Below are positions 1-64,000 of a DNA stretch of 64,000 bases, one piece after another (within the stretch, counting starts at the first letter, position 1; every line of letters begins with the position of its first letter). A model generated the notes under the pieces. The model had not been told where the DNA came from, did no database searches, and saw nothing but the letters and a program-made list of their open reading frames with translations. The DNA lies in contig NZ_CP079800.1 in assembly GCF_028869115.1 (NCBI RefSeq), positions 1,922,001 through 1,986,000 on the forward strand. Reading direction: 5' to 3'. The translations under genes were made by a program, and so were the position numbers. Source of the stretch: Pseudemcibacter aquimaris (GTDB lineage Bacteria > Pseudomonadota > Alphaproteobacteria > Sphingomonadales > Emcibacteraceae).

Positions 1-810
1 ATCGAAAGCTTGCTGACATTAAACCTTGTTGCGGAAATGACAGAAACTCACGGCGGCGCAAGCCGTGAATGTGCCGCACAAGGGGCCGCGAATCTTGTTA
101 CTGGTTTCTTTGGTGGTATGGGCGGTTGTGCCATGATCGGCCAAAGCATGATCAACGTTAAATCCGGTGGCCGCATGCGTCTTTCAGGCCTTTCGGCGGC
201 GCTTTTCCTGCTTTGCTTTATTCTATGGGCGTCAGGCCTGATTGAACAGATCCCCGTGGCTGCGCTTGTTGGCGTGATGTTTATGGTGGTGATCGGTACA
301 TTCGCATGGTCGAGCCTTAAGATCCTGCATAAAGTGCCACGTCATGATGCCTTTGTCATTTTGCTGGTAACAGCCGTTACCGTCTATAGCGATCTTGCGG
401 TTGCTGTTGTTGTTGGTGTGATTGTTTCCGCGCTTGTATTTGCATGGCGTGCGTCAAAACGTGTCACAGCACGCACGGAACTGCGCGAAGATGGCCGCAA
501 ATTTTATCATATCCGTGGCCCGCTATTTTTTGGTAGCACAGCCGGTTTTCAGGAAATGTTCAATCCAAAAGATGACCCTGACCAAGTGGTCGTCGATTTC
601 ATGAAATCCCGCGTGTGGGATCATTCCGGATTGCAAGCGATCGAGGCATTAACCGAACGATACGCCCGCAGAAACAAGAAAATAAAATTGCGCCACTTAA
701 GCCCGGATTGTAAGGCACTACTGCATAAAACAGGCAGCCTTGTTGAACAATTACCGGATGACCCGGATTATGGTGTCGCCGTTGATTATGACGATTACGA
801 CGAAGATTAA
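1..810 (+). CDS. SulP-family anion transporter, C-terminal part (5' truncated)
   Basis: The reading frame is already open at base 1, so the true start lies outside the window. The visible 269 codons hold the last membrane helices of a SulP/SLC26 sulfate-type permease (GGMGGCAMIGQSMINVKSGG is the usual SulP signature, followed by three hydrophobic segments) and then a cytoplasmic STAS domain from about residue 160 (VVVDFMKSRVWDHSGLQAI). The family moves sulfate, bicarbonate or other anions, often with Na+ or H+. The acidic tail DYDDYDED is lineage-specific. Substrate cannot be read from the sequence. A terminator follows at 832. The TTG at base 10 is not the real start because the SulP fold needs about 300 residues upstream. 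Confidence 0.9.
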   Translation: MESLLTLNLVAEMTETHGGASRECAAQGAANLVTGFFGGMGGCAMIGQSMINVKSGGRMRLSGLSAALFLLCFILWASGLIEQIPVAALVGVMFMVVIGTFAWSSLKILHKVPRHDAFVILLVTAVTVYSDLAVAVVVGVIVSALVFAWRASKRVTARTELREDGRKFYHIRGPLFFGSTAGFQEMFNPKDDPDQVVVDFMKSRVWDHSGLQAIEALTERYARRNKKIKLRHLSPDCKALLHKTGSLVEQLPDDPDYGVAVDYDDYDED

Positions 811-831
811 TCATTAATCACATCCCTATTT

Positions 832-863
832 AAAAGCATCACTTGCAAGAGTGGTGCTTTTTT
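832..863 (+). terminator. Rho-independent terminator of the SulP gene
   Basis: AAAAGCATCACT pairs with AGTGGTGCTTTT around a short loop and runs into a T tract. It lies 22 bases after the SulP stop codon and ahead of the cysteine synthase promoter region. Confidence 0.85.
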
Positions 864-1112
864 CGTTTATGACGACAATTTAACCCAAAAATCGCACACA
901 CATCAAAATAACAACTCTATTTTCCAATATTGCGTATTTGTATAATATTTTAGAAAATATTACTTCTAAAAAATTATAAATTAGCAAATATTACCAAAAA
1001 TTACACATTAAACGATAATAATATTAGTGTAACATTGTAACACAAATTGGACTTGTCCTGCAAAATACGTTATGTTCCATTCGAATCTTTTAACAGACGG
1101 AATTTAACTTAA
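864..1112. other. AT-rich intergenic region before the cysteine synthase
   Basis: About 250 bases, very A+T rich, without an open reading frame or strong hairpin. It carries the probable promoter at 1047-1076. I see no CysB-like or other recognisable operator. Confidence 0.5.
1047..1076 (+). promoter_or_regulatory. Probable sigma-70 promoter of the cysteine synthase
   Basis: TTGGAC and TATGTT are separated by 18 bases, 36 bases upstream of the ATG at 1113. Matches are moderate, so this is an inference from position and spacing. Confidence 0.4.
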
Positions 1113-2087
1113 ATGACATATCAAGCAGACATCCAAAAAGTTGGTCGCGGTAAAATTTACAATGATGTTTCTGAATTCATCGGCAGCACGCCACTGGTTC
1201 GCCTTTCCCGTTTAATGGAGGAAGAAGGGTTAGAAGCAGAAATCCTTGCCAAGATCGAATTTGTCAATCCAGCCGGGTCTGTTAAAGACCGCCCGGCAAT
1301 GGCCATGATCGAAGATGCCATTAACCGTGGCTTGATTACGGATGACACCGAAATTGTTGAGGCAACATCAGGAAACAATGGCGTGGCGGTTTCATGGGCC
1401 TGTGCCATGCGTGGAATTCCGGTGACGATTTGTATGCCGGAACACATGAGCATCGAACGCCGCCGTCTATTAAAACTTTATGGCGCCAATGTCGTGCTAA
1501 CCCCAAAAGAGCTAGGCACAAAAGGCGCGATTGATAAGGCCGCCGAATTACAAGCCGCAAATTCAAACATGATCCAGCTTGGTCAATTTGAAAATCTTGC
1601 AAACCCAATGGCCCACGCAAACGGCACCGCCGAAGAAATCTGGACAGACACAGACGGTGAACTGGATTATTTCGTGGCGGGTATCGGTACCGGCGGAACA
1701 TTCACCGGCGTAAGCCGCACCCTTAAAGAACGCAACCCGAATATCAAGGGCATCGCCGTTGAACCTGCATCATGCCCTGTATTATCAGAAGGGCGTTCTG
1801 GCGTTCATAAATTACAAGGGCTATCATCCGGTCATATTCCAGACGTGCTTGAAGTTAATATTATCGATGAAATTCTAACAGTTGAAAATGAAGACGCCAT
1901 TAAAATGGCTCGCCGCCTCGCCCGCCTTGAAGGGACAGCGGTCGGTATTTCATCCGGCGCGGCGGCGGTTGCCTGCGTGCGCCTTGCAAAGCGTCCGGAA
2001 CTTAAAGGAAAGCGCATCGTCACCATCTTCGCCGATGGCGCATCACGTTATTTCTCAACAGAAATTTTTGAAGGCTTTGACGCCTAA
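1113..2087 (+). CDS. cysK: Cysteine synthase (O-acetylserine sulfhydrylase family)
   Basis: 324 residues, the usual size for the fold-type II PLP enzymes that make cysteine from O-acetylserine and sulfide. Visible are GSTPLVRL near residue 24, the PLP Schiff-base lysine in NPAGSVKDRP (Lys58), the phosphate-binding loop GTGGTFTG (192-199) and GISSGAA near residue 275. The substrate-carboxylate loop reads TSGNNG (85-90) where CysK, CysM and CBS normally have TSGNTG; the Asn replaces a Thr that contacts substrate, so a shifted specificity is possible. The gene stands alone between two terminators. Alternative: another beta-synthase-like enzyme of the same family. Confidence 0.8.
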   Translation: MTYQADIQKVGRGKIYNDVSEFIGSTPLVRLSRLMEEEGLEAEILAKIEFVNPAGSVKDRPAMAMIEDAINRGLITDDTEIVEATSGNNGVAVSWACAMRGIPVTICMPEHMSIERRRLLKLYGANVVLTPKELGTKGAIDKAAELQAANSNMIQLGQFENLANPMAHANGTAEEIWTDTDGELDYFVAGIGTGGTFTGVSRTLKERNPNIKGIAVEPASCPVLSEGRSGVHKLQGLSSGHIPDVLEVNIIDEILTVENEDAIKMARRLARLEGTAVGISSGAAAVACVRLAKRPELKGKRIVTIFADGASRYFSTEIFEGFDA

Positions 2088-2122
2088 GATTTTATCCTCC
2101 TATTTGTGTTTTACAAATACAC

Positions 2123-2154
2123 TGGCCCGTTAAATATAGCGGGCCATTTTTTTT
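2123..2154 (+). terminator. Rho-independent terminator of the cysteine synthase
   Basis: TGGCCCG and CGGGCCA form a seven-pair stem with an AT-rich loop, followed directly by eight T residues. Confidence 0.9.
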
Positions 2155-2330
2155 GAGGATATTGTTATGAGCCCACCTCCTTGCCATCACCTGCAAATAT
2201 GGTAAGTTACGAATAATTTTAAAAACAAAACTCGTGGGGGATATTGTGTCATCGTTTTCTTCAAATCAATTCACATCTAATAACTCTGACCTCAATGATT
2301 TTGGTAATATCATTAATTAATGGGGAAAAA

Positions 2331-3251
2331 ATGAATAACATTCTAAAAGCAATGATAATAATCATTCCATTATCCTATTACGTTATTTTGGTAGTTTCAT
2401 CTATTGGAGCAGATCAGAGCTCTATTTTATACCAGATTGATGAAAATTTTGGAAAAATCACGGCATGTTTTTATGTCTTTTGGACAACAAGTGTAATATT
2501 CAGTTTTGAAGATATAAAAATTCCGAAAATTAGATTAACATTACTATTCATTACAAGTGTACATATCTTAATTGTAGCAGGTTATTATTACGATTATACT
2601 GGAATCGGTACAATGCTACCGATGGAACATATTACTCCCGCTGATGAATTATTTGTAATCTCTACCCACCTTTTCTCAGGACCCTTATATTTTTGGCTTA
2701 TTGCAAGAACCATTATAGAAAAAGAAATAGGAAAAGGTGATTTTCAAAAGGAATCTTTATTATTTTTGCAACTTGTATTTTTATTTGTAACTTGGCCTAT
2801 TGTATGTATGAGAGTGATGAAAGGTTTAGGTTATAGAAAACATATCAATCTAGATTTTTTTCAACAAAACTGGAAAGTATTAGAAAAAAACGGAGAAGAG
2901 TTAATAGCCATAAAGAGTGGTTTCAATTTGTGGGCACTTTTCTTTCAAGGATTTTGGGCTCTTACCTAAAGGTTGTACCTGATTGCCATAGGTTGGTTCG
3001 CCTATCTTTATATTGGTAACTTTTTATTGCTATTAGTTGGCTCATTATTAACTAATGAAGTTTCTTCGACTGGTACATTGATACCTGCATACATAGCTAA
3101 TTTATTAGTCTTCATTCTATTTGGCACTAAAGGTAACCAATGGAAAATCAATAACTTGATAAAAAACGGTTATTCTATATCTGCTGAAGTAGTTGCAAAA
3201 AGCAGCGGAGAAGCTATTGAGAAATATTTGTCAAATAAAAGTGTAATCTAA
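2331..3251 (+). pseudogene. DUF2628-type membrane protein interrupted by an in-frame TAA
   Basis: Translation from ATG 2331 (GGGG Shine-Dalgarno at 2322) gives 212 residues with four or five hydrophobic segments and stops at TAA 2967-2969. The same frame then continues without another stop to 3251. The junction reads NLWALFFQGFWALT, stop, RLYLIAIGWFA, and farther on GNQWKINNLIKNGY. That order (WALFFGPFWAL, helix, GN..R...L...GY) is the DUF2628 inner-membrane pattern, so the stop falls inside one domain. The gene is AT-rich compared with its neighbours and unrelated to them. Explanations: a recent nonsense mutation, a base error, or readthrough. The upstream TTG/GTG-type extension to 2244 is not needed. 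Confidence 0.65.
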
Positions 3252-3330
3252 TAATTCACTAAGATCAGAAAAACTTAGTTTTCTTTCTTCAATACCATTT
3301 TTTATCCTATACCCATTAAAGGCATTACAA

Positions 3331-3361
3331 ATTAAATCGCCACCCACCGAACAAAGCGGCG
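3331..3361 (-). terminator. Possible terminator of the TPR lipoprotein gene
   Basis: On the minus strand CGCCGC and GTGGCG form a six-pair stem with one wobble, followed by a T-rich run. It lies 35 bases past the stop codon at 3396. The stem is weak. Confidence 0.35.
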
Positions 3362-3395
3362 AGTGACGAATTTAAATATAAGTGCTTATTAAAAA

Positions 3396-5081
3396 CTATA
3401 ACCCAGCAAGCAGCATATTAACGTCACTGGCCACTTTTCTTCCGCCTTCAACGTTTTCTGTGTTGCGGCGCAGTTCAGCGAGATATTGTTCTGCCAGGTC
3501 ACTATCGCCCATTCCCATGGCGGCGGTTGCGGCACCGTGAAGGCTGTTATATCTGCCGGGGCTTCTGTTAAGGGCGATTTTATAGGCATTCAGCGCTTCT
3601 TCATATTTTTCAGACGCAAGCAACATATCACCATAAAGTTCCGCCGCCGGAAGCACTTCACCTGGTGTTACAGCATGCTTTTCGGTTGCGGCCTCAAGAT
3701 CAGCGGCTCTTTGCATAATCGAAAGACCATAATCATGATCCCCGCTTAAATAAACCTGCCAGCCGCGCGCTGCAACCTCTTGAATTTCAACCTGCCCTGC
3801 CCAATATGGGCTCGTTTCAAGAAGTTCTTCATGCATATCATGAAGTCTTTCAATTTCGACTTCTGCCTCTTCAAATTTACCCATATGCGATAAGCCAAGT
3901 GCCTTGGCAAAGTGGGAAATGGCCACATATTGGTCATGCGCTTTTTCCCATGGGAAACTTACCGGCATCCTTGGGGCGATTTCCGATGCGGCCTGCCAAT
4001 CACGACGTTCAAGCGCATATCTGGCCGGTAACGCGGAAAAGGCATAAGCCGACGCCGCACGGTTAAGTTCGCTATAGGGCGGTTTTAATTCATCCGCATC
4101 CCCAAGCACCCTGATCACCGATGCATCATCCCCTTTTTGCAAATAGGCATAGGCCAGATAATCAAGCGCATGGGTATAATGTAAATTGACCTCACCGGTT
4201 TCAATGCAAATAGCAAGTGCGGTTTCCGCAGAAATGCTATTCCATTCAATGGCCTTATCCCATAACCCGAGCCTTGTGTATGTATGGGTCATCATATGGG
4301 TCGCATGTGGCACACGCGGTGTCATCGCACCGTAATTATCCGCCGTTTCAAGGGCATCGCCCGCAAGCACCGGATTATCATAGGCATGGATCACATAATG
4401 ATGGGCGCCCGGGTGGTCCGGGTTTTCAGCGAGCACCTCAAACGCGAGGTCGGCTGCTTTTCGTTGCCCGACGAGGTCAGGATCGGCGATATCCGATGTC
4501 GCAATCATAAAGAGCGCGTAATATGCCTTAGCATCCAAATCTTCCGGATAGGTTTCGTGTAATATTTTCCACGCCATTTCCGTACGTTTCAAACGCTCTT
4601 TTTCGGTTTTGGTAATGCCATCAACAAAATAATTTGCACCCGTTTGGATATAAAGTTGTTCACGTTCATTATGGCCGCCGATTGATTTCGCCTTTTCAAT
4701 CAGCGACAACCCACGCGCCATTAATTCCGGCGATGCTGCCCCCGGCCATAAGGGGTTTACGTATGTCATTGCTTCCCCCCAATAGGCCATGGCACAACCG
4801 CTATCGGTATCATTAGCCATGCTGAACACCATGCGTGCCTCGTCATACATCATATGATGCATAAGGGCGACGCCACGTTCCACAAGTTCGGATGCATCCG
4901 CATGGCAGCCCGTCGTGAAACTGACGCTGCCAACAGGTGTTGAAACCAGATCAAAATCCGGTCCCGTATCCACTGCAATATTTTCTGTTTCTGTATTCTT
5001 TTCGGCTATTTTTGTTTGCTCAGTATCACATGCTGTGAGCATCAGCAGGGCACAAGGGACTAACAAGGGTAAGAATTTCAT
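3396..5081 (-). CDS. TPR-containing lipoprotein
   Basis: 561 residues. The N-terminus is a lipoprotein signal ending in LTAC (Cys18), so the mature protein should be anchored in an outer or inner membrane and face the periplasm. The rest is helical with several degenerate TPR units (the clearest near residues 480-560, LASEKYEEALNAYKIALNRSP). Two histidine-rich stretches, HPGAHHYVIHAYD and HATHMMTHTYTRLGLWDKA, together with GCAMAYWGEAMT, are hallmarks of a widespread uncharacterised TPR family. The ATG at 5081 is preceded by a good GGGAGGA site. It stands alone; function is unknown. Confidence 0.8.
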   Translation of the reverse strand: MKFLPLLVPCALLMLTACDTEQTKIAEKNTETENIAVDTGPDFDLVSTPVGSVSFTTGCHADASELVERGVALMHHMMYDEARMVFSMANDTDSGCAMAYWGEAMTYVNPLWPGAASPELMARGLSLIEKAKSIGGHNEREQLYIQTGANYFVDGITKTEKERLKRTEMAWKILHETYPEDLDAKAYYALFMIATSDIADPDLVGQRKAADLAFEVLAENPDHPGAHHYVIHAYDNPVLAGDALETADNYGAMTPRVPHATHMMTHTYTRLGLWDKAIEWNSISAETALAICIETGEVNLHYTHALDYLAYAYLQKGDDASVIRVLGDADELKPPYSELNRAASAYAFSALPARYALERRDWQAASEIAPRMPVSFPWEKAHDQYVAISHFAKALGLSHMGKFEEAEVEIERLHDMHEELLETSPYWAGQVEIQEVAARGWQVYLSGDHDYGLSIMQRAADLEAATEKHAVTPGEVLPAAELYGDMLLASEKYEEALNAYKIALNRSPGRYNSLHGAATAAMGMGDSDLAEQYLAELRRNTENVEGGRKVASDVNMLLAGL

Positions 5082-5226
5082 AACGTCCTCCCGTTCTCTG
5101 ATGTGTTAGCATGGTAGCATTTAACACACCAAACGTCAAAGAAGACCGTCCCTTGTCATCTTACTTTATTATGTTACACTCTGGGCCATAAATATAATTT
5201 AAGAAATAAAATCTTAGGGGAATATT

Positions 5227-7875
5227 TTGTCTTCTTCTTTATTGTTTATTGTTCTGATCGGCATGATTATTTTCATGTTTAGACAACATGCAGATAACAA
5301 AAAATTAAAAAGCAATATGGACTGGCTCGCGAAAAAGCTTGCCGATCTTGAAAAAAGATTAAATGACGGTGTCGCCCCCGCCCCTGAAACAGTCGAAGAA
5401 GCAGAAATTTCAGAAGAAAAACCTTGGCAAGCCACAGAAACCGCCCCTAAACCCATAAAACAAGAAACAGTATCAAGCCCCAAACCAACCCTTAAATCCC
5501 GATTTAAAGAGATTGAAAAGGAAATTTCATCAAAATGGATGATCTGGCTTGGCGGGCTTGCCTTTGCCATTGGTGGTGGGTTCCTCGTTAAATATTCCAT
5601 TGATGCGGGGTTATTAAGCCCCGGTGTGCGCGTCACCATGGGCACCATCATCGGTGTGATCATGGCCATTGGCGGCGAAGGGTTACGTCAACGCCGTGTT
5701 AAAACGCCGCTTTTAAGTGATTTACCGGATTATGTTCCGTCCGCCATATCGGCCGCGGGTATATTCACCGCATTCGCCGCCGTTTATGCATCATATGGGT
5801 TATATGATTTGATACCGCCGCTTGTGGCATTCGCTGGGCTTACGGCGCTAAGTTTCCTATCCACCGGGCTTGCCATATATCATGGGCGCTTTTTTGCCTA
5901 TCTTGGGATGATTGGCGGCTTTTTTATTCCTATTCTGGTATCGACCGGATCAGGCAATGCTTGGGCGTTGTTCCCGTACCTGATGGTGATTACCGGAGCC
6001 ACATTATGGTGCGCACGAAAACGGGCATGGATCGATGTGGCTGGTGTCACCATATTACTGGCGATGTTATGGGCCGTGATCTGGATATTCAGCAACTGGA
6101 AAGTGGGTGACATTGTTCCTGTTGGCGCGTACCTGCTTGCCTTAAGCGCATTAAACGCAATGCTTTTAAGTGGCGCGAGCGCGGCAAGATCAGAAAATTT
6201 AACATTAAAAGGATTAATCCCCGCCCATCCGGTCACGATCATGTCGGACCTAGCCAGTTTATTATCGGTTATTCTGCTTGTGTCTATCGTGCGGCTTGAA
6301 CATTATTCATCGATCGGATTATTCATCATCAGCATCGGTGTCATTGGGCAGGCATACGCCGTCCATAAACATCAGGAAAATGACGCGGGCGGTGTGTTCG
6401 CAATATTCGGCGTGCTGTTTTTACTGGCCACATGGCATGTGCCAAGTCTGGTTGAAATTGAAAGAATATTATCGGAACCGGATATTCGTACCTTTATCTG
6501 GTCACCAATTGCCGAACCCGGCACGCAGACCTTTGTAACCGTGTCATTATGGTTCGGTGTTTTGATTAGCATGGCGATATTCTTGCGCTTAAAACATCTG
6601 GCAAGACCGGCATTATGGGCGAGCATGGGTAATCTGGTGCCTGTCGCCATATTGGTGATTGCCTATTGGCGCATGTTTAACCTTGAAACCAGTTTGCCAT
6701 TTGGCGCGATTGCGGTTGTGGTGGCGCTGCTGCTGACATTCGGCACAAAAATCATCCGCGATACGATGGGAACGGATAATCAAGCGGTCCTTGCCGCATA
6801 TGCCGCGGGGGCAACCACCGCCATTGCGCTGGGTATCAGTTTCGTGCTTCGCGAAGCATGGCTTAGTTTCGCCCTTGCGCTGGAACTTGTGGCGCTTGGA
6901 TACATCTGGCAAAAAACGGGGGTTCGGGGCCTGCGTCATTTGGCATTTATCCTTGCCGCCGTGATCCTCGCCCGTCTGTTCTTAAACGCATCCATTTTTG
7001 ATTATCAACCGGGCAGACTGCCTGCGATCAACTGGTTATTTTATGGGTACGGCTTAACCGCAGGTTTATTTTATCTGGCATCGAAAATCTTTAACGATGG
7101 CGATAAAAATGACCGCTTGATGACCACATTAAAGGCCGGATGGATCATCTTATTAATCAGTTTCGTCACCCTTGAAATCCGCGCCCTGTTTAGCCAGACA
7201 AACAAACTGTCATCGGGGCCAACCGATCTTGAAATCGCGCTGCAATCCATCAACTGGTCCATTGCCACCGTGATATTGATGTGGCGGGAAATTAAGGATC
7301 AAGACAAGCTTCTGGGTATTTTAAGGCGCATTATGACCGTGGTGTCATTATTCGGCCTAATCATCGGGGGCGGCATTGCCAACAATGTGTTCTTTGGCAC
7401 CATTGATTTACAGCCGATCATCATTTTCAATTTGCAATTCCTGCAAATTTTTATCCCGTCCCTGCTTTATGGGGTTAAGGCATATCTCGCAAAAATATCG
7501 GGCAAAAGCAAAAGCCTTAAATTATATAGCGCGGTTGCTTTCTTTGGTTTCTGGCTCTGGCTTAGCGCGGAAATCAGGCATTTCTTCCACCCATCCGGCG
7601 GATATGCCCCAGAAAACGACTGGGAAATTTACAGCTATTCCCTTGTGTGGTTACTATACGCCATTGCCGTATTGGTCGTTGGCCTTAAACGCAAAAACGA
7701 AACAATCCGCCTCGCCGGACTTGGTGTATTATCCGTCGTCGTCTTAAAAGTATTCCTTGGGGACATGAGCGAACTAGAAGGCCTCTCCCGCGCCCTATCC
7801 TTCATGGGCCTCGGCGGCGCGTTGATTGGGATCGGGTATTTATATCAGAAGCTTAAGACGGATGTAGTGAAGTAG
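5227..7875 (+). CDS. DUF2339 multi-pass inner-membrane protein
   Basis: 882 residues, typical of the family. A first membrane helix (residues 2-17) is followed by a short coiled coil (25-55), an acidic, proline-rich linker (to about 105) and then some two dozen hydrophobic segments to the end. WLGGLAFAIGGGFLVKYSID and the following GVRVTMGTIIGVIMAIGGEG are the DUF2339 signature. The start is TTG at 5227, supported by GGGG at 5217-5220 and by the N-terminal helix being complete. The biochemical role of DUF2339 is not known; its size and helix number suggest a scaffold or transporter in the inner membrane. Confidence 0.85.
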   Translation: MSSSLLFIVLIGMIIFMFRQHADNKKLKSNMDWLAKKLADLEKRLNDGVAPAPETVEEAEISEEKPWQATETAPKPIKQETVSSPKPTLKSRFKEIEKEISSKWMIWLGGLAFAIGGGFLVKYSIDAGLLSPGVRVTMGTIIGVIMAIGGEGLRQRRVKTPLLSDLPDYVPSAISAAGIFTAFAAVYASYGLYDLIPPLVAFAGLTALSFLSTGLAIYHGRFFAYLGMIGGFFIPILVSTGSGNAWALFPYLMVITGATLWCARKRAWIDVAGVTILLAMLWAVIWIFSNWKVGDIVPVGAYLLALSALNAMLLSGASAARSENLTLKGLIPAHPVTIMSDLASLLSVILLVSIVRLEHYSSIGLFIISIGVIGQAYAVHKHQENDAGGVFAIFGVLFLLATWHVPSLVEIERILSEPDIRTFIWSPIAEPGTQTFVTVSLWFGVLISMAIFLRLKHLARPALWASMGNLVPVAILVIAYWRMFNLETSLPFGAIAVVVALLLTFGTKIIRDTMGTDNQAVLAAYAAGATTAIALGISFVLREAWLSFALALELVALGYIWQKTGVRGLRHLAFILAAVILARLFLNASIFDYQPGRLPAINWLFYGYGLTAGLFYLASKIFNDGDKNDRLMTTLKAGWIILLISFVTLEIRALFSQTNKLSSGPTDLEIALQSINWSIATVILMWREIKDQDKLLGILRRIMTVVSLFGLIIGGGIANNVFFGTIDLQPIIIFNLQFLQIFIPSLLYGVKAYLAKISGKSKSLKLYSAVAFFGFWLWLSAEIRHFFHPSGGYAPENDWEIYSYSLVWLLYAIAVLVVGLKRKNETIRLAGLGVLSVVVLKVFLGDMSELEGLSRALSFMGLGGALIGIGYLYQKLKTDVVK

Positions 7876-7934
7876 TGGAGGATATAGAAATCAAGTGCAT
7901 CTACTACCTTGGTCTTTAGCTATAGGAATATTAA

Positions 7935-8513
7935 TTGTTACCAGAAATGAAAATTTACATAGATAATCTTAAGGCAAAAGATGATTTTAGACCAGAAGGG
8001 ATGATCGGATACAAAAGGTTACCCTTTTGGATATTTATTTTATCTTTGTTTATTAGTGCCTTACTATTAGCTTTGCTAATTAAAATGGGACTTCTAGAGA
8101 AAAGTATAAAAGATTTTTCTGTGCTTCTAGTCATTATATTTTTGTTCGGTTTATTCATTAAAGCAATGGTGTTATTTCCTTCAAAGTTACTTAATTTTGG
8201 GAAAATTGCTGTTGGAAAAATTACATATGCACAATATTCGCCCTTTCCTTTCGTAGTAGGATCAGGTTGGAGAATTAATGCAGAATTTTATGTAAATGAA
8301 AAAAAATATGAGGGAATTCAGTGGATTAAATCTTTTAAGAACACAGAATACAAAGGGTTTAATTTACCGAAAGAAGGTGATGAAATCATTATCTTTTATG
8401 AAGAAAATAATCCTGAAAAAAATGCAATATTTGTACCAGGTTATTTTTATAAAAATTGCTTAAGTAAATCTAGATATAATGATGTATCAAATTTATTTAA
8501 TAGCATGTCATAA
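7935..8513 (+). CDS. Small membrane protein with a DUF3592-like domain
   Basis: 192 residues. Two helices (about 33-57 and 66-85) are followed by a beta-rich domain of about 85 residues (GKIAVGKITYAQYSPFPF to NPEKNAIFVPGYFY) resembling the DUF3592 layout. TTG 7935 has AGGA seven bases upstream; ATG 7947 has none, so TTG is preferred. The gene is distinctly AT-rich beside the DUF2339 gene, a sign of separate origin. Function unknown. Confidence 0.6.
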   Translation: MLPEMKIYIDNLKAKDDFRPEGMIGYKRLPFWIFILSLFISALLLALLIKMGLLEKSIKDFSVLLVIIFLFGLFIKAMVLFPSKLLNFGKIAVGKITYAQYSPFPFVVGSGWRINAEFYVNEKKYEGIQWIKSFKNTEYKGFNLPKEGDEIIIFYEENNPEKNAIFVPGYFYKNCLSKSRYNDVSNLFNSMS

Positions 8514-8571
8514 ATAAAACAAAAGCAGTAAATCCACAAAAACCCAATACTCTTATTTCTCTTTTGTATAT

Positions 8572-9876
8572 TTATTTCCACTGCCTAATCTTATGCCCCT
8601 TAAACGCATAAAAAAGGATGTATAAATAACATGGCGCGCAGATCAGGTACGCCAGTTGCATTTCACCGAACATCAGCGTCAAGCGACCGAAGGCGAGCGG
8701 GATTAATGCGCCGCCGGCGACGCCGACGATTAAGAGCGCCGACCCTTGTGCGGTAAATTTACCGAGGCCATCAAGCGCAAGCGGCCACACCGATGGCCAG
8801 ACCATTGCGTTCGCAAGGCCCATCATTGCCACGAAAAAGATGCTGTTTGGTAGGGTCACCAATCCGGTCCATCCCCACAGGATTTCTGAAATATAAAAAT
8901 CATCAATGGAACTCATCACCACACCGATGATGCACATCACGCCTATAAACGCTGAAATACCCAGTGCCTGGCTCTGGTTCACGACCCGTGGGATTGCGGC
9001 GACGCCGATGATGTACCCAACCACCATAAACGACATGGTGAATGCGGTTAGTACCGAAAATTCTTCCATATAAAGGGTGGAACCATAAAGGTTGATGGTA
9101 TCGCCCGCGATTACCTCTACCCCCAGATAAGAAAAGATCGCCACCGCGCCCAGCACTGTATGGGGGAAATCGAAAATGCTTTTCTTTTCGTCATTATCAC
9201 TTTCTTTTTCAAGTTCATCACCCAATGTGGGGATTTTCACCATATAAAGCAGGCCAATAAGCACCACAAAAATCACCGCCATGCCGATGTATGGCATGAT
9301 CAGGCGTTCTGATAATTCCTGCACCTCGGCTTCCGATAACACAAGAATGGCGAATTCCGATGCGTCATTAACATCGCTTAACACCAGCGCGGAAAATACG
9401 ATCGGCACCACAACACCCGCGACCTTATTAATCAGCCCCATAACCGCGATGCGTTTCGCCGCCGTTTCCCGTGGCCCCAGATAAATGATGAACGGGTTGG
9501 CCGCCGTTTGTAAAATGGTTAACCCCGTGCCAAGGATAAAAAGCGCACCAAGAAAGAAAAAATATTCTGCTGCCATTGCCGCCGGAACAAACAAAAGCGC
9601 CCCCACAACCATAATCATCAGCCCCAGAACCATACCGTTACGGTAACCCGTGCGTCTTAAAATCGCCGCCATGGGAAACGCCATCACCGTATAGGCAATA
9701 TAAAAAGTAAACGTCACATATAACGCTTCAAAATCATTAAGGTTACAAACGATTTTCAAAAAAGGAATAAGCGAACCATTAAGCCACGTGATAAAGCCGA
9801 ACACAAAAAACAACACGGCAAACACCACCATTGGCATCAGCATATTCGATTGATCGATTGTTGTTTTGTTATTCAA
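8572..9876 (-). CDS. FucP/GluP-type sugar:H+ symporter (MFS)
   Basis: 434 residues with 12 predicted helices. FGFITWLNGSLIPFLK at the N-terminus and GLTILQTAANPFIIYLGP in helix 5 are the signatures of the fucose/glucose-galactose permease branch of the major facilitator superfamily, which imports neutral sugars with protons. A long acidic linker (residues 228-242) joins the two halves. It precedes a conserved unknown gene read in the same direction (9955-10491), 78 bases apart. The exact sugar cannot be told from sequence. Confidence 0.88.
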   Translation of the reverse strand: MNNKTTIDQSNMLMPMVVFAVLFFVFGFITWLNGSLIPFLKIVCNLNDFEALYVTFTFYIAYTVMAFPMAAILRRTGYRNGMVLGLMIMVVGALLFVPAAMAAEYFFFLGALFILGTGLTILQTAANPFIIYLGPRETAAKRIAVMGLINKVAGVVVPIVFSALVLSDVNDASEFAILVLSEAEVQELSERLIMPYIGMAVIFVVLIGLLYMVKIPTLGDELEKESDNDEKKSIFDFPHTVLGAVAIFSYLGVEVIAGDTINLYGSTLYMEEFSVLTAFTMSFMVVGYIIGVAAIPRVVNQSQALGISAFIGVMCIIGVVMSSIDDFYISEILWGWTGLVTLPNSIFFVAMMGLANAMVWPSVWPLALDGLGKFTAQGSALLIVGVAGGALIPLAFGRLTLMFGEMQLAYLICAPCYLYILFYAFKGHKIRQWK

Positions 9877-9954
9877 TGATTACTCCCCATTCATGAAAAC
9901 AATAAATCAGTTTTTCATATAATCAATATTTTTCTGATCTTTAAATCCGCGCCC

Positions 9955-10491
9955 TTAAATAAAGGGATCATAAGCCCATTGCAGCAATCCTTGTCGCTGT
10001 TTCGGGCGGCACCAGATATTCCCCGGGTCACAGTTTTTCTTGACCTGCGCCGCGTGCCTTTTAAAGGCGCGCCACCGTTTAATTTGTTTTTCATCCACCC
10101 CCGCAATGCGGCGGCCCATGTAATATCGGCAATACCATTCGAACCAGCCACGCGGATCGGGGCCGATGATCCATCCCTTCGCCTTCCATACGGGTAATGG
10201 CTGCCTGCTTTTTATTTTAAAAAGATTAATATCGGGATCAGGATGATCAGACAATTTTGCCTTTTCAAACCAACTGGCCGGATATTCATTTTGGGCGCTG
10301 TTTAAATAACACCCTTCAAAAACACCATATTCCAACATCTGCTGCGGGGTAAAATGCGGCTGGAACCCGTCCGCGAAATTCTGGCCCATTTCTTCGGTAA
10401 GGGTATATTGATAACCGCGTTGCACCCGGTTATCTGCGGTAATTGTTTTTAAAATCATGTCCATGTTTCTTATACGGTGACCCATTACCAT
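9955..10491 (-). CDS. Conserved protein of unknown function
   Basis: 178 residues, soluble, no signal peptide. The sequence is rich in invariant-looking aromatic and charged positions: FTPQQMLEYGVFEGCYLN, PDINLFKIKSRQPLPVW, WFEWYCRYYMGRR, KIKRW-like KQIKRWRAFKRH and a C-terminal KKNCDPGNIWCRPKQRQGLL with two cysteines. I recall this pattern from an unnamed family found in bacteria and also in plants and algae, but cannot confirm it. The start is uncertain: ATGs at 10491, 10485, 10464 and 10458 are all in frame and none has a strong Shine-Dalgarno; the conserved part begins after residue 11. Confidence 0.65.
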   Translation of the reverse strand: MVMGHRIRNMDMILKTITADNRVQRGYQYTLTEEMGQNFADGFQPHFTPQQMLEYGVFEGCYLNSAQNEYPASWFEKAKLSDHPDPDINLFKIKSRQPLPVWKAKGWIIGPDPRGWFEWYCRYYMGRRIAGVDEKQIKRWRAFKRHAAQVKKNCDPGNIWCRPKQRQGLLQWAYDPFI

Positions 10492-10640
10492 TGGTTCAGT
10501 TAATATGCACTTTTATTAAGGGCTATTGAACGTTATCCCTATTGTTTTTAATTTGATAAAAGGTATATTCAATTCAACTATTTATACATTTGAATTTTTA
10601 TACAAATGATTTTTCTGAAACTTATTTATAAAGTGTAATC

Positions 10641-11564
10641 ATGGCTATTTTAATCTTACTAAACCAAGTTGACCCGACCCTTCTTGAAAGCAAACTGAAA
10701 CAATTTGATGATTGTCCCGAGGTGCGCATTTACCCAGATTGCGGCAATAAGGACGATATTGAATGTGTGATTGTCTGGAAACATGATGAGGGCGTATTAA
10801 ATGATTTTCCGAATTTAAAACTGATCGCGTCATATGGCGCGGGTGTGGAAAATATCCTGTCCGATCCATCATTGCCGGAAGGGGTTCCGATCACCCGTTT
10901 TGTTGATGACACATTATCGGATCAAATGGCGGAATTCGTTCTTGCGGCCATATTAAACCACCGATTACACCTTACCTATTACCGTGAACAACAGGCCGCA
11001 AGTCATTGGCGCCCAATGGATTTCCTGACTGGTAAGAATGTCACGATCCTTGGCCTTGGTGAACTGGGCAGCACGACGGCAAAATTGTTGGATGTGAATG
11101 GATATTCCGTTTCGGGATGGAGCCGTTCTGAAAAAAATATCGATAATGTCAAAAGTTATTATGGTGATGACCAGCTTAACGCGTCCGTTGCGGGTGCGGA
11201 TATTGTTGTGTGCTTGCTGCCGTTAACACCAACGACAAAACACGTTTTAAACGCGGATCTTTTCGCCGCCATGAAAAAGGGTGCGTTCCTGATAAACGTT
11301 GGCCGTGGCGATCATTTAAAGGAAGACGACCTGATGAATGCCTTATCATCGGAACATTTATCCGGTGCGCTTCTCGATGTATTTGCGACAGAACCATTAC
11401 CTACGGATCATCCGTTCTGGCGTCATCCGAAAATCCATGTGACACCGCATATTTCGAGCCCGACCGATAAGGGCCGCGTCGCAAGGCAGATACTGGATAA
11501 TTACAACCGTATTAAAAGCGGCGCCGACCCATTAAATCAGGTCGATCCAAAAAGATCATATTAA
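10641..11564 (+). CDS. D-2-hydroxyacid dehydrogenase, glyoxylate/hydroxypyruvate reductase A-like
   Basis: 307 residues. The NAD(P)-binding loop GLGELGSTTA (138-147) is followed by a Ser/Arg pair after beta-2 (GWSRSE), which favours NADPH. The catalytic Arg, Glu and His of the family are in NVGRGDHLKEDDL and HPFWRHPKIHVTPHIS. The sequence resembles the GhrA branch, which reduces glyoxylate and hydroxypyruvate. It is divergent from the unknown gene at 9955-10491 across a 149-base AT-rich gap. Substrate assignment is by similarity only. Confidence 0.82.
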   Translation: MAILILLNQVDPTLLESKLKQFDDCPEVRIYPDCGNKDDIECVIVWKHDEGVLNDFPNLKLIASYGAGVENILSDPSLPEGVPITRFVDDTLSDQMAEFVLAAILNHRLHLTYYREQQAASHWRPMDFLTGKNVTILGLGELGSTTAKLLDVNGYSVSGWSRSEKNIDNVKSYYGDDQLNASVAGADIVVCLLPLTPTTKHVLNADLFAAMKKGAFLINVGRGDHLKEDDLMNALSSEHLSGALLDVFATEPLPTDHPFWRHPKIHVTPHISSPTDKGRVARQILDNYNRIKSGADPLNQVDPKRSY

Positions 11565-11634
11565 CTTGCAAAACATTAAGCTTGGTGGTAATTATCGCCA
11601 AATTATTTTAGAGCTCTTTTAAATAGGTGAAACC

Positions 11635-12198
11635 ATGAAAATACCTGGCAATACTATTCGCCCCGGTTATGTAATCGAACATCAGGACAGCATCTGGGCT
11701 GCCATTAAAATCGCACACACGCAACCTGGTAAAGGCGGCGCATACTTACAGGTAGAACTTAAGAACCTTTTGGACGGTCGTAAATTAAACGAACGTTTCC
11801 GTTCATCGGAAAAGGTGGAAAAAGTTCGTCTTGAACAAAAGAACCAAACATTCCTGTTCGAAGCAGACGGAATGTACACTTTCATGGACACTGAAACTTA
11901 CGAACAAATCGAAATTTCAGCAGAATTCCTTGGTGCCAAGGCAGATTTCCTGCAGGACGGTATGGAAGTGGTTGTTGAATATTATGAAACAACACCGCTT
12001 GGTGTTGATCTTCCGGCGACAGTTGAATTAACGGTCGTTGAAACAGAACCAGTTGTTAAGGGGCAAACAGCAAAATCATCCAACAAACCGGCTGTGCTTG
12101 ATAATGGCATGCGCGTGATGGTACCGACTTTCATCAACCAAGATGACAAGATCAAGGTCAACACCGAAGACGGCACATATAACGAGCGCGTTAAGTAA
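11635..12198 (+). CDS. efp: Elongation factor P
   Basis: 187 residues in the usual three beta-barrel domains. EF-P binds between the P and E sites of the ribosome and relieves stalling at polyproline stretches. The loop that is post-translationally modified reads PGKGGA with Lys33 at its tip, the position that EpmA/EpmB lysylate in enterobacteria; no modifying enzyme is in the window. The C-terminus has GTYNERV, the normal end of domain III. An AGGTGA-type site precedes ATG 11635. suhB follows 15 bases later, so the two are probably co-transcribed. Confidence 0.95.
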
Positions 12199-12213
12199 TT
12201 TAAGGATACCCCC

Positions 12214-13035
12214 ATGGCATTACAATCTGCCCTCATTAACGTAATGGAAAAAGCCGCCCGCAAGGCCGGCAGCCGCCTAGCCCGCGATTTTGGCGAGGTC
12301 GAACACCTTCAGGTTTCTAGGAAGGGGCCAGCGGATTTCGTATCCAAAGCCGACCTTAAGGCCGAAAAAATCATTACAGAAGAACTGGAATACGCCCGCC
12401 CGCAATTTGGTTTCATCCGCGAAGAAGGCGAAGACATTCCACCAAAGGACAACAGCAACAGCGTCTGGATTGTTGATCCGCTTGATGGCACAACAAACTT
12501 CCTGCACGGCATTCCGCATTTCGCCATTTCCATTGCCCTTGAACAGGGTGGTGAAATTGTCGCATCGCTTATTTATAACCCGGTTTCCGATGATCTTTTC
12601 TGGGCGGAGAAAGGCCGCGGCGCGTACCTTAACAATCGCCGCTTGAATGTATCGGGCCGTAAAAACTTAACCGAAAGCGTGCTTGCAACGGGCATTCCGT
12701 TTCACGCAAGACCGCATCAGGACACATTCCTAACCAACCTTGAACACATCATGGGTGAAGTATCCGGCGTGCGCCGCTTTGGTTCAGCGGCCCTTGATCT
12801 TGCGTGGGTTGCGGCTGGCCGTTATGACGGTTTCTGGGAAGAAGGGCTTCAAGCATGGGATATCGCCGCCGGAATTTTGATGGTCCGCGAAGCACGCGGC
12901 ATGGTTAGCGAATTCGATGGACGAGCAAAAATGTTGCAAACCGGACAAATTCTTGCCACAAACGGGCATATACATGGTAAAGTAACGAAATTGCTATCGA
13001 ACGCCAGAAAGGCCCACAGAGAGAAACAAAAGTGA
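12214..13035 (+). CDS. suhB: Inositol-1-monophosphatase family protein
   Basis: 273 residues. The metal-binding motifs of the Li+-sensitive phosphatase superfamily are intact: EEGE (70-73), IVDPLDGTTNF (86-96) and WDIAAG near residue 216. SuhB hydrolyses inositol phosphate and in many proteobacteria also acts in rRNA transcription antitermination with Nus factors. It follows efp by 15 bases and precedes an OmpA-like periplasmic gene by 41, an arrangement common in alphaproteobacteria. A short basic C-terminal tail (KAHREKQK) is extra. Confidence 0.92.
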   Translation: MALQSALINVMEKAARKAGSRLARDFGEVEHLQVSRKGPADFVSKADLKAEKIITEELEYARPQFGFIREEGEDIPPKDNSNSVWIVDPLDGTTNFLHGIPHFAISIALEQGGEIVASLIYNPVSDDLFWAEKGRGAYLNNRRLNVSGRKNLTESVLATGIPFHARPHQDTFLTNLEHIMGEVSGVRRFGSAALDLAWVAAGRYDGFWEEGLQAWDIAAGILMVREARGMVSEFDGRAKMLQTGQILATNGHIHGKVTKLLSNARKAHREKQK

Positions 13036-13076
13036 GAAAAACAGAAGTAACTCACTTTTAAAAGGCCTAAATAGAA

Positions 13077-13556
13077 ATGAATGAAAAGCCGTTAACACAC
13101 CTTGCTTTAAGCTCTGCGCTTTGGCTCGCGATGTTGCCGGCTTTTTCTTTTGCGCAAAGCGCGCCTCCTGAACCCACGCCAAGCGAACAGGCGCAAATTT
13201 TCTTAAACGCAGGGTCGCTCACCAATATCGAACCATTACTGATCAGTTTTCATCCGCAGCAAATCTTGCTTGAAGAAGAAAACATGAAATCATTACGCAG
13301 GTGGCTTATTAAGGTGAAAAAAATGAACCTGCCCATTCATATTTACAGCTACGCCACCCCACCCATGGCCAGACGCGACATGACCGAAAATTCCGCACAC
13401 CAGCGCGCCATGCGTAAAGCATTCAACCGCGCGTTAGAAGCCAAAATCGCCATCGAAGGTGAAGGAATAAACGAAAACAAAATCGCCCTCCACGCATTAG
13501 GACCAACAGGCGACAACCCCATGGACAGACTAAGGATCACAATCAGGCGGGATTGA
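13077..13556 (+). CDS. Exported OmpA-like small protein
   Basis: 159 residues. A signal peptide (about residues 1-26, cleavage after FAQ) is followed by a single domain with the layout of an OmpA C-terminal module: a beta strand LLISFHPQQILL, helix LRRWLIKVKKMNL, strand IHIYSYA, helix AHQRAMRKAFNRALEAKIAI, and the closing strand DRLRITIRR. The Asp and Arg that hold diaminopimelate in true OmpA domains are not clearly conserved, so peptidoglycan binding is uncertain. It is the third gene of the efp-suhB run. Confidence 0.65.
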   Translation: MNEKPLTHLALSSALWLAMLPAFSFAQSAPPEPTPSEQAQIFLNAGSLTNIEPLLISFHPQQILLEEENMKSLRRWLIKVKKMNLPIHIYSYATPPMARRDMTENSAHQRAMRKAFNRALEAKIAIEGEGINENKIALHALGPTGDNPMDRLRITIRRD

Positions 13557-13569
13557 TCCAGCGAATTCA

Positions 13570-14286
13570 TTATTTATTGCCAATAGGTTTCTTTAAACCG
13601 CTAATAGTTTTTTGCGACAAAGTCGGTAAAGAACGCCACGTTGGATTTTTCAATACTGTTTCACTATTTATCCATGGCAATACCTTCTCCACACCACCAC
13701 TTGTCACCTCTTCATCCGTAATCTCAAGCGTAACGGACTTAAGGGTATATCCTTCCCCAAAAGTGGCGACAAGATCATCTGGATCAACCAACTTTACTGA
13801 AGCTGGATCATTCAAATCATCAAAGGTGACAAACAGCGGATATCGATCACGCAGAAGCGGCACCTTCGTTCGAAGAACATGAAGTTTCGGGTAATAATCA
13901 ATCATGTCACCCATCCTTGCATCAAAACTGCCATGGATTTCTGCTTTAAAACTATGCTGAGCCATGGCGACGGGGTCACCAAGCAGTACAAACAAATATT
14001 TTTCATTTGGAAGTTCTACAATGGTCGCTTCACCAGTTAAGGTTTCAGAAATCCGTGAAGCTTCAGGCAGTCCAAATGTTGGTTGAAAAAGCACACCTGC
14101 CCTGACAACAGACGCCCCGACAATCATTCCTTCTGGAGTATCTACTTCCACCTCAAGTTTCTGGTTCCATTTATATGATGGGTAATCCCGTTCTATTTTT
14201 TTAAAAGCTAAACTCCAAAATCCATAAAAAATAAGGCCACAAAAGAAAAATATTATTATCCAAAAATATGAGGAAGAATACTTCAT
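13570..14286 (-). CDS. Membrane-anchored periplasmic protein of unknown function
   Basis: 238 residues: one N-terminal helix (8-28) then a soluble, beta-rich domain. The segments YPLFVTFDDLNDPASVKLVDPDDLVATFG and LEITDEEVTSGGVEKVLPWI (quoted in part) look like a conserved alphaproteobacterial family whose members share a VDPDDLAATFG core. The gene converges on the OmpA-like gene with 13 bases between the stops. No catalytic motif is visible. Confidence 0.65.
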   Translation of the reverse strand: MKYSSSYFWIIIFFFCGLIFYGFWSLAFKKIERDYPSYKWNQKLEVEVDTPEGMIVGASVVRAGVLFQPTFGLPEASRISETLTGEATIVELPNEKYLFVLLGDPVAMAQHSFKAEIHGSFDARMGDMIDYYPKLHVLRTKVPLLRDRYPLFVTFDDLNDPASVKLVDPDDLVATFGEGYTLKSVTLEITDEEVTSGGVEKVLPWINSETVLKNPTWRSLPTLSQKTISGLKKPIGNK

Positions 14287-14728
14287 AAACTATCTCACAA
14301 TTAGCCTTTAGTTATTAAGGATAAAGGATTTATTGATATAGGTAGATTGGTAAGTTTTGTTCTTCTGATGATAATGTGGTAATGGATCATATCGCCCCCC
14401 TTTTACGCAATTTTACGCGAATTGACGGGCAAGTCAATTGATGCATTCTCCTCTGTTGTCATTACCCGACTTGATCGGGTAATCCATTACAAGAAAAATC
14501 TATACCGGTATGGATAGCCCGATCAAGTCGGGCTATGACCAATTAAGGGAAACCTACAAAAAACCCCATTCCCGTCATAATATTGCCAACTAATTCTTGG
14601 ACAGTGGCGGCCAACATTGATAACATCTCGTCAAACTGGATAAAAAACACATTGATAATAAGGCGCTATGCGCTATTCTTTAATGCAAATATCAAGACCA
14701 TTCGGCGATACAGGGAGCCATAGTAAAA
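14287..14728. other. Gene-free region with hairpins and a palindromic repeat
   Basis: 442 bases without a plausible gene. It holds a seven-pair hairpin (AATTGAC, loop GGGCAA, GTCAATT, 14420-14439), the composite palindromic repeat at 14458-14539 and then the leader of the MotA-like gene, with GGGAG at 14713 as its ribosome-binding site. Confidence 0.6.
14458..14539. repeat. Composite palindromic (REP-like) element
   Basis: Two arms in inverted orientation, each itself a palindrome: one contains CCCGACTTGATCGGG and the other CCCGATCAAGTCGGG. The outer ends are GTCAT and ATGAC, the inner ends ATCCA and TGGAT. The same plan (GTCAT, palindromic core with CTTGAT, ATCCA) recurs at 17663-18362 with different core letters, so these are members of one interspersed family. 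Confidence 0.8.
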
Positions 14729-15997
14729 ATGATTAAACCGCAGAAATATTTGAACCGCACGATTATATTCCTTATTGGCGTGATTATCGTTTGTGCCGTT
14801 TTATTCCCGACCATGCAATCTGCCTTTACGGCGAACCCGGGCCTTAATGGTTTAATTGCACTTGTTTTAGTGGCCGGTATTGTTATTTCCATGCGTCAAA
14901 CTATCACACTGATCCCTGCGGTTGGATGGCTTGAAACATTTAAAAAAGCCGACAGCAGCGAAGTACCACCGGAAGCACCGGCCCTGCTTGGCGCCATGGC
15001 AACCATGATGAACGAACAGCGTAGCAAGAAACTATCATTATCAACCGCGTCCATGAATACGATCCTTGATGGCGTCGCCGCCCGTATGGATGAGGGACGC
15101 GAGATCACCCGTTACATCATCGGATTGCTTATATTCTTAGGGCTACTGGGTACATTCTGGGGCCTTCTGGGTACAATCGGCAGCATTGGTGACACCATCA
15201 ACAGCTTACAAGTGGGCACAGATGACATTTCATTAATGTTCGAAGATTTGAAAGAGGGCCTCGCCGCGCCGCTTGCGGGTATGGGTACGGCCTTTAGTTC
15301 ATCATTATTCGGTCTTGCAGGTTCCGTGATCCTTGGGTTTATTGACCTTCAAACCGGGCAAGCACAGGGCAGATTTTTCAATCACCTTGAAGACTGGCTT
15401 TCCGGCATCACAAAACTTTCAAGTGCGGGTTCAAACATCGCCCTTGAAGCCGGTGACGCATCCGTTCCGGCGTATGTTAGCGCGTTATTAGAGGAATCTG
15501 CCGACAGCCTAGATAACCTGCATAAGGTCATTTCAAAATCAGAAGAAAACCGCGCAGAAGTCAATAAAGCGATTACCAATCTTTCAATTCAATTATCGTC
15601 GCTTGTGGATCATCAGACGGAAATGCGTTCGGTGATGAAACAAATGGTCACATTCCTTGGTGCGTTAAAGGATGGTGGTGACGAGGTCAGCCAAAACCAC
15701 CTGCGCAACATTGATGTTCAGCTTAAAACACTGACCGATGAAACCATTAAATCACAGGATAAATTTGCCGATAACCTACATTCGGAAATCCGTGTTCTTG
15801 CGCGTACCATCAGCGCCGCCATGGACGGCAGCGCAAAAGTCGCAGCCCCTGCCCCATCAGCGGCACTTGCACAGCCAGCACCAGAACCAAAAGAACCGGT
15901 GAAAACCGTTTCCGCCGAAGAAACTGATTACGAAATGCCGGAAATAAAGCCAAAGGGGAACAAAAAGCCAGCCCTGACCGCCAAGAGGGAAGATTAA
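14729..15997 (+). CDS. MotA/TolQ/ExbB-like inner-membrane protein
   Basis: 422 residues. Helices lie near 11-27, 38-55, 126-150 and 190-212; the last two with LGLLGTFWGLLGTIGSIGD and GLAAPLAGMGTAFSSSLFGL match the MotA/TolQ/ExbB proton-channel core. The C-terminal 170 residues are a predicted coiled coil ending in a Pro/Ala-rich tail. The gene precedes an OmpA-domain partner by one base, so together they look like a MotAB-type ion-driven complex that reaches the peptidoglycan. The pair is widespread in alphaproteobacteria outside flagellar loci. It has the same layout as ZorAB of Zorya systems, but no ZorC, D or E is present. Confidence 0.8.
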   Translation: MIKPQKYLNRTIIFLIGVIIVCAVLFPTMQSAFTANPGLNGLIALVLVAGIVISMRQTITLIPAVGWLETFKKADSSEVPPEAPALLGAMATMMNEQRSKKLSLSTASMNTILDGVAARMDEGREITRYIIGLLIFLGLLGTFWGLLGTIGSIGDTINSLQVGTDDISLMFEDLKEGLAAPLAGMGTAFSSSLFGLAGSVILGFIDLQTGQAQGRFFNHLEDWLSGITKLSSAGSNIALEAGDASVPAYVSALLEESADSLDNLHKVISKSEENRAEVNKAITNLSIQLSSLVDHQTEMRSVMKQMVTFLGALKDGGDEVSQNHLRNIDVQLKTLTDETIKSQDKFADNLHSEIRVLARTISAAMDGSAKVAAPAPSAALAQPAPEPKEPVKTVSAEETDYEMPEIKPKGNKKPALTAKRED

Positions 15998-15998
15998 T

Positions 15999-17099
15999 AT
16001 GGCGCTGCTTTCCAAGGGACGCCGCCGCCCCGGTGGTTCAACCGATAATACATGGCCCGGATTTGTTGATGCGTTAAGCACATTGCTACTCGTGATCATT
16101 TTCCTGCTTTCGATTTTTGCGCTGGCGCAGTTTTTCTTAGGACAAGCCCTCTCCGGCCGTGATGAGGCATTAGAAAAGCTTGAAACACAAGTGCTTGAAT
16201 TAAGTGATCTTTTAAACCTGCAACGCCAAGCCAATGATGACCTGCGTTCAAATGTGGCGCAATTATCCGCAAGCCTTCAAATGGCCGACAGCAGCCGCGA
16301 AGAAATGCAACGCCGCATCCAGACATTAGAGGCCGACCTCGCGGAGGCAGAGGGACTATCCGGCCGTGTGTCCCGTTCCAATAGCGAACAACAATCAACC
16401 ATCGCCGATCTTCAGAACCGCTATAATGTGGCGATGGAAAATCTTAGCAGTGAACGTGAGCTTTCAAAACGCGCGCAAGATCAAGTCGCGACCTTAAATG
16501 CACAGCTCGCATCATTACGTCAGCAGCTCGCTGCGCTAAATGAGGCACTTGAGGCATCAGAAGCAAAAGATTTAGAACAACAGGCCGTCATTCAAAATCT
16601 AAGTTCCCGTCTTAACACCGCGCTCGCGAGCAAGGTCAATGAATTAAATCAATTCCGTTCTGAATTTTTCGGCAGGCTCCGTCAGGCACTTGGTGACCGT
16701 CAGGATATCCGTATTCAGGGCGACCGCTTTATTTTCCAATCGGAAGTGCTGTTCGGTTCTGGCTCCGCAACCCTTGGGTCTGGTGGCCAGGCCGAAATGG
16801 CAAAGCTCGCCGATACGTTAACCGCGATCATGGCGGAAATCCCCGATGATGTGGACTGGATTTTACGTGTTGATGGTCATACGGACGTGCTGCCGATCCG
16901 CACGGCGCAATTCCCGTCAAACTGGGACCTATCGACCGCACGTGCATTATCGGTCGTAAAATTCCTAATCAGCCGCGGCATCCCCGCCGACAGATTAGCC
17001 GCCACCGGCTTTGGACAATTCCACCCCCTTGATCCGGCCGATACGCAAGAGGCGTATAGTCGGAATAGACGGATCGAGATGCGGTTGGATCAGAAGTAG
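15999..17099 (+). CDS. MotB-like protein: one helix, coiled coil, OmpA peptidoglycan-binding domain
   Basis: 366 residues. A single N-terminal helix (about 28-48, with WPGFVDALSTLLLVIIFLLS) carries an Asp in the position of the MotB proton-binding residue. A coiled coil runs from about 55 to 220, then an OmpA-like domain from 245 to 366 with VDGHTDVLPI, LSTARALSVVKFLISRGI and the closing SRNRRIEMRL. The conserved Asp and Arg for peptidoglycan binding are present. It is translationally linked to the MotA-like gene (one base gap). Together they likely form a stator-like or envelope-tethering complex; the cargo is unknown. Confidence 0.85.
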   Translation: MALLSKGRRRPGGSTDNTWPGFVDALSTLLLVIIFLLSIFALAQFFLGQALSGRDEALEKLETQVLELSDLLNLQRQANDDLRSNVAQLSASLQMADSSREEMQRRIQTLEADLAEAEGLSGRVSRSNSEQQSTIADLQNRYNVAMENLSSERELSKRAQDQVATLNAQLASLRQQLAALNEALEASEAKDLEQQAVIQNLSSRLNTALASKVNELNQFRSEFFGRLRQALGDRQDIRIQGDRFIFQSEVLFGSGSATLGSGGQAEMAKLADTLTAIMAEIPDDVDWILRVDGHTDVLPIRTAQFPSNWDLSTARALSVVKFLISRGIPADRLAATGFGQFHPLDPADTQEAYSRNRRIEMRLDQK

Positions 17100-17106
17100 A
17101 TTAACG

Positions 17107-17661
17107 ATGGCCGATATTATTGATTTTGAAATTACTCACGTTGGTGATCTAAATATAGATGAAGAATGCTATAACAATAATTCAATTTTAGATCTTAATT
17201 CTCTTTCAAACCAATACTTTAAAGGCAATTTACTTCTTACTTTTGATAACTATACATATAATATAAACAACGTGAAAATATTCAAATTTTTGTTAGATTT
17301 ATTTAACACACTCCATGAATGCTTAAGCAGTGTTAAAAAGAATGCTGATTACTATATTCTTGATCAAAATCATGATCCTATATTAAAAATAGAATTTAAA
17401 AATTATATTATATATTTAGGTTATGCCAATAATACATATGAATTTGATTTCAAAGAATTTTACAATGAAACCTGTAAAGCCTTAAAAAAGATATTTTCGT
17501 TAATGTATCATGAACATCCTATATTGGCTCTTAATAATTTAAATGAAAATCGTTTCTTTGAAAAAATAAGGGATGATTGGGTATTAGACAATTTTCGTTC
17601 TCTACCTTACAAAATAAGGAAAGATCTACTATTCACAATAGGCAAACCTTTCTTATTATAA
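17107..17661 (+). CDS. AT-rich orphan protein
   Basis: 184 residues from ATG 17107, seven bases after the MotB-like stop. An upstream in-frame ATG at 17011 would overlap the OmpA domain and is rejected. The protein is Asn/Tyr/Asp-rich, soluble, with no signal or membrane segment. Codon use is strikingly AT-rich compared with the preceding gene, and it abuts the repeat cluster at 17663, both signs of late arrival. I do not recognise it. Its size, acidity and single-copy insertion resemble immunity-type proteins, but there is no toxin gene beside it. Confidence 0.55.
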   Translation: MADIIDFEITHVGDLNIDEECYNNNSILDLNSLSNQYFKGNLLLTFDNYTYNINNVKIFKFLLDLFNTLHECLSSVKKNADYYILDQNHDPILKIEFKNYIIYLGYANNTYEFDFKEFYNETCKALKKIFSLMYHEHPILALNNLNENRFFEKIRDDWVLDNFRSLPYKIRKDLLFTIGKPFLL

Positions 17662-17662
17662 T

Positions 17663-17686
17663 GTCACCCTGAACTCGGTTCAGGAT
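17663..17686. repeat. Palindromic repeat, half element
   Basis: GTCACCCTGAACTCGGTTCAGGAT, one arm of the interspersed family seen at 14458 and 17708. It begins immediately after the stop codon of the orphan gene. Confidence 0.7.
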
Positions 17687-17707
17687 CTCGAGCAACCTAA
17701 ACAAATA

Positions 17708-17806
17708 GTCATTCCAAACTTGATTTGGAATCCATGAAAACGCCAATTGCTGAAAAATCTATCCATTGATAGGATTCCGTGGATCCCAAATCAAGTTTGG
17801 GATGAC
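17708..17806. repeat. Palindromic repeat, two-armed element
   Basis: Arms GTCATTCCAAACTTGATTTG... and its inverted partner ending ...AAGTTTGGGATGAC are 45 bases apart. Outer GTCAT/ATGAC and inner ATCCA/TGGAT ends match the element at 14458. The small reading frame at 17747 is part of this repeat. Confidence 0.75.
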
Positions 17807-17895
17807 TTGTTAGGATTATTAAAAAATCTAACAACTCCTCTTGAAGTTGCAAAAACATCTATTACATATACTAAGTCCCTATTAATCACAGGAAA

Positions 17896-18228
17896 AAGGA
17901 GAATCCTTATGGACTTTCTAATAAGTTTCCTGAACTCTAGGCTGACTTAAAGGCAGTAGGTTGGAGGTGCTTTAACAGGGATAAGCTTGAGCGATATAGA
18001 AATGACTTAAGGCCTGGACATTAGGAATGAGCCGGACACCCTTAAAGAAGCCTGATACTGCCTTTATTCAGGACCTAAGAGTAGGTAATTTCATTACGGA
18101 AACCTTATCTTAATATGGAGAAAATATGAGAGCAGGTGAAGCACCTGTGTAGTTCTAAATAAGTGAGAAGAAATTGGTATCCACTACCTTGAATTTATAT
18201 TCCTTAAGAGGCCTGTTCTCAGCTCACT
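17896..18228. ncRNA. Candidate structured RNA in a gene-free stretch
   Basis: A 400-base stretch with no credible gene contains many stems. AAAGGCAGTA (17949-17958) pairs perfectly with TACTGCCTTT (18056-18065), flanked by extra CTGA/TCAG pairing. Inside it AGG/CCT and CTTTA/TAAAG can extend the fold. Small hairpins with three-base loops flank it: AAGGA-GAA-TCCTT (17896-17908), GTAAT-TTC-ATTAC (18085-18097) and CAGGTG-AAG-CACCTG (18133-18147). AGTGAG (18162) can pair with CTCACT (18223). It is bracketed by palindromic repeats. No known RNA family is recognised and strand is not determined; a decayed mobile element is the main alternative. Confidence 0.35.
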
Positions 18229-18275
18229 CATCCCCCTTTCTGGAAAGAATTATACAAGAAAATCACTCAGTGACA

Positions 18276-18302
18276 TGGACCCTGAATCAAGTTCAGGGTG
18301 AC
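18276..18302. repeat. Palindromic repeat, half element
   Basis: TGGACCCTGAATCAAGTTCA followed by GGGTGAC: the right-hand arm type of the family, with a palindromic core around AATCAAGTT. Confidence 0.75.
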
Positions 18303-18334
18303 GTTTATTGTTTAGATATCCATATAAAAACAAC

Positions 18335-18362
18335 GTCATGCTGAACTTGATTCAGCATCCAC
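18335..18362. repeat. Palindromic repeat, half element
   Basis: GTCATGCTGAACTTGATTCA followed by GCATCCA: the left-hand arm type. It is 32 bases past the previous arm and 33 before the stop of the ABC exporter gene. Confidence 0.75.
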
Positions 18363-18394
18363 AAATCCTATCGACTTAATCCGATATATACTAC

Positions 18395-20188
18395 CTAAAC
18401 CCCAAACTGAAGTCCGGCAAGGTGGGCGTAGAGGCCGCCTTTTTTGATTAGTTCTTCGTGGTTGCCGCTTTCGACGATTTTGCCGTGGTCCATGACGACG
18501 ATGCGGTCGGCTTTTTGTACAGTGGCGAGGCGGTGTGCGACTACAAGAGTTGTTTTATTCTGCATCAATTTATCAAGGGCTGCTTGCACAAGTTTTTCAT
18601 TTTCCGCGTCAAGCGCCGATGTTGCCTCATCCAGCAGCAGAATTTCCGCGTCCTGTAAAATCGCGCGGGCAATGGCAACACGTTGTCTTTGACCGCCCGA
18701 AAGGCGCGTACCACGTTCACCAAGGAATGTTTCCATTCCTTCCGGTAATCGGTCGATAAATTCATCGGCACGGGCCGCGCGGGCTGCTTCCGCGATCATT
18801 TCATCGGTTGCGTCCTGATTACCGTATTTGATATTTTCCGCAATGGTGGTGGCGAATACCATTGTTTCCTGACTTACGACACCAAGATGCTGTCTTACCT
18901 CAATCGGGTCGGCGTCTGTTAACGTCACGCCGTCGATTGAAATGCCGCCCGCCTGCGGATCGTAAAAACGTTGCAGCAATTGAAATACTGTTGTTTTACC
19001 AGCCCCAGACGGGCCAACGATGGCGACGGTTTCACCGCCTTTTACCTCAAGATTAAAATCTTCAAGGATGTTTTCTGTCGGGCGCGATGGGTATGCGAAT
19101 GTCACATCCTTAAACGCAAGGCTTCCTTGCTTTACTTCCGGGAATGTTGCCGGATTTTCCGGCGCCTGAATTTCACTTTCAGTGGAAATAATCTCAAGAC
19201 ATCTGCTTGCGGCACCGGCGGCGCGCTGCAGTTCACCGTATACTTCGGATAATGCGCCCATGGCGCCGGCCACAAGCACGGCATAAATCACAAATGCGGT
19301 CAGTTCACCGCTGCTGATGTTGCCCTGTATCACATCACGGGCACCAAGCCATAACACAAGATCCACTGCACCAAACACCAGCAGGATAATTAGAAACGTG
19401 AGCACCGCCCGCATACGGGTGCGGTTAATGGCCGCGCCAAATGCCACCTCGATAGAGGATGAATATTTCTTATTTTCAAATGCTTCTTGTGTGTAGCTTT
19501 GCACCGTTTGAACGGCACCAATGGTTTCATTGGCAGTTGCGCTTGCGTCGGCGATTTTATCTTGTGATGTGCGTGATAAATTGCGCACTTTTCGACCCAA
19601 CACAATAAGCGGCGCCACAATGAACGGCAGCAACATGAACACATATGCCGTTAATAACCAATTGGTATAAAGCATCATAACAAGACCACCAATCATGGTG
19701 ATCAGATTGCGAAGCGCCACGGATGCGGTTGAGCCCACAACCGATTGGATGACGGTCGTATCGGTATTAAGACGAGAAAGAATATCGCCAGAGCGGTTCT
19801 TTTCAAAAAACACCGGGCTTAAGGTTAAAACTTTTGCGAAAACTTCGCTGCGGATGTCGGTGACGACCCGTTCCCCAAGCCACGTCACCATATAATAACG
19901 TGCAAATGTCGCCATCGCGAGGATGAGCGCAATACCCATCAACCCTAGGAAATATAAATTAATGGTTTCAATACTGACCGAAGAAAAACCCTGATCAATG
20001 ATTTGACGGATAGCCTGCGGAATCGCGAGCGTCGCACCCGCCGCAACCACAAGCGCAATCAACGCCTTTATAATCGTTGGTTTATAGGGGGAAAGAAACA
20101 CCCAAAGCAGCTTTGCTTCGCTTACCTTACCGCGCGGTGCTTCGTCCTTATCCGGCGTCCTGCCGTTGCTTTGTTTCTGATCAGCCAT
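18395..20188 (-). CDS. ABC exporter, fused permease-ATPase (MsbA-like)
   Basis: 597 residues. A six-helix transmembrane domain (about 35-320) is followed by a nucleotide-binding domain with Walker A GPSGAGKT (392-399), the ABC signature LSGGQ (496-500), Walker B ILLLDE (516-521) and the H-loop histidine in VVAHRL. It works as a homodimer exporting lipids or drugs; the N-terminal FLSPYKPTIIKA and overall length resemble the alphaproteobacterial MsbA/heterologous lipid exporter branch. The gene is divergent from rpmE. Substrate is inferred only from family. Confidence 0.88.
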   Translation of the reverse strand: MADQKQSNGRTPDKDEAPRGKVSEAKLLWVFLSPYKPTIIKALIALVVAAGATLAIPQAIRQIIDQGFSSVSIETINLYFLGLMGIALILAMATFARYYMVTWLGERVVTDIRSEVFAKVLTLSPVFFEKNRSGDILSRLNTDTTVIQSVVGSTASVALRNLITMIGGLVMMLYTNWLLTAYVFMLLPFIVAPLIVLGRKVRNLSRTSQDKIADASATANETIGAVQTVQSYTQEAFENKKYSSSIEVAFGAAINRTRMRAVLTFLIILLVFGAVDLVLWLGARDVIQGNISSGELTAFVIYAVLVAGAMGALSEVYGELQRAAGAASRCLEIISTESEIQAPENPATFPEVKQGSLAFKDVTFAYPSRPTENILEDFNLEVKGGETVAIVGPSGAGKTTVFQLLQRFYDPQAGGISIDGVTLTDADPIEVRQHLGVVSQETMVFATTIAENIKYGNQDATDEMIAEAARAARADEFIDRLPEGMETFLGERGTRLSGGQRQRVAIARAILQDAEILLLDEATSALDAENEKLVQAALDKLMQNKTTLVVAHRLATVQKADRIVVMDHGKIVESGNHEELIKKGGLYAHLAGLQFGV

Positions 20189-20317
20189 GAAATCTAATTA
20201 AGTATTAAATAAATATATTCAAGAAGGGGATATAGCAGTTAGATGCGTACTGAACAATGAAAGAACGTGAAAAATTCATTTTTTTCATGAAAAATGCTTA
20301 ATAAACCAGATTCCCGC

Positions 20318-20346
20318 TTGCAACCGGACAGCCACTTGGGTATATA
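20318..20346 (+). promoter_or_regulatory. Sigma-70 promoter of rpmE
   Basis: TTGCAA and TATATA with exactly 17 bases between, 65 bases upstream of the rpmE ATG in the divergent gap with the ABC exporter. Confidence 0.6.
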
Positions 20347-20410
20347 AGCGCAATTAATTTGCTCGAGCAGAGTTGGAATTTTGCTCAAAGAGATAGAAAA
20401 GAGATTAGCT

Positions 20411-20638
20411 ATGAAAAAAGATATTCATCCAGAATACCACACAATTACCGTTGCGATGACTGACGGTTCAACATATGAAACACGCACAACATGGGGCAAT
20501 GCAGGCGATACGCTTACACTTGAAATTGACCCTAAATCACACCCTGCATGGGTAGGTGGCGCGAAGAAAGTTTCTGACAAAGGTCGTGTGGCACAATTCA
20601 ACAAACGCTTTGCAAACTTCGGCGTTAAAAAGAAGTAA
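20411..20638 (+). CDS. rpmE: 50S ribosomal protein L31
   Basis: 75 residues from ATG 20411 ([10 protein letters not shown]). The upstream in-frame codon at 20381 adds ten residues not found in L31 and is rejected. The body [16 protein letters not shown] and [12 protein letters not shown] is L31. The CxxC zinc ligands of the C+ form are absent, so this is a zinc-independent L31. A good promoter lies at 20318 and a terminator at 20665, giving a single-gene transcript. Confidence 0.95.
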
Positions 20639-20664
20639 CATTCTTTTAGAAGATAAGATTTTAA

Positions 20665-20698
20665 GAAGGCTTTTCGAAAATTCGGAAGGCCTTTTTTC
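20665..20698 (+). terminator. Terminator after rpmE, possibly shared with rcdA
   Basis: AAGGCTTTTCGAA pairs imperfectly with TTCGGAAGGCCTT and is followed by a T tract. It lies between the convergent rpmE and rcdA ends, so it may serve both strands. Confidence 0.75.
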
Positions 20699-20707
20699 GT
20701 TTCGCGC

Positions 20708-21187
20708 TTAACTCTTGCGCTCGATCTCGTCAATTAAGTTATGAACGGGGTTTTCTTCCACGACACCGCCGTCATATAGCACCCTGTCGATACGCACAAT
20801 TTTCGCGTAAAGGTCACGAACCCTAAGGGAATATTCAATGAATTGCGGTGGGAATTTATCGGTATCACATCCAATGGGAACATCAAACATGTGATTATCG
20901 CTAAGGCGGTTTTTCTTTTCGGCCGCGTCACTGACACTTAATTCGCCGCCACGCACCCCTTTTTGCATAAGACACCATGACATCGCCTGCATGACACCTG
21001 TGGTCATACGGTTACATTCAAGGGTATAATAGCCCATCAGGTCCGCACCAATGGTCTTCAGACTTGTCTTTTTATTGGATTGCAGATACTCGACAATAGA
21101 GCTGCTCAGTTCTAATGCTTCCTGATATAATTCTTCAAGAATTTCTGCCTTTAATTGTCCGTCATTGTCTATGGCGTCTTCTAACAT
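20708..21187 (-). CDS. rcdA: RcdA-family protein (DUF1465)
   Basis: 159 residues, all alpha-helical. The sequence matches the DUF1465 pattern, including LYQEALELSSSIVEYL, YTLECNRMTTGVMQAMSWCL and FIEYSLRVRDLYAKIVRID (quoted in parts). In Caulobacter RcdA is an adaptor that brings CtrA and other substrates to the ClpXP protease together with CpdR and PopA, so this gene suggests a CtrA-type cell-cycle circuit. It converges with rpmE and diverges from the small heat-shock gene. Confidence 0.85.
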   Translation of the reverse strand: MLEDAIDNDGQLKAEILEELYQEALELSSSIVEYLQSNKKTSLKTIGADLMGYYTLECNRMTTGVMQAMSWCLMQKGVRGGELSVSDAAEKKNRLSDNHMFDVPIGCDTDKFPPQFIEYSLRVRDLYAKIVRIDRVLYDGGVVEENPVHNLIDEIERKS

Positions 21188-21274
21188 ATCTGTCCTTTGG
21201 TAAGTAAGATTAATAAATTATAGAACCAATTCCTTAAAATCCCCTTTATTTTTTTATGATTTATTTTTTACGTA

Positions 21275-21303
21275 CTTGAAAAGAATTATTCCCCACCTAT
21301 CTA
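21275..21303 (+). promoter_or_regulatory. RpoH (heat-shock sigma) promoter
   Basis: CTTGAA at 21275-21280 and ACCTATCTA at 21295-21303 are 14 bases apart. This fits the sigma-32 pattern CTTGAA, 13-17 bases, CCCCATNTA with six of eight -10 matches. The gene downstream is a small heat-shock protein, which supports the reading. Confidence 0.6.
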
Positions 21304-21409
21304 TTAATTGTAAGGCAAAAATATGGTCATTGCCACAATGGGATGACAAGCAACACCTTACAAAATTTAAACATATCGCATCTGACCAAGAGGTATTTGC
21401 GAGCACTTA

Positions 21410-21427
21410 TCGCTTAAACATAAAGGA
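21410..21427 (+). promoter_or_regulatory. Possible ROSE-like RNA thermometer
   Basis: The leader carries TCGCT (21410-21414) nine bases before the AGGA ribosome-binding site (21424-21427). A UYGCU/AGGA pairing that masks the Shine-Dalgarno sequence is the core of ROSE elements upstream of alphaproteobacterial small heat-shock genes. Only the final hairpin is seen; the upstream hairpins were not worked out. Confidence 0.3.
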
Positions 21428-21436
21428 TAAAAAAAT

Positions 21437-21895
21437 ATGAGAACACTTGATCTTAGCCCACTTCTTAAATCCACAATTGGTTTTGACCATATGAACCGGG
21501 TTTTTGAAAATGCAGTGGGAAACAACGATGTTTCCTATCCCCCATATAACATCGAAAAAATCAGCGAAGATGATTACCGCATCACAATGGCGCTTGCCGG
21601 TTTTTCAGAAGACGACCTTGTCATCGAACTTGATGGTGGCGTTCTTTCCATAACCGCCGACGGCAGCGAAGAAGAAGCCGATCCAGAACGCTTTTTGCAC
21701 CGCGGTATTGCCAAACGTGCCTTTAAACGTCATTTCCGCCTTGCGGAAACAATAAAGGTTCTTGGCGCTGAATTTGAAAACGGATTGCTCATGATTGATC
21801 TTCAACGTGAAATTCCGGAACACCTAAAACCACGTCAGATTAAAATTGGCAAAACAGTCGCGAAACCAAAAATAGTCGACGAAAACGCTGCATAA
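21437..21895 (+). CDS. ibpA: Small heat-shock protein, Hsp20/IbpA family
   Basis: 152 residues. The alpha-crystallin domain spans about 32-130 with YPPYNIEKISEDDYRITMAL, the LAGFSEDDLVIEL strand and the closing GLLMIDLQREIPE; the C-terminal IKIG is the IxI-type tail that links dimers into oligomers. It holds unfolding proteins for refolding by DnaK/ClpB. Expression is probably heat-controlled by the RpoH promoter at 21275 and perhaps by a thermometer. The ATG follows AGGA by nine bases. A terminator follows at 21911. Confidence 0.93.
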   Translation: MRTLDLSPLLKSTIGFDHMNRVFENAVGNNDVSYPPYNIEKISEDDYRITMALAGFSEDDLVIELDGGVLSITADGSEEEADPERFLHRGIAKRAFKRHFRLAETIKVLGAEFENGLLMIDLQREIPEHLKPRQIKIGKTVAKPKIVDENAA

Positions 21896-21910
21896 CCCCC
21901 AAATAAAGAT

Positions 21911-21949
21911 CAAGCCCCTGTAGTTCCTCCCGCGGGGGCTTGTTTCTTT
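21911..21949 (+). terminator. Terminator of ibpA, probably bidirectional
   Basis: CAAGCCCC and GGGGCTTG form an eight-pair stem followed by TTTCTTTC. It sits between the convergent ibpA and DUF1192 genes; the minus-strand side is also T-rich (ATCTTTATTT). Confidence 0.85.
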
Positions 21950-21950
21950 C

Positions 21951-22142
21951 TTACTTAAAGAAACTATCCGCATCGGCGTATGCGTTCTTTTTATTCTGAA
22001 TTTCGCTTTCCGTGCGCAGAATTTCCGCTTTTAATACAGCCACCCTGTCATTTAATGCTTCCACACTATGAACGGTAAGGTCTTCTTCGTTCAGTTGTTT
22101 TAATATTGATCCTTTTGGGATATCCAGTTCTTCATCATTCAT
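21951..22142 (-). CDS. DUF1192 small coiled-coil protein
   Basis: 63 residues from ATG 22142 (MNDEELDIPKG). The in-frame upstream start at 22208 adds 22 residues unlike the family. The order LTVHSVEALNDRVAVLKAEI, then a Lys-rich helix, then ADSFF matches DUF1192, whose members are about 60 residues with VEELEERIALLEAEI and a terminal ADSxFK. It is divergent from the quinone oxidoreductase gene, the usual alphaproteobacterial arrangement. Function unknown. Confidence 0.8.
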   Translation of the reverse strand: MNDEELDIPKGSILKQLNEEDLTVHSVEALNDRVAVLKAEILRTESEIQNKKNAYADADSFFK

Positions 22143-22222
22143 TTTTATGAGCCTATTTATCCATTTAAATTCTTCACTATATTCTTTATAAATTAATGAA
22201 ATAGTCAATCAAGGAAACATTT

Positions 22223-23206
22223 ATGAATATGAAAGCCGTGATTACGAATGGCGATGGCGGGCCGGAAGTTCTGGAAATGGGAAACACCCAAAAGCCAGCC
22301 CCTGCGGCGGTTGAGGTTTTAATCAAGGTTGAATATGCCGGCATCAATCGTCCTGATATTGTCCAGCGTAATGGCCTTTATCCACCACCACCCGGTGCGT
22401 CACCCATTCTTGGTCTTGAATGTTCCGGTGAAATTGTTGAAATCGGTGAAAATGTAACCGAATGGAATATTGGCGATAAGGTCTGCGCATTATTATCCGG
22501 CGGCGGTTACGCGGAATACACAATTGCACACATGGATAGCTGCTTACCTGTACCAGCGGGGCTTGATATGGCACATGCAGCGGCAATACCGGAAACATAT
22601 TTCACCGCCTGGTCCAATATTTTTGATCGTGCTTCTTTAAAGCCAAATGAAACAATCCTTATTCACGGTGGTACATCCGGCATTGGCACAACAGCCATTC
22701 AAATGGCGAAAGCACATGGCGCGACAGTGATCACCACATCCGGCAGTAATGAAAAATGTGAATTTTGTAAAAAACTAGGCGCTGAATTCACCATCAATTA
22801 TAAAACCGAAAATTTCCGTGAAATGATTATGGAATATACAAATGGACGCGGAGTAGACGTATTACTGGATATGGTGGCAGGCCAATATATGACCGATAAT
22901 GTGAAATCAATGGCACCGGACGGACGATTGGTCATAATTGCCGTACAAGGCGGACCAAAGGTGGACTTTAACATATTACCCGTCATGTTAAAACGACTGA
23001 CGATCACCGGATCAACGTTACGCCCCCGTGATAATGCCTTTAAAGGGGATATTGCCAGGAATCTACGCGAACATATCTGGCCCTTCATTGAAAAAGGTGA
23101 CATCGGACCGATTGTAAATAAAACATTCCCACTAGATCAGGCCGCAGACGCACATCGCCACCTCGAAAGTGGCGACGTCATTGGAAAAGTGATTTTGAAA
23201 ATTTAA
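22223..23206 (+). CDS. NAD(P)H:quinone oxidoreductase, zinc-free MDR family
   Basis: 327 residues. The GroES-like N-terminal half (GINRPDIVQRNGLYPPPPG) lacks zinc ligands, and the Rossmann half has GGTSGIGTTAIQMAKAHGA, the nucleotide loop of the quinone oxidoreductase (Qor/TP53I3-like) branch. These enzymes reduce quinones with NADPH, usually one electron at a time. ATG 22223 has AAGGA eight bases upstream; ATG 22229 is possible. It converges with the HerA-like gene (stop codons adjacent). Confidence 0.88.
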   Translation: MNMKAVITNGDGGPEVLEMGNTQKPAPAAVEVLIKVEYAGINRPDIVQRNGLYPPPPGASPILGLECSGEIVEIGENVTEWNIGDKVCALLSGGGYAEYTIAHMDSCLPVPAGLDMAHAAAIPETYFTAWSNIFDRASLKPNETILIHGGTSGIGTTAIQMAKAHGATVITTSGSNEKCEFCKKLGAEFTINYKTENFREMIMEYTNGRGVDVLLDMVAGQYMTDNVKSMAPDGRLVIIAVQGGPKVDFNILPVMLKRLTITGSTLRPRDNAFKGDIARNLREHIWPFIEKGDIGPIVNKTFPLDQAADAHRHLESGDVIGKVILKI

Positions 23207-24859
23207 TTACCGTTCACCGCGGCCGAATTTACGCCAATTATAAATGGTTTTATTAACAAAATCAGGATCTTCGAGCGTATGTTGCCAGTCGGTTGCAAAA
23301 TCGGGGCTACCACTGCTTGGTAAATGATTTTCTTCCAATTTATCCACAAGCATCCTGACCGGTGCCACAACCCCTTCCCCAACCGCGAGGACCTCTCTAT
23401 TCTGAAGTGATGAAAGCGACGCAAGCGAACCGCTACTTCCTTCTGGCATAACGTGTGCAACGAAATTTTGGTCACGTTCGTTATTCAGCCGCATCGAGAA
23501 TATAGTACCGCACTGGGATAATGCTGATTCAGAAACATCCGCAGGACGCTGTGACACAAGCCCCAGGGAAACACCGTATTTACGCCCCTCTTTCGCGATA
23601 CGTTCAATCGCTTTTTTGGTTGATGCAAAAACAGTCGACAAGTCAGTAGGTACGTATCTGTGTGCTTCTTCACAGACCAGCAAAATCGGACTGGCGTCGT
23701 CGCCTCTGCTCCAAACTGCGAAATCAAATACGGCACGGCTGATCACAGAAACCACAACATTCACGATTTCCGATGGCACACCGGAAAGATCAATTGTTGA
23801 TATCGGTTTATCGTCAACCGGAAAACGGAATAAATTGCTTAATGTCATGCCTAAGTTATCATTGGCAAGCATACCCGAGAACATAAATGAAAAACGCGTA
23901 TCTTTTCTTAGCTCTTCGACTTTATTCTTAATTCTTAAAAACGGTGTGATGTTATCAGGGTTTTCAAGTTTGCCCATTTCTTCATCAAGGAACTTGATCA
24001 AAAATGAAAGCTTATAAGGAATTGGCGTATCAACTGTAATTTCATCTGGTGAAAGAAAATCTGAATTATCAACTCGTGCAGCATATAATGCACGGCGAAG
24101 CACATCAATTTCTGTCATCCGTGTATTGGCTTTATAAGTTCCGATAAACATTTCAATATGTTCTTCGAAATTCATCATCCAATAAGGAAGGCGCAGATTT
24201 TTAATGTCAAAATGTTCCGCACAATCAGAAAAGGCCGTTTCATATTCGTTATGCGGATCAAGCATAATAATATGCGCTTTGGGCAAACGTTCAACAATCC
24301 GCCTGATAATGAGCGCGACCGTACATGATTTACCGGTACCCGTACTACCAAGCACGGCAAAATGCTTTCCTAAGAGTGCGTTAATATCAAATGATGCCGG
24401 GGTAATATGTTGCGGGAAGACCTGCCCCAAATGGAAATGATTTCTATCATTAAAGCCAAAAATTGCTTCCACATCCTTAGTGGTAACGGGGTAGATTTTT
24501 TCACCTGGGACGGGGAAATCCTTAACACCGCGGTCGAACGTCATGCCCGATCTTGTCATTGGTGCAAGCATACCGTGCCCCAGATAATCCAGCTGCATCG
24601 AGACCTGATTTGTTGGTAAATTATTTTCAAGTAATGATTTGATACCGCGCACGGTTACAAACAAATATCCTTTAGCCACTTTGATTTTAAGTATAGTACC
24701 GATTTGCCCCGGGGAAAGATCAACATCGTTATAATCTACACTCGACATTTCCCTTAGAGTCTCAAGATTACAAATTGCACGAAGGCCATTTCCAAGGGTT
24801 TCTGTGACAACACCGACCGCTTTTAACGGCTTTTTTTCTTCTTGTTCAACGTCGCTCAT
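23207..24859 (-). CDS. HerA-like (DUF87) hexameric ATPase
   Basis: 550 residues. An N-terminal HAS-type barrel (about 10-110) is followed by a RecA-like ATPase with Walker A GSTGTGKS (171-178), Walker B ILLVCEEAHRYVP and the arginine-finger region SQRPADVSESALSQCGT. HerA proteins are DNA translocases; archaeal ones act with NurA in end resection and many bacterial ones accompany a nuclease or Sir2 partner. Here neighbours are a quinone oxidoreductase and ykgO, with no nuclease nearby, so a stand-alone housekeeping role is more likely than defence. Confidence 0.85.
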   Translation of the reverse strand: MSDVEQEEKKPLKAVGVVTETLGNGLRAICNLETLREMSSVDYNDVDLSPGQIGTILKIKVAKGYLFVTVRGIKSLLENNLPTNQVSMQLDYLGHGMLAPMTRSGMTFDRGVKDFPVPGEKIYPVTTKDVEAIFGFNDRNHFHLGQVFPQHITPASFDINALLGKHFAVLGSTGTGKSCTVALIIRRIVERLPKAHIIMLDPHNEYETAFSDCAEHFDIKNLRLPYWMMNFEEHIEMFIGTYKANTRMTEIDVLRRALYAARVDNSDFLSPDEITVDTPIPYKLSFLIKFLDEEMGKLENPDNITPFLRIKNKVEELRKDTRFSFMFSGMLANDNLGMTLSNLFRFPVDDKPISTIDLSGVPSEIVNVVVSVISRAVFDFAVWSRGDDASPILLVCEEAHRYVPTDLSTVFASTKKAIERIAKEGRKYGVSLGLVSQRPADVSESALSQCGTIFSMRLNNERDQNFVAHVMPEGSSGSLASLSSLQNREVLAVGEGVVAPVRMLVDKLEENHLPSSGSPDFATDWQHTLEDPDFVNKTIYNWRKFGRGER

Positions 24860-25030
24860 GTGGCACTCTTTTTTTTATTATGATTATTGATTAATACGCA
24901 CAATATACTAACTTATTGTTAACATTATGAAAAATACTAAATACCAACTAATAAAAGGGATAGAAAAACATCATTTTTTATTCTTGTAAAAAGACTATCA
25001 TATTTTTTTCATTTTTTGTTATATATTTCA

Positions 25031-25057
25031 TTGACTTTTAAACGCGCCCACTATAGT
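25031..25057 (+). promoter_or_regulatory. Sigma-70 promoter of ykgO
   Basis: TTGACT and TATAGT with a 15-base spacer, about 80 bases ahead of the ykgO start. The spacing is short but both hexamers are good. Confidence 0.5.
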
Positions 25058-25073
25058 TTCCCTCCAAAGTTTT

Positions 25074-25105
25074 GAAGGGCAATGATCCCTTCGGGTCGAA
25101 AGACC
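25074..25105 (+). promoter_or_regulatory. Tandem hairpins in the ykgO leader
   Basis: GAAGGG (25074-25079) pairs with CCCTTC (25087-25092), and directly after it GGTC-GAAA-GACC (25094-25105) forms a second hairpin closed by a GNRA tetraloop. Both lie between the promoter and the start codon. An autogenous or metal-responsive leader is conceivable; no known riboswitch is recognised. Confidence 0.4.
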
Positions 25106-25136
25106 GAAATATGAATTTAAACAGATGAGATAAATT

Positions 25137-25262
25137 ATGAAAGTCGTAAACTCACTTAAGTCCTTAAAAGGTCGTCACCGCGATTGTCGTGTGATCCGTC
25201 GTAAAGGCCGTACATACGTAATTAACAAAACAAACCGTCGCTTCAAAGCTAGACAAGGTTAA
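25137..25262 (+). CDS. ykgO: 50S ribosomal protein L36, type B
   Basis: 41 residues: [20 protein letters not shown] then [21 protein letters not shown]. It is the zinc-independent form of L36, lacking the CxxC...CxxxxH ligands of RpmJ type A. Alphaproteobacteria usually carry only this form. The ATG has GATGAGAT upstream. It has its own promoter and a structured leader, and is followed by a candidate small RNA. Confidence 0.93.
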
Positions 25263-25288
25263 TTTGTTAAATAATTTACAAAGGATAG

Positions 25289-25317
25289 TTGACAGTAAAA
25301 TCTCATTTCTGTAATAT
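25289..25317 (+). promoter_or_regulatory. Near-consensus sigma-70 promoter of a candidate small RNA
   Basis: A perfect TTGACA (25289-25294) and TAATAT (25312-25317) are 17 bases apart. There is no gene on this strand before the terminator at 25349-25392 nor after it, as pyk comes from the opposite strand. Confidence 0.8.
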
Positions 25318-25323
25318 CTATTT

Positions 25324-25392
25324 GTAACGGACATTGTCCGTTTCAAACAGAAGGTCGAGCTTCCCCCCCAAGGGCTCGGCCTTCTTCCTTTT
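25324..25392 (+). ncRNA. Candidate small RNA between ykgO and pyk
   Basis: Starting about seven bases after the -10 box, the transcript would be about 69 bases: a 5' hairpin AACGGAC-ATT-GTCCGTT (25326-25342), a seven-base linker, and a terminator hairpin. It has no start codon with a ribosome-binding site and no reading frame. The terminator loop is TTCCCCCCAAG, a C-run that could pair with G-rich ribosome-binding sites, as the CCUCC loops of alphaproteobacterial small RNAs do. It runs opposite to the 3' end of pyk (stop at 25444), so overlap with a long pyk mRNA is possible. Confidence 0.6.
25349..25392 (+). terminator. Terminator of the candidate small RNA
   Basis: AGAAGGTCGAGC pairs with GGCTCGGCCTTCT (one mismatch) around a C-rich loop and ends in TTCCTTTTT. 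Confidence 0.8.
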
Positions 25393-25412
25393 TGGGGGAA
25401 AAATATTTCCCC
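25393..25412. other. Perfect hairpin next to the small-RNA terminator
   Basis: GGGGGAAA-AATA-TTTCCCCC. There is no T tract on either side, so it is not a standard terminator for pyk. Its G run could instead pair with the TTCCCCCCAA loop of the preceding terminator if transcription reads through. Confidence 0.6.
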
Positions 25413-25443
25413 CGCTCATTAAATCCTTAATTTTAAAGTGAAA

Positions 25444-26877
25444 TTAATCCTTCAGGTGATAATCCTGCACGCGTGCGATTCTTAACACATTGGTTTTTCC
25501 TGGCGTACCAAACGGCATTCCAGCTGTGATCACGATTCGATCTTCTAATGTCGTATAACCATAATCACAGCAGACGTGACAGGCCTTATCAATCATATCT
25601 TGGAAGTTCACGGCGTCCTGCGAATAAACGCAATTTAATCCCCATACAAGCGCCAGTCTTCTGGCTGTGGCGATATTCGGCGTTAACACCAATAGTGGTG
25701 CCTGTGGGCGCTCTCTGGACGCTCTTAATGCAGTTGATCCGGAACCAGTATAGGTCACAATCGCTTCTGCCTCGATGGTTTTGGCGACTTGCTTCGCTGC
25801 CGACGTAATCGCATCAGCTGTTGTTGCCTCTGGTACCGTATCATCTTTATCCAGCATTCTTAAGTAGCTAGGCTCGCTTTCAATGGATCTGGCAATTCTA
25901 TTCATACTTGATACGGCCTCTTCCGGATAATCACCAACGGCAGATTCCGCCGAAAGCATAATCGCATCCGCACCATCAAACACGGCATTTGCCACATCGG
26001 ATACTTCCGCGCGGGTCGGCACCGGTGCCGTGATCATGCTTTCGAGCATTTGTGTTGCCACCACGGACGGCTTACCAACACGTCTTGCGTGACGGATGAT
26101 TTTCTTTTGTTTTGCGGGTACCTGTTCCATCGGAAGTTCGACACCCATGTCACCACGGGCAACCATTACGCCATCCGCAAGATCAAGAATGGCATCAATT
26201 TCATGAACGGCCGATGGCTTTTCAATCTTTGCCATAATGCTCGCGCGTCCTTTGATGATGTCCTTTGCTTCCTGAACATCTTCGGGGCGCTGAACGAATG
26301 AAAGCGCAACCCAATCAACACCAAGATCAAGCGCGAAATTCAGATCTTTTTTATCCTTTGTCGTTAATGCAGCCAGCGGCAAAATCGCGCTTGGCACGTT
26401 AACGCCTTTTCTATCGGATAATTCGCCACCAACAAGAATTGTTGTTGTGATTTTTTCCGGTTCGACCTTATCAATGTGTAATCTGATTTTTCCATCATTC
26501 AGCAAAAGTTCTGTTTTTGGCTGAACCGCCTGATAAATTTCAGGGTGTGGTAATTCAACGCGTGATACATCACCGGGTTCACTGCTCATATCCAGAATGA
26601 ATGACTTTCCCTCTTCCAGCATTACGCAATCATCAGCAAAAACACCAACCCGTAATTTTGGCCCCTGTAAATCCGCAAGTACACCGATCGGGCGGCCAGT
26701 TTCCTTTTCCACATCACGCACGGTAGAGTAAAGATCAGCGATCCCTTGCTGATCGCCGTGGCTCATATTCAGCCGGAAAACATCTGCACCCGCTTCTGAT
26801 AGCTTTTTAATGGTTTCAAATGTATTTGATGCCGGTCCCAATGTGGCAATAATACGGGTGCGTCTATTACGATGCAT
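25444..26877 (-). CDS. pyk: Pyruvate kinase
   Basis: 477 residues, full length. It converts phosphoenolpyruvate and ADP to pyruvate and ATP. Visible are TLGPASNTFETIKKL and RLNMSHGD in the barrel, the active-site segment IMAKIEKPSAVHEIDAI with the catalytic Lys, MVARGDMGVELP for Mg2+ and K+ binding and TQMLESMI. The C-terminal domain (about 350-477) has the allosteric fold, ending PFGTPGKTNVLRIARV. The exported M18 peptidase gene lies 24 bases upstream in the same direction, so they may share a transcript. Confidence 0.96.
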   Translation of the reverse strand: MHRNRRTRIIATLGPASNTFETIKKLSEAGADVFRLNMSHGDQQGIADLYSTVRDVEKETGRPIGVLADLQGPKLRVGVFADDCVMLEEGKSFILDMSSEPGDVSRVELPHPEIYQAVQPKTELLLNDGKIRLHIDKVEPEKITTTILVGGELSDRKGVNVPSAILPLAALTTKDKKDLNFALDLGVDWVALSFVQRPEDVQEAKDIIKGRASIMAKIEKPSAVHEIDAILDLADGVMVARGDMGVELPMEQVPAKQKKIIRHARRVGKPSVVATQMLESMITAPVPTRAEVSDVANAVFDGADAIMLSAESAVGDYPEEAVSSMNRIARSIESEPSYLRMLDKDDTVPEATTADAITSAAKQVAKTIEAEAIVTYTGSGSTALRASRERPQAPLLVLTPNIATARRLALVWGLNCVYSQDAVNFQDMIDKACHVCCDYGYTTLEDRIVITAGMPFGTPGKTNVLRIARVQDYHLKD

Positions 26878-26901
26878 CTAACTTCCCTTGTTATGTTTTT
26901 A

Positions 26902-28362
26902 TTATCTATCAAAAAATGCGTGGCATGCGCGGTACAGGTTCCATACATCCACCTTATCACTTACCGCATATGGTGTGTGAATGGATAATACAGGCACACC
27001 GAAATCAATCACATTCATATCCTGACGTGCGAATTCGCCGCCAATTGTGCCACCGCCAGCAGTTCCCACCTTATAAGTCGCTGTTTGCCATGGAACATCC
27101 GCATCATCCAGTGTTTTTCTGATGTACGCGATATATTCTGAATTGGCATTAAAGCCACGGCCATAAAGTTTTAAGTTAACACCATATCCCAGACGTGGCG
27201 CATTGAGCGGTTCCCACGCACTTGGGCGCATTGGGTTAATTCCCGGGTTTACATCAATGGAAATCATGCGGCTGTTGGATAATGCACGGCGCACATAAGT
27301 TTCACGCATATCATCACCCATTTTTGCCTCAATAAGACGCGAAATTAGATTTGAAAAATACTGCGATTTTGCACCGGTATTGTTCACATTGCCAACCTCT
27401 TCGTTATCAACAAGATGGGCAATGGCTGTTTTATTTGGTCGATCGATTTCAAGGATCGCGCGAACGTTGGCATATCCAGCAAGGCGGTCATCCTGGCCAT
27501 AGGCCGCAATCATACTGCGGTCAAAACCCATATCGCGTGATTTCATTGCTGGCACAAGCGCCAGTTCCGCAGAAACCAGATCACCACGTGAAATGCCATA
27601 TGTTGTTTTTAGAAATGCTTCCACCTGATTTGACACGTCATCGCCGTTTGGTCCCGGAATATGGGCGACGATTGGGTCCATATCTTCGGCTGTTAAATGA
27701 CTGGCTACTGTTTTATTACCGTAACCGCGGTCCGTATGTGGTGATACTTCCGGAATCATAAAGATCGGATCATTTTCATCCATACCAATGTTAATCTGAA
27801 CTGTTGTTCCATCTTTTTTATCCACACGCCCCATAATCGCGAGCGGAATATTTGTCCACTGGTGGCGCTTCATTCCCCCGTGATAATTGGTTTGGAAAAG
27901 CGCATATTCGCCCTTTCCATAAAGCGGTACATTTTTAAGCTCTAACCTCGGGCTATCGATATGGGCACCCACAACGTGGAAACCAGTGGTAAAATCATCT
28001 TCACCAATCACGATTAATGAAATGGCGCGGTCACGGTTGTTATCGTAATATTTTGCACCTGGTGTCATTGGGCTATCGTCTTTTAACGGCTTAAATCCGT
28101 TTGCTTCTGCGATTTTAATGGCTTCCGTCACGAAACTAAGTTCTGTGCGGGCCTTATCCATGAATGCTTTATAATCTTCTGCGTACGCGAAAATTTCCTG
28201 TTTTTGATCGGCGGTGATGGTTGTCCATGATGATTTACAATTCATATCATCGTTACATGCGGCCGCAACCGCACCAGTTATGGATAACCCCATGCCCCCG
28301 GCAGCTATTAACCCCGTAACCATTAAGCTTTTCATATATTTTGTGTGATTTTTCAAAGACAT
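26902..28362 (-). CDS. M18 family aminopeptidase with a signal peptide
   Basis: 486 residues. The body matches M18 aspartyl aminopeptidases, dodecameric zinc enzymes that remove acidic N-terminal residues: zinc ligand His134 in GAHIDSP, the acid pair in VDNEEVGNV, and SIHTPYAVSDKVDVWNLYRA near the C-terminus. Unusually the first 35 residues form a signal peptide (KSLMVTGLIAAGGMGLSI..., cleavage near AVAA), followed by two Cys spaced CNDDMNC, suggesting periplasmic or secreted action. Family members are normally cytosolic. ATG 28362 or the in-frame ATG at 28335 may be the start. It reads toward pyk 24 bases on. Confidence 0.82.
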   Translation of the reverse strand: MSLKNHTKYMKSLMVTGLIAAGGMGLSITGAVAAACNDDMNCKSSWTTITADQKQEIFAYAEDYKAFMDKARTELSFVTEAIKIAEANGFKPLKDDSPMTPGAKYYDNNRDRAISLIVIGEDDFTTGFHVVGAHIDSPRLELKNVPLYGKGEYALFQTNYHGGMKRHQWTNIPLAIMGRVDKKDGTTVQINIGMDENDPIFMIPEVSPHTDRGYGNKTVASHLTAEDMDPIVAHIPGPNGDDVSNQVEAFLKTTYGISRGDLVSAELALVPAMKSRDMGFDRSMIAAYGQDDRLAGYANVRAILEIDRPNKTAIAHLVDNEEVGNVNNTGAKSQYFSNLISRLIEAKMGDDMRETYVRRALSNSRMISIDVNPGINPMRPSAWEPLNAPRLGYGVNLKLYGRGFNANSEYIAYIRKTLDDADVPWQTATYKVGTAGGGTIGGEFARQDMNVIDFGVPVLSIHTPYAVSDKVDVWNLYRACHAFFDR

Positions 28363-28530
28363 CTTCTCGCACTTTTATTTAGTATTATTTTTTACGGCAG
28401 TTATTAATACATAGTGATAGTCAGCTGTACAGAAGAAAACTGTAATTTTAATGAAAAAATTTTTACACTTATCTTAAAAGTTCGATATAAAAATACACAA
28501 TCGATTCACGAAAACTTTAAACGGACAAAC

Positions 28531-29280
28531 ATGCCTTTTGAATTAATAAATCCTGATGGCAAAGCCAACATTGTTCTGATCTCGGAACATGCCAGCAATC
28601 ACATCCCTGCTGAATATAATCAGCTTGGGTTAAGTGATGAACAGCTGGAAATGCATATTGCATGGGATATCGGCATCGCAGAAGTCACAAAAAATCTTGC
28701 CGAAATGTTGGATGCACCGGCGATACTGGCAAAATTTTCGCGTCTTTTGATCGATGCAAACCGTGCCCTTGATCAAGCGGGCCTTATCCCGGAAATAAGC
28801 GATGGCCATGAAATTCACGGCAATAAAGATCTGTGCGACATCGAAACACAAAAACGCATTGACCGATTTTATCACCCATTTCACGACAACACGGATAAAC
28901 TTATTCAAAATAAGGCGAATGACGCGCAAGCCCCGATCATTTTCAACATGCACAGCTTTACCCCAAGCATGAATGATTTTGACCGCCCTTGGCACACAGG
29001 GATGCTTTGGAACCGCGATAAACGCGCGGCAGCGGCGCTGATTAACAGCCTTAAAAAACGTGGCTTTACCGTCGGGGATAATGAACCCTACAGCGGACAG
29101 GAATTAAATCACACCATGAACCAACATGGCACCCGCCACGGTTTCCCCCATGTGAATATTGAAATCAGACAAAATGAAATCGACCATCAAAGAGGCATCG
29201 ATAAATGGAGCCGCATTCTCGCCGAAGATATTGAAATCATTCGCGACATGCCAGAAATGGCCGATATCATTCATTATTAG
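28531..29280 (+). CDS. N-formylglutamate amidohydrolase family protein
   Basis: 249 residues from ATG 28531 (MPFELINPDG); the 39-residue extension to 28414 has no family resemblance. Motifs are SEHASNHIPAEY, DANRALDQ, FNMHSFTP, NEPYSG and HGFPHVNIEIRQNEI, which carry the His, Glu and Arg that bind metal and carboxylate in this family. The enzyme hydrolyses N-formyl-glutamate, the last step of one histidine degradation route, but this alphaproteobacterial branch sits with DUF1244 and GapR rather than with hut genes, so the true substrate is open. Confidence 0.85.
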   Translation: MPFELINPDGKANIVLISEHASNHIPAEYNQLGLSDEQLEMHIAWDIGIAEVTKNLAEMLDAPAILAKFSRLLIDANRALDQAGLIPEISDGHEIHGNKDLCDIETQKRIDRFYHPFHDNTDKLIQNKANDAQAPIIFNMHSFTPSMNDFDRPWHTGMLWNRDKRAAAALINSLKKRGFTVGDNEPYSGQELNHTMNQHGTRHGFPHVNIEIRQNEIDHQRGIDKWSRILAEDIEIIRDMPEMADIIHY

Positions 29281-29289
29281 GAGCCAACA

Positions 29290-29607
29290 ATGGACGAAAA
29301 AACAAGAACCGAAATCGAAGCCGCCACATTCCGCCGCATCATCGCCCATCTTCAAATGCGCACCGATGCGCAGAATATCGACCTGATGGGCCTTGCCGGA
29401 TTTTGCAGAAACTGTTTTTCCAAATGGTACGCGGCAGAGGCACAAGAACGCGGCGTTGATATGGACAAGGATCAGGCATACGAAACCGTTTACGGCATGC
29501 CTTACGGTGAATGGAAAGATAAATATCAAGAGCCCGCCACCGACGAACAAATGAAACTGATGGACGAAAGCCTTCAGAAAAATAAAGAAATGAAATCAAA
29601 ATTATAA
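29290..29607 (+). CDS. DUF1244 protein
   Basis: 105 residues. FRRIIAHLQMRTDAQNIDLM and GLAGFCRNCFSKWYAAEA are the DUF1244 core; the two Cys in CRNC are invariant in the family and could bind metal. It starts nine bases after the amidohydrolase and is followed 17 bases later by gapR, a conserved alphaproteobacterial trio. Function unknown. Confidence 0.88.
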   Translation: MDEKTRTEIEAATFRRIIAHLQMRTDAQNIDLMGLAGFCRNCFSKWYAAEAQERGVDMDKDQAYETVYGMPYGEWKDKYQEPATDEQMKLMDESLQKNKEMKSKL

Positions 29608-29624
29608 TTTAAAGGAATACTTAA

Positions 29625-29882
29625 ATGGTAGACGTAGAAGCAGGCGGCATTGCGGCCGATGCCCTTAAATCATTCATCGAACGCATTGAACGACTGGAAG
29701 AAGAGAAAAAAGCACTCGCCGACGATATCAAAGATATCTATGCAGAAGCAAAATCAACCGGCTTTGATCCAAAAATCATGCGCCAAATCGTGCGCCTTCG
29801 CAAAATGGATGAAAATGACCGTCAGGAACAAGAAGCCCTGCTTGATGTATATACACACGCCCTTGGCATGATCCGCGGGTAA
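29625..29882 (+). CDS. gapR: GapR-family nucleoid protein (DUF2312)
   Basis: 85 residues: a coiled-coil helix [20 protein letters not shown] followed by [20 protein letters not shown] and [20 protein letters not shown]. This is the DUF2312 pattern. In Caulobacter GapR tetramers clamp overtwisted DNA ahead of replication forks and RNA polymerase and stimulate topoisomerases. It ends a three-gene run with the amidohydrolase and DUF1244 genes. Confidence 0.88.
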
Positions 29883-29887
29883 TTACT

Positions 29888-29910
29888 TTCTTGAAGTAAA
29901 CCTTCAAGAA
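29888..29910. other. Perfect inverted repeat after gapR
   Basis: TTCTTGAAG-TAAAC-CTTCAAGAA, nine pairs, six bases after the gapR stop and 44 before the next gene. There is no T tract, so it is either a processing or attenuating hairpin or a protein-binding site for the downstream pair. Confidence 0.6.
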
Positions 29911-29953
29911 CGATAGAGTAACTTGAACAACAATCAATAAGTTACGGAAAATA

Positions 29954-31288
29954 ATGGGAAAAAATCAGGAAGAATTTGATCTACTCAATAAATCATTCGA
30001 TGATTTGTTTCCCATTATGCGATCCATTACCGGCCCCGGCATTGAAAAATCATTTGAAATTTTGGGCAAACATATGCCGCTTGAAATTGAAAAATGCAAA
30101 ACAGGCACCAGCGTTTTTGACTGGACAGTACCGCCAGAATGGCATTTTGAACGCGCCCGTTTATGGGGGCCCGATGGTAAATTAATTTGCGATACAGATG
30201 ATTTAAACCTGCATGTTGTAAATTATTCGGAACCAATTGAAGTAACATTACCACTATCCGAACTTCAAAATCATTTACACAGTCTTCCAGACCTCCCGGA
30301 TGCGGTTCCCTATGTCACCAGTTATTATAACCGTACATGGGGCTTCTGCCTTTCTGAAAAGCAAAGATCCGCATTAAAGGATGGCGATTACAAAGTTGAA
30401 ATTAAATCAGAATTTGTTGATGGCGGCGTTCCGTTTGCGCAATCACTTTTGAAAGGGGAAACAGACCGTGAAATTTTATTCACCAGCTATTTATGTCATC
30501 CATCCCTTGCCAATAATGAATTAAGCGGTCCGCTTGCCTTGCTCGCCTTATATAACCGGATCAAAAGCTGGAAAAACCGGAAATACACATACCGTTTTTT
30601 ATTAAATCCTGAAACCATTGGTTCCATTTGTTTTTTATCCAGATACCATGAACATCTTAAAGATAATCTGGAAGCAGGTTTGATTTTAACCTGTGTTGGC
30701 GGTCCAAAAGAAAAAATACGCATTAAATCAAGCCGTGACGGCAATTCCATCTTCGATCAGATTTTTAATTATAAATCGTTTACCCAGCCGGAAAAATGGC
30801 AAGTCACCCCGTTTAGCCCCATTCATGGTTCGGACGAACGTCAGTTCTGTGCACCGGGTCTTAATCTTCCAATGGGGCAAGTTTCCAGAACGGTTTATGG
30901 GGAATATGATGGATACCACAATTCGCTGGACACGAAAGAGTTCATGACCATCGAAAGCGTTATATCATCTGTTGATCAAATTGAAGAAATGCTGATCATG
31001 ATGGAAAAGGCTGAATATCCCATCAATCAAGCACCTTATGGTGAACCTCAACTTGGAAAACGTGATCTATACCCATCTATAAATTCACAACATACATGGA
31101 CGGCATCATCCGACGAAAGATTTGATGGCCGTGTTATATTAAATAGAATTTTGACTTTGCTGAATTATGCCGATGGGAAAAACAGTCTTTACGAAATTGC
31201 CAGGAAATGCGAATGCACCCTAGACGATTTAAAGCCTGTCGTTGATAGATTAAGTGAAGAAGGTCTGATTAAATTTAAACCTGAATAA
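29954..31288 (+). CDS. DUF4910 aminopeptidase-like protein
   Basis: 444 residues. The pattern matches DUF4910/DUF2172: PLEIEKCKTGTSVFDWTVPP, then the M28-like zinc-peptidase core with SYLCHPSLANNELSGPLA, NPETIGSI, HGSDERQFC and YHNSLDTKEF, and finally a C-terminal winged-helix domain from about 385 (SLYEIARKCECTLDDLK). The histidine and acidic residues that bind zinc in this family appear intact. Such proteins accompany surface-sugar and polysaccharide genes in many bacteria. The formyltransferase gene follows 20 bases later, so the two probably form an operon. Confidence 0.78.
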   Translation: MGKNQEEFDLLNKSFDDLFPIMRSITGPGIEKSFEILGKHMPLEIEKCKTGTSVFDWTVPPEWHFERARLWGPDGKLICDTDDLNLHVVNYSEPIEVTLPLSELQNHLHSLPDLPDAVPYVTSYYNRTWGFCLSEKQRSALKDGDYKVEIKSEFVDGGVPFAQSLLKGETDREILFTSYLCHPSLANNELSGPLALLALYNRIKSWKNRKYTYRFLLNPETIGSICFLSRYHEHLKDNLEAGLILTCVGGPKEKIRIKSSRDGNSIFDQIFNYKSFTQPEKWQVTPFSPIHGSDERQFCAPGLNLPMGQVSRTVYGEYDGYHNSLDTKEFMTIESVISSVDQIEEMLIMMEKAEYPINQAPYGEPQLGKRDLYPSINSQHTWTASSDERFDGRVILNRILTLLNYADGKNSLYEIARKCECTLDDLKPVVDRLSEEGLIKFKPE

Positions 31289-31308
31289 AATTATATAAGA
31301 GACAGATC

Positions 31309-32103
31309 ATGAAAGTCGTTTTTATAACAGGAAACCACCCAAGACATGCATTTATCGCCAGAAAAATTCATGAAAGCGGTTTTCTTTCTGCTGTTATTAT
31401 TGAAAATCGTGAAAATTTTATCCCTAGCCCACCTGATCATTTGGATGATGATATAAAAAAATTATTCAACCACCATTTCGCAGAACGGGACCGCGTTGAA
31501 GCAGAAATGTTTGGTAAAATTAATTGGCCAGATACTAGGCTTGAACAAATCGAACTATCCGAATTGAACGGTTCTCGTGTTCATTCTATCTTGAAAGAAA
31601 TAAACCCGGATCTTCTGATTACATATGGATGTCACATGATTGATGATGAAACACTTGCATGTGTTTCCGGTGAAAAATGGAATTGCCATGGCGGGTTATC
31701 CCCATGGTATAAAGGGGCGATCACCCATTTTTGGCCTAGTTATATGCTAGAACCGCAAATGACGGGCATGACGGTTCATGACCTGACCAATCAACTGGAT
31801 GCGGGTGATGTAGTTCATCAATGCGCATCTGACCTTGTGCCCGGCGATACGCTTCATATGCTTGCGGCGCGCGCAGTTTTAAAGCTTGGCGATGAAATCG
31901 CGACATTAATCCACCATTTAAGTGATAATGAAACTTTAGAAAAAAAGGCTCACAAAACCCCAGGCATGCTATGGCTCGGTAGCCGCTGGAAACCAGAACA
32001 TTTAAAACTTATTTATGATCATTATGATGACAAAATCGTCGATCATTATTTAAATGGTGATTTCGAAAACACCCCCCCAAAATTATTCAGGCAATTTCCT
32101 TAG
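31309..32103 (+). CDS. Formyltransferase-family protein
   Basis: 264 residues. The fold resembles N10-formyl-tetrahydrofolate transferases: WNCHGGLSPWYKGAITHFWP holds the Asn, His and Gly-Leu-Ser-Pro motif, and MTVHDLTNQLDAGDVVHQ the catalytic Asp. Methionyl-tRNA formyltransferase is ruled out by the missing C-terminal domain and by context. Related proteins formylate the amino group of deoxy-sugars in surface glycans. With DUF4910 upstream, an amino-sugar or peptidyl modification step is plausible but unproven. Confidence 0.75.
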   Translation: MKVVFITGNHPRHAFIARKIHESGFLSAVIIENRENFIPSPPDHLDDDIKKLFNHHFAERDRVEAEMFGKINWPDTRLEQIELSELNGSRVHSILKEINPDLLITYGCHMIDDETLACVSGEKWNCHGGLSPWYKGAITHFWPSYMLEPQMTGMTVHDLTNQLDAGDVVHQCASDLVPGDTLHMLAARAVLKLGDEIATLIHHLSDNETLEKKAHKTPGMLWLGSRWKPEHLKLIYDHYDDKIVDHYLNGDFENTPPKLFRQFP

Positions 32104-32164
32104 CCCACAGATATAATTGGGCTAATCGTTACGGCAATCATAAAGATGTTTCTGAATTAGAAAT

Positions 32165-35100
32165 TTATAAGATATAAAGACCAAACTCAGTAGCAATCTC
32201 ATTAAGGCTCAAACTGTCCACCTGAACCCCTTCAAGACGAATAAGCATATCAAGACTATCTTCACCGCTTTTATGTCCCTGAGAAAAAATGAAGGTATCA
32301 GCACCAACATCAAAGGCTACAGTCGGATGATGATCGTCGTCAATTAATAGTGGATTAACAAAATTTTGCCTTTGAAGATATTCAACAACTGCTGCAATAT
32401 CACTATTAGTGCTTATTTCAAGCGCTTCTGTAAAATCATCCTGATCATCAAAGCTAATGACACCATTTACTATAGAATGAGATTTTATGGTTGATCCGTC
32501 AATGGTCAATGAACTATCGAAACCATTTCCATCCGTAATCACAAAATTCAAATAATACATATCTGAAGCCAAGTAATCGTGACCTTCAACGCTAATATCG
32601 ATAGCTTCACTATTATTAGTACCGTCCCCTACTTCAAAGTCATATATGGTATCATAACCCGTTATGACCCCGTCATCGATTACACCGCTGATAGTTATAA
32701 CCGTTTCACCAGGCTCAAACACGAAGATATCATAATTACCACCACCATATAGCTGATCAATGCCTTTTCCGCCATATAGAGTATCCTGGCCTGATCCGCC
32801 TTTAAGAATATCATCACCATCCAGACCATAAATAATATCATCACAGAAAGTGCCTATCAGAACGTTATTCGCGTTATCGCCTGTGACTACTTCACCACAA
32901 TCTTCAACAGAATATGACCATTGTGTTCCACCATATATAACATAGGCAGATCCACTGTTTGCACCATCTGAATCTATGCCATGCGCGCCGACGATAAAGT
33001 CATCGTAACCATCGCCATTTAAATCACCGGCACCAGAAACGGACCAGCCACTTTGGTCACCAGCAGTTTCACCATCAATGCGGAAACCATTGGTACCATC
33101 CAGGGCTTCAAAATCAAAAACAGCAGGTATACCGGTATCAGTACCGAACAACACATAACTGGAACCACTATCATCACCGTTTGGATCTGCGGCGTAAGCA
33201 CCAACGATAATATCATCAAAGCCATCATCATTTATGTCACCTAGATTAGAAACTGAATAACCACTTTCATCGCCGGCTGCTTCGCCATCTAACCTAAAGC
33301 CAGTTGTTCCATCAAGCGTGGAAAGGTCAAATATACCTGATCCGGCTGTCCAATCAGCAGCACCAAACACCACATACGTAGATCCACTGGCATTACCATT
33401 GTTATCAGTATAACGCGCGCCTACGACCATATCATCGAAACCATCACCATTGAAATCGCCCGCTGATGATACGGAATAACCACTTTCATCATCTGCAGCC
33501 TCACCATCAAGGCGGAAACCATTTGTTCCATTAATTGATGAAAGATCAACAACACCTGAACCCGCCGTCCAATCATCATCACCGAAAACCACATATGTTG
33601 AACCGCTTGAATTGCCGTTCGGGTCGGCTGAATATGCACTTACGATCACATCATCATAACCATCACCATTAACATCACCAGCATTGGATACTGAATAGCC
33701 GCTTGCATCACCCACAGCAGCACCATCAAGACGGAAACCATTTGAACCATCAATGGACGATAGATCAAACACACCTGAATTGGCTGTCCAATTTGTCTGA
33801 CCGAAAACGACATAAGATGACCCACTGCCATCACCATTCGGATCAGCAGAAGGCGCACTAATAATTATATCATCAAAGCCATCACCGTTAACATCACCGG
33901 CATTGGATACCGAATATCCGCTTTCATCGCCAACGGCTTCACCATCAATGCGGAAACCATTGGTACCATCAAGGCTCGACAGATCAAATGACGCGCCCAT
34001 AAAGGATACATTACCAAACACCACGTAGCTCGAGCCGCTAAGATCACCATTCGGATCAGCGGCATAAGCACCGATTAACAGATCATCATAACCATCACCA
34101 TTAACGTCACCAGCATTGGATACTGAAAAACCGCTTTCATCACCCTCGCCAACACCATCAAGACGGAAACCATTAATTCCGTTAAAATTGGAAAGACTAT
34201 ATGGTGTTCCTAATATCCCATCGGCACCATAATTATCATTAGAGCCAAACAATACATAGCTCGCGCCTGTATCCGTACCATCCGCATTAACCAGATTGGC
34301 ACCAATGATTAAATCATCATATCCATCACCATTAAAATCACCCGCGCCCGATACAGACCAGCCAACTTGACCGTCTATTTCATCACCATCAAGGCGGAAA
34401 CCAAATCTACCATCCAATGTGGAAAGTTGTAGCGCTGAAAGCTCTGTTACTTCGTCAGTACTGAATGAAGAAACACTTTCCAAGGTTCCTTCACCGTCTG
34501 TATGACTTGCAACAACTGTTATCACGGACCCCACATCATCCTGGGTCAGGTAATAATTAACACCTGTGGCACCCGCAATATCAACACCATCACTTTGCCA
34601 TTGATAAGTGATGGCACCAAGACCATCTTCATCCGCAAGGGTATTTGATGCAATCAGCGTCGCACCTTCTGTTGCGCTACCCGCTATAGTTACTGTACCT
34701 GTTGTGGAATGACTAACATTCAAAACGGCACTTGTATTATCGGAAGTGACAGTCTCTACTGTACCCTCACCATCTGTATAGGTCGCAACAACAGTCATAG
34801 TTGCACCAACATCATCTTGGGTTAACGTATAGCTATCCGTTGTTGCATCCTCAACGTCAACACCATCACGTTGCCATTGATATGTGATTGTACCAAGTCC
34901 ATCTACATCATCAATTGTATTTGATACAGTCAGCGTTTCGTCTTCTGTCGCAGTACCCGAAATGATCACTTCACCAGTTGGCTCATTATTCACATTAAGA
35001 ACCGCCGAAGTACCTTCAGAAACGACTGTTTCATCAGTGCCGTAATCATCAGTGTAACTTGCGACAACTGTAATTACACTGCCTGTATCATCCTGCGTCA

Positions 35101-35767
35101 GTTCATAGGTTGTATTCGTTGCACCCAAAACATCAACGCCATCTCGCTGCCACTGGTAAGAGATTACACCAAGACCATCTTCATCACCGATCGTATTTGA
35201 AACCAATAACGTTTCGCCCTCTGTTGGTGTGCCTGTGATTGTAACCTCACCAACTGGGTCGTCATTTACGTTTTCTACAGCGGTTGTTCCCGTAAACGTA
35301 ATATTTTGAATATTGCCAAGCGTATCAGTATATGTAACTGATGATGAAATAATTGTGCCAACATCGGCTTGGGTAAGGGTATATGAATTTTCCGTGGCAC
35401 CAACAATTGGCACGCCGTCTCTTAACCATTCATATGTAATCGGCTCATCGGCATCCACACCAGATATTCCACCGGTTAATTCAAGCACCTGATCTTCAAC
35501 AGCTGTACCCTCAACCATCAAAATTCCGGTAGAACCACCGCCACTGCCGCCGCCAGTTCCAGTTCCTGTTCCCGTACCACCATCACCAGTAGGGTCGCCA
35601 AAAATTGGTCTTTCACCACCACCACAAGCTGCAAGAGAAGTCGTAGACATCAATAAAACCAAATTCCTGAACAATTTATTATTAGCAATTGCCTCAGGTA
35701 AATTAGATTTAAAGGATAATTTTTCCTTTTGTTCGATTTTTTGATTATAGTTATTAGAAACAAGCAC
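32165..35767 (-). CDS. Large surface protein with Ig-like, FG-GAP and RTX repeats
   Basis: 1200 residues. A hydrophobic segment ending SLAAC (Cys48) is followed by GGG and a Gly/Thr linker to about 80. Four Ig-like repeats of about 91 residues (82-447, each with YQWQRDGVDV or similar and TLTQDDVG) come next. Seven FG-GAP repeats of 65-70 residues (about 448-935, GDVNGDGYDDLIIGA type with Ca2+-binding DxDxDG loops) could make one seven-bladed beta-propeller. RTX-like nonapeptides (GDDILKGGSGQDTLYGG) and an acidic C-terminal region end the protein, typical of type I secretion. Likely an adhesin or surface layer protein. No secretion genes lie nearby. Confidence 0.8.
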   Translation of the reverse strand: MLVSNNYNQKIEQKEKLSFKSNLPEAIANNKLFRNLVLLMSTTSLAACGGGERPIFGDPTGDGGTGTGTGTGGGSGGGSTGILMVEGTAVEDQVLELTGGISGVDADEPITYEWLRDGVPIVGATENSYTLTQADVGTIISSSVTYTDTLGNIQNITFTGTTAVENVNDDPVGEVTITGTPTEGETLLVSNTIGDEDGLGVISYQWQRDGVDVLGATNTTYELTQDDTGSVITVVASYTDDYGTDETVVSEGTSAVLNVNNEPTGEVIISGTATEDETLTVSNTIDDVDGLGTITYQWQRDGVDVEDATTDSYTLTQDDVGATMTVVATYTDGEGTVETVTSDNTSAVLNVSHSTTGTVTIAGSATEGATLIASNTLADEDGLGAITYQWQSDGVDIAGATGVNYYLTQDDVGSVITVVASHTDGEGTLESVSSFSTDEVTELSALQLSTLDGRFGFRLDGDEIDGQVGWSVSGAGDFNGDGYDDLIIGANLVNADGTDTGASYVLFGSNDNYGADGILGTPYSLSNFNGINGFRLDGVGEGDESGFSVSNAGDVNGDGYDDLLIGAYAADPNGDLSGSSYVVFGNVSFMGASFDLSSLDGTNGFRIDGEAVGDESGYSVSNAGDVNGDGFDDIIISAPSADPNGDGSGSSYVVFGQTNWTANSGVFDLSSIDGSNGFRLDGAAVGDASGYSVSNAGDVNGDGYDDVIVSAYSADPNGNSSGSTYVVFGDDDWTAGSGVVDLSSINGTNGFRLDGEAADDESGYSVSSAGDFNGDGFDDMVVGARYTDNNGNASGSTYVVFGAADWTAGSGIFDLSTLDGTTGFRLDGEAAGDESGYSVSNLGDINDDGFDDIIVGAYAADPNGDDSGSSYVLFGTDTGIPAVFDFEALDGTNGFRIDGETAGDQSGWSVSGAGDLNGDGYDDFIVGAHGIDSDGANSGSAYVIYGGTQWSYSVEDCGEVVTGDNANNVLIGTFCDDIIYGLDGDDILKGGSGQDTLYGGKGIDQLYGGGNYDIFVFEPGETVITISGVIDDGVITGYDTIYDFEVGDGTNNSEAIDISVEGHDYLASDMYYLNFVITDGNGFDSSLTIDGSTIKSHSIVNGVISFDDQDDFTEALEISTNSDIAAVVEYLQRQNFVNPLLIDDDHHPTVAFDVGADTFIFSQGHKSGEDSLDMLIRLEGVQVDSLSLNEIATEFGLYIL

Positions 35768-36157
35768 AGGAAGCCCCCCTTATTTGAACATTTTATTTCA
35801 ACGTCTTACGTACAAATATACTGATTTTTCGTAACAATAAAAGTTAAAACATCATAGTCCGCTAGATTGCATTATATTTTTCTATATGTTTCAACCTAAT
35901 CTTATCTAAAACGCAAATAAGAATATGCCCAACAAAAGATATATTAAAAATAAATCTTTTGTTAAGATTTAAAAGATATATTTAAAATAGTTCTATTGAG
36001 TAATAATTGTGCTGACGGTGATTTCTTTCCCACTATACCGTCAAAAAAGCGAAAGTTACCATGCCTTTAACAAGCTTGGTTGCAAATGGTGGGGGCCTCA
36101 CCTATCCCCCTCAAGGTTCCCACCAATCGCTTTAACTTCAACAAAAAGATTTGTTTA
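35768..36157. other. AT-rich gene-free region upstream of the surface protein gene
   Basis: 390 bases. The left part is the 5' region of the minus-strand surface-protein gene, very AT-rich with no clear promoter. The right part (36013-36133) holds the hairpin cluster listed separately. The 61-residue reading frame at 36009 has no ribosome-binding site and overlaps those hairpins; I do not call it. Confidence 0.5.
36013..36133 (+). ncRNA. Candidate structured RNA
   Basis: Three nested or consecutive stems occur within 120 bases: TGACGGT/ACCGTCA (36013-36043), an outer AAAGCG/CGCTTT (36046-36051 with 36128-36133), and inside it TGGTGGG/CCCACCA (36087-36093 with 36119-36125) enclosing a GGGG/CCCC pairing. 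TTGTTA (35959) and TAAAAT (35983) with an 18-base spacer could be its promoter. The strand is not secure. It is GC-rich against AT-rich surroundings. Known small-RNA families, including 6S, should be tested; I cannot confirm any. Confidence 0.35.
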
Positions 36158-36409
36158 TCACTTATTGGATTTGATCGCGTCAACGATTTCCTGATGACGT
36201 TCCTGTTCGTTGGCCCCTCTAACAGTTAGGATGGCCCAGATGATCGTCACAATCCAGATCGGGAATGTTAGTCCGCCTAGGAACCCAAGCGAAAGAACAA
36301 ATAAAATAGCGCTAATGCCCCAAAGCACGCCGTTTAGAATTGCTTGAAAAATTTTGCCTTTAAAAAGCAATGCTAGTGGTGGACAGATAATTGCTACCAA
36401 GTAAATCAT
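36158..36409 (-). CDS. YqaE/Pmp3-family small membrane protein
   Basis: 83 residues, two or three helices. MIYLVAIICPPLALLFKGK followed by FQAILNGVLWGISAILFV matches the Pmp3 pattern (LAxxLPPLAVxLxxG). The protein is longer than the typical 52-60 residues because of a third hydrophobic stretch (TFPIWIVTIIWAIL) and a charged tail. Pmp3 homologues affect membrane potential and salt tolerance in yeast and plants; the bacterial role is unclear. Confidence 0.75.
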   Translation of the reverse strand: MIYLVAIICPPLALLFKGKIFQAILNGVLWGISAILFVLSLGFLGGLTFPIWIVTIIWAILTVRGANEQERHQEIVDAIKSNK

Positions 36410-36663
36410 TTAAAACCTCTCTCGTTTTTCATAACTTAAACTTATAGATGGTTTTTCATTTTTCAAGCAACATTTATGTCGCCTTATCGCTAAAAAATGT
36501 CACTTCGTCGCAAAGGGCGCTATTTTTTATAAACGTGGCATAAGAATTTCTTACTTAAAAAAATGGACAAATTCTGTTAATATTTCTTCTCATAAGGCAT
36601 AGATCAATCGCCAGCCGAGCCAAAAATGACGGCAAGAATTGATCCCCTTGAGAGGCGGAAAAA

Positions 36664-37815
36664 ATGAGAATAACAATCCCAAAAGAAAGGCGTGCGCATG
36701 AAAATCGTGTCGCCGCAACACCGGACATCATCAAAAAATATATTGCCCTTGGCTTTAACGTCACCGTTGAAAGTGGCGCCGGGTTAGGCAGCAGCATTTC
36801 AGATGATGATTATAAACAGGCGGGCGCAGATGTGGCAAATGACACCGCAAGCGCATATCAAGACGCCGACATTGTCCTTAAGGTGCAAAAACCATTATTG
36901 GCATCTGAAGGCGATATTGATGAAATATCCCTGATTAAATCAGGTGCCATTCTGATTTCCACATTGGACCCAACCGCAAGTGCGGATCATAACGCCGCCT
37001 ATGCCGCGGGGAATATTACATCCTTTTCCATGGAATTTATGCCGCGCATCACCCGTGCGCAAAGCATGGATGTATTATCAAGCCAATCAAACCTTGCCGG
37101 ATATAAGGCCGTGATTGATGCGGCAGCAGAATATAACCGCGCATTCCCCATGATGATGACGGCCGCCGGCACGGTTGCCCCGGCTAAAGTCATGGTGATG
37201 GGTGCTGGTGTCGCGGGCTTACAGGCAATCGCCACCGCCAAAAGGCTTGGTGCGGTTGTTTCCGCCACCGACGTGCGCGCCGCCGCAAAAGAACAGGTTG
37301 AAAGCCTTGGTGGTAAATTCGTAATGGTCGAAAGCGATGAAACCGGCGAAACCGAAGGCGGTTACGCCAAAGAAATGAGCGACGATTATAAACGCGCGCA
37401 AGCAGCACTGATCGCGGAAACGCTTAAGAAACAGGATATCGCGATTACCACGGCGCTAATCCCCGGGCGCCCTGCCCCGGTACTCATTGATGATGACATG
37501 GTTGCGTCCATGAAACCCGGATCAATCATTGTGGACCTTGCCGCCCCTGCGGGTGGTAATTGCACGCAGACACGCCCCGGTGAAACATACACCACGGAAA
37601 ATGGTGTCACGATCATTGCCCATTTGAACATGGCAAGCCGCCTTGCCGCCGATGCAAGTGCGCTATACGCGAAAAACCTGCTTAATTTCATTACGCCACT
37701 TGTAAACGAAGAACAAAATGGCCTTTCCATTGATTGGGATGATGAAATTATACAAGGCACATTGATCACCAAAGACGGCAATATCGTTCATGAACGCTTA
37801 ACAGGGGAGAACTAA
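36664..37815 (+). CDS. pntAA: NAD(P) transhydrogenase subunit alpha, part 1
   Basis: 383 residues, the soluble NAD(H)-binding subunit (domain I). It has RITIPKERRAHENRVAATPD at the start, MGAGVAGLQAIATAKRLGA as the NAD-binding loop and the RQD-type segment SYKAVIDAA-like SNLAGYKAVIDAA. With PntAB and PntB it forms the proton-pumping transhydrogenase, which makes NADPH from NADH at the cost of the proton gradient. The split alpha chain follows the Rhodospirillum rubrum plan. The ATG is preceded by GAGAGGCGG. pntAB follows after one base. Confidence 0.95.
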   Translation: MRITIPKERRAHENRVAATPDIIKKYIALGFNVTVESGAGLGSSISDDDYKQAGADVANDTASAYQDADIVLKVQKPLLASEGDIDEISLIKSGAILISTLDPTASADHNAAYAAGNITSFSMEFMPRITRAQSMDVLSSQSNLAGYKAVIDAAAEYNRAFPMMMTAAGTVAPAKVMVMGAGVAGLQAIATAKRLGAVVSATDVRAAAKEQVESLGGKFVMVESDETGETEGGYAKEMSDDYKRAQAALIAETLKKQDIAITTALIPGRPAPVLIDDDMVASMKPGSIIVDLAAPAGGNCTQTRPGETYTTENGVTIIAHLNMASRLAADASALYAKNLLNFITPLVNEEQNGLSIDWDDEIIQGTLITKDGNIVHERLTGEN

Positions 37816-37816
37816 G

Positions 37817-38173
37817 ATGGATCAAGTTAATCAAATGGTTGATACGGCCATGGGTACTGCATCAATGTCCCCCTTTGTATCGCAAATATCATTATTCGTG
37901 CTCGCTATATTCGTTGGATACTACGTGGTCTGGAGCGTAACACCCGCCCTGCATACACCACTGATGGCGGTAACAAACGCCATTTCATCGGTAATTATTG
38001 TTGGTGCACTTATTGCCGCGGGGCCGGATGGCATGTCGATGGCAAAAATCCTCGGTATTATCGCGATTGGTCTTGCCGCCGTAAATATTTTTGGTGGCTT
38101 CGCCGTCACCAACCGCATGTTGAGCATGTATAAGAAAAAACCGCAGTCAGATAACAAAGGGGATAAATCATGA
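37817..38173 (+). CDS. pntAB: NAD(P) transhydrogenase subunit alpha, part 2
   Basis: 118 residues with three to four membrane helices, corresponding to the membrane part of the E. coli alpha chain. FVSQISLFVLAIFVGYYVVW and TPALHTPLMAVTNAISSVII are conserved in the family. It starts one base after pntAA and overlaps pntB by four bases (ATGA), so translation is coupled. Confidence 0.95.
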   Translation: MDQVNQMVDTAMGTASMSPFVSQISLFVLAIFVGYYVVWSVTPALHTPLMAVTNAISSVIIVGALIAAGPDGMSMAKILGIIAIGLAAVNIFGGFAVTNRMLSMYKKKPQSDNKGDKS

Positions 38174-39588
38174 GCGAACAAAATATCGTTGATTTAACCG
38201 CCATTGCTTACCTTGTTGCTGGTGTTTTATTCATTCTGGCTCTTCGTGGTCTTTCATCACCGGAAAGTTCCCGGCAGGGCAATATGTACGGTATGGTCGG
38301 TATGGCGATTGCGGTGATTACTACCCTCGCCAATCCGGAAATTGTTTCATACACGTGGATCATCATTGCCATCGCCGTTGGTGGCGGTATCGGGCTTATC
38401 ATCGCCAACCGCATTGCCATGACAAGCATGCCGCAACTTGTGGCCGCGTTCCATTCACTTGTGGGTCTTGCGGCTGTTCTTGTGGCGGCGGCAGCATTCC
38501 TTGAACCGGCAAGCTTTGGTATTACGGATGCCATGGGCAATATTTTTGTCGCAAGCCGCGTTGAAATGTCACTTGGTGCAGCGATTGGCGCCATAACATT
38601 TTCCGGTTCTGTGATTGCCTTTGCTAAGCTAAATGGCAACATGTCCGGCGCGCCGATATTGTTACCAATGCGCCATTTGATTAACGCCGGTATCGGCATT
38701 GCCATTTTCGCGCTGATATTCATGTTTTCAACCGACAATGTTTCGGCCATGGGTGGCGGTAATCTTATATGGATCATCATCGGGCTTAGTTTCCTGATCG
38801 GGTTCCTGATCATCATTCCAATTGGTGGTGCGGATATGCCGGTGGTTGTCAGCATGCTGAATAGTTATTCCGGCTGGGCGGCGGCGGGTATTGGTTTTAC
38901 CCTGCAAAATAATGCATTGATTGTAACGGGTGCGCTTGTGGGTTCATCCGGTGCGATCCTAAGTTACATTATGTGTGCCGCTATGAACCGTTCATTCATT
39001 AGCGTGATCCTTGGCGGATTTGGTGGTGATGACGCGGCCGCGGGCAGCGGTGAAATTGAAACACGCCCCGTGAAGCAAGGCGCGGCTGATGATGCGGCAT
39101 TCATCATGAAAAATGCATCATCGGTGATCATCGTTCCCGGATACGGTATGGCCGTGGCGCAAGCACAACATGCCTTACGTGAAATGTGCGACGCCCTTAA
39201 GGAAGAAGGCGTGACCGTAAAATACGCCATTCATCCGGTCGCGGGACGTATGCCCGGCCATATGAATGTGTTACTGGCCGAGGCCAACGTGCCCTATGAC
39301 GAAGTGTTCGAGCTAGAAGACATCAACAGCGAATTTGCCGCAACCGATGTTGCATTCGTAATCGGCGCCAATGACGTCACCAACCCGGCCGCAAAAACCG
39401 ATAAGACCAGCCCCATTTACGGCATGCCCGTGCTTGACGTGGAACAGGCTGGCACAGTGTTATTCGTTAAACGCGGCATGGCCAGCGGTTACGCCGGCGT
39501 TCAAAACGAACTGTTTTTCCGTGATAACACCATGATGCTTTTCAGTGATGCCAAGAAAATGGTCGAAGATATCATCAAGGCGCTTTGA
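38170..39588 (+). CDS. pntB: NAD(P) transhydrogenase subunit beta
   Basis: 472 residues. Eight or nine helices (to about 265) carry the proton channel; the C-terminal domain III binds NADP(H) through VPGYGMAVAQAQHALREM and PVAGRMPGHMNVLLAEA, and GANDVTNPAAKTDKTSPI is the signature near the nucleotide. It completes the pntAA-pntAB-pntB operon. A stem at 39597 follows. Confidence 0.96.
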   Translation: MSEQNIVDLTAIAYLVAGVLFILALRGLSSPESSRQGNMYGMVGMAIAVITTLANPEIVSYTWIIIAIAVGGGIGLIIANRIAMTSMPQLVAAFHSLVGLAAVLVAAAAFLEPASFGITDAMGNIFVASRVEMSLGAAIGAITFSGSVIAFAKLNGNMSGAPILLPMRHLINAGIGIAIFALIFMFSTDNVSAMGGGNLIWIIIGLSFLIGFLIIIPIGGADMPVVVSMLNSYSGWAAAGIGFTLQNNALIVTGALVGSSGAILSYIMCAAMNRSFISVILGGFGGDDAAAGSGEIETRPVKQGAADDAAFIMKNASSVIIVPGYGMAVAQAQHALREMCDALKEEGVTVKYAIHPVAGRMPGHMNVLLAEANVPYDEVFELEDINSEFAATDVAFVIGANDVTNPAAKTDKTSPIYGMPVLDVEQAGTVLFVKRGMASGYAGVQNELFFRDNTMMLFSDAKKMVEDIIKAL

Positions 39589-39596
39589 TTCAGAAT

Positions 39597-39620
39597 GTCC
39601 GCTTTGGCCACCAAGCGGAC
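39597..39620. other. Hairpin after pntB
   Basis: GTCCGCTT-TGGCCACC-AAGCGGAC, eight pairs, nine bases past the pntB stop. No T tract follows. The GTCCGCTT/AAGCGGA pairing recurs at 40265-40286 on the other side of the orphan gene. Confidence 0.7.
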
Positions 39621-39793
39621 GTTCGATTGCATTAATATATAATGCGACAATCATTTAAGGTGAGTAACTTTAAAATTTCGATCTTAATGTCTGTAATTAA
39701 TGTTTTAGTGACAATTTCCTTTGCTAGGTAGACGCTCATTGGAAACTATCCTATAAATTTTAACTAAGCATAAGTAAAAAAGGAATTTAGGAA

Positions 39794-40261
39794 TTGTCTC
39801 TAATTGAAATAATTAGTTGTTATGTTAGTGATAATGTAGAATTTGATGGAGACTTCTCTCGTTTGAGGAAATCCTTTATTTCAAATGGCTTCAGTGAGAA
39901 ACAAATCAACCAAGAGATATGGAAATTTAAGAGAGGAGCATCACTAGCGCTCGAGTTTAACTATAATTCTGAAGCACTGCAGATGAATGTTTTCTTGAGA
40001 AAAATTAACAATAAGTGCATAGAAGTTAAAGTTGGAAATAGCGGATTTCCATTTGAGCCGTTAATGATGAAAAAAAGGTTCAAGAAGAATTTGGAAAAAA
40101 TTATCGGTGAGATAACAGAACATGGGGAACTAATTACAAATGATGATGCCGTTAATGAAATTAGTGAAGATAGTAAAACAAAAAACGGTTTGGCAATAAA
40201 ATTCATAATGATCATAATTTTCGCAGTGCTAGGGCAAGTATTTTGGAAACTATATAATTGA
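39794..40261 (+). CDS. AT-rich orphan protein with a C-terminal membrane helix
   Basis: 155 residues. TTG 39794 is the start, with AGGAATTTAGGAA upstream; the next in-frame ATG would be far inside. The first 130 residues are soluble and beta-rich, and one helix (IKFIMIIIFAVLGQVFWKLY) forms the C-terminus. It is AT-rich and unlike the flanking pnt and VanZ genes. Stems sharing GTCCGCTT lie on both sides. I do not recognise a family. Confidence 0.55.
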   Translation: MSLIEIISCYVSDNVEFDGDFSRLRKSFISNGFSEKQINQEIWKFKRGASLALEFNYNSEALQMNVFLRKINNKCIEVKVGNSGFPFEPLMMKKRFKKNLEKIIGEITEHGELITNDDAVNEISEDSKTKNGLAIKFIMIIIFAVLGQVFWKLYN

Positions 40262-40264
40262 CCG

Positions 40265-40286
40265 TCCGCTTATAATCGAAAGCGGA
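40265..40286. other. Hairpin after the orphan gene
   Basis: TCCGCTT-ATAATCGA-AAGCGGA, seven pairs, four bases past the orphan stop. It echoes the stem at 39597-39620. Confidence 0.65.
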
Positions 40287-40318
40287 TTCTCTCGAGTTGG
40301 TTATTTTGACTGCCGTTT

Positions 40319-40681
40319 CTATTTTTGCTCAATCGGCTTAATTTTCCGAAAGATAAAATATGCTATTGCCCCAAGCAACACACCTAAACTGTTTGCAACA
40401 ATATCAAGGAATTCCGGCATGCGACCAGGAACGAATGATTGGGCGCCTTCCAAAAAAGTACCTATAAAAATTTGCACCGCTAAAATCGCGAATAAAGAAT
40501 GTTTTTGTCTAGACGATAAAAGCGCGAAAAAGGAAAGAATAGCATAAGTCACAAAATGCGCTGTTTTATCGGTAAATGGCATTTTTACTGGAATATTATC
40601 TTGGGGTAAAAGTGATAAAACCACGACGACCAATACCATCAGCCCCCAAACGGCTTTTCTTTTATTATGCGATATTTTCAA
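40319..40681 (-). CDS. VanZ-like family protein
   Basis: 120 residues with four helices. DKTAHFVTYAILSFFALL, EGAQSFVPGRMPEFLDIVAN and GVLLGAIAYF are the VanZ pattern. VanZ itself gives low-level teicoplanin resistance, but such short homologues are common in Gram-negative bacteria, often near polysaccharide or heme genes, and their role is unknown. Immediately upstream (40694-40737) is a remnant of a yigZ 3' end. Confidence 0.8.
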   Translation of the reverse strand: MKISHNKRKAVWGLMVLVVVVLSLLPQDNIPVKMPFTDKTAHFVTYAILSFFALLSSRQKHSLFAILAVQIFIGTFLEGAQSFVPGRMPEFLDIVANSLGVLLGAIAYFIFRKIKPIEQK

Positions 40682-40693
40682 CGATATATCCTT

Positions 40694-40737
40694 TTAATCT
40701 TCTAATACCTCGAATTGAATGCAGCTGCTGTTATGTC
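40694..40737 (-). repeat. Duplicated 3' end of yigZ, left boundary of the sulfatase cassette
   Basis: Read on the minus strand this segment ends IQFEVLED and a TAA stop, the same last residues as the intact yigZ at 43758-44378 (stop TGA). The 42-45 base copies align with about 36 matches and one gap; differences in the coding part are synonymous (CAG/CAA, TTT/TTC, GAG/GAA). The copies are in direct orientation and bracket exactly the LamG-like and sulfatase genes. Confidence 0.8.
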
Positions 40738-40740
40738 AAT

Positions 40741-42015
40741 TCACGGAACAAAACTTATCCCTTTAAGTTCATCTGCAGAAAGGACCCGATTGAATACGGC
40801 GACACCGTCCATATAAAGTTCGCTTGATCCGTGATCAATGCCATCTTCATCAAGTCCCAATGCACGGGCAAATGTAAAAGGTGCCCCTTCTGATACTATC
40901 TTTTCAACATTTGTTCCGACCTTGACCCAACTGCCATTTCGATATTCTTCAAGCCCCGTGATAATTTTGTCATTCACATTGACCGCTTGCGAAATCCCTA
41001 TTGTAGTTTTCTTGGTCACTTCTTTCATGATTTTATGAACAAAAATTGACCGCCCATCCCGTTCAACATCAAATGTCAAACGAAACCGTTTTTCAGGATC
41101 GCTACCTGTCTGATCATACACGATTTTTTTATCATTTAAATCGACCCACAGGAAATGCTCCTTAATTGGATTATTATGAAAATCATAACCATTAAATTTC
41201 AATTGAAAGTTTTTAGGACCGTACAAAGCCTGCGTAAAGGTGAATGGGTTGGCAAGCGGAATGACCGCGTTTTGCATAACATCTTCCGTCACCGGGTCCG
41301 GAATTCTATATTTCGTAAGTTCCCCATTCAAATAAGCCTTAACAACGCCATTTTCCGGATCAAAAGTCATCGCGATAGCGACCCATTTTTCATTTTCAAA
41401 TGCTTGACCGTCAATGGCCCTTATTCTGGCGTATTGTGCGCCATCAACATTCGATTGCGGATAACTGGCGGCCCCTGTTGATGAAATATGCGCAATCACA
41501 CCTTTCTGGTTAAAAAGTCCTGCGAATAACGCGGCCTGTCTTTCGCCGGCATAACGGTTCCATCCCCCCTCATCCCAAATACCGGCAACCATATGGCGAT
41601 TACCGTCAAACCTTACCCACGCAACCATGGTAAACGGCTTTTTCCCGGTTAAATCAAGCTCGCTACCATCAAATTCAGAGCGCGGCACTTCACCATAAAT
41701 ATATCCTTTATTCAACCTGATCCCGTGACCAAATGGCCCTGTCTGGTCAATGATAACTTTTGATAATTCATCATGATATGGCCAGCCCTTTACATCATAA
41801 CGGTTTTGATCACCAATACGGCGCAAATACACGGGAAATTCTTTATGGGTCACGTCTTTATCAAAATAGGATTTAAAGGCATTCTGATCCGATTTTTTAA
41901 AATCCCAAAATGCAACCAAGCCCTTTGTTGATGCAACCTTATCAACATTGTCATTTGAATATGCAAGCTGCGAAGAAATCATAAAGAACAACACTGTTTT
42001 TAAAATCTTACCCAT
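40741..42015 (-). CDS. Secreted LamG/concanavalin-A-like domain protein
   Basis: 424 residues from ATG 42015, which has AAGGGA upstream; the 15-residue extension to 42060 is dropped. A signal peptide (1-21, ends LAYSN) is followed by a lectin-like beta sandwich: GLVAFWDFKKS, KPFTMVAWVRFDG, VAIAMTFDPENGVVKAYLNG and the closing SSELYMDGVAVFNRVLSADE, characteristic of LamG domains that accompany sulfatases. Likely binds or helps to degrade a sulfated polysaccharide at the surface or in the periplasm. Divergent from the sulfatase with a shared operator. Its stop lies four bases from the yigZ remnant. Confidence 0.75.
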   Translation of the reverse strand: MGKILKTVLFFMISSQLAYSNDNVDKVASTKGLVAFWDFKKSDQNAFKSYFDKDVTHKEFPVYLRRIGDQNRYDVKGWPYHDELSKVIIDQTGPFGHGIRLNKGYIYGEVPRSEFDGSELDLTGKKPFTMVAWVRFDGNRHMVAGIWDEGGWNRYAGERQAALFAGLFNQKGVIAHISSTGAASYPQSNVDGAQYARIRAIDGQAFENEKWVAIAMTFDPENGVVKAYLNGELTKYRIPDPVTEDVMQNAVIPLANPFTFTQALYGPKNFQLKFNGYDFHNNPIKEHFLWVDLNDKKIVYDQTGSDPEKRFRLTFDVERDGRSIFVHKIMKEVTKKTTIGISQAVNVNDKIITGLEEYRNGSWVKVGTNVEKIVSEGAPFTFARALGLDEDGIDHGSSELYMDGVAVFNRVLSADELKGISFVP

Positions 42016-42062
42016 ATTTTTTCCCTTGTAATTTTGCGATTTAACCGTGATTTGCAACATCG

Positions 42063-42080
42063 AGTGTAATCGTTTACACT
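42063..42080. promoter_or_regulatory. LacI-type operator between the sulfatase and LamG genes
   Basis: AGTGTAATCGTTTACACT: seven-base arms around a four-base centre with the TGTAA.CG.TTACA pattern used by LacI/GalR-family repressors. It lies in the 133-base divergent gap. No LacI gene is in the window. Confidence 0.6.
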
Positions 42081-42148
42081 GAAGATAACAAGCATCTTAA
42101 AAATACACGCACATGATAATCAAGGGATTTTCAAGAGGGAAACAATCA

Positions 42149-43753
42149 ATGAAAAACATCTATTTTTCAATCATTTCATTTTTATTATATTCGGCATTCA
42201 CCGTGATTTTATTTGCGCAGGATTTATCAAAACGTCCTAATATTATTTATATTCTAACCGACGACCAACGTTATGATGAACTTGGTATATTAAACCCGTT
42301 ATTAGATACACCGAATATGGATGCCATCGCCGAAAATGGCGTTCATTTTAAAAATGCATTTGTAACCACCGCACTTTGTTCCCCAAGTCGCGCCACAATT
42401 TTGACGGGGCAATATGCCAATACCCACAGGGTTGTCGATAACAACGCCCCTATCCGCGAAGGAACAATATTTTTCCCATCATATTTACAAAACGCGGGTT
42501 ATAAAACCGCCTTTATAGGAAAATGGCATATGGGCGCTGAAGGGGATCAGCCCCAACCCGGCTTTGATAAATGGATAAGTTTCGAAGGCCAGGGAAATTA
42601 TTACCCCATCAATGAAAACGGCACCCAATCAAAACTGAATGTAGACGGCAAACACGTTAATCAAAAAGGGTATATCACCGATGAATTAACGGATTATGCC
42701 ATTGATTGGTTAGATGATCTTGATACAAGTGAACCGTTTTTCCTTTATTTTTCCCATAAAGCGGTCCATGCGGACTTTGAACCTGCGAAGCGCCATGCAA
42801 ATCAATATGATGGTAAACAGGTAAAATTACCCGACAATATGGCCAATACGGAAGAAAACTATAAAGGCAAGCCTCGCTGGGTTAAAGACCAACGCAGCAG
42901 CTGGCACGGTGTTGATTTCCCCTATCACAGCACACTGGATGTGGGAAAATATAAAATGCAATATCACCGAACCTTATCGGCAGTGGACGATAGCATCGGC
43001 CGGTTAATGGCATGGTTAGAAGAAAAAAATCTTACGGAAAATACCATAATCATGCTTATGGGTGATAATGGCTTTATGTTTGGTGAACACGGCCTTATTG
43101 ACAAACGAAATGCATATGAAGAAAGCATGCGTGTTCCATTGCTGGCGATGGGGCCGGGTTTTGAAAAAGGAAAAACCGTATATCAGGTTGTTGCCAATCT
43201 TGACATTGCACCAACCATTCTGGAAATCGCCGATGTGGAAAAACCTGATCAATTCCAAGGGCGCAGTTTCAAGAAACTAGCCGATAATAATCCGGATGAT
43301 GATCAATGGAACAATGAATTTGTTTATGAATATTTCTGGGAATATAATTTCCCGCAAACCCCGACAACATTTGCTGTTCGCACAGACCGTTATAAATTAA
43401 TCCAATATCACGGTGTTTGGGACCGTGAAGAGCTTTATGATATAATCAATGATCCAACCGAAATGAATAATCTGGCGAATGATCCTGATCTACTTGACGT
43501 TAAAATCGCGCTTAGAAAACGTTTATATGAACTGACAAGCAATCAAGACGGTGAACATGTCGTACCATACACAGAAAGAAAATCCATCGGTTCATCATAT
43601 CGTGATAGCAATTCAATTAAGGCCGCAGATTTTCCTGAAGAATGGCTTAGAAACGGTACAGAAGTTGATTTAAACCAAGGTCATATTCCCGATAGTCCGG
43701 AAAAATTTGAGCGACTAAAAAGATTACAGCAAGAGGCTGATCAACAGAATTAA
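42149..43753 (+). CDS. Type I sulfatase (formylglycine-dependent)
   Basis: 534 residues from ATG 42149 (GAGGGA upstream; the 12-residue extension is dropped). A signal peptide (1-24, ends LFAQ) precedes NIIYILTDDQRYDELG with the metal-binding Asp pair, then CSPSR (77-81) whose Cys is converted to formylglycine, GKWHMG, and MGDNGFMFGEHG with the second metal site. It hydrolyses a sulfate ester, probably from a marine algal polysaccharide, in the periplasm or outside. No maturase (FGE or AnSME) is in the window. Forms a divergent pair with the LamG gene. Confidence 0.9.
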   Translation: MKNIYFSIISFLLYSAFTVILFAQDLSKRPNIIYILTDDQRYDELGILNPLLDTPNMDAIAENGVHFKNAFVTTALCSPSRATILTGQYANTHRVVDNNAPIREGTIFFPSYLQNAGYKTAFIGKWHMGAEGDQPQPGFDKWISFEGQGNYYPINENGTQSKLNVDGKHVNQKGYITDELTDYAIDWLDDLDTSEPFFLYFSHKAVHADFEPAKRHANQYDGKQVKLPDNMANTEENYKGKPRWVKDQRSSWHGVDFPYHSTLDVGKYKMQYHRTLSAVDDSIGRLMAWLEEKNLTENTIIMLMGDNGFMFGEHGLIDKRNAYEESMRVPLLAMGPGFEKGKTVYQVVANLDIAPTILEIADVEKPDQFQGRSFKKLADNNPDDDQWNNEFVYEYFWEYNFPQTPTTFAVRTDRYKLIQYHGVWDREELYDIINDPTEMNNLANDPDLLDVKIALRKRLYELTSNQDGEHVVPYTERKSIGSSYRDSNSIKAADFPEEWLRNGTEVDLNQGHIPDSPEKFERLKRLQQEADQQN

Positions 43754-43757
43754 TGCA

Positions 43758-43802
43758 TCAATCCTCTAATACCTCAAACTGAATGCGCCCGCTTGTTTTG
43801 TC
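43758..43802 (-). repeat. yigZ 3' end, right boundary of the sulfatase cassette
   Basis: The intact copy of the duplicated sequence, forming the last 15 codons of yigZ. It matches 40694-40737 in direct orientation. The sulfatase stop is four bases away. Confidence 0.8.
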
Positions 43803-44378
43803 GAAAATTTCGGCGATGGCGAGCGGAGCTTCGCGGGCGTCCATTTTTAGGTCCCAGCTGATTTTATCGGTAAACTGGACGTCGCGTTCGATGATGTTAT
43901 AATTTTCAAGTAATTTATCAATCAGGCTTTGATGGCTATATTCCGAAATGCCGGTGACGTATACTTCGGGTATTTTTTCACCCGTGACCAGTTCTTCCAT
44001 CGCCAGTTTTAACGAACCACCATATGCACGCACAAGGCCACCTGTACCAAGTTTGGTACCACCAAAATACCGTGTTACCACGCCCGTAATTTCACCAATG
44101 CCCGATCCCATCAACACATTTAACATCGGCTTACCCGCGGTTCCATTTGGTTCCCCATCATCGGAAAAGCCAAGCACCTGACTATCCCACGGCGCACCCG
44201 CCACATATGCCCAACAATTATGGCCCGCGTCCGGGTATTCTTCTTTGATTTTCGCGATAAATTCCCGTGCGCTTTTAACATCGGGGGTATGGCCGATATG
44301 GGCGATAAAACGGCTGCGTTTAATCACATCTTCGATCATCACAGTTTTTTTGGGAATATGGTATGTGCTGTCTGTCAT
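43758..44378 (-). CDS. yigZ: YigZ/IMPACT-family protein
   Basis: 206 residues. The N-terminal UPF0029 domain has KKSRFIAHI-like KRSRFIAHIGHTPDV, the HNCWAY segment and GFSDDGEPNGTAGKPML, the family hallmark; TRYFGGTKLGTGGLVRAYG continues it. The C-terminal ferredoxin-like domain ends SGRIQFEVLED. Related to yeast YIH1/human IMPACT, which restrain Gcn2; the bacterial role is unclear. Its 3' end is duplicated at 40694-40737. Confidence 0.92.
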   Translation of the reverse strand: MTDSTYHIPKKTVMIEDVIKRSRFIAHIGHTPDVKSAREFIAKIKEEYPDAGHNCWAYVAGAPWDSQVLGFSDDGEPNGTAGKPMLNVLMGSGIGEITGVVTRYFGGTKLGTGGLVRAYGGSLKLAMEELVTGEKIPEVYVTGISEYSHQSLIDKLLENYNIIERDVQFTDKISWDLKMDAREAPLAIAEIFDKTSGRIQFEVLED

Positions 44379-44408
44379 AATGACTGGTTAGCACAGAAAG
44401 ATGATAAT

Positions 44409-46247
44409 TTAAACCGCTTTAAATTTAACGGGTTGTTCGTCTTCGCGAATAACGCGGGCGGATGGGAATGTGACAGTCACGACCGTATATTGGCCAATTT
44501 CACTTTCAAGATTAACCGTGCCATCATGAAGATCAATGAATGACTTCACAAGTGACAATCCAAGTCCGGTACCCATTTCTGATTTATCATAACTGGTATC
44601 AATCTGATGGAATGGTTCAAACACATCATCAATTTTTTCCTTTGCAATGCCGATACCATTATCCTTGACGCTCATGACGATATCGCCATTTTCCGCTTGC
44701 TTGATCGAAACGATAATCTGTCCCAGCGCAAGTGTGAATTTCACCGCATTGGATAACAGATTGGTTAAAATCTGTTGGATCATTCGTTCATCGCCATAAA
44801 TCAGCGGCAAGCTTTGATCGATATCCAGTGAAACCGATAAATCCTTTGCGCGTGCCTGATTAGAAATCAACCTGATGGCCGCGTCACATGTTTCAATTAA
44901 ATCGACCTCGCTTTCAAAAAAGCGCATCTTTCCAGCTTCCACCTTGGAAAGGTCGAGAATATCATTAATGATGCTTAACAAGTGGCGACCACTATCATGA
45001 ATATCTTTTGCATATTCACGGGTCTTTGTTCGGCTAAACTCATCCAGTTCTTCGCTTGAAAGGATTTCTGAAAATCCGATAATTGCGTTTAATGGCGTTC
45101 TTAATTCATGGCTCATATTCGCAAGGAATTCCGACTTGGCGGTATTGGCGACTTCTGCCTGATCAATGGCGGCTTCCAGTTCTTCCTTAATGCGGGTGCG
45201 TTCTTCGTTATAGGCAATAACGTGGTGTAATTCCCGGGTTAATCTTGCAAATTCAGTATCATCATGAACCTCAACCGGTTTTACCACCTCGCCCTTGGCG
45301 ATTTTTTTCATCATATCTGAAAAATATTCGATGCGATTAAACAAGTTATGTTTCAGAATATATGTCCCAATCACCCAGACAACCAGAATACAAAGCACAG
45401 CCACCACAATTGAAATATATTTAAGATTATCCGACCTGATGATCACATCATCATCGCTGCCATATGCATAGATATTAATGAAATTTTGCCCGCCATTATA
45501 ATCAAGCCGCACAACAATCGGGTCGTTATTTTGAATATCAGTGGTATTTTCATCAGCAGGACGGGCAAGTTTTTCGCTAAATAAAACTTCATCATTCTGA
45601 CCTGTGATTTCCACATCCGCCAGTACAAAATTGGATATGCCCTTAAGCCCTTCCCAAACAGAAACCATAATCACCAATGAATATTTATAATCCGTCGCTT
45701 CCAATGGGTAGGCCATAACATATGATGGTTCATTGTTGATATTGGGGCGATAAACACCGCCCGGTTGATATCTTATATCCTCTGATTGGGTATAATGGTT
45801 GGTTAGAATTTTATTCATTAAATCCGGATCAAATTTATCAAGACCAAAACCACCAACATGTTCATAACTTTCATTAACGACCGCAAGGCCGATAATATTC
45901 ATGTTATTTTTTGCGTAAAAAGTTTCTTGTGTCACCTGATCAAAATATTGATTCAAGTTATTATCATTTAATGCCGCCCAAAATTGTTCATCACTGGTGA
46001 TAATATCACCAACAAGTCTTGAACCACCTTCCTGAATAGAAGTGGTCGTATTGATGACAACGGAACGAAGAACGTCTTCTTTATGTTTACGTTCATAATC
46101 AATGAAGAATTGAGAATAATTGGTGATACTGAATATATGCACCGCAAGCGGAACAAGCGCGATAAACAACATCACGCAAATCAATAAGGTTTTAAGATTA
46201 ATACCCAATCTGTTTAAATTAATTTTAAAAATTACATTTTGCTCCAA
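44409..46247 (-). CDS. Membrane sensor histidine kinase
   Basis: 612 residues. Helix 1 (19-41), a periplasmic Cache-like sensor (42-277), helix 2 (278-298), HAMP (about 300-350), a short coiled coil, the HisKA domain with His380 in [20 protein letters not shown], and a HATPase domain with N box LLSNAVKF, G1 DNGIGIAKE and G2 [12 protein letters not shown]. There is no receiver domain and no response regulator beside it, so it is an orphan kinase. The ligand is unknown. Its upstream region holds three small hairpins (46253-46316). Confidence 0.88.
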
Positions 46248-46252
46248 TTGAA

Positions 46253-46316
46253 GCGATCATAATATTAAGATCGCCCACGCCTCAACCTCGCTTAGACGTT
46301 GAGATTACACCGTAAT
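46253..46316. other. Three consecutive short hairpins upstream of the kinase gene
   Basis: GCGATC/GATCGC (46253-46274), CTCAAC/GTTGAG (46281-46303) and ATTAC-ACC-GTAAT (46304-46316). They directly precede the minus-strand ATG at 46247, so they would lie in its leader or act as binding sites. Confidence 0.4.
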
Positions 46317-46383
46317 ATCTAAAAAAAGATTAACCGACTTAACAAATATGTAAAAAAAATATAACTATACTGAATGTATACTT

Positions 46384-47019
46384 TTAACTGACTTCGCTGA
46401 AGTTAACACCGCTTGTATTCGGCACTTCCTGCCCTAGGTTCAATCCGCCTTCGTAGGCTTTATTAACGGACGCCTGTGGCGTACTGCCAAAGTCATTAAC
46501 ATCGAAAGGTTCCTTAACGTCACCTTCACCGGAAAGTTCTTCTTTTTCCTTGGCGGCAAGCTCTGCGCGCGCTTTGTTTCTTGCGGCAACTGCGGCGGCG
46601 GCAACTTGTCTATCCTGTGCGGATGGTTTTGCTGGCGCAAGGGCTGCTGCAATCACCACATCAAGTTTCGCTACGGTTGCTTCCGGGTCCCCTTCAACCG
46701 GGGCAACATCAATCGGAACCTCGCCACCCGTGGCATATCGTTTCCCATCGGGGCCAACAGTATATGTGTATGAAGCACTGCCCGCATATTGACCACCTGC
46801 ATTTTTATGGGCGGCTTCGTGGGCGCGGACCTCCTGATCACGTTTTTTTAATTCATCGACCTGCTTCTGCTGCTCTTCACTTAGTTCTGACGCCGCCCCG
46901 GCATTTTCCGGTGGTTTGAATTCTGCTTTTTCCGCAGCACCACGATTGCCGGACAAGGGTTTATTCCCCTCTCCCGCGTTATGCAGTGGTGGTATCGATG
47001 TTGAAATATGATCAATCAT
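46384..47019 (-). CDS. Putative metalloprotease, SprA-related (CJM1_0395-like)
   Basis: 211 residues. The core (about 48-165) contains RAHEAAHKNAGGQYAG with an HExxH zinc motif (67-71), then SYTYTVGPDGKRYATGGEV and PEATVAKLDVVIAAALAPAK PSAQDRQVAAAA (quoted in parts), the pattern of the putative metalloprotease family named after Campylobacter CJM1_0395. The N- and C-terminal flanks are low-complexity. No signal peptide is seen. The natural substrate is unknown. Confidence 0.78.
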   Translation of the reverse strand: MIDHISTSIPPLHNAGEGNKPLSGNRGAAEKAEFKPPENAGAASELSEEQQKQVDELKKRDQEVRAHEAAHKNAGGQYAGSASYTYTVGPDGKRYATGGEVPIDVAPVEGDPEATVAKLDVVIAAALAPAKPSAQDRQVAAAAVAARNKARAELAAKEKEELSGEGDVKEPFDVNDFGSTPQASVNKAYEGGLNLGQEVPNTSGVNFSEVS

Positions 47020-47100
47020 GGGGTCATGATACCCTATTTTGGTAAATCAATCACTAATTTAATCGCAAAAATTGTGGTAAATTATAATTACCTCTTTGAA

Positions 47101-47661
47101 TTAAAAGAAACTAGCCTCGCCAGATTTTGATTCAGTTGACGATTTTCTATTATCATCATCGTCATCACGTCTTCTATCACGGTTTCTATCACCATCACGA
47201 CCGCGGTATGATCTTTTTGGTGGGTTTTTATAACGCTCAAGAACGGCTTTTCTTTCTTCAAGGCTTAATCCACCAACAATTTTAACCATCACTTCCTGAC
47301 TTTCGCCAATCATGCTTTGGTATCTGTTGTGATAGGCATCCATCGCTTCACGGAATTTAGCCGGATCGAATTGATCTGCGGCGATGATATGCATGATCGC
47401 GGTGCGCTGCGCCATAATATCCTTATAAATCGGAATAAGGTCGGCACGCTTGCTTTTCATGGTGACATAAAATTCATGCTTTCCGCTTTTTGGAAGCGGT
47501 TCAACAATTTTGGAAATCGAATGATCAAACGAAAGCCGCGTCATGCGTAATTCTTTCGCCTTATGTCCGGCATAAAGATAACCAATCACAAAGAAGTTAA
47601 CCCCTAACGACAAGAGCATCACTATACTTATCCAATTGATTTTAAGTGATAAATTCTTCAT
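47101..47661 (-). CDS. CpxP/CnrX-like periplasmic metal-sensor protein
   Basis: 186 residues. An N-terminal helix (9-30) anchors a helical periplasmic domain (35-150) that resembles the heavy-metal-sensor / Spy-CpxP superfamily: HEFYVTMKSKRADLIPIY, REAMDAYHNRYQSMIGESQE and GLSLEERKAVLERYKNPP. The C-terminal 40 residues are a highly charged Arg/Asp-rich tail. It is the third gene of the sigma-factor operon, overlapping the gene before it by four bases. The layout recalls CnrYXH, in which such a protein senses metal and releases the anti-sigma factor. Confidence 0.75.
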   Translation of the reverse strand: MKNLSLKINWISIVMLLSLGVNFFVIGYLYAGHKAKELRMTRLSFDHSISKIVEPLPKSGKHEFYVTMKSKRADLIPIYKDIMAQRTAIMHIIAADQFDPAKFREAMDAYHNRYQSMIGESQEVMVKIVGGLSLEERKAVLERYKNPPKRSYRGRDGDRNRDRRRDDDDDNRKSSTESKSGEASFF

Positions 47662-48029
47662 TCTACTGTTTCCTCAACAAATATAAACTCTTCCAGATCA
47701 AGCAATGTTTCTGTGTTTTCATCAAGAACGGTTTCACCACCCGCGATGTTAAAAGCTTCCTGTTCGATTTCTGCGATTTCATCTTCGGCCAGTGCTGTAC
47801 CACCTGCGCTCCCCATATAAAGACCAAGGGCACACGCCGCCGTGAGACCCGACAGTCGCGGCACAAGGAACAAGAACCAATCGCTTAACCGTTTTGGCAA
47901 GCTAAAGACCGGGTTCTGTTCCACTTCACGCGGAATATCCATAATACTGTCAACGAGCGCCCGACTTGGTTCGGGGCTATATTTTCTGGCATATTCGTCC
48001 AGATATTCGTTCAGTTTACTTTCATTCAT
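47658..48029 (-). CDS. Membrane protein, probable anti-sigma factor
   Basis: 123 residues: a cytoplasmic N-terminus of about 55 residues (MNESKLNEYLDEYARKYSPE), one helix (about 50-77) and an acidic periplasmic C-terminus of about 45 residues. There is no zinc-binding anti-sigma motif. It sits between the ECF sigma gene and the CpxP/CnrX-like gene with an ATGA overlap to the latter, which is the position of an anti-sigma factor in CnrYXH-type operons. The assignment is by context. Confidence 0.6.
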   Translation of the reverse strand: MNESKLNEYLDEYARKYSPEPSRALVDSIMDIPREVEQNPVFSLPKRLSDWFLFLVPRLSGLTAACALGLYMGSAGGTALAEDEIAEIEQEAFNIAGGETVLDENTETLLDLEEFIFVEETVE

Positions 48030-48056
48030 CTTCCGTTCTCCTTAGGACAAAACGAC

Positions 48057-48632
48057 CTAGCTTATTTCCTTTAACAGCATGTCTTTGTCGTTTCCTAAAA
48101 TATCCGCCAATTTGCGCCTTCCTCTTACCAGATAAGATTCTAGTGCATTAAGGCTCACTTCCATCACCTCTGCCGCCTGTTTATTCGATAACCCTTGAAA
48201 ATAACAAAGCATGATGGCTGTGTTCTGCCGCCACGGCAGTTTTTCAAGGGCCTCTTTTATTTGCGCAGAACGTTGATCAACGGCTATCACATTTTCTGCT
48301 CCCGCATCATTGGACGGGATATTTTCCAGGACATCCACTTTTTCCTGTGGTTTTCTTTTCCTGCAAACGTCATAACAAAGGTTGGTAACCACCCGATAAA
48401 ACCATGTTGTGAACTTGGTTTTACGGGCCGGATCCCATTTGGTGGCATGCTTCCATACGCGAATGAACGCTTCCTGCATGACTTCTTCTGCTTCTGCGGC
48501 ATTACCCAGAAGCTTTGTGGCATAACCCAGATTCAACGACAGGTGCCGATCCACCAGCACGCCATATGCTGTTTGATCACCATCCCCGATACGCAGCATT
48601 AAATCTTCGTCGGTTATTGCATCTGTTCCCAT
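48057..48632 (-). CDS. ECF-type RNA polymerase sigma factor
   Basis: 191 residues with region 2 (LMLRIGDGDQTAYGVLVDRH, then AEEVMQEAFIRVWKHA and KFTTWFYRVVTNLC) and region 4 (LEKLPWRQNTAIMLCYFQGL SNKQAAEVMEVSLNALESYL, quoted in parts). Region 3 is absent, as in ECF sigma factors. It heads the operon with a predicted anti-sigma factor (27 bases on) and a CpxP/CnrX-like protein. Its regulon should include this operon. Confidence 0.9.
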   Translation of the reverse strand: MGTDAITDEDLMLRIGDGDQTAYGVLVDRHLSLNLGYATKLLGNAAEAEEVMQEAFIRVWKHATKWDPARKTKFTTWFYRVVTNLCYDVCRKRKPQEKVDVLENIPSNDAGAENVIAVDQRSAQIKEALEKLPWRQNTAIMLCYFQGLSNKQAAEVMEVSLNALESYLVRGRRKLADILGNDKDMLLKEIS

Positions 48633-48751
48633 TCAGGTACCACCAATTGTTACCGTTCACCCTATTATACGCAAAAGGTGCAGAAACCCTGCACAAAAAA
48701 AACGCTAAATGATTTTTAGTGCTTTTAATCTATGGTTATGAACGGTCACTG

Positions 48752-49201
48752 TTAAAAATGGAACAAGACTTTCACCGTATCGGGTAATGAATCCACCTTC
48801 GACATATCAACAAAACTGATGCCGCCCGGTTTGCGCTCGACCATTTTAATAATGCGGCTAACTGTACCGATTTTTCTAGGTGGGGTTTGGCCTTCACGTT
48901 GCTTGAAACTAAGCCAATATGCTTGAAATTCAATTTCATTCATTTTCAATACATCGCTCAGAAAATGGGCATAAACCTCATCTGTTTCGCGCCTTCCGAT
49001 TGGATAAGCATCGATACTGCCCCATGAGGTTTGCTGTTTTAAGAAAACGCGCTGCACTTGTTTTTTTAAGTTCTCTTCATCACCGGAAAGATTATTTTCA
49101 CTGTTGATAATCACCGCATATTCCATGGCAGTGGCATTTGTGATGGCTGCTAACATAACCCATGTGGAAATTGCAAATATTCTAATACTAAAATTTTTCA
49201 T
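48752..49201 (-). CDS. Small exported PstS-like protein
   Basis: 149 residues with a signal peptide (1-25, ends TATA-M). The pattern VIINSENNLSGDEENLKKQV, RVFLKQQTSWGSIDAYPIGR and PGGISFVD resembles short substrate-binding-like proteins annotated as phosphate ABC binding proteins. No ABC permease is near. It lies nine bases downstream of the OprO/P-type porin gene, consistent with a shared role in phosphate or another oxyanion. Confidence 0.65.
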   Translation of the reverse strand: MKNFSIRIFAISTWVMLAAITNATAMEYAVIINSENNLSGDEENLKKQVQRVFLKQQTSWGSIDAYPIGRRETDEVYAHFLSDVLKMNEIEFQAYWLSFKQREGQTPPRKIGTVSRIIKMVERKPGGISFVDMSKVDSLPDTVKVLFHF

Positions 49202-49210
49202 GATACCTTC

Positions 49211-50542
49211 CTAAAATGAGAATGTTGCTGACAATTGATATGAGCGCACGTCGGCTTCTGAAATTGGGCCATTAGGCAGCCCTTCTTCAACGGCTTCGAA
49301 GTTCTTGAATGTCGCTATCCCACGAAGACGAACATTCTTGGTCGGGACAAAATTCAAGCCAACCGCATGTTCAATCTGGTTCCCCCTGTCATTGCCGTCA
49401 TCAAAGAAATCAAACCTGTAAAAGGCAGTCCATTGATCATTCAAGCGATATGCCGGTTGTGTATAAAACGCCAATCTGTCAGATAGGTGATCTTCATTCG
49501 TGTAGAAAATCTCACTCTTCCAAAGTATCGGCCCCTTGTCATAAAGAAGGTCTGCGCCATAAAGGATATAATCAGAACTCTGGCCGCCGATCAGGCTTGG
49601 GCGAACACGGCTCCCGCCACCAAGGTTTGCACCAACGGTTATGCCCGTATCACCAAACGTATATCCAACACGACCCCCATAATTAAAGCTTTCCGGATTG
49701 CCGACAAAACTACCGACATAAAGGTCATATTTAAGCCTGCCATTATCGGTGAATGTTTGACCGTGGATATTGGCCCCAGTCATGAAATTAGCAAACATGC
49801 TTTGGCCGCCAAACGGCCTTAAAAACTGTGGCTGTTCCGGATCAAGCAAGATTGCTGGGAAATGATCAACGTTAATAATGCCATGCGGCGTAATGAAACG
49901 GCCAACCCGTACATTCAAGGCATCCGATGCTTTATAATTTGCCCATGCGATCACCGTTGGTGAAATACCTGCACCCGGAATTTGGAAAGTTGGGTCCGTT
50001 CTTTGTTCATCATCCTGAAAAATCGGCGCAGATTCACGGATGAAGGCCTGCGCGAGAAATGCTGACCAATTTTCACCAAGCTGTGCACGCATCAATATTT
50101 CAAATGTTTGCCTGTTAAAACTTGTCGCTGATCCATCGCGGCCGTCCACGTGCGTAACCGCCGAATGAAGAAACCCACCGATATCAAGCGACAGCGCATC
50201 AAATGATTGCACAAGTGCCCTATCGCCGGTCTTGTCTTCCAGCTCTAATAATTCATCTTCGACGACTTCCAACCGCTCTGTATTTTCCTGAACCAGCTCT
50301 ACTGTCTCTTCTGGAATAGAAAGCGTTTCGACGTTTTCCGTTTCTGAATTTTTAAGTGCTGTGATTTCGGTTTGTAATGACGAAATCATTTCAAGTGCTT
50401 GCGATAATTTACTTTCCAGTTCCGCAAGTCGGCTCTCATCATTCGATTGCGCATATGTTGGGGATAACATTGTTGTGGCCAACAATCCCCCCAATAGTGA
50501 CATTTTCAATTTTCTTTTAAAAACTTCCCGAGTTTTACCCAT
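49211..50542 (-). CDS. OprO/OprP-type porin
   Basis: 443 residues. A signal peptide (1-31, ends TYAQS) is followed by a coiled coil (35-95) that may trimerise or reach peptidoglycan, and a beta barrel with alternating hydrophobic residues (VRVGRFITPHGIINVDHFPA, SFVGNPESFNYGGRVGYTF) ending in Phe (YQLSATFSF), the BAM signal. The barrel part resembles phosphate-selective porins O and P. ATG 50542 has AAGGA nine bases upstream. The small PstS-like gene follows. Confidence 0.78.
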   Translation of the reverse strand: MGKTREVFKRKLKMSLLGGLLATTMLSPTYAQSNDESRLAELESKLSQALEMISSLQTEITALKNSETENVETLSIPEETVELVQENTERLEVVEDELLELEDKTGDRALVQSFDALSLDIGGFLHSAVTHVDGRDGSATSFNRQTFEILMRAQLGENWSAFLAQAFIRESAPIFQDDEQRTDPTFQIPGAGISPTVIAWANYKASDALNVRVGRFITPHGIINVDHFPAILLDPEQPQFLRPFGGQSMFANFMTGANIHGQTFTDNGRLKYDLYVGSFVGNPESFNYGGRVGYTFGDTGITVGANLGGGSRVRPSLIGGQSSDYILYGADLLYDKGPILWKSEIFYTNEDHLSDRLAFYTQPAYRLNDQWTAFYRFDFFDDGNDRGNQIEHAVGLNFVPTKNVRLRGIATFKNFEAVEEGLPNGPISEADVRSYQLSATFSF

Positions 50543-50936
50543 GATAACTATCCTTAACTAATTGTTATAAAAATGTTTTTTTGGAAACTTCCTTAAAAAC
50601 ATTTTTAGTGGCAGAAAAAGATACATCAGAGAAACGTCAAAAAATAATCACTTGAATTAACGTGTTAGTGTAAATAAGTGACCAATAAAATCACATACTT
50701 AGGGCATTAAATAACAAAGAAATCACAGCCAGTTCAATTTAACGTGAGACGTCGTGTGGCATCTGTGATCACAAATGGAAAATCGAATATAAAATAGAAC
50801 ATATTTTAATTTTTTATGACAGAATTGAAAAGAAATACACCTGTTCCACCACAAGCTTTAAAAATTAAAGTGTTGATAGTCCAATTGTTAAAAGATATAA
50901 CTTTGCACTAATGAATAATTACGAAGACCAATAAGT
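50543..50936. other. Divergent regulatory region of the porin and PAS genes
   Basis: 394 bases, AT-rich. Contents: the long hairpin at 50569-50606 in the porin leader, a ten-base palindrome TGTGATCACA (50764-50773) without a family match, and a single CTGTCATA (minus strand, 50815-50822) that is half a Pho box only. No gene. Confidence 0.5.
50569..50606. promoter_or_regulatory. Long hairpin in the porin leader
   Basis: AAAAATGTTTTT and AAAAACATTTTT pair over 12 bases around a GGAA/TTCC inner stem. On the minus strand it ends in T residues 27 bases before the porin start, which would fit an attenuator in the 5' leader. Confidence 0.45.
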
Positions 50937-51464
50937 ATGTCACTTGAGTCACTAAGCAAAAAAATCATTAATTTTCAGGAAAATGAAAATAATCTGAAAT
51001 GCCATCTTTTGTGCGTTAATGACAGCTTTTCTAATGAAGCATCCAAACTTGCCCCCATCTACGAAATCTGGGATGACGTAAGAGGGAATAAAAAGCTCCC
51101 TGCTTGGAAAGATTTCAAATTTGAAAACTTTAAAGGGTGGCATTCTAATATTCGCATCCAAGATGTTGGGGAAACAATCGATGCCCCGAAACGCAACATC
51201 ATCATCGGTGATGTGTTTGCACAATATTGGGGCGAGAAAACAATTTACGAACAAATCGAAGAAGGAATGCCCCCTTCTCAAGACACGGTCGATAAATATT
51301 TCGAATATCTTGGGTATCTTTACAATCATCATTACGGCATCAATTACGGCGCAATACCAAAACATGATGGCAGCCTGATACCGTCATTATGGATCGAGCT
51401 TCCGATGGCCAATGACGGTGAAAATGTAACGCATATCTTATCCGCGATTGTAACAACCACATAA
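50937..51464 (+). CDS. PAS-domain protein (PAS_5-like)
   Basis: 175 residues, soluble. The segment APIYEIWDDVRGNKKLPAWK DFKFENFKGWHSNIRIQDV (quoted in parts) matches the N-terminal part of PAS_5/DUF1457-type domains (YxxWxxxRxGRxxPxRxDFxP); a later region IGDVFAQYWGEKTIYEQI continues the PAS-like fold. Ligand and partner are unknown. It stands alone before a DUF3592 gene. Confidence 0.65.
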   Translation: MSLESLSKKIINFQENENNLKCHLLCVNDSFSNEASKLAPIYEIWDDVRGNKKLPAWKDFKFENFKGWHSNIRIQDVGETIDAPKRNIIIGDVFAQYWGEKTIYEQIEEGMPPSQDTVDKYFEYLGYLYNHHYGINYGAIPKHDGSLIPSLWIELPMANDGENVTHILSAIVTTT

Positions 51465-51529
51465 AGACAGCATTAGACCTGCTTTCAATAATTTGATACC
51501 CTGACTTTAAAATACATCGGGGTTAATCA

Positions 51530-52624
51530 TTGTTTGATTTTATTTTTGATACATTATTTTCTTTTTTCAATACATGGGAAACGTTAGGTCTGCTTCTTAT
51601 GGGTGTGGCTTTTATTTCCTTTGGCACTGCATTTCTGGGCTATGAGATTTACTGGCGGTTAAAATCCGAACGGATTGATGGCGTGATCACCGCCGTTAAG
51701 GCACAAGGCAAATATTTTTATTCCGTATTTAAATATAAAACCCACGACGGCCAAGAACTTGAACAGGATAGCGCACTGGGTTCCAGTTCCATTTTAAGCC
51801 GTTTACCCGGCACCCATGTTAATTTGATGATCATGCCGGATAACCCGAAAAAAATACGCCGCCCCACAATGATCTGGTTTGTGTTTGGCACAATGTTCCT
51901 CGTACCCGGTCTATTCATCATGAATTTGGCCATTAAAAAATTTGAATTTAATTACATGATGGCGCTTTTTATCCTCGCCGGAATTCTATTTGGTGGGGAA
52001 AAGGTGTTTCATTTTTACCGCAAAATAACCCACAGTAAATTTGACCGCGAATTATTATCTGAATTCTGGCGCGATATTAAAGCGGGCAAAAAACCGACAT
52101 CCGAACCTCATGAGATTAATGGCGAAATCCTTACAAAACCCGAAATCATCAAACATGCAAAATCCCATTTGAAATACAGCAAGGTAACAACGCTGGTGCT
52201 ATTTTTAATATCAATCGGGCTTGGGTACTGGGGATATTACAGCGGGCAGGAAATGATCGATATGACCGAAAATGGCTTACGCACATCCGGCACCATCATC
52301 GGCATGGAAACACATGATAACAGCGATAATACCGGCTATACATATTACGCCATCATCCGCTTTATGGACGAAAACGGTGAAACACACGAATTCACCGACA
52401 GCATCGGATCAAGTACCCCACTATATGACCGTGGGGAAACGGTTGATGTGCTGTATAAACCCAAATCACCAAACATATCCATCATCGACCGCGGCATATT
52501 AAATTGGGGCATCAGCACCCTCGCCGCCTTATTTTCATTATGGGCGTTATGGGGATCATTCGTGTTTCTGGGCGCAGAGAAAAGATTTAATAATCATCCG
52601 ATCCATAGAAGCATTATAACCTAA
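51530..52624 (+). CDS. DUF3592 membrane protein with two tandem modules
   Basis: 364 residues. Two copies of a helix - beta domain - helix module are visible: residues 14-130 (DGVITAVKAQGKYFYSVFKY, LPGTHVNLMIMPDNPKKIRR) and 220-355 (SGTIIGMETHDNSDNTGYTY, YDRGETVDVLYKPKSPN). DUF3592 proteins are predicted inner-membrane proteins of unknown function. TTG 51530 is the start, with GGGG about ten bases upstream. The DUF4440 gene follows 16 bases later. Confidence 0.72.
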   Translation: MFDFIFDTLFSFFNTWETLGLLLMGVAFISFGTAFLGYEIYWRLKSERIDGVITAVKAQGKYFYSVFKYKTHDGQELEQDSALGSSSILSRLPGTHVNLMIMPDNPKKIRRPTMIWFVFGTMFLVPGLFIMNLAIKKFEFNYMMALFILAGILFGGEKVFHFYRKITHSKFDRELLSEFWRDIKAGKKPTSEPHEINGEILTKPEIIKHAKSHLKYSKVTTLVLFLISIGLGYWGYYSGQEMIDMTENGLRTSGTIIGMETHDNSDNTGYTYYAIIRFMDENGETHEFTDSIGSSTPLYDRGETVDVLYKPKSPNISIIDRGILNWGISTLAALFSLWALWGSFVFLGAEKRFNNHPIHRSIIT

Positions 52625-52640
52625 ACCAAAAGGAAAAATC

Positions 52641-53090
52641 ATGAAGCATATTATCAAAATCATATCCATGTGGTTCCTATCCATTATCATTGCACCAATC
52701 GCATATGCCAATGATGATGTTGCCGCACAAATTCAGATACAAAATTCGAAATATGAAAATGGGTATAATAGCGGTAATGCGGATGCGGTTGCAGCGCTTC
52801 ATACGAAAGACGCGCGCGTTATGGTTTCCGGTTTTCCAACCTCTGTTGGCAAAGATGCCATTCGCGCCAACATTACCGCCGAAACATCCGGGCCCGCCAA
52901 ATTAAATCTTAGCCTTGAAACCACTGAATTAGATGTGGCGGAAAATATGGCCTATGAAAAAGGAAGATGGACAACCGTAATCAAGGAAGAAGGGAAAGCG
53001 GATATAACAATAAACGGGCCTTACTTGGTTATTTGGAAAAAAGTGGATAATAAATGGCTAATTCATTTTGACGCTGTTTTTTCTGAATAA
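52641..53090 (+). CDS. Exported SnoaL-like (DUF4440) protein
   Basis: 149 residues. A signal peptide (1-23, ends AYAN) precedes an NTF2-like alpha+beta domain of about 120 residues with YNSGNADAVAALHTKDARVM and IWKKVDNKWLIHFDAVFSE, the DUF4440/SnoaL-like pattern. Such small barrels bind diverse ligands; no catalytic residue can be assigned. It follows the DUF3592 gene closely and may be co-transcribed. Confidence 0.75.
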   Translation: MKHIIKIISMWFLSIIIAPIAYANDDVAAQIQIQNSKYENGYNSGNADAVAALHTKDARVMVSGFPTSVGKDAIRANITAETSGPAKLNLSLETTELDVAENMAYEKGRWTTVIKEEGKADITINGPYLVIWKKVDNKWLIHFDAVFSE

Positions 53091-53093
53091 AAT

Positions 53094-53732
53094 TTATTCA
53101 ATAATCGTTGCACCTTGTCGGATGAGTAATTCTTTATCTTTGGCCCATTGGGTATCGGATGTCGATAGCACTGCGTTATCATATATTTCAACTTTATAGC
53201 CGCGGTTTAACGCCCCTAAACTGGTATTTTTGACGCAGTAATTCCCATCCAGCCCAGAAATCAATAATGTTCCGATATTCTTTTTTGCCAGATATTCTAA
53301 AAGATCCGGATTTGAAAATGCATCACCTGCCGACTTGATCATTTCAAAATCAGATTTAATTTTTAAACGATTATCCAGCCCTAAACCATTTGAGTTTTCG
53401 CAACCCTTCCCACCGGCAAGTATTTTCATTAGTAAGTTTATATACCATCCATTGAAAATATGGCGGATCGTGATGACCGAATGCTGTGCATCATTATATT
53501 CAACACTCAACGTATTTACTTGATCAAGCCGCCCTTTAAGATAGGACGGCGTATATTTATCCGTTTCGAAATTGGATGTAAAATCATCCTGTAAATCGAT
53601 GACGAGCAATGCTTTATTTGAACGGGTCGTAATATCGATCTTTTCGCCCTTTGTCGGCGTTTGGTTTAGACGCATTGTCCAAAAGGTATATAGAATAAGC
53701 ATTATAATTATAAAAAGAGGAATTCCCCACAT
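53094..53732 (-). CDS. Membrane-anchored isochorismatase-like hydrolase
   Basis: 212 residues. One N-terminal helix (3-22) is unusual for the family. The cysteine-hydrolase fold follows: ALLVIDLQDDFTSNF with the catalytic Asp, and SGLDGNYCVKNTSLGALNRG with the nucleophilic Cys and the usual cis-peptide environment. The lysine of the triad is probably in the FEMIKSAGDAF region. The substrate may be an amide or isochorismate-like molecule. It begins one base after a MarR gene in the same direction. Confidence 0.75.
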   Translation of the reverse strand: MWGIPLFIIIMLILYTFWTMRLNQTPTKGEKIDITTRSNKALLVIDLQDDFTSNFETDKYTPSYLKGRLDQVNTLSVEYNDAQHSVITIRHIFNGWYINLLMKILAGGKGCENSNGLGLDNRLKIKSDFEMIKSAGDAFSNPDLLEYLAKKNIGTLLISGLDGNYCVKNTSLGALNRGYKVEIYDNAVLSTSDTQWAKDKELLIRQGATIIE

Positions 53733-53733
53733 G

Positions 53734-54189
53734 TCACACTTCCTTTTTTGTCGCTAGGTCACGGAACCAATCGTTTAAAGCTGATTGAACCCTGCAAAAG
53801 GATTTAAGGTCATCATCACTGAACATTTTTGAAAAACCATCCAACAATTCGGTTTCATCATTCCTGATATCAGTAATCGCCTTCCCCCCTGCCCCTGTTA
53901 ATTCATATAAAGGTGACTTCTTGCTTTTGGGATTAGCGGATTTTTTAACAAGCTTTTTATCCAATAGTTCAATTAAAATACGTGACGTAAATTGACGTTT
54001 CACATTTAAGGATGTCGTAATAACCGGCGCGGCGCTTTGCCCATTATTATATAAAACTTCCAATATCGCCCTTTGACCGACACTAATATCAAACTTACTG
54101 ATTTCATTTTCAACGGCACCTGTTATGTGTCGCAACAATGGCCGGGTCAGTTGAATGGACTGATATAATTCATCATTATTTTTCTTCAT
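53734..54189 (-). CDS. MarR-family transcriptional regulator
   Basis: 151 residues. Winged-helix DNA-binding segment around 55-100 (ISVGQRAILEVLYNNG, SLNVKRQFTSRILIELLDKK LVKKSANPKSKKSPLYELT, quoted in parts) in the standard MarR layout, with dimerisation helices at both ends. It is immediately upstream of the isochorismatase-like gene, and a palindrome at 54219 in its promoter is the probable operator, so autoregulation is likely. Confidence 0.82.
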   Translation of the reverse strand: MKKNNDELYQSIQLTRPLLRHITGAVENEISKFDISVGQRAILEVLYNNGQSAAPVITTSLNVKRQFTSRILIELLDKKLVKKSANPKSKKSPLYELTGAGGKAITDIRNDETELLDGFSKMFSDDDLKSFCRVQSALNDWFRDLATKKEV

Positions 54190-54218
54190 TAATGTGAAAT
54201 ATCATGGCGATGCATTAT

Positions 54219-54235
54219 TGTCAACTAAGTTGACA
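54219..54235. promoter_or_regulatory. Probable MarR operator
   Basis: TGTCAAC-TAA-GTTGACA, a perfect seven-base-arm palindrome 30 bases upstream of the MarR start. It overlaps the TTGACA -35 hexamer of the minus-strand promoter. Confidence 0.65.
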
Positions 54236-54322
54236 TAAAATTATTAATGACAGCAATTTTCATAATGATTATTGTAATAAAAAGAGCATTTTGCTCGCCT
54301 AAAGTATAATTGAAAGTGAAGC

Positions 54323-55159
54323 ATGGCATTTAAGAAAGACACGACAATAACATTGGGGCTGTTTATCGTTTTAACGACCATATTTTATGTTATTGGCTAC
54401 TGGCTGATATTTCGTTTGGGTAAGGCAACACCGCTTATGCTTTCTGTTGGTGTGGCGGCCATCACGACATGCTGGATTAGAAAAATACCCATAGCTTCAC
54501 TGGGGTGGTCATGGGGACCGTGGAAATACCAGTATCAAAGCTATTTTATACCGTTACTCGCCATTGGGTTTGGATACATACTGATTTGGTCACTTGGCTT
54601 TGGTGAATGGTATAACACCGACTTTATTGCAGAACAAAAAGAAGCTTATAACTTAACGAACTGGAATGATTACGGGATTATCTTTTTTCATTTTGCGATC
54701 ACCGCAACTATTACATTCTTGCTCGCATTACCATCCGTATTGGGCGAGGAAGTTGCATGGCGCGGCTTTTTAATCCCGGAACTTATGAAATCCATGACAT
54801 TTAAGGGCACGGCATTGGTCAGTGGTTTTTTATGGTCCATCTGGCACTGGCCGCTTATGTATGTCGGCATCTATGGCAATTCACACACGCCCCTCTATTT
54901 TCAGCTATTTTGTTTCACGCTTTATATCATGAGCTCATCCGTGATCATGACTTACTTACGCCTTAAATCAAATAGCCTATGGACAGCAGTAATATTTCAC
55001 ATGTCCGGCAATGTATTTTTACAAAAATATTTCTCATCCCTGACGATCAACACCCAGGACACATATTGGTATGGCGATGAATTTGGATTAATGCCACCAT
55101 TAATGTTGTTTTTGATATCCATACATTTCTGGCGTAAAGGCGTTAAGGAGTTTTCTTAA
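54323..55159 (+). CDS. CPBP-family intramembrane metalloprotease
   Basis: 278 residues with seven or eight helices. LGEEVAWRGFLIPEL has the EExxxR motif (Glu142, Glu143, Arg147), WSIWHWPLMYVGIY the FxxxH-type histidine and VIFHMSGNVF the second histidine, the CAAX protease/Abi (CPBP) signature. Such proteases process prenylated or membrane proteins and some give bacteriocin immunity. The gene diverges from marR; the operator could affect both. It is followed by a tRNA-end-like repeat. Confidence 0.85.
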   Translation: MAFKKDTTITLGLFIVLTTIFYVIGYWLIFRLGKATPLMLSVGVAAITTCWIRKIPIASLGWSWGPWKYQYQSYFIPLLAIGFGYILIWSLGFGEWYNTDFIAEQKEAYNLTNWNDYGIIFFHFAITATITFLLALPSVLGEEVAWRGFLIPELMKSMTFKGTALVSGFLWSIWHWPLMYVGIYGNSHTPLYFQLFCFTLYIMSSSVIMTYLRLKSNSLWTAVIFHMSGNVFLQKYFSSLTINTQDTYWYGDEFGLMPPLMLFLISIHFWRKGVKEFS

Positions 55160-55171
55160 GAGCAAGAAAAA

Positions 55172-55192
55172 TGGTGCTGCAGGAGGGAATAG
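55172..55192. repeat. tRNA 3'-end-like repeat, left copy
   Basis: TGGTGCTGCAGGAGGGAATAG matches TGGTGCTGCTGGAGAGAATTG at 56084 in 18 of 21 positions, same orientation. On the minus strand it reads like the end of a tRNA with CCA. The T arm itself does not fold in this copy. Confidence 0.55.
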
Positions 55193-55363
55193 CCCATTTA
55201 TCCTTTAAGTTATTGAGAATAAAAATGTTATCACATTTATACTTAGTCAATTGTGCACCAGTTGTGTGACCTGTGATCAAGTATGTATTCAAACTATTCA
55301 TACATTGCCTTTCAATTTAATTACCAGTATGGTTTTAATAATTATACAGGGGGTTAGAAATTC

Positions 55364-55774
55364 ATGTCCAACAAGCTCTTGAAAATCGGAATACCCTTTC
55401 TCTTAGTGATTGGGGCGATTGTTCTCAATATTGCAAATAATCCGCTTCGCCGTTCAAGTGATGAGCTAAGAAGTGAAATACTATTGTCTACACCAATTGG
55501 GACAAATGTAGAGTCAGTTAAAGAATACATTCTGGATAGAGCCGCTAGAGGACAAATCCAATCTTGGGGTAGTGACTTGTATAGTATACGTGATTCAGTA
55601 CACTACGAAATAGAAGAAACATTAAACAATGACGAAGTTCACTTTATATTAAGAACATATCTTGGTTCCTATCATGCCCCAATATTTTCTGAATATGTTG
55701 TAGTGGATTGGCATTTCAATGAGGCTTCTGACTGTACTTTCATCAAGGTTTGGAAATTTAAAGATGCTCTCTAG
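55364..55774 (+). CDS. AT-rich orphan protein with an N-terminal helix
   Basis: 136 residues. One N-terminal helix (6-24) is followed by a soluble domain that includes GTNVESVKEYILDRAARGQI and ending SDCTFIKVWKFKDAL. ATG 55364 has GGGGG upstream. It lies between two tRNA-end-like repeats with a partner gene overlapping by 11 bases. I do not recognise the family. Confidence 0.55.
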   Translation: MSNKLLKIGIPFLLVIGAIVLNIANNPLRRSSDELRSEILLSTPIGTNVESVKEYILDRAARGQIQSWGSDLYSIRDSVHYEIEETLNNDEVHFILRTYLGSYHAPIFSEYVVVDWHFNEASDCTFIKVWKFKDAL

Positions 55775-56069
55775 TAAAGTTAATAAGGAATACTCTAAGT
55801 TCCTTCTAGTCTCAGAAAGTGGATACGATAAGAGTCATGATGATATGTTGATGTCTTTATTAGACCAAGAATATGAATTATTTTGTGTTGTTGGTAAGGA
55901 TTGTGAACTTTGGGAAGATATTATGGACGAAATTGCCGTGGGGGATGGAACCAATATTAGATTTATTACAACAACTAGCCATCCGGACGAAACGATCGAA
56001 GAAGTAATTGAGTTCGCTAAAAGTTTTCACACAAAAAAGAAGTCAGATTTAAAAATAATCTACGTATAG
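55764..56069 (+). CDS. Small protein resembling the DUF7684 pattern
   Basis: 101 residues from ATG 55764, overlapping the previous gene by 11 bases. FLLVSESGYDKSHDDMLMSL and YELFCVVGKDCELWEDIMDE recall a small family (FLLV...D, then YFCxWGxDCxxWED) that I believe is named DUF7684; confidence in that name is low. No signal or helix. The translational overlap with the anchored orphan upstream suggests the two work together. Confidence 0.55.
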   Translation: MLSSKVNKEYSKFLLVSESGYDKSHDDMLMSLLDQEYELFCVVGKDCELWEDIMDEIAVGDGTNIRFITTTSHPDETIEEVIEFAKSFHTKKKSDLKIIYV

Positions 56070-56083
56070 AAAATTTATAAAAC

Positions 56084-56112
56084 TGGTGCTGCTGGAGAGA
56101 ATTGAACTCTCC
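56084..56112 (-). pseudogene. tRNA 3'-end fragment (T arm, acceptor strand and CCA)
   Basis: On the minus strand: GAGAG-TTCAATT-CTCTC is a canonical T arm (five pairs, seven-base loop starting TTC), followed by CAGCAGC, a discriminator A and CCA, so the distances are exactly those of a tRNA. No D arm or anticodon arm follows upstream; a terminator is there instead. It is therefore an isolated 3' end, as left at tRNA-targeted integration sites. Confidence 0.6.
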
Positions 56113-56131
56113 GCATTGATCGTCCCATCAT

Positions 56132-56153
56132 AAAAAAAGGGGCCAATGGCCCC
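56132..56153 (-). terminator. Terminator of korAB
   Basis: GGGGCC-ATT-GGCCCC on the minus strand followed by seven T residues, 25 bases past the korB stop. Confidence 0.9.
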
Positions 56154-56177
56154 TTAATACAAATTATTTGATAATGC

Positions 56178-57200
56178 TTATTCCACCGTCCAGGTGCGGC
56201 CTTGACGGATCAGGGCGTTGAAATCAGCTGGCTTGGCGGCTTTGGCGGCGTCCATTTGTTGATGGACGGCGTCATTGTATGTTTCCGCTGGTTCACAGTA
56301 AATCACACCGCAAACAACCGGGAATTCCGGTGCGGTTAATTGCACCAGCATATGTGCCATCATTTTATTGGTTTCATCATGGATCAGAATATCATCTTCT
56401 GTGATGCCGTTTTCACCGATGGTGACCACTTCCATGGCAAATTGATCCATATTGAAACGGATACCCATGTTCTTTTCTTTACCAAAAATCAGTGGCTTAC
56501 CATGTTCAACATGGATTTGTGTGTTTTCGGCTTCTTTTTTGTTGGTGAAATGTTCAAAAACCTTGTCGTTAAATACGATACAGTTTTGATAAATTTCCAC
56601 AAATGATGCGCCCTTATGATCGCGTGCACGTTCCAGCGTACCCGGAAGCGCTTTTAACGCCGTATCAATACCACGGGCCACAAAACGTGCCCCCGCCCCA
56701 AGCGCAAATGAACATGGTGTCAGCGGCAAATCAACAGAACCCATCGGGGTAGACGGTGATTTTGTGCCTGGTTTTGATGTCGGGGAATACTGTCCCTTGG
56801 TCAGACCATAAATTTCGTTGTTAAACAACATGATCTGCATATCCACATTACGACGCAGCACATGCAGCATATGGTTACCACCGATACTTAAGCCGTCACC
56901 GTCACCGGTCACAAGCCATACATCAAGGTCAGGGTTCGCAAGCTTAACACCCGTCGCCACCGCCGGCGCACGGCCGTGAATTGTGTGAAAACCGTATGTT
57001 TCCATGTAATACGGGAAACGTGACGAACAGCCAATACCGGAAATAAACACTGTGTTTTCCGGTGTCGCGCCAATGTTCGCAAGCGTCATTTGAACGCCTT
57101 TCAGGATCGCATAGTCACCACAACCCGGGCACCAGCGTACTTCCTGATCGGTTTCAAAATCTTTGAATGTTAATTTTTTAACGTCTGCTTGTTTGTTCAT
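56178..57200 (-). CDS. korB: 2-oxoacid:ferredoxin oxidoreductase subunit beta
   Basis: 340 residues. WCPGCGDYAILKGVQ and SGIGCSSRFPYYMETYGFH supply Cys ligands for the [4Fe-4S] cluster, and TGDGDGLSIGGNHMLHVLRR with NNEIYGLTKGQYSPTS forms the thiamine-diphosphate motif. With KorA it oxidatively decarboxylates 2-oxoglutarate or another 2-oxoacid with ferredoxin as acceptor. It overlaps korA by four bases. No ferredoxin gene is in the window. Confidence 0.93.
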   Translation of the reverse strand: MNKQADVKKLTFKDFETDQEVRWCPGCGDYAILKGVQMTLANIGATPENTVFISGIGCSSRFPYYMETYGFHTIHGRAPAVATGVKLANPDLDVWLVTGDGDGLSIGGNHMLHVLRRNVDMQIMLFNNEIYGLTKGQYSPTSKPGTKSPSTPMGSVDLPLTPCSFALGAGARFVARGIDTALKALPGTLERARDHKGASFVEIYQNCIVFNDKVFEHFTNKKEAENTQIHVEHGKPLIFGKEKNMGIRFNMDQFAMEVVTIGENGITEDDILIHDETNKMMAHMLVQLTAPEFPVVCGVIYCEPAETYNDAVHQQMDAAKAAKPADFNALIRQGRTWTVE

Positions 57201-59065
57201 GACGCATCTCCTGCATGTTCGCGGATACAGTCTTGGATCTCTGTAATTTTAAATGGCTGTCCTGATACTTTGGTCAGTGACACAGCATCAAGCAGATATT
57301 CCGCACGAAGCAGCTTATTCATCTGCCCTTTATTCATTTCGGCAACAATTACCTTGTCATAACTTTTCAACAAGCTTTCAAGGTTTCTTGGCAATGGCCA
57401 GATATTACCGATATGGACATGGGAAACATCAACGCCTTCTTTGCGGCAACGTTTTACCGCCTGATGGATGGCGCCACGTGTTGAACCCCATCCAACAACA
57501 CAAAGCTTACCGCCCTCTTCGCCTTGTGACACTTCCTGTAATGGAATATCATCGGCAATGCCCATGATTTTGTCGGCACGTGTGTCGGACATCAATTGGT
57601 GGTTCGCCGGATCATATGAAATATGGCCACTGTTATAATCTTTTTCAATACCGCCGATACGGTGGATCAGCCCTTCTGTGCCCGGCTTAACCCACGGACG
57701 CGCAAGCGTTTCCGGGTCACGTTTAAACGGGTGGAAATCCTTTGTATCCGTGTGATGTTTTACAGGGAATTTATCAAGTTCGTTGATATCCGGTAATTTC
57801 CATGGCTCGGACGCGTTACCGATATAACCATCGGAAAGCACCATCACCGGTGTCATATATTTGGTGGCGATACGTACCGCTTCGATACCCACATCGAAAC
57901 AGTCCTGCGGGTTTGACGCGGAAAGCACACAAATCGGTGCATCACCGTTACGGCCCCAAACCGCCTGGAATAAATCAGACTGTTCCGTTTTAGTCGGAAG
58001 ACCGGTTGACGGGCCCGCACGTTGAATATCAACAATCACAAGCGGCAATTCCGTACTGATCGCAAGGCCCATTGCTTCGGTCTTTAGCGCGATACCCGGG
58101 CCGGAACTTGATGTAATACCAAGCTGACCCGCAAATGACGCACCAATCGCGCCACAAATCGCGGCGATTTCATCTTCCGCCTGGAAGGTGGTTACGCCAA
58201 ATTCTTTTAACCCTGATAACGTATGCAGCAATGTTGACGCAGGCGTAATCGGGTATGATCCAAGCATCAACGGAATGTCACCAAGTTGCGACCCCGCAAC
58301 AAGACCCCACGCAAGAGCCTGGTTACCATTCACGGTACGGTATTCGCCCGGTTCTTCCTTATGAACGCCGATGTTATAACGACGTAGGTTGCTTGAAACT
58401 TCTGCGGTTTCGCCGTACGCATGGCCCGCATTAATCGCGGCAACGTTGGCCGCCGCCACATCCGGAAGTTTTTTAAATTTCTGCTCTAACCAATCTGTGA
58501 TCGGTTTACGTGGACGGCCAAACATCCATAGGATCAATCCAAGCGTCCACATATTCTTGGAACGGATCGCATCCTTTTTACCAAGGCCGTATTCTTTCAC
58601 GGATTCAAGGGTCATCTTCGTGATATCAAGCTTTTGAACCTGATAGCCATCAAGCGTATGATCCTCAAGCGGGTTTGCTTCATATCCTGCTTTATCAAGG
58701 TTACGTTGGTTAAACGCCCCTTCATCAAGGATGATCAGACCACCTTCTTTAAGACCGCCAAGGCTTACTTTAAGAGCCGCAGGGTTCATACATACAAGTA
58801 CGTCTGGTGCATCACCCGCCGTTGACACCTCAACAGATCCGAAATTGATCTGGAACGCGGAAACACCAAATGTGGTGCCGACAGGTGCGCGAATTTCAGC
58901 GGGGAAATCAGGAAACGTTGAAAGGTCGCTTCCTTCAAGCGCAGTCACAACGGAAAACTGTGTCCCGGTAAGCTGCATTCCATCGCCAGAATCACCTGCA
59001 AAACGGACGCATACGGAATCCTGTTCCACATAATTCTCGGCTGATGTTTCTACATTCATACTCAT
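57197..59065 (-). CDS. korA: 2-oxoacid:acceptor oxidoreductase subunit alpha (gamma-alpha fusion)
   Basis: 622 residues. The N-terminal gamma domain (about 18-205) begins VRFAGDSGDGMQLTGTQFS; the alpha domain (about 235-600) has GSYPITPASTLLHTLSGLK and QAEDEIAAICGAIGASFAGQ. Fusion in this order is usual for the aerobic 2-oxoglutarate:ferredoxin oxidoreductases of proteobacteria and for the oxygen-tolerant Hydrogenobacter type. Forms an operon with korB and a terminator at 56132. Confidence 0.93.
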   Translation of the reverse strand: MSMNVETSAENYVEQDSVCVRFAGDSGDGMQLTGTQFSVVTALEGSDLSTFPDFPAEIRAPVGTTFGVSAFQINFGSVEVSTAGDAPDVLVCMNPAALKVSLGGLKEGGLIILDEGAFNQRNLDKAGYEANPLEDHTLDGYQVQKLDITKMTLESVKEYGLGKKDAIRSKNMWTLGLILWMFGRPRKPITDWLEQKFKKLPDVAAANVAAINAGHAYGETAEVSSNLRRYNIGVHKEEPGEYRTVNGNQALAWGLVAGSQLGDIPLMLGSYPITPASTLLHTLSGLKEFGVTTFQAEDEIAAICGAIGASFAGQLGITSSSGPGIALKTEAMGLAISTELPLVIVDIQRAGPSTGLPTKTEQSDLFQAVWGRNGDAPICVLSASNPQDCFDVGIEAVRIATKYMTPVMVLSDGYIGNASEPWKLPDINELDKFPVKHHTDTKDFHPFKRDPETLARPWVKPGTEGLIHRIGGIEKDYNSGHISYDPANHQLMSDTRADKIMGIADDIPLQEVSQGEEGGKLCVVGWGSTRGAIHQAVKRCRKEGVDVSHVHIGNIWPLPRNLESLLKSYDKVIVAEMNKGQMNKLLRAEYLLDAVSLTKVSGQPFKITEIQDCIREHAGDAS

Positions 59066-59266
59066 AACCCTTCTATGGCCTTTATTTATTCTGTTTCATT
59101 AAACAGTAACGATTAATAGTTACTTTTGAAACAAATTTACATATAAAAGTTTACATGTAAAATAATATATAAAAATAATTTGCTGTTCATTTATCTTAAA
59201 AACTATTATTTTTCAACAAAAGTTCGTCAATATTACAACACATTTTCTTATCTAAGCCATTACAAA

Positions 59267-60604
59267 ATGTCACTTGCTCAAAACAATCACGAAATATCTC
59301 GACAAATGTGGCAGATTGCAATCCCGGCCGTGCTTGCGAATTTATCCACACCGCTGCTTGGATTAACCGACAGTTTCATCATGGGACACATGCCTCATGA
59401 ACGTTATCTAGCGGCGGTTGCGCTTGGCGCGATGGCGTTTAGCATCCTTTATAACGGGGTCAATTTCTTACGGATGGGCACCACTGGATTATCGGCGCAA
59501 AGCTACGGCAGGTCTGATGAACTGGCGTTAAATCAATTGTTTATACGTGGCTGCATCAGTGCAGCGGTAATCGGCTTTATTTTCATTTTACTACAAGCCC
59601 TTCTCATAAACACATTCATTATGTTCATGGAAGCGGAAGAAAATGTCACCGCCCTCACCCATCTGTATTTTACCATTCGCATTTGGGGTGCGCCCTTTGC
59701 GCTTATGAATTATGTGGCGTCGGGTTGGCTTCTGGGCATTGGCCGCGCGAAAGAGGTTCTATACATCCACCTATACATGAACGTTAGTAATATACTTCTG
59801 AATTTCCTATTTGTGTACGGCTTTGACATGACCGCGGATGGTGTGGCACTTGGCACCGTTTTATCGGAAAGCACGGCATTTATCATCTGCCTTTATTACG
59901 TGAAACGGGAAAACAGATTAAATGCGAAACTGCCGTTATTTGGTGCCGATGTATTACAAGACATCATGAATATGGCCGCTTTTAAAAAGCTGTTTTCATT
60001 AAACCGCGACATATTCATCCGCACTATGTGCCTGACGTTAACGCTTGCGAGCTTTACATTGCTCGGCACTCGTTTCGGTACCGAAATACTTGCGGCCAAT
60101 GCGATACTGATGAATATTCAGAACCTAACCGCATATGGTCTTGATGGCTTCGCACAAGCGGCAGAGGTTTTGGTCGGCAAAGAAATCGGCCGCAAGTCAA
60201 AAGAACGCCTGCGCGCCGCGGTGATCATTTCCGGCAAATGGGCGATTTTTACCGCCAGCGCCTTTAGCATTATTTATTTCCTATTCGGTGAAATGATGAT
60301 CAATGCCCTCACGAATATTGAGGCCATAAGGACAATCGCCCATGATTATCTGATCTGGATTATCGTGTTGCCGATCCTATCGATCTGGAGCTTTCAATTA
60401 GACGGCATCTTCATCGGCGCCACCGCCGGCAGCGACATGCGCAACGGCATGATCATATCCACGGGTTTCTATGTTATCTGTGTATATACCCTGATCCCAA
60501 TGTGGGAAAATCACGGCCTTTGGGCCGCGTATACAGTGTTTATCGTACTGCGAGCCTTAACATTACTGGTCAAATACCCCGCCATTGAAAAACGCGCCAT
60601 ATAA
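59267..60604 (+). CDS. MATE-family multidrug/metabolite exporter (DinF-like)
   Basis: 445 residues from ATG 59267 (MSLAQNNHE); the 29-residue extension to 59180 is not supported. Twelve helices in two six-helix halves: QIAIPAVLANLSTPLLGLTD, SFIMGHMPHERYLAAVALG and the second half with TRFGTEILAANAILMNIQNL. This is the DinF subgroup of Na+ or H+ driven exporters. It diverges from korAB across about 200 bases. Confidence 0.88.
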   Translation: MSLAQNNHEISRQMWQIAIPAVLANLSTPLLGLTDSFIMGHMPHERYLAAVALGAMAFSILYNGVNFLRMGTTGLSAQSYGRSDELALNQLFIRGCISAAVIGFIFILLQALLINTFIMFMEAEENVTALTHLYFTIRIWGAPFALMNYVASGWLLGIGRAKEVLYIHLYMNVSNILLNFLFVYGFDMTADGVALGTVLSESTAFIICLYYVKRENRLNAKLPLFGADVLQDIMNMAAFKKLFSLNRDIFIRTMCLTLTLASFTLLGTRFGTEILAANAILMNIQNLTAYGLDGFAQAAEVLVGKEIGRKSKERLRAAVIISGKWAIFTASAFSIIYFLFGEMMINALTNIEAIRTIAHDYLIWIIVLPILSIWSFQLDGIFIGATAGSDMRNGMIISTGFYVICVYTLIPMWENHGLWAAYTVFIVLRALTLLVKYPAIEKRAI

Positions 60605-60669
60605 ATATTTGAATTCAATTTCCATCCCCGCTATAATTTTGCGAAATCAACATTTTATTGGGGGAAATG

Positions 60670-61764
60670 ATGCTTACCCGAATTATATTTATATTAAGCC
60701 TGCTGATCACACCGGTATTCGCTGATGAAGTCGCGGATAAGGCCGAATTTAAAAAATTATACGCTGAATTTAATGAACTATATTCAAGTTCCGAAGACAT
60801 CGACCCAATCATCGAGGTCGCCGAAAAACTAATCAAAATCGCACCCAAGGCATATGGCAAGAACCATATGAACACCGCCGTTGTGACGTATAATCTGGCG
60901 AGCCTTTATATAGAAAAAGATTTAGAACAGCATAATGTAGAATTAGAGAACCAAACCACAATCCTTTTGGAAAAATATTTTAAAATTCTTGATAGAATTG
61001 ATGCGCCCAAAAACAGAACATACGTCAATCAATTCTTAGTATATCTGAAAGCAAGTGTTGACGATCATGTAGAGGAAAGCATTAAAAGTGAAGCTAGAAA
61101 AATACAAAAAATTGCTAAAGAATTAGACTACGAGCCACAAGAATTGGCGAAAATTGAGAATAGTTTAGCTCATATTCTTTTCAAAAACCGCCAATACCAA
61201 GAAGCAAAAGATTTCCATGAAGATTCAAATTTAAATTATGAAAAAGCTTATGGAGAAAATCATTTTAAAATTGGTGAAAATTTATTTTCAATCGCCAAAA
61301 TTGACATGGGATGGAATAAAAGAGAATTAGCTGAAAAAGAGTTCTTAAAAGCGCTTGATATATTCGAAAAGAATGGTGAATTAGGAAATACACTTGCTCA
61401 ATCAACTCATGCATTCCTTGTCGCTTTATATGAAGAAATGGGAAACCCTGACGCAGCAACTAAACATTGTCAGGCTGTAGCCATTGAACGTCCAAAAGAT
61501 TTTGATAAAGAAATTGATCCATTATACAGAAAACTTCCCGACTATCCGTCCACTCGCAGAGAAGGATATGTTCTCGTCGAATTTAATGTTGATACAAATG
61601 GAAACACACAAGATGTGAAAATCTTAGAAAGTTCTGCAGCAATTTTTGAAAAAAATAGCCTCGAAGCAATTTCAAAATGGAGATATGCGCCTAGTGTGCA
61701 AAATGGCGAACTGATTATTACAGAAAATGCTAAAGCGCGAATTGAATATCGAAGGTCAAGGTAA
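60670..61764 (+). CDS. Exported TPR protein with a TonB C-terminal domain, copy 1
   Basis: 364 residues from ATG 60670, which has GGGGGA upstream (ATG 60667 is too close). A signal peptide (1-18, ends FA-DE) precedes a helical TPR-like region (25-285) and a TonB C-terminal-like domain (about 290-364: YPSTRREGYVLVEFNVDTNG, then ISKWRYAPSVQNGEL). Unlike TonB there is no inner-membrane anchor, so this is probably a soluble periplasmic protein. First of three tandem paralogues: its N-terminus is nearly identical to copy 2 and its middle (THAFLVALYEEMGNPDAATK) to copy 3. Confidence 0.75.
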   Translation: MLTRIIFILSLLITPVFADEVADKAEFKKLYAEFNELYSSSEDIDPIIEVAEKLIKIAPKAYGKNHMNTAVVTYNLASLYIEKDLEQHNVELENQTTILLEKYFKILDRIDAPKNRTYVNQFLVYLKASVDDHVEESIKSEARKIQKIAKELDYEPQELAKIENSLAHILFKNRQYQEAKDFHEDSNLNYEKAYGENHFKIGENLFSIAKIDMGWNKRELAEKEFLKALDIFEKNGELGNTLAQSTHAFLVALYEEMGNPDAATKHCQAVAIERPKDFDKEIDPLYRKLPDYPSTRREGYVLVEFNVDTNGNTQDVKILESSAAIFEKNSLEAISKWRYAPSVQNGELIITENAKARIEYRRSR

Positions 61765-62891
61765 TGATCAAATATCTTCTATTATTCTCTTTACTCCTCT
61801 CCTCTTACGCATTCGCCGATCAAGCAACGGACAAGGCAGAATTTAAAAAATTATACGAAGAATTTAATGAACTATATTCAAGTTCACAGAACATAGAACC
61901 AATTGTTGCAGTAGGAAAAAAACTTATAAAAATTGCTCCGAAAGCTTATGGCAGAAACAGCAAAAATAATGCAATTGTTCACTATAATATGGCACGTTTA
62001 TACGATGAAACCAGTAATGGGAAAATTTATGAATATGAAGAGATTGCCAGCGAATATTATAAGAAATACTTCAAAATTTTAGACAAATCTAAAACGCCAA
62101 AAGATGAAACATACTTTGATCATTATATAGAACTTATCAACACCGAAATGGCACTTCATGGGATATGGTACAAAAATAAATATCTAAACAATTTATTATC
62201 CATGGCATCAAAAAGTAATATTCCAGTTTTGAAAAAAGCAGAAATTGAGGTCTTTGTAGCAAATCAACGTTATCTGAAAGACGACAAAGCAAAAGCACTT
62301 AAAATTTTTATTTCAGCACTAAACAAACTTGAAACCATTGAAAACACGAATAAATTAACCCTTGCAAATGCCTATCTCGGTAAAGCGCTCATTCATTTCG
62401 ACAATAAAAACTACAAGGATGCTGAGGTAGGTTTTCAATTAGCCCTCAAAAATTATGAAGAATTAGAAACAATAGATAAAAACATCCTCGCAAATTCCCA
62501 TAAAAACTTAGCGAGATTATATGTAGAAACAGGTAAATATGATTTGGCTGCATCACACGGCGAACAGGTTACAAAATTTGCTAACAATCCAAAAGAAATG
62601 TTTCTACCGATTGTAAGGAAAGAACCACTATATCCCTCGACCGCAAGGCGTCACGGTGCCGGCGGTTATGTTGTTATCAAATTGACGATTGATACCGAAG
62701 GAAAGACAAAAAACATCACAGTGGTGGAATCATCTTCCTCAGTGTTTGAAGAAAATGCAATAAAAGCTGTCGAAGGATTTCGATATATCCCGCAGTCCGA
62801 AAATGGCACGAGAATTGAAGTACCAAATGTAATGGCCGTATTGCAATTTGGAATAGCCAGTAGAAAATATATGTACATGAAAGCAATGTGA
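61764..62891 (+). CDS. Exported TPR protein with a TonB C-terminal domain, copy 2
   Basis: 375 residues. The ATG overlaps the copy 1 stop (TAATG). A signal peptide (1-18) is followed by KAEFKKLYEEFNELYSSSQN, shared with copy 1, then TPR-like helices and a TonB-C domain (YPSTARRHGAGGYVVIKLTI, then VEGFRYIPQSENGTRIEVPN). A C-terminal extension SRKYMYMKAM is unique. The role is unknown; TonB-C domains normally contact outer-membrane receptor plugs. Confidence 0.75.
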   Translation: MIKYLLLFSLLLSSYAFADQATDKAEFKKLYEEFNELYSSSQNIEPIVAVGKKLIKIAPKAYGRNSKNNAIVHYNMARLYDETSNGKIYEYEEIASEYYKKYFKILDKSKTPKDETYFDHYIELINTEMALHGIWYKNKYLNNLLSMASKSNIPVLKKAEIEVFVANQRYLKDDKAKALKIFISALNKLETIENTNKLTLANAYLGKALIHFDNKNYKDAEVGFQLALKNYEELETIDKNILANSHKNLARLYVETGKYDLAASHGEQVTKFANNPKEMFLPIVRKEPLYPSTARRHGAGGYVVIKLTIDTEGKTKNITVVESSSSVFEENAIKAVEGFRYIPQSENGTRIEVPNVMAVLQFGIASRKYMYMKAM

Positions 62892-62892
62892 T

Positions 62893-64000
62893 ATGATCAG
62901 AATTTTATCACTACTTGTCATTTTTATTTCTCCCGTCTATGCCGAACAGGCAGCGGATATGACAGATTTACAAAAAATCGAAGCTGCTTTTTCGGAATAT
63001 TCACATCTTAGCCAGTCAACTAAAGATGTTGATGCCATTATAAAGGCTGCCCAAAAAGTTTATGATTTATCATTGCCATATTACGGAAAAAACAATCCCA
63101 ACACGGCAGCAAGTATTGTGAACCTCGCCACTATATATGCATATAAAAGCAAGGATGACACACACCCTGACCTACGATTAAAAGCATGGGAATTATACGA
63201 ACAATACCTAGAAATCATAGACAAAATAAAAGCGAAAAAAGACAAAGATTATATATATTTTTACCTAAATTATCTGGAATCACTCTCCCTTGAATCTAAC
63301 CAACAAAGAGCCACCCTTCACGCGAAAAATATTCATAACGCAAGCCAGAAACTGGATTATTCAGATGCAGAACATGGTGACATCCAGTTTTCAATTGCTA
63401 TGGCACTTTATAACAATCGCGATTTTAACGATGCTCATAATTATTTCAAACGGGCCAATAAGCATTACCTTAATGCACATGGGCCAGATCATTTCAAAGT
63501 AGGGAAAAGCTATTTCTGGATGGCAAAGCGTGAAATGACAAAACGCAGACAAAAATCAGCCGAAAGAAATTTACTCGCCGCACTTGATGTCTTTGACAAA
63601 AACCCTGAACAAGGGGCCTCATTAAAACAAAACACTCATGCTTTTCTTGTGGCCCTCTATGAATCAATGGGTAAATCAGATGCAGCAACTTTACATTGTC
63701 AAGCAATCGCCATCGAAAGACCAAAGGATTTCGATCAATTCATCACACCACTTTACCGAATTAATCCAAAATTCCCACCTATCGGCCCAAGACAAGCAAG
63801 CCGCTTACAAAAAGAGCCAATCGAAGTATTGCTTCAATTTGATGTCGATAAAAATGGCAGAACCAGTAACATCAAAGTCATTGATAGCGATAACGTCAAA
63901 TTTAACAGACCATCCATTCAAGCCGCCAGATCATATAGATACGCCCCAAGCGTCAAAGACGGTGAACTAATCGAAACAATTGGCGCAAAACTAAATTTCG
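62893..64000 (+). CDS. Exported TPR protein with a TonB C-terminal domain, copy 3 (3' truncated)
   Basis: The frame from ATG 62893, one base after the copy 2 stop, is open to the window end (369 codons). It is not listed as a complete gene because its stop lies outside. A signal peptide (MIRILSLLVIFISPVYA) is followed by TPR-like helices, the segment THAFLVALYESMGKSDAATL HCQAIAIERPKDFD (quoted in parts) shared with copy 1, and the beginning of a TonB-C domain (PIEVLLQFDVDKNGRTSNIK, then ARSYRYAPSVKDGELIETIG). Confidence 0.72.
   Translation, partial: MIRILSLLVIFISPVYAEQAADMTDLQKIEAAFSEYSHLSQSTKDVDAIIKAAQKVYDLSLPYYGKNNPNTAASIVNLATIYAYKSKDDTHPDLRLKAWELYEQYLEIIDKIKAKKDKDYIYFYLNYLESLSLESNQQRATLHAKNIHNASQKLDYSDAEHGDIQFSIAMALYNNRDFNDAHNYFKRANKHYLNAHGPDHFKVGKSYFWMAKREMTKRRQKSAERNLLAALDVFDKNPEQGASLKQNTHAFLVALYESMGKSDAATLHCQAIAIERPKDFDQFITPLYRINPKFPPIGPRQASRLQKEPIEVLLQFDVDKNGRTSNIKVIDSDNVKFNRPSIQAARSYRYAPSVKDGELIETIGAKLNF

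Follow-up and report, generated by a model that had tools for sequence, protein, structure and literature searches.

A LamG-sulfatase gene pair inserted between pntB and yigZ of Pseudemcibacter aquimaris, beside a relic of the yigZ 3' end

Bacterial hotspots of gene acquisition that lie between core genes and carry no recognisable mobile element have been described (Oliveira et al., 2017, PMC5635113, in its accessible part). Likewise, the accessible part of a second work (PMC3240628) describes how a single crossover duplicates the homologous end, and how foreign DNA is inserted with homology on one side only. A third point of comparison is the group of integrative elements that sit at the 3' ends of genes, among them SGI1 at trmE (PMC8409611). 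For yigZ itself, none of the papers listed in our search on integration sites and genomic islands contains the gene; a search on sulfatases of Emcibacteraceae gave no paper, and a broader query gave nothing useful. The locus described here lies in a window of 64,000 nt (1922001-1986000); the genome, assembled as a single contig, has 3,369,470 bases. In this window 4,169 bp separate yigZ from a gene that we take to be pntB, named from its sequence and not by a family search. The interval comprises, in this order, a hairpin, a hypothetical ORF, a degenerate hairpin, a VanZ gene, a yigZ relic, a LamG gene and a sulfatase gene (Table 1). We compared it within a set of 13 genomes of the genus, namely that of the window and those of 12 other species, while wider searches covered 19 other members of the family, 28 genomes of the order and 385 of the class.

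Table 1. Features of the pntB-yigZ interval; positions are counted from the first base of the window unless a locus of a relative is named.
Feature	Position	Strand	Remark
pntB (transhydrogenase beta), left anchor gene	38170..39588	+	86-92% identical in 11 relatives (one partial)
Whole insert between pntB and yigZ, 4,169 bp	39589..43757	.	absent in 11/11 readable same-genus genomes
Hairpin GAATGTCCGCTT/AAGCGGACGTTC directly 3' of pntB	39593..39624	.	related hairpin at same place in G001
Hypothetical ORF, 32% G+C	39794..40261	+	no Pfam/NCBIfam match at E<=0.001
Degenerate second hairpin-like copy	40256..40286	.	74% complementary to 39598-39628
VanZ-family gene, TTG start	40319..40681	-	12 nt between relic stop and start; AGGA-type upstream stretch as in relatives
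yigZ 3'-end relic (left copy); a 1-nt deletion breaks the frame	40694..40737	-	sequence comparison
LamG-domain (Laminin_G_3) protein	40741..42060	-	domain match
Type I sulfatase (Sulfatase + SGSH_C), CSPSR at residue 89	42113..43753	+	domain match
Intact yigZ (IMPACT_YIGZ), right anchor gene	43758..44378	-	last 45 nt (43758-43802) = right copy
Related hairpins in other loci	L019 394; L166 2933; L167 2783		

The two-gene LamG-sulfatase module is an insertion, as the comparison with relatives confirms. pntB and yigZ are convergent neighbours in all 11 same-genus genomes in which the junction can be read, and there the junction is closed: the two stops overlap by 4-6 nt in nine genomes, touch in one and are 11 nt apart in one. 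Furthermore, the gene pair was found in other contexts in two relatives (G001 and G008). The earlier note had taken the stretch bounded by the two yigZ ends as the insert. The cassette indeed lies inside the insertion, but the inserted stretch, whose boundaries were observed directly, is larger and fills the whole interval between the two anchor genes. In the twelfth relative, G001, the two genes are split between contigs C20 and C22, which both end there, so that the middle of the interval is unread. Downstream of its pntB a hairpin is followed by a membrane-protein ORF that, judged by eye, looks like an ACR3 arsenite transporter, while behind its yigZ come a hairpin and then an aminotransferase-like ORF (likewise named by eye) that is cut by the contig end. 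The pattern of a hotspot, conserved flanks with an empty interval in relatives, was found in all 11 readable genomes. Different cargo is seen in G001, where other genes have come to lie beside both pntB and yigZ, with the full interval unread and a rearrangement also possible.

The second element of the locus is the repeat. As the earlier note had observed, the last 45 nt of yigZ recur in the same orientation further left in the window. Both copies align with 36 of 45 identical columns and one gap, and the local alignment score is 25, compared to a maximum of 17 (mean 12.1) among 300 dinucleotide shuffles of the insert on both strands, which gives a fitted p of ~5e-6. Against this, of 590 same-strand neighbourhood probes of 80 nt across the window, 14 reach the score of 25, and the best 12 of these 14 are located at 33.0-34.8 kb and 61.8 kb in internally repeated or tandemly similar ORFs. 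These are, at 32165-35767, an ORF of 1200 aa with ~7 tandem repeats of roughly 219 nt, which by eye looks like an FG-GAP surface protein, and, at 60658-62891, two neighbouring ORFs of 368 and 375 aa, which have a 183-nt stretch in common (74% identity) and are likely a tandem duplication. A 27-nt pattern fitting both yigZ-tail copies with up to three mismatches matches only two places in the 13 genomes of the genus, and both are here. In the core of the repeat 24 of 28 nt agree, and the differences are silent or lead from stop to stop; so are the 4 of 27 nt that differ within the final nine codons (IQFEVLED and the stop). In the 17 columns upstream of the core 12 agree, which is equalled at 53 of 42,656 positions (every third base, both strands; p ~0.0012). 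This upstream stretch of the left copy carries a 1-nt deletion and an AAA-to-ATA change (Lys to Ile). Thus the left copy, by its sequence, is a homologous but worn relic of yigZ, its frame broken ahead of IQFEVLED, and its differences are not all synonymous. The observation of the earlier note was therefore partly confirmed. The repeat is real, and shuffles as well as its uniqueness in 13 genomes support a homologous yigZ tail, while the claim of synonymous differences needs to be trimmed to the last nine codons. The note had further counted four bases on both sides of the cassette; this is correct from the sulfatase stop to that of yigZ, while three bases separate the LamG stop from the relic. 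Outside the two genes, only 3-4 bp thus remain to the repeat copies.

We read the locus, with moderate confidence, as a gene gain driven by recombination at a pntB-yigZ hotspot, with the yigZ tail left behind as a scar. The pntB-yigZ junction would have become an insertion site in the lineage of the window's species, where several unrelated genes gathered: the hypothetical ORF, VanZ and, probably as the latest, the LamG-sulfatase pair. The latter would have recombined in between yigZ and VanZ in an event after which the yigZ 3' end was present twice. The route is likely homology-based, in one of two forms: either a circular piece carrying a short yigZ tail entered by a single crossover, or an incoming piece was anchored by its own yigZ and formed an illegitimate joint at its other end. 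Of the two copies, the one attached to the rest of the gene would have stayed intact while the other decayed, and a dedicated integrase would not be needed. We infer this order of events and the recombination route, and the relic is too short for the route to be read from it. The relic ends at the yigZ stop, and since the conserved upstream stretch of VanZ directly follows that stop, the relic points to a former adjacency of yigZ and VanZ. ComEC is present in the genome; however, it was also matched in 10 of 14 control genomes and is therefore a weak sign of competence.

An alternative to such a gene gain is a replacement, in which an incoming sulfatase-yigZ piece from a diverged strain replaced the body of the resident yigZ, the resident tail being left beside VanZ. 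This would explain why none of the four changes within the last nine codons alters the protein, for which the chance with four random transitions is ~0.012 (10 silent sites counted by hand). It would also fit the stop codons: the relic shares its TAA with G004, G008 and G010, in which this stop overlaps pntB; the intact gene ends with TGA and that of G001 with TAG. However, the frameshift and the Lys-to-Ile change of the relic fall into the well-conserved DKTSGR stretch, and at the Phe codon it is the TTT of the intact copy, not the relic, that agrees with G001, G004, G008 and G010. In addition, no donor is known, and we regard a replacement as rather unlikely. At the Glu codon the relic agrees with the GAA of G001 and G010. 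Both copies have changed; the duplication is thus not fresh, or two diverged alleles were joined in it. The proposal that the left tail stems from the yigZ of another strain found no support among the sequenced species: the relic scores 25 against the local gene, 13 against G003 and at most 11 against the other 11 genomes, and the VLED ending occurs in the yigZ of no other species among the 13 genus genomes. A tail from an unsequenced close strain could still fit.

Less probable than a replacement is site-specific integration. Here, the yigZ 3' end would be an attachment site and the LamG-sulfatase pair a stripped integrative element, with the left copy as attL and the yigZ side as an attR that keeps the gene whole. 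The arrangement is consistent with this: the repeats are direct, one is part of a whole gene while the other is a remnant, and together they bound the cargo exactly. The genome also holds two 469-aa tyrosine-recombinase frames elsewhere. However, none of the four insert proteins (LamG, sulfatase, VanZ and the unmatched protein) is a recombinase, which agrees with the earlier view of a cassette without its own integrase, and hardly any DNA is left beyond the two genes. A genome-wide search for tyrosine recombinases (PF00589) gave four hits, all more than 400 kb from the window. A direct gene-end repeat does bound the pair, but its copies are only 80% identical; a divergence of 20% overall, and ~14% in the core, makes a recent move less likely. 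A further copy of the yigZ tail was sought throughout the insert, the pntB side included, and the best scores were 10 and 13 on the two strands; for a copy of the pntB tail they were 12 and 12, near the shuffle mean. Integration as by an integrase, which had been proposed, is thus unsupported.

LamG is present in 4 of the 12 other genus genomes (57-60% identity), all of which also carry the sulfatase, and the latter occurs at 70% identity or more in 5 of 12, one copy being cut by a contig end. Both genes are divergent neighbours in G001 and G008, while they are located on different contigs in G003 and G009. G009 (L069, 12313-15471) and G003 (L073, 26-2994) each carry two copies of the sulfatase orthologue in tandem. 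Beyond the genus, LamG was absent from the 47 family and order genomes searched, and its one match among 385 class genomes is the genome of the window itself. The search for an outside donor of LamG yielded none, with one plasmid record at 28% identity and three IMG/VR pattern matches of which none was confirmed; the 34 phage records matched by the sulfatase, all below 60% identity, are uninformative. The pair lies next to yigZ in none of the 12 relatives, so the same element was not found at the same site elsewhere. Where the pair occurs in G001 and G008, no match above 15 to the yigZ tails of the 13 species was detected, compared to 25 in the window, which argues against an attachment site. 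VanZ orthologues (at least 63% identity) were found in 4 of 12 relatives at five loci, all away from yigZ, contrary to the expectation that some relatives would have both genes side by side. When the yigZ tails of the 13 species were compared to 14 stretches of relatives (the own yigZ of G009 cut out), the best scores were 13-19; the tails of the window, too, stayed at or below 19 in the loci of the cargo genes. One match of score 19 lies in the G003 LamG locus (L074, 6459-6489) close to the 5' end of LamG, with 25 of 31 nt identical to an internal stretch of that species' own yigZ end; another is located in an unrelated VanZ locus (L078). We take both as chance, since the unrelated locus reaches an equal score and neither match extends to the stop codon. 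Duplicated gene ends beside other sulfatases, for which the earlier note had suggested a search, did not appear either: of 17 chosen places, that of the window included, one (L073) was dropped because its flank is too short, and the 15 usable places besides the window score 12-19. Given these results, we consider site-specific integration improbable. Still further down ranks the idea that small cargo pairs, moved in trans by a recombinase from elsewhere in the genome, use the yigZ 3' end as a true attachment site; if true, no integrase of its own would be needed for a sulfatase cassette to travel, but we deem this very improbable. A chance match without shared origin is close to negligible and already refuted in the main by the controls: although the relic has only 44 nt, a 64-kb self-comparison yields many short matches and scores up to 19 arise in loci of 15-20 kb, the score far above the shuffle maximum, the unique pattern, the upstream extension and the end of the match at the stop codon all speak against it.

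Two further aspects concern the flanks of the insert. With one protein as query (E<=0.001), yigZ was matched throughout the genus (all 12 other members), in none of the 19 further genomes of the family and, weakly, in 2 of 28 genomes of the order. In a yigZ tree of 42 rows (13 of the genus and 29 of the 80 loci from the yigZ search), three Pseudoalteromonas proteins (L090, L091, L100) nest within those of the genus, beside G003 (support 99/82). Because of this nesting, while no other family genome matched yigZ, the gene was likely passed between Pseudoalteromonas and the genus of the window. Two MAGs named Emcibacteraceae bacterium (L088, L089) are among the nearest yigZ relatives in named genomes, and the genus thus most likely falls within this family of Alphaproteobacteria. 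The second aspect is the GTCCGCTTT..AAAGCGGAC-type hairpin, perhaps a terminator or a low-copy repeat, which adjoins pntB in the window and in G001, and yigZ in G001. A strict GTCCGC hairpin pattern gave three matches in the 13 genus genomes, one of them in the genome of the window, while a longer palindrome with up to three mismatches gave none in this genome; since this palindrome is spaced differently from the copy in the window, it is a poor test of abundance.

As to function, the C-x-P-S-R motif marks the maturation site of type I sulfatases. The sulfatase of the insert comprises both this type of motif and the Sulfatase domain (PF00884, E 9.7e-60), and thus belongs to type I. It resembles solved type I sulfatases (9s03, the mucin-desulfating 7p24 and the N-acetylglucosamine-6-sulfatase 5g2v) along much of the domain, with E values of 1e-76 to 1e-75; its LamG partner has no NCBIfam match. 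Judged from these domains, the pair likely serves the use of sulfated glycans, presumably through desulfation of a glycan.

Taken together, the interpretation of the earlier note is partly supported: the insertion stands, while a travelling cassette that carries the tail of another strain is unsupported by the available comparisons. What the locus offers is a readable example of a sulfatase gene pair that, without a visible mobile element, came to lie between housekeeping genes, and the scar marks where the pair joined. It shows no new transfer mechanism and by its looks is ordinary gene acquisition. With SGI1 at trmE, as described in the accessible part of PMC8409611, it shares a direct gene-end repeat on both sides, one of them in a whole gene; unlike SGI1, the insert proteins searched comprise no integrase, excision or transfer gene, and the repeats are worn. 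Homology-facilitated illegitimate recombination and single crossover, as far as PMC3240628 is accessible, are alike in that homology lies on one side and an illegitimate joint on the other, or in that the homologous end is duplicated. However, the duplications sequenced there measure 109-950 bp, and the illegitimate events generally come with a deletion, while the window's copy has 44-45 nt. From the hotspots in the accessible part of PMC5635113 the interval differs, as it is filled in only 2 of 13 genomes and the comparison is between species. It resembles them in that no mobility gene is present among the insert proteins searched, and in that variable genes occupy one interval between core genes, with other genes at this place in another species.
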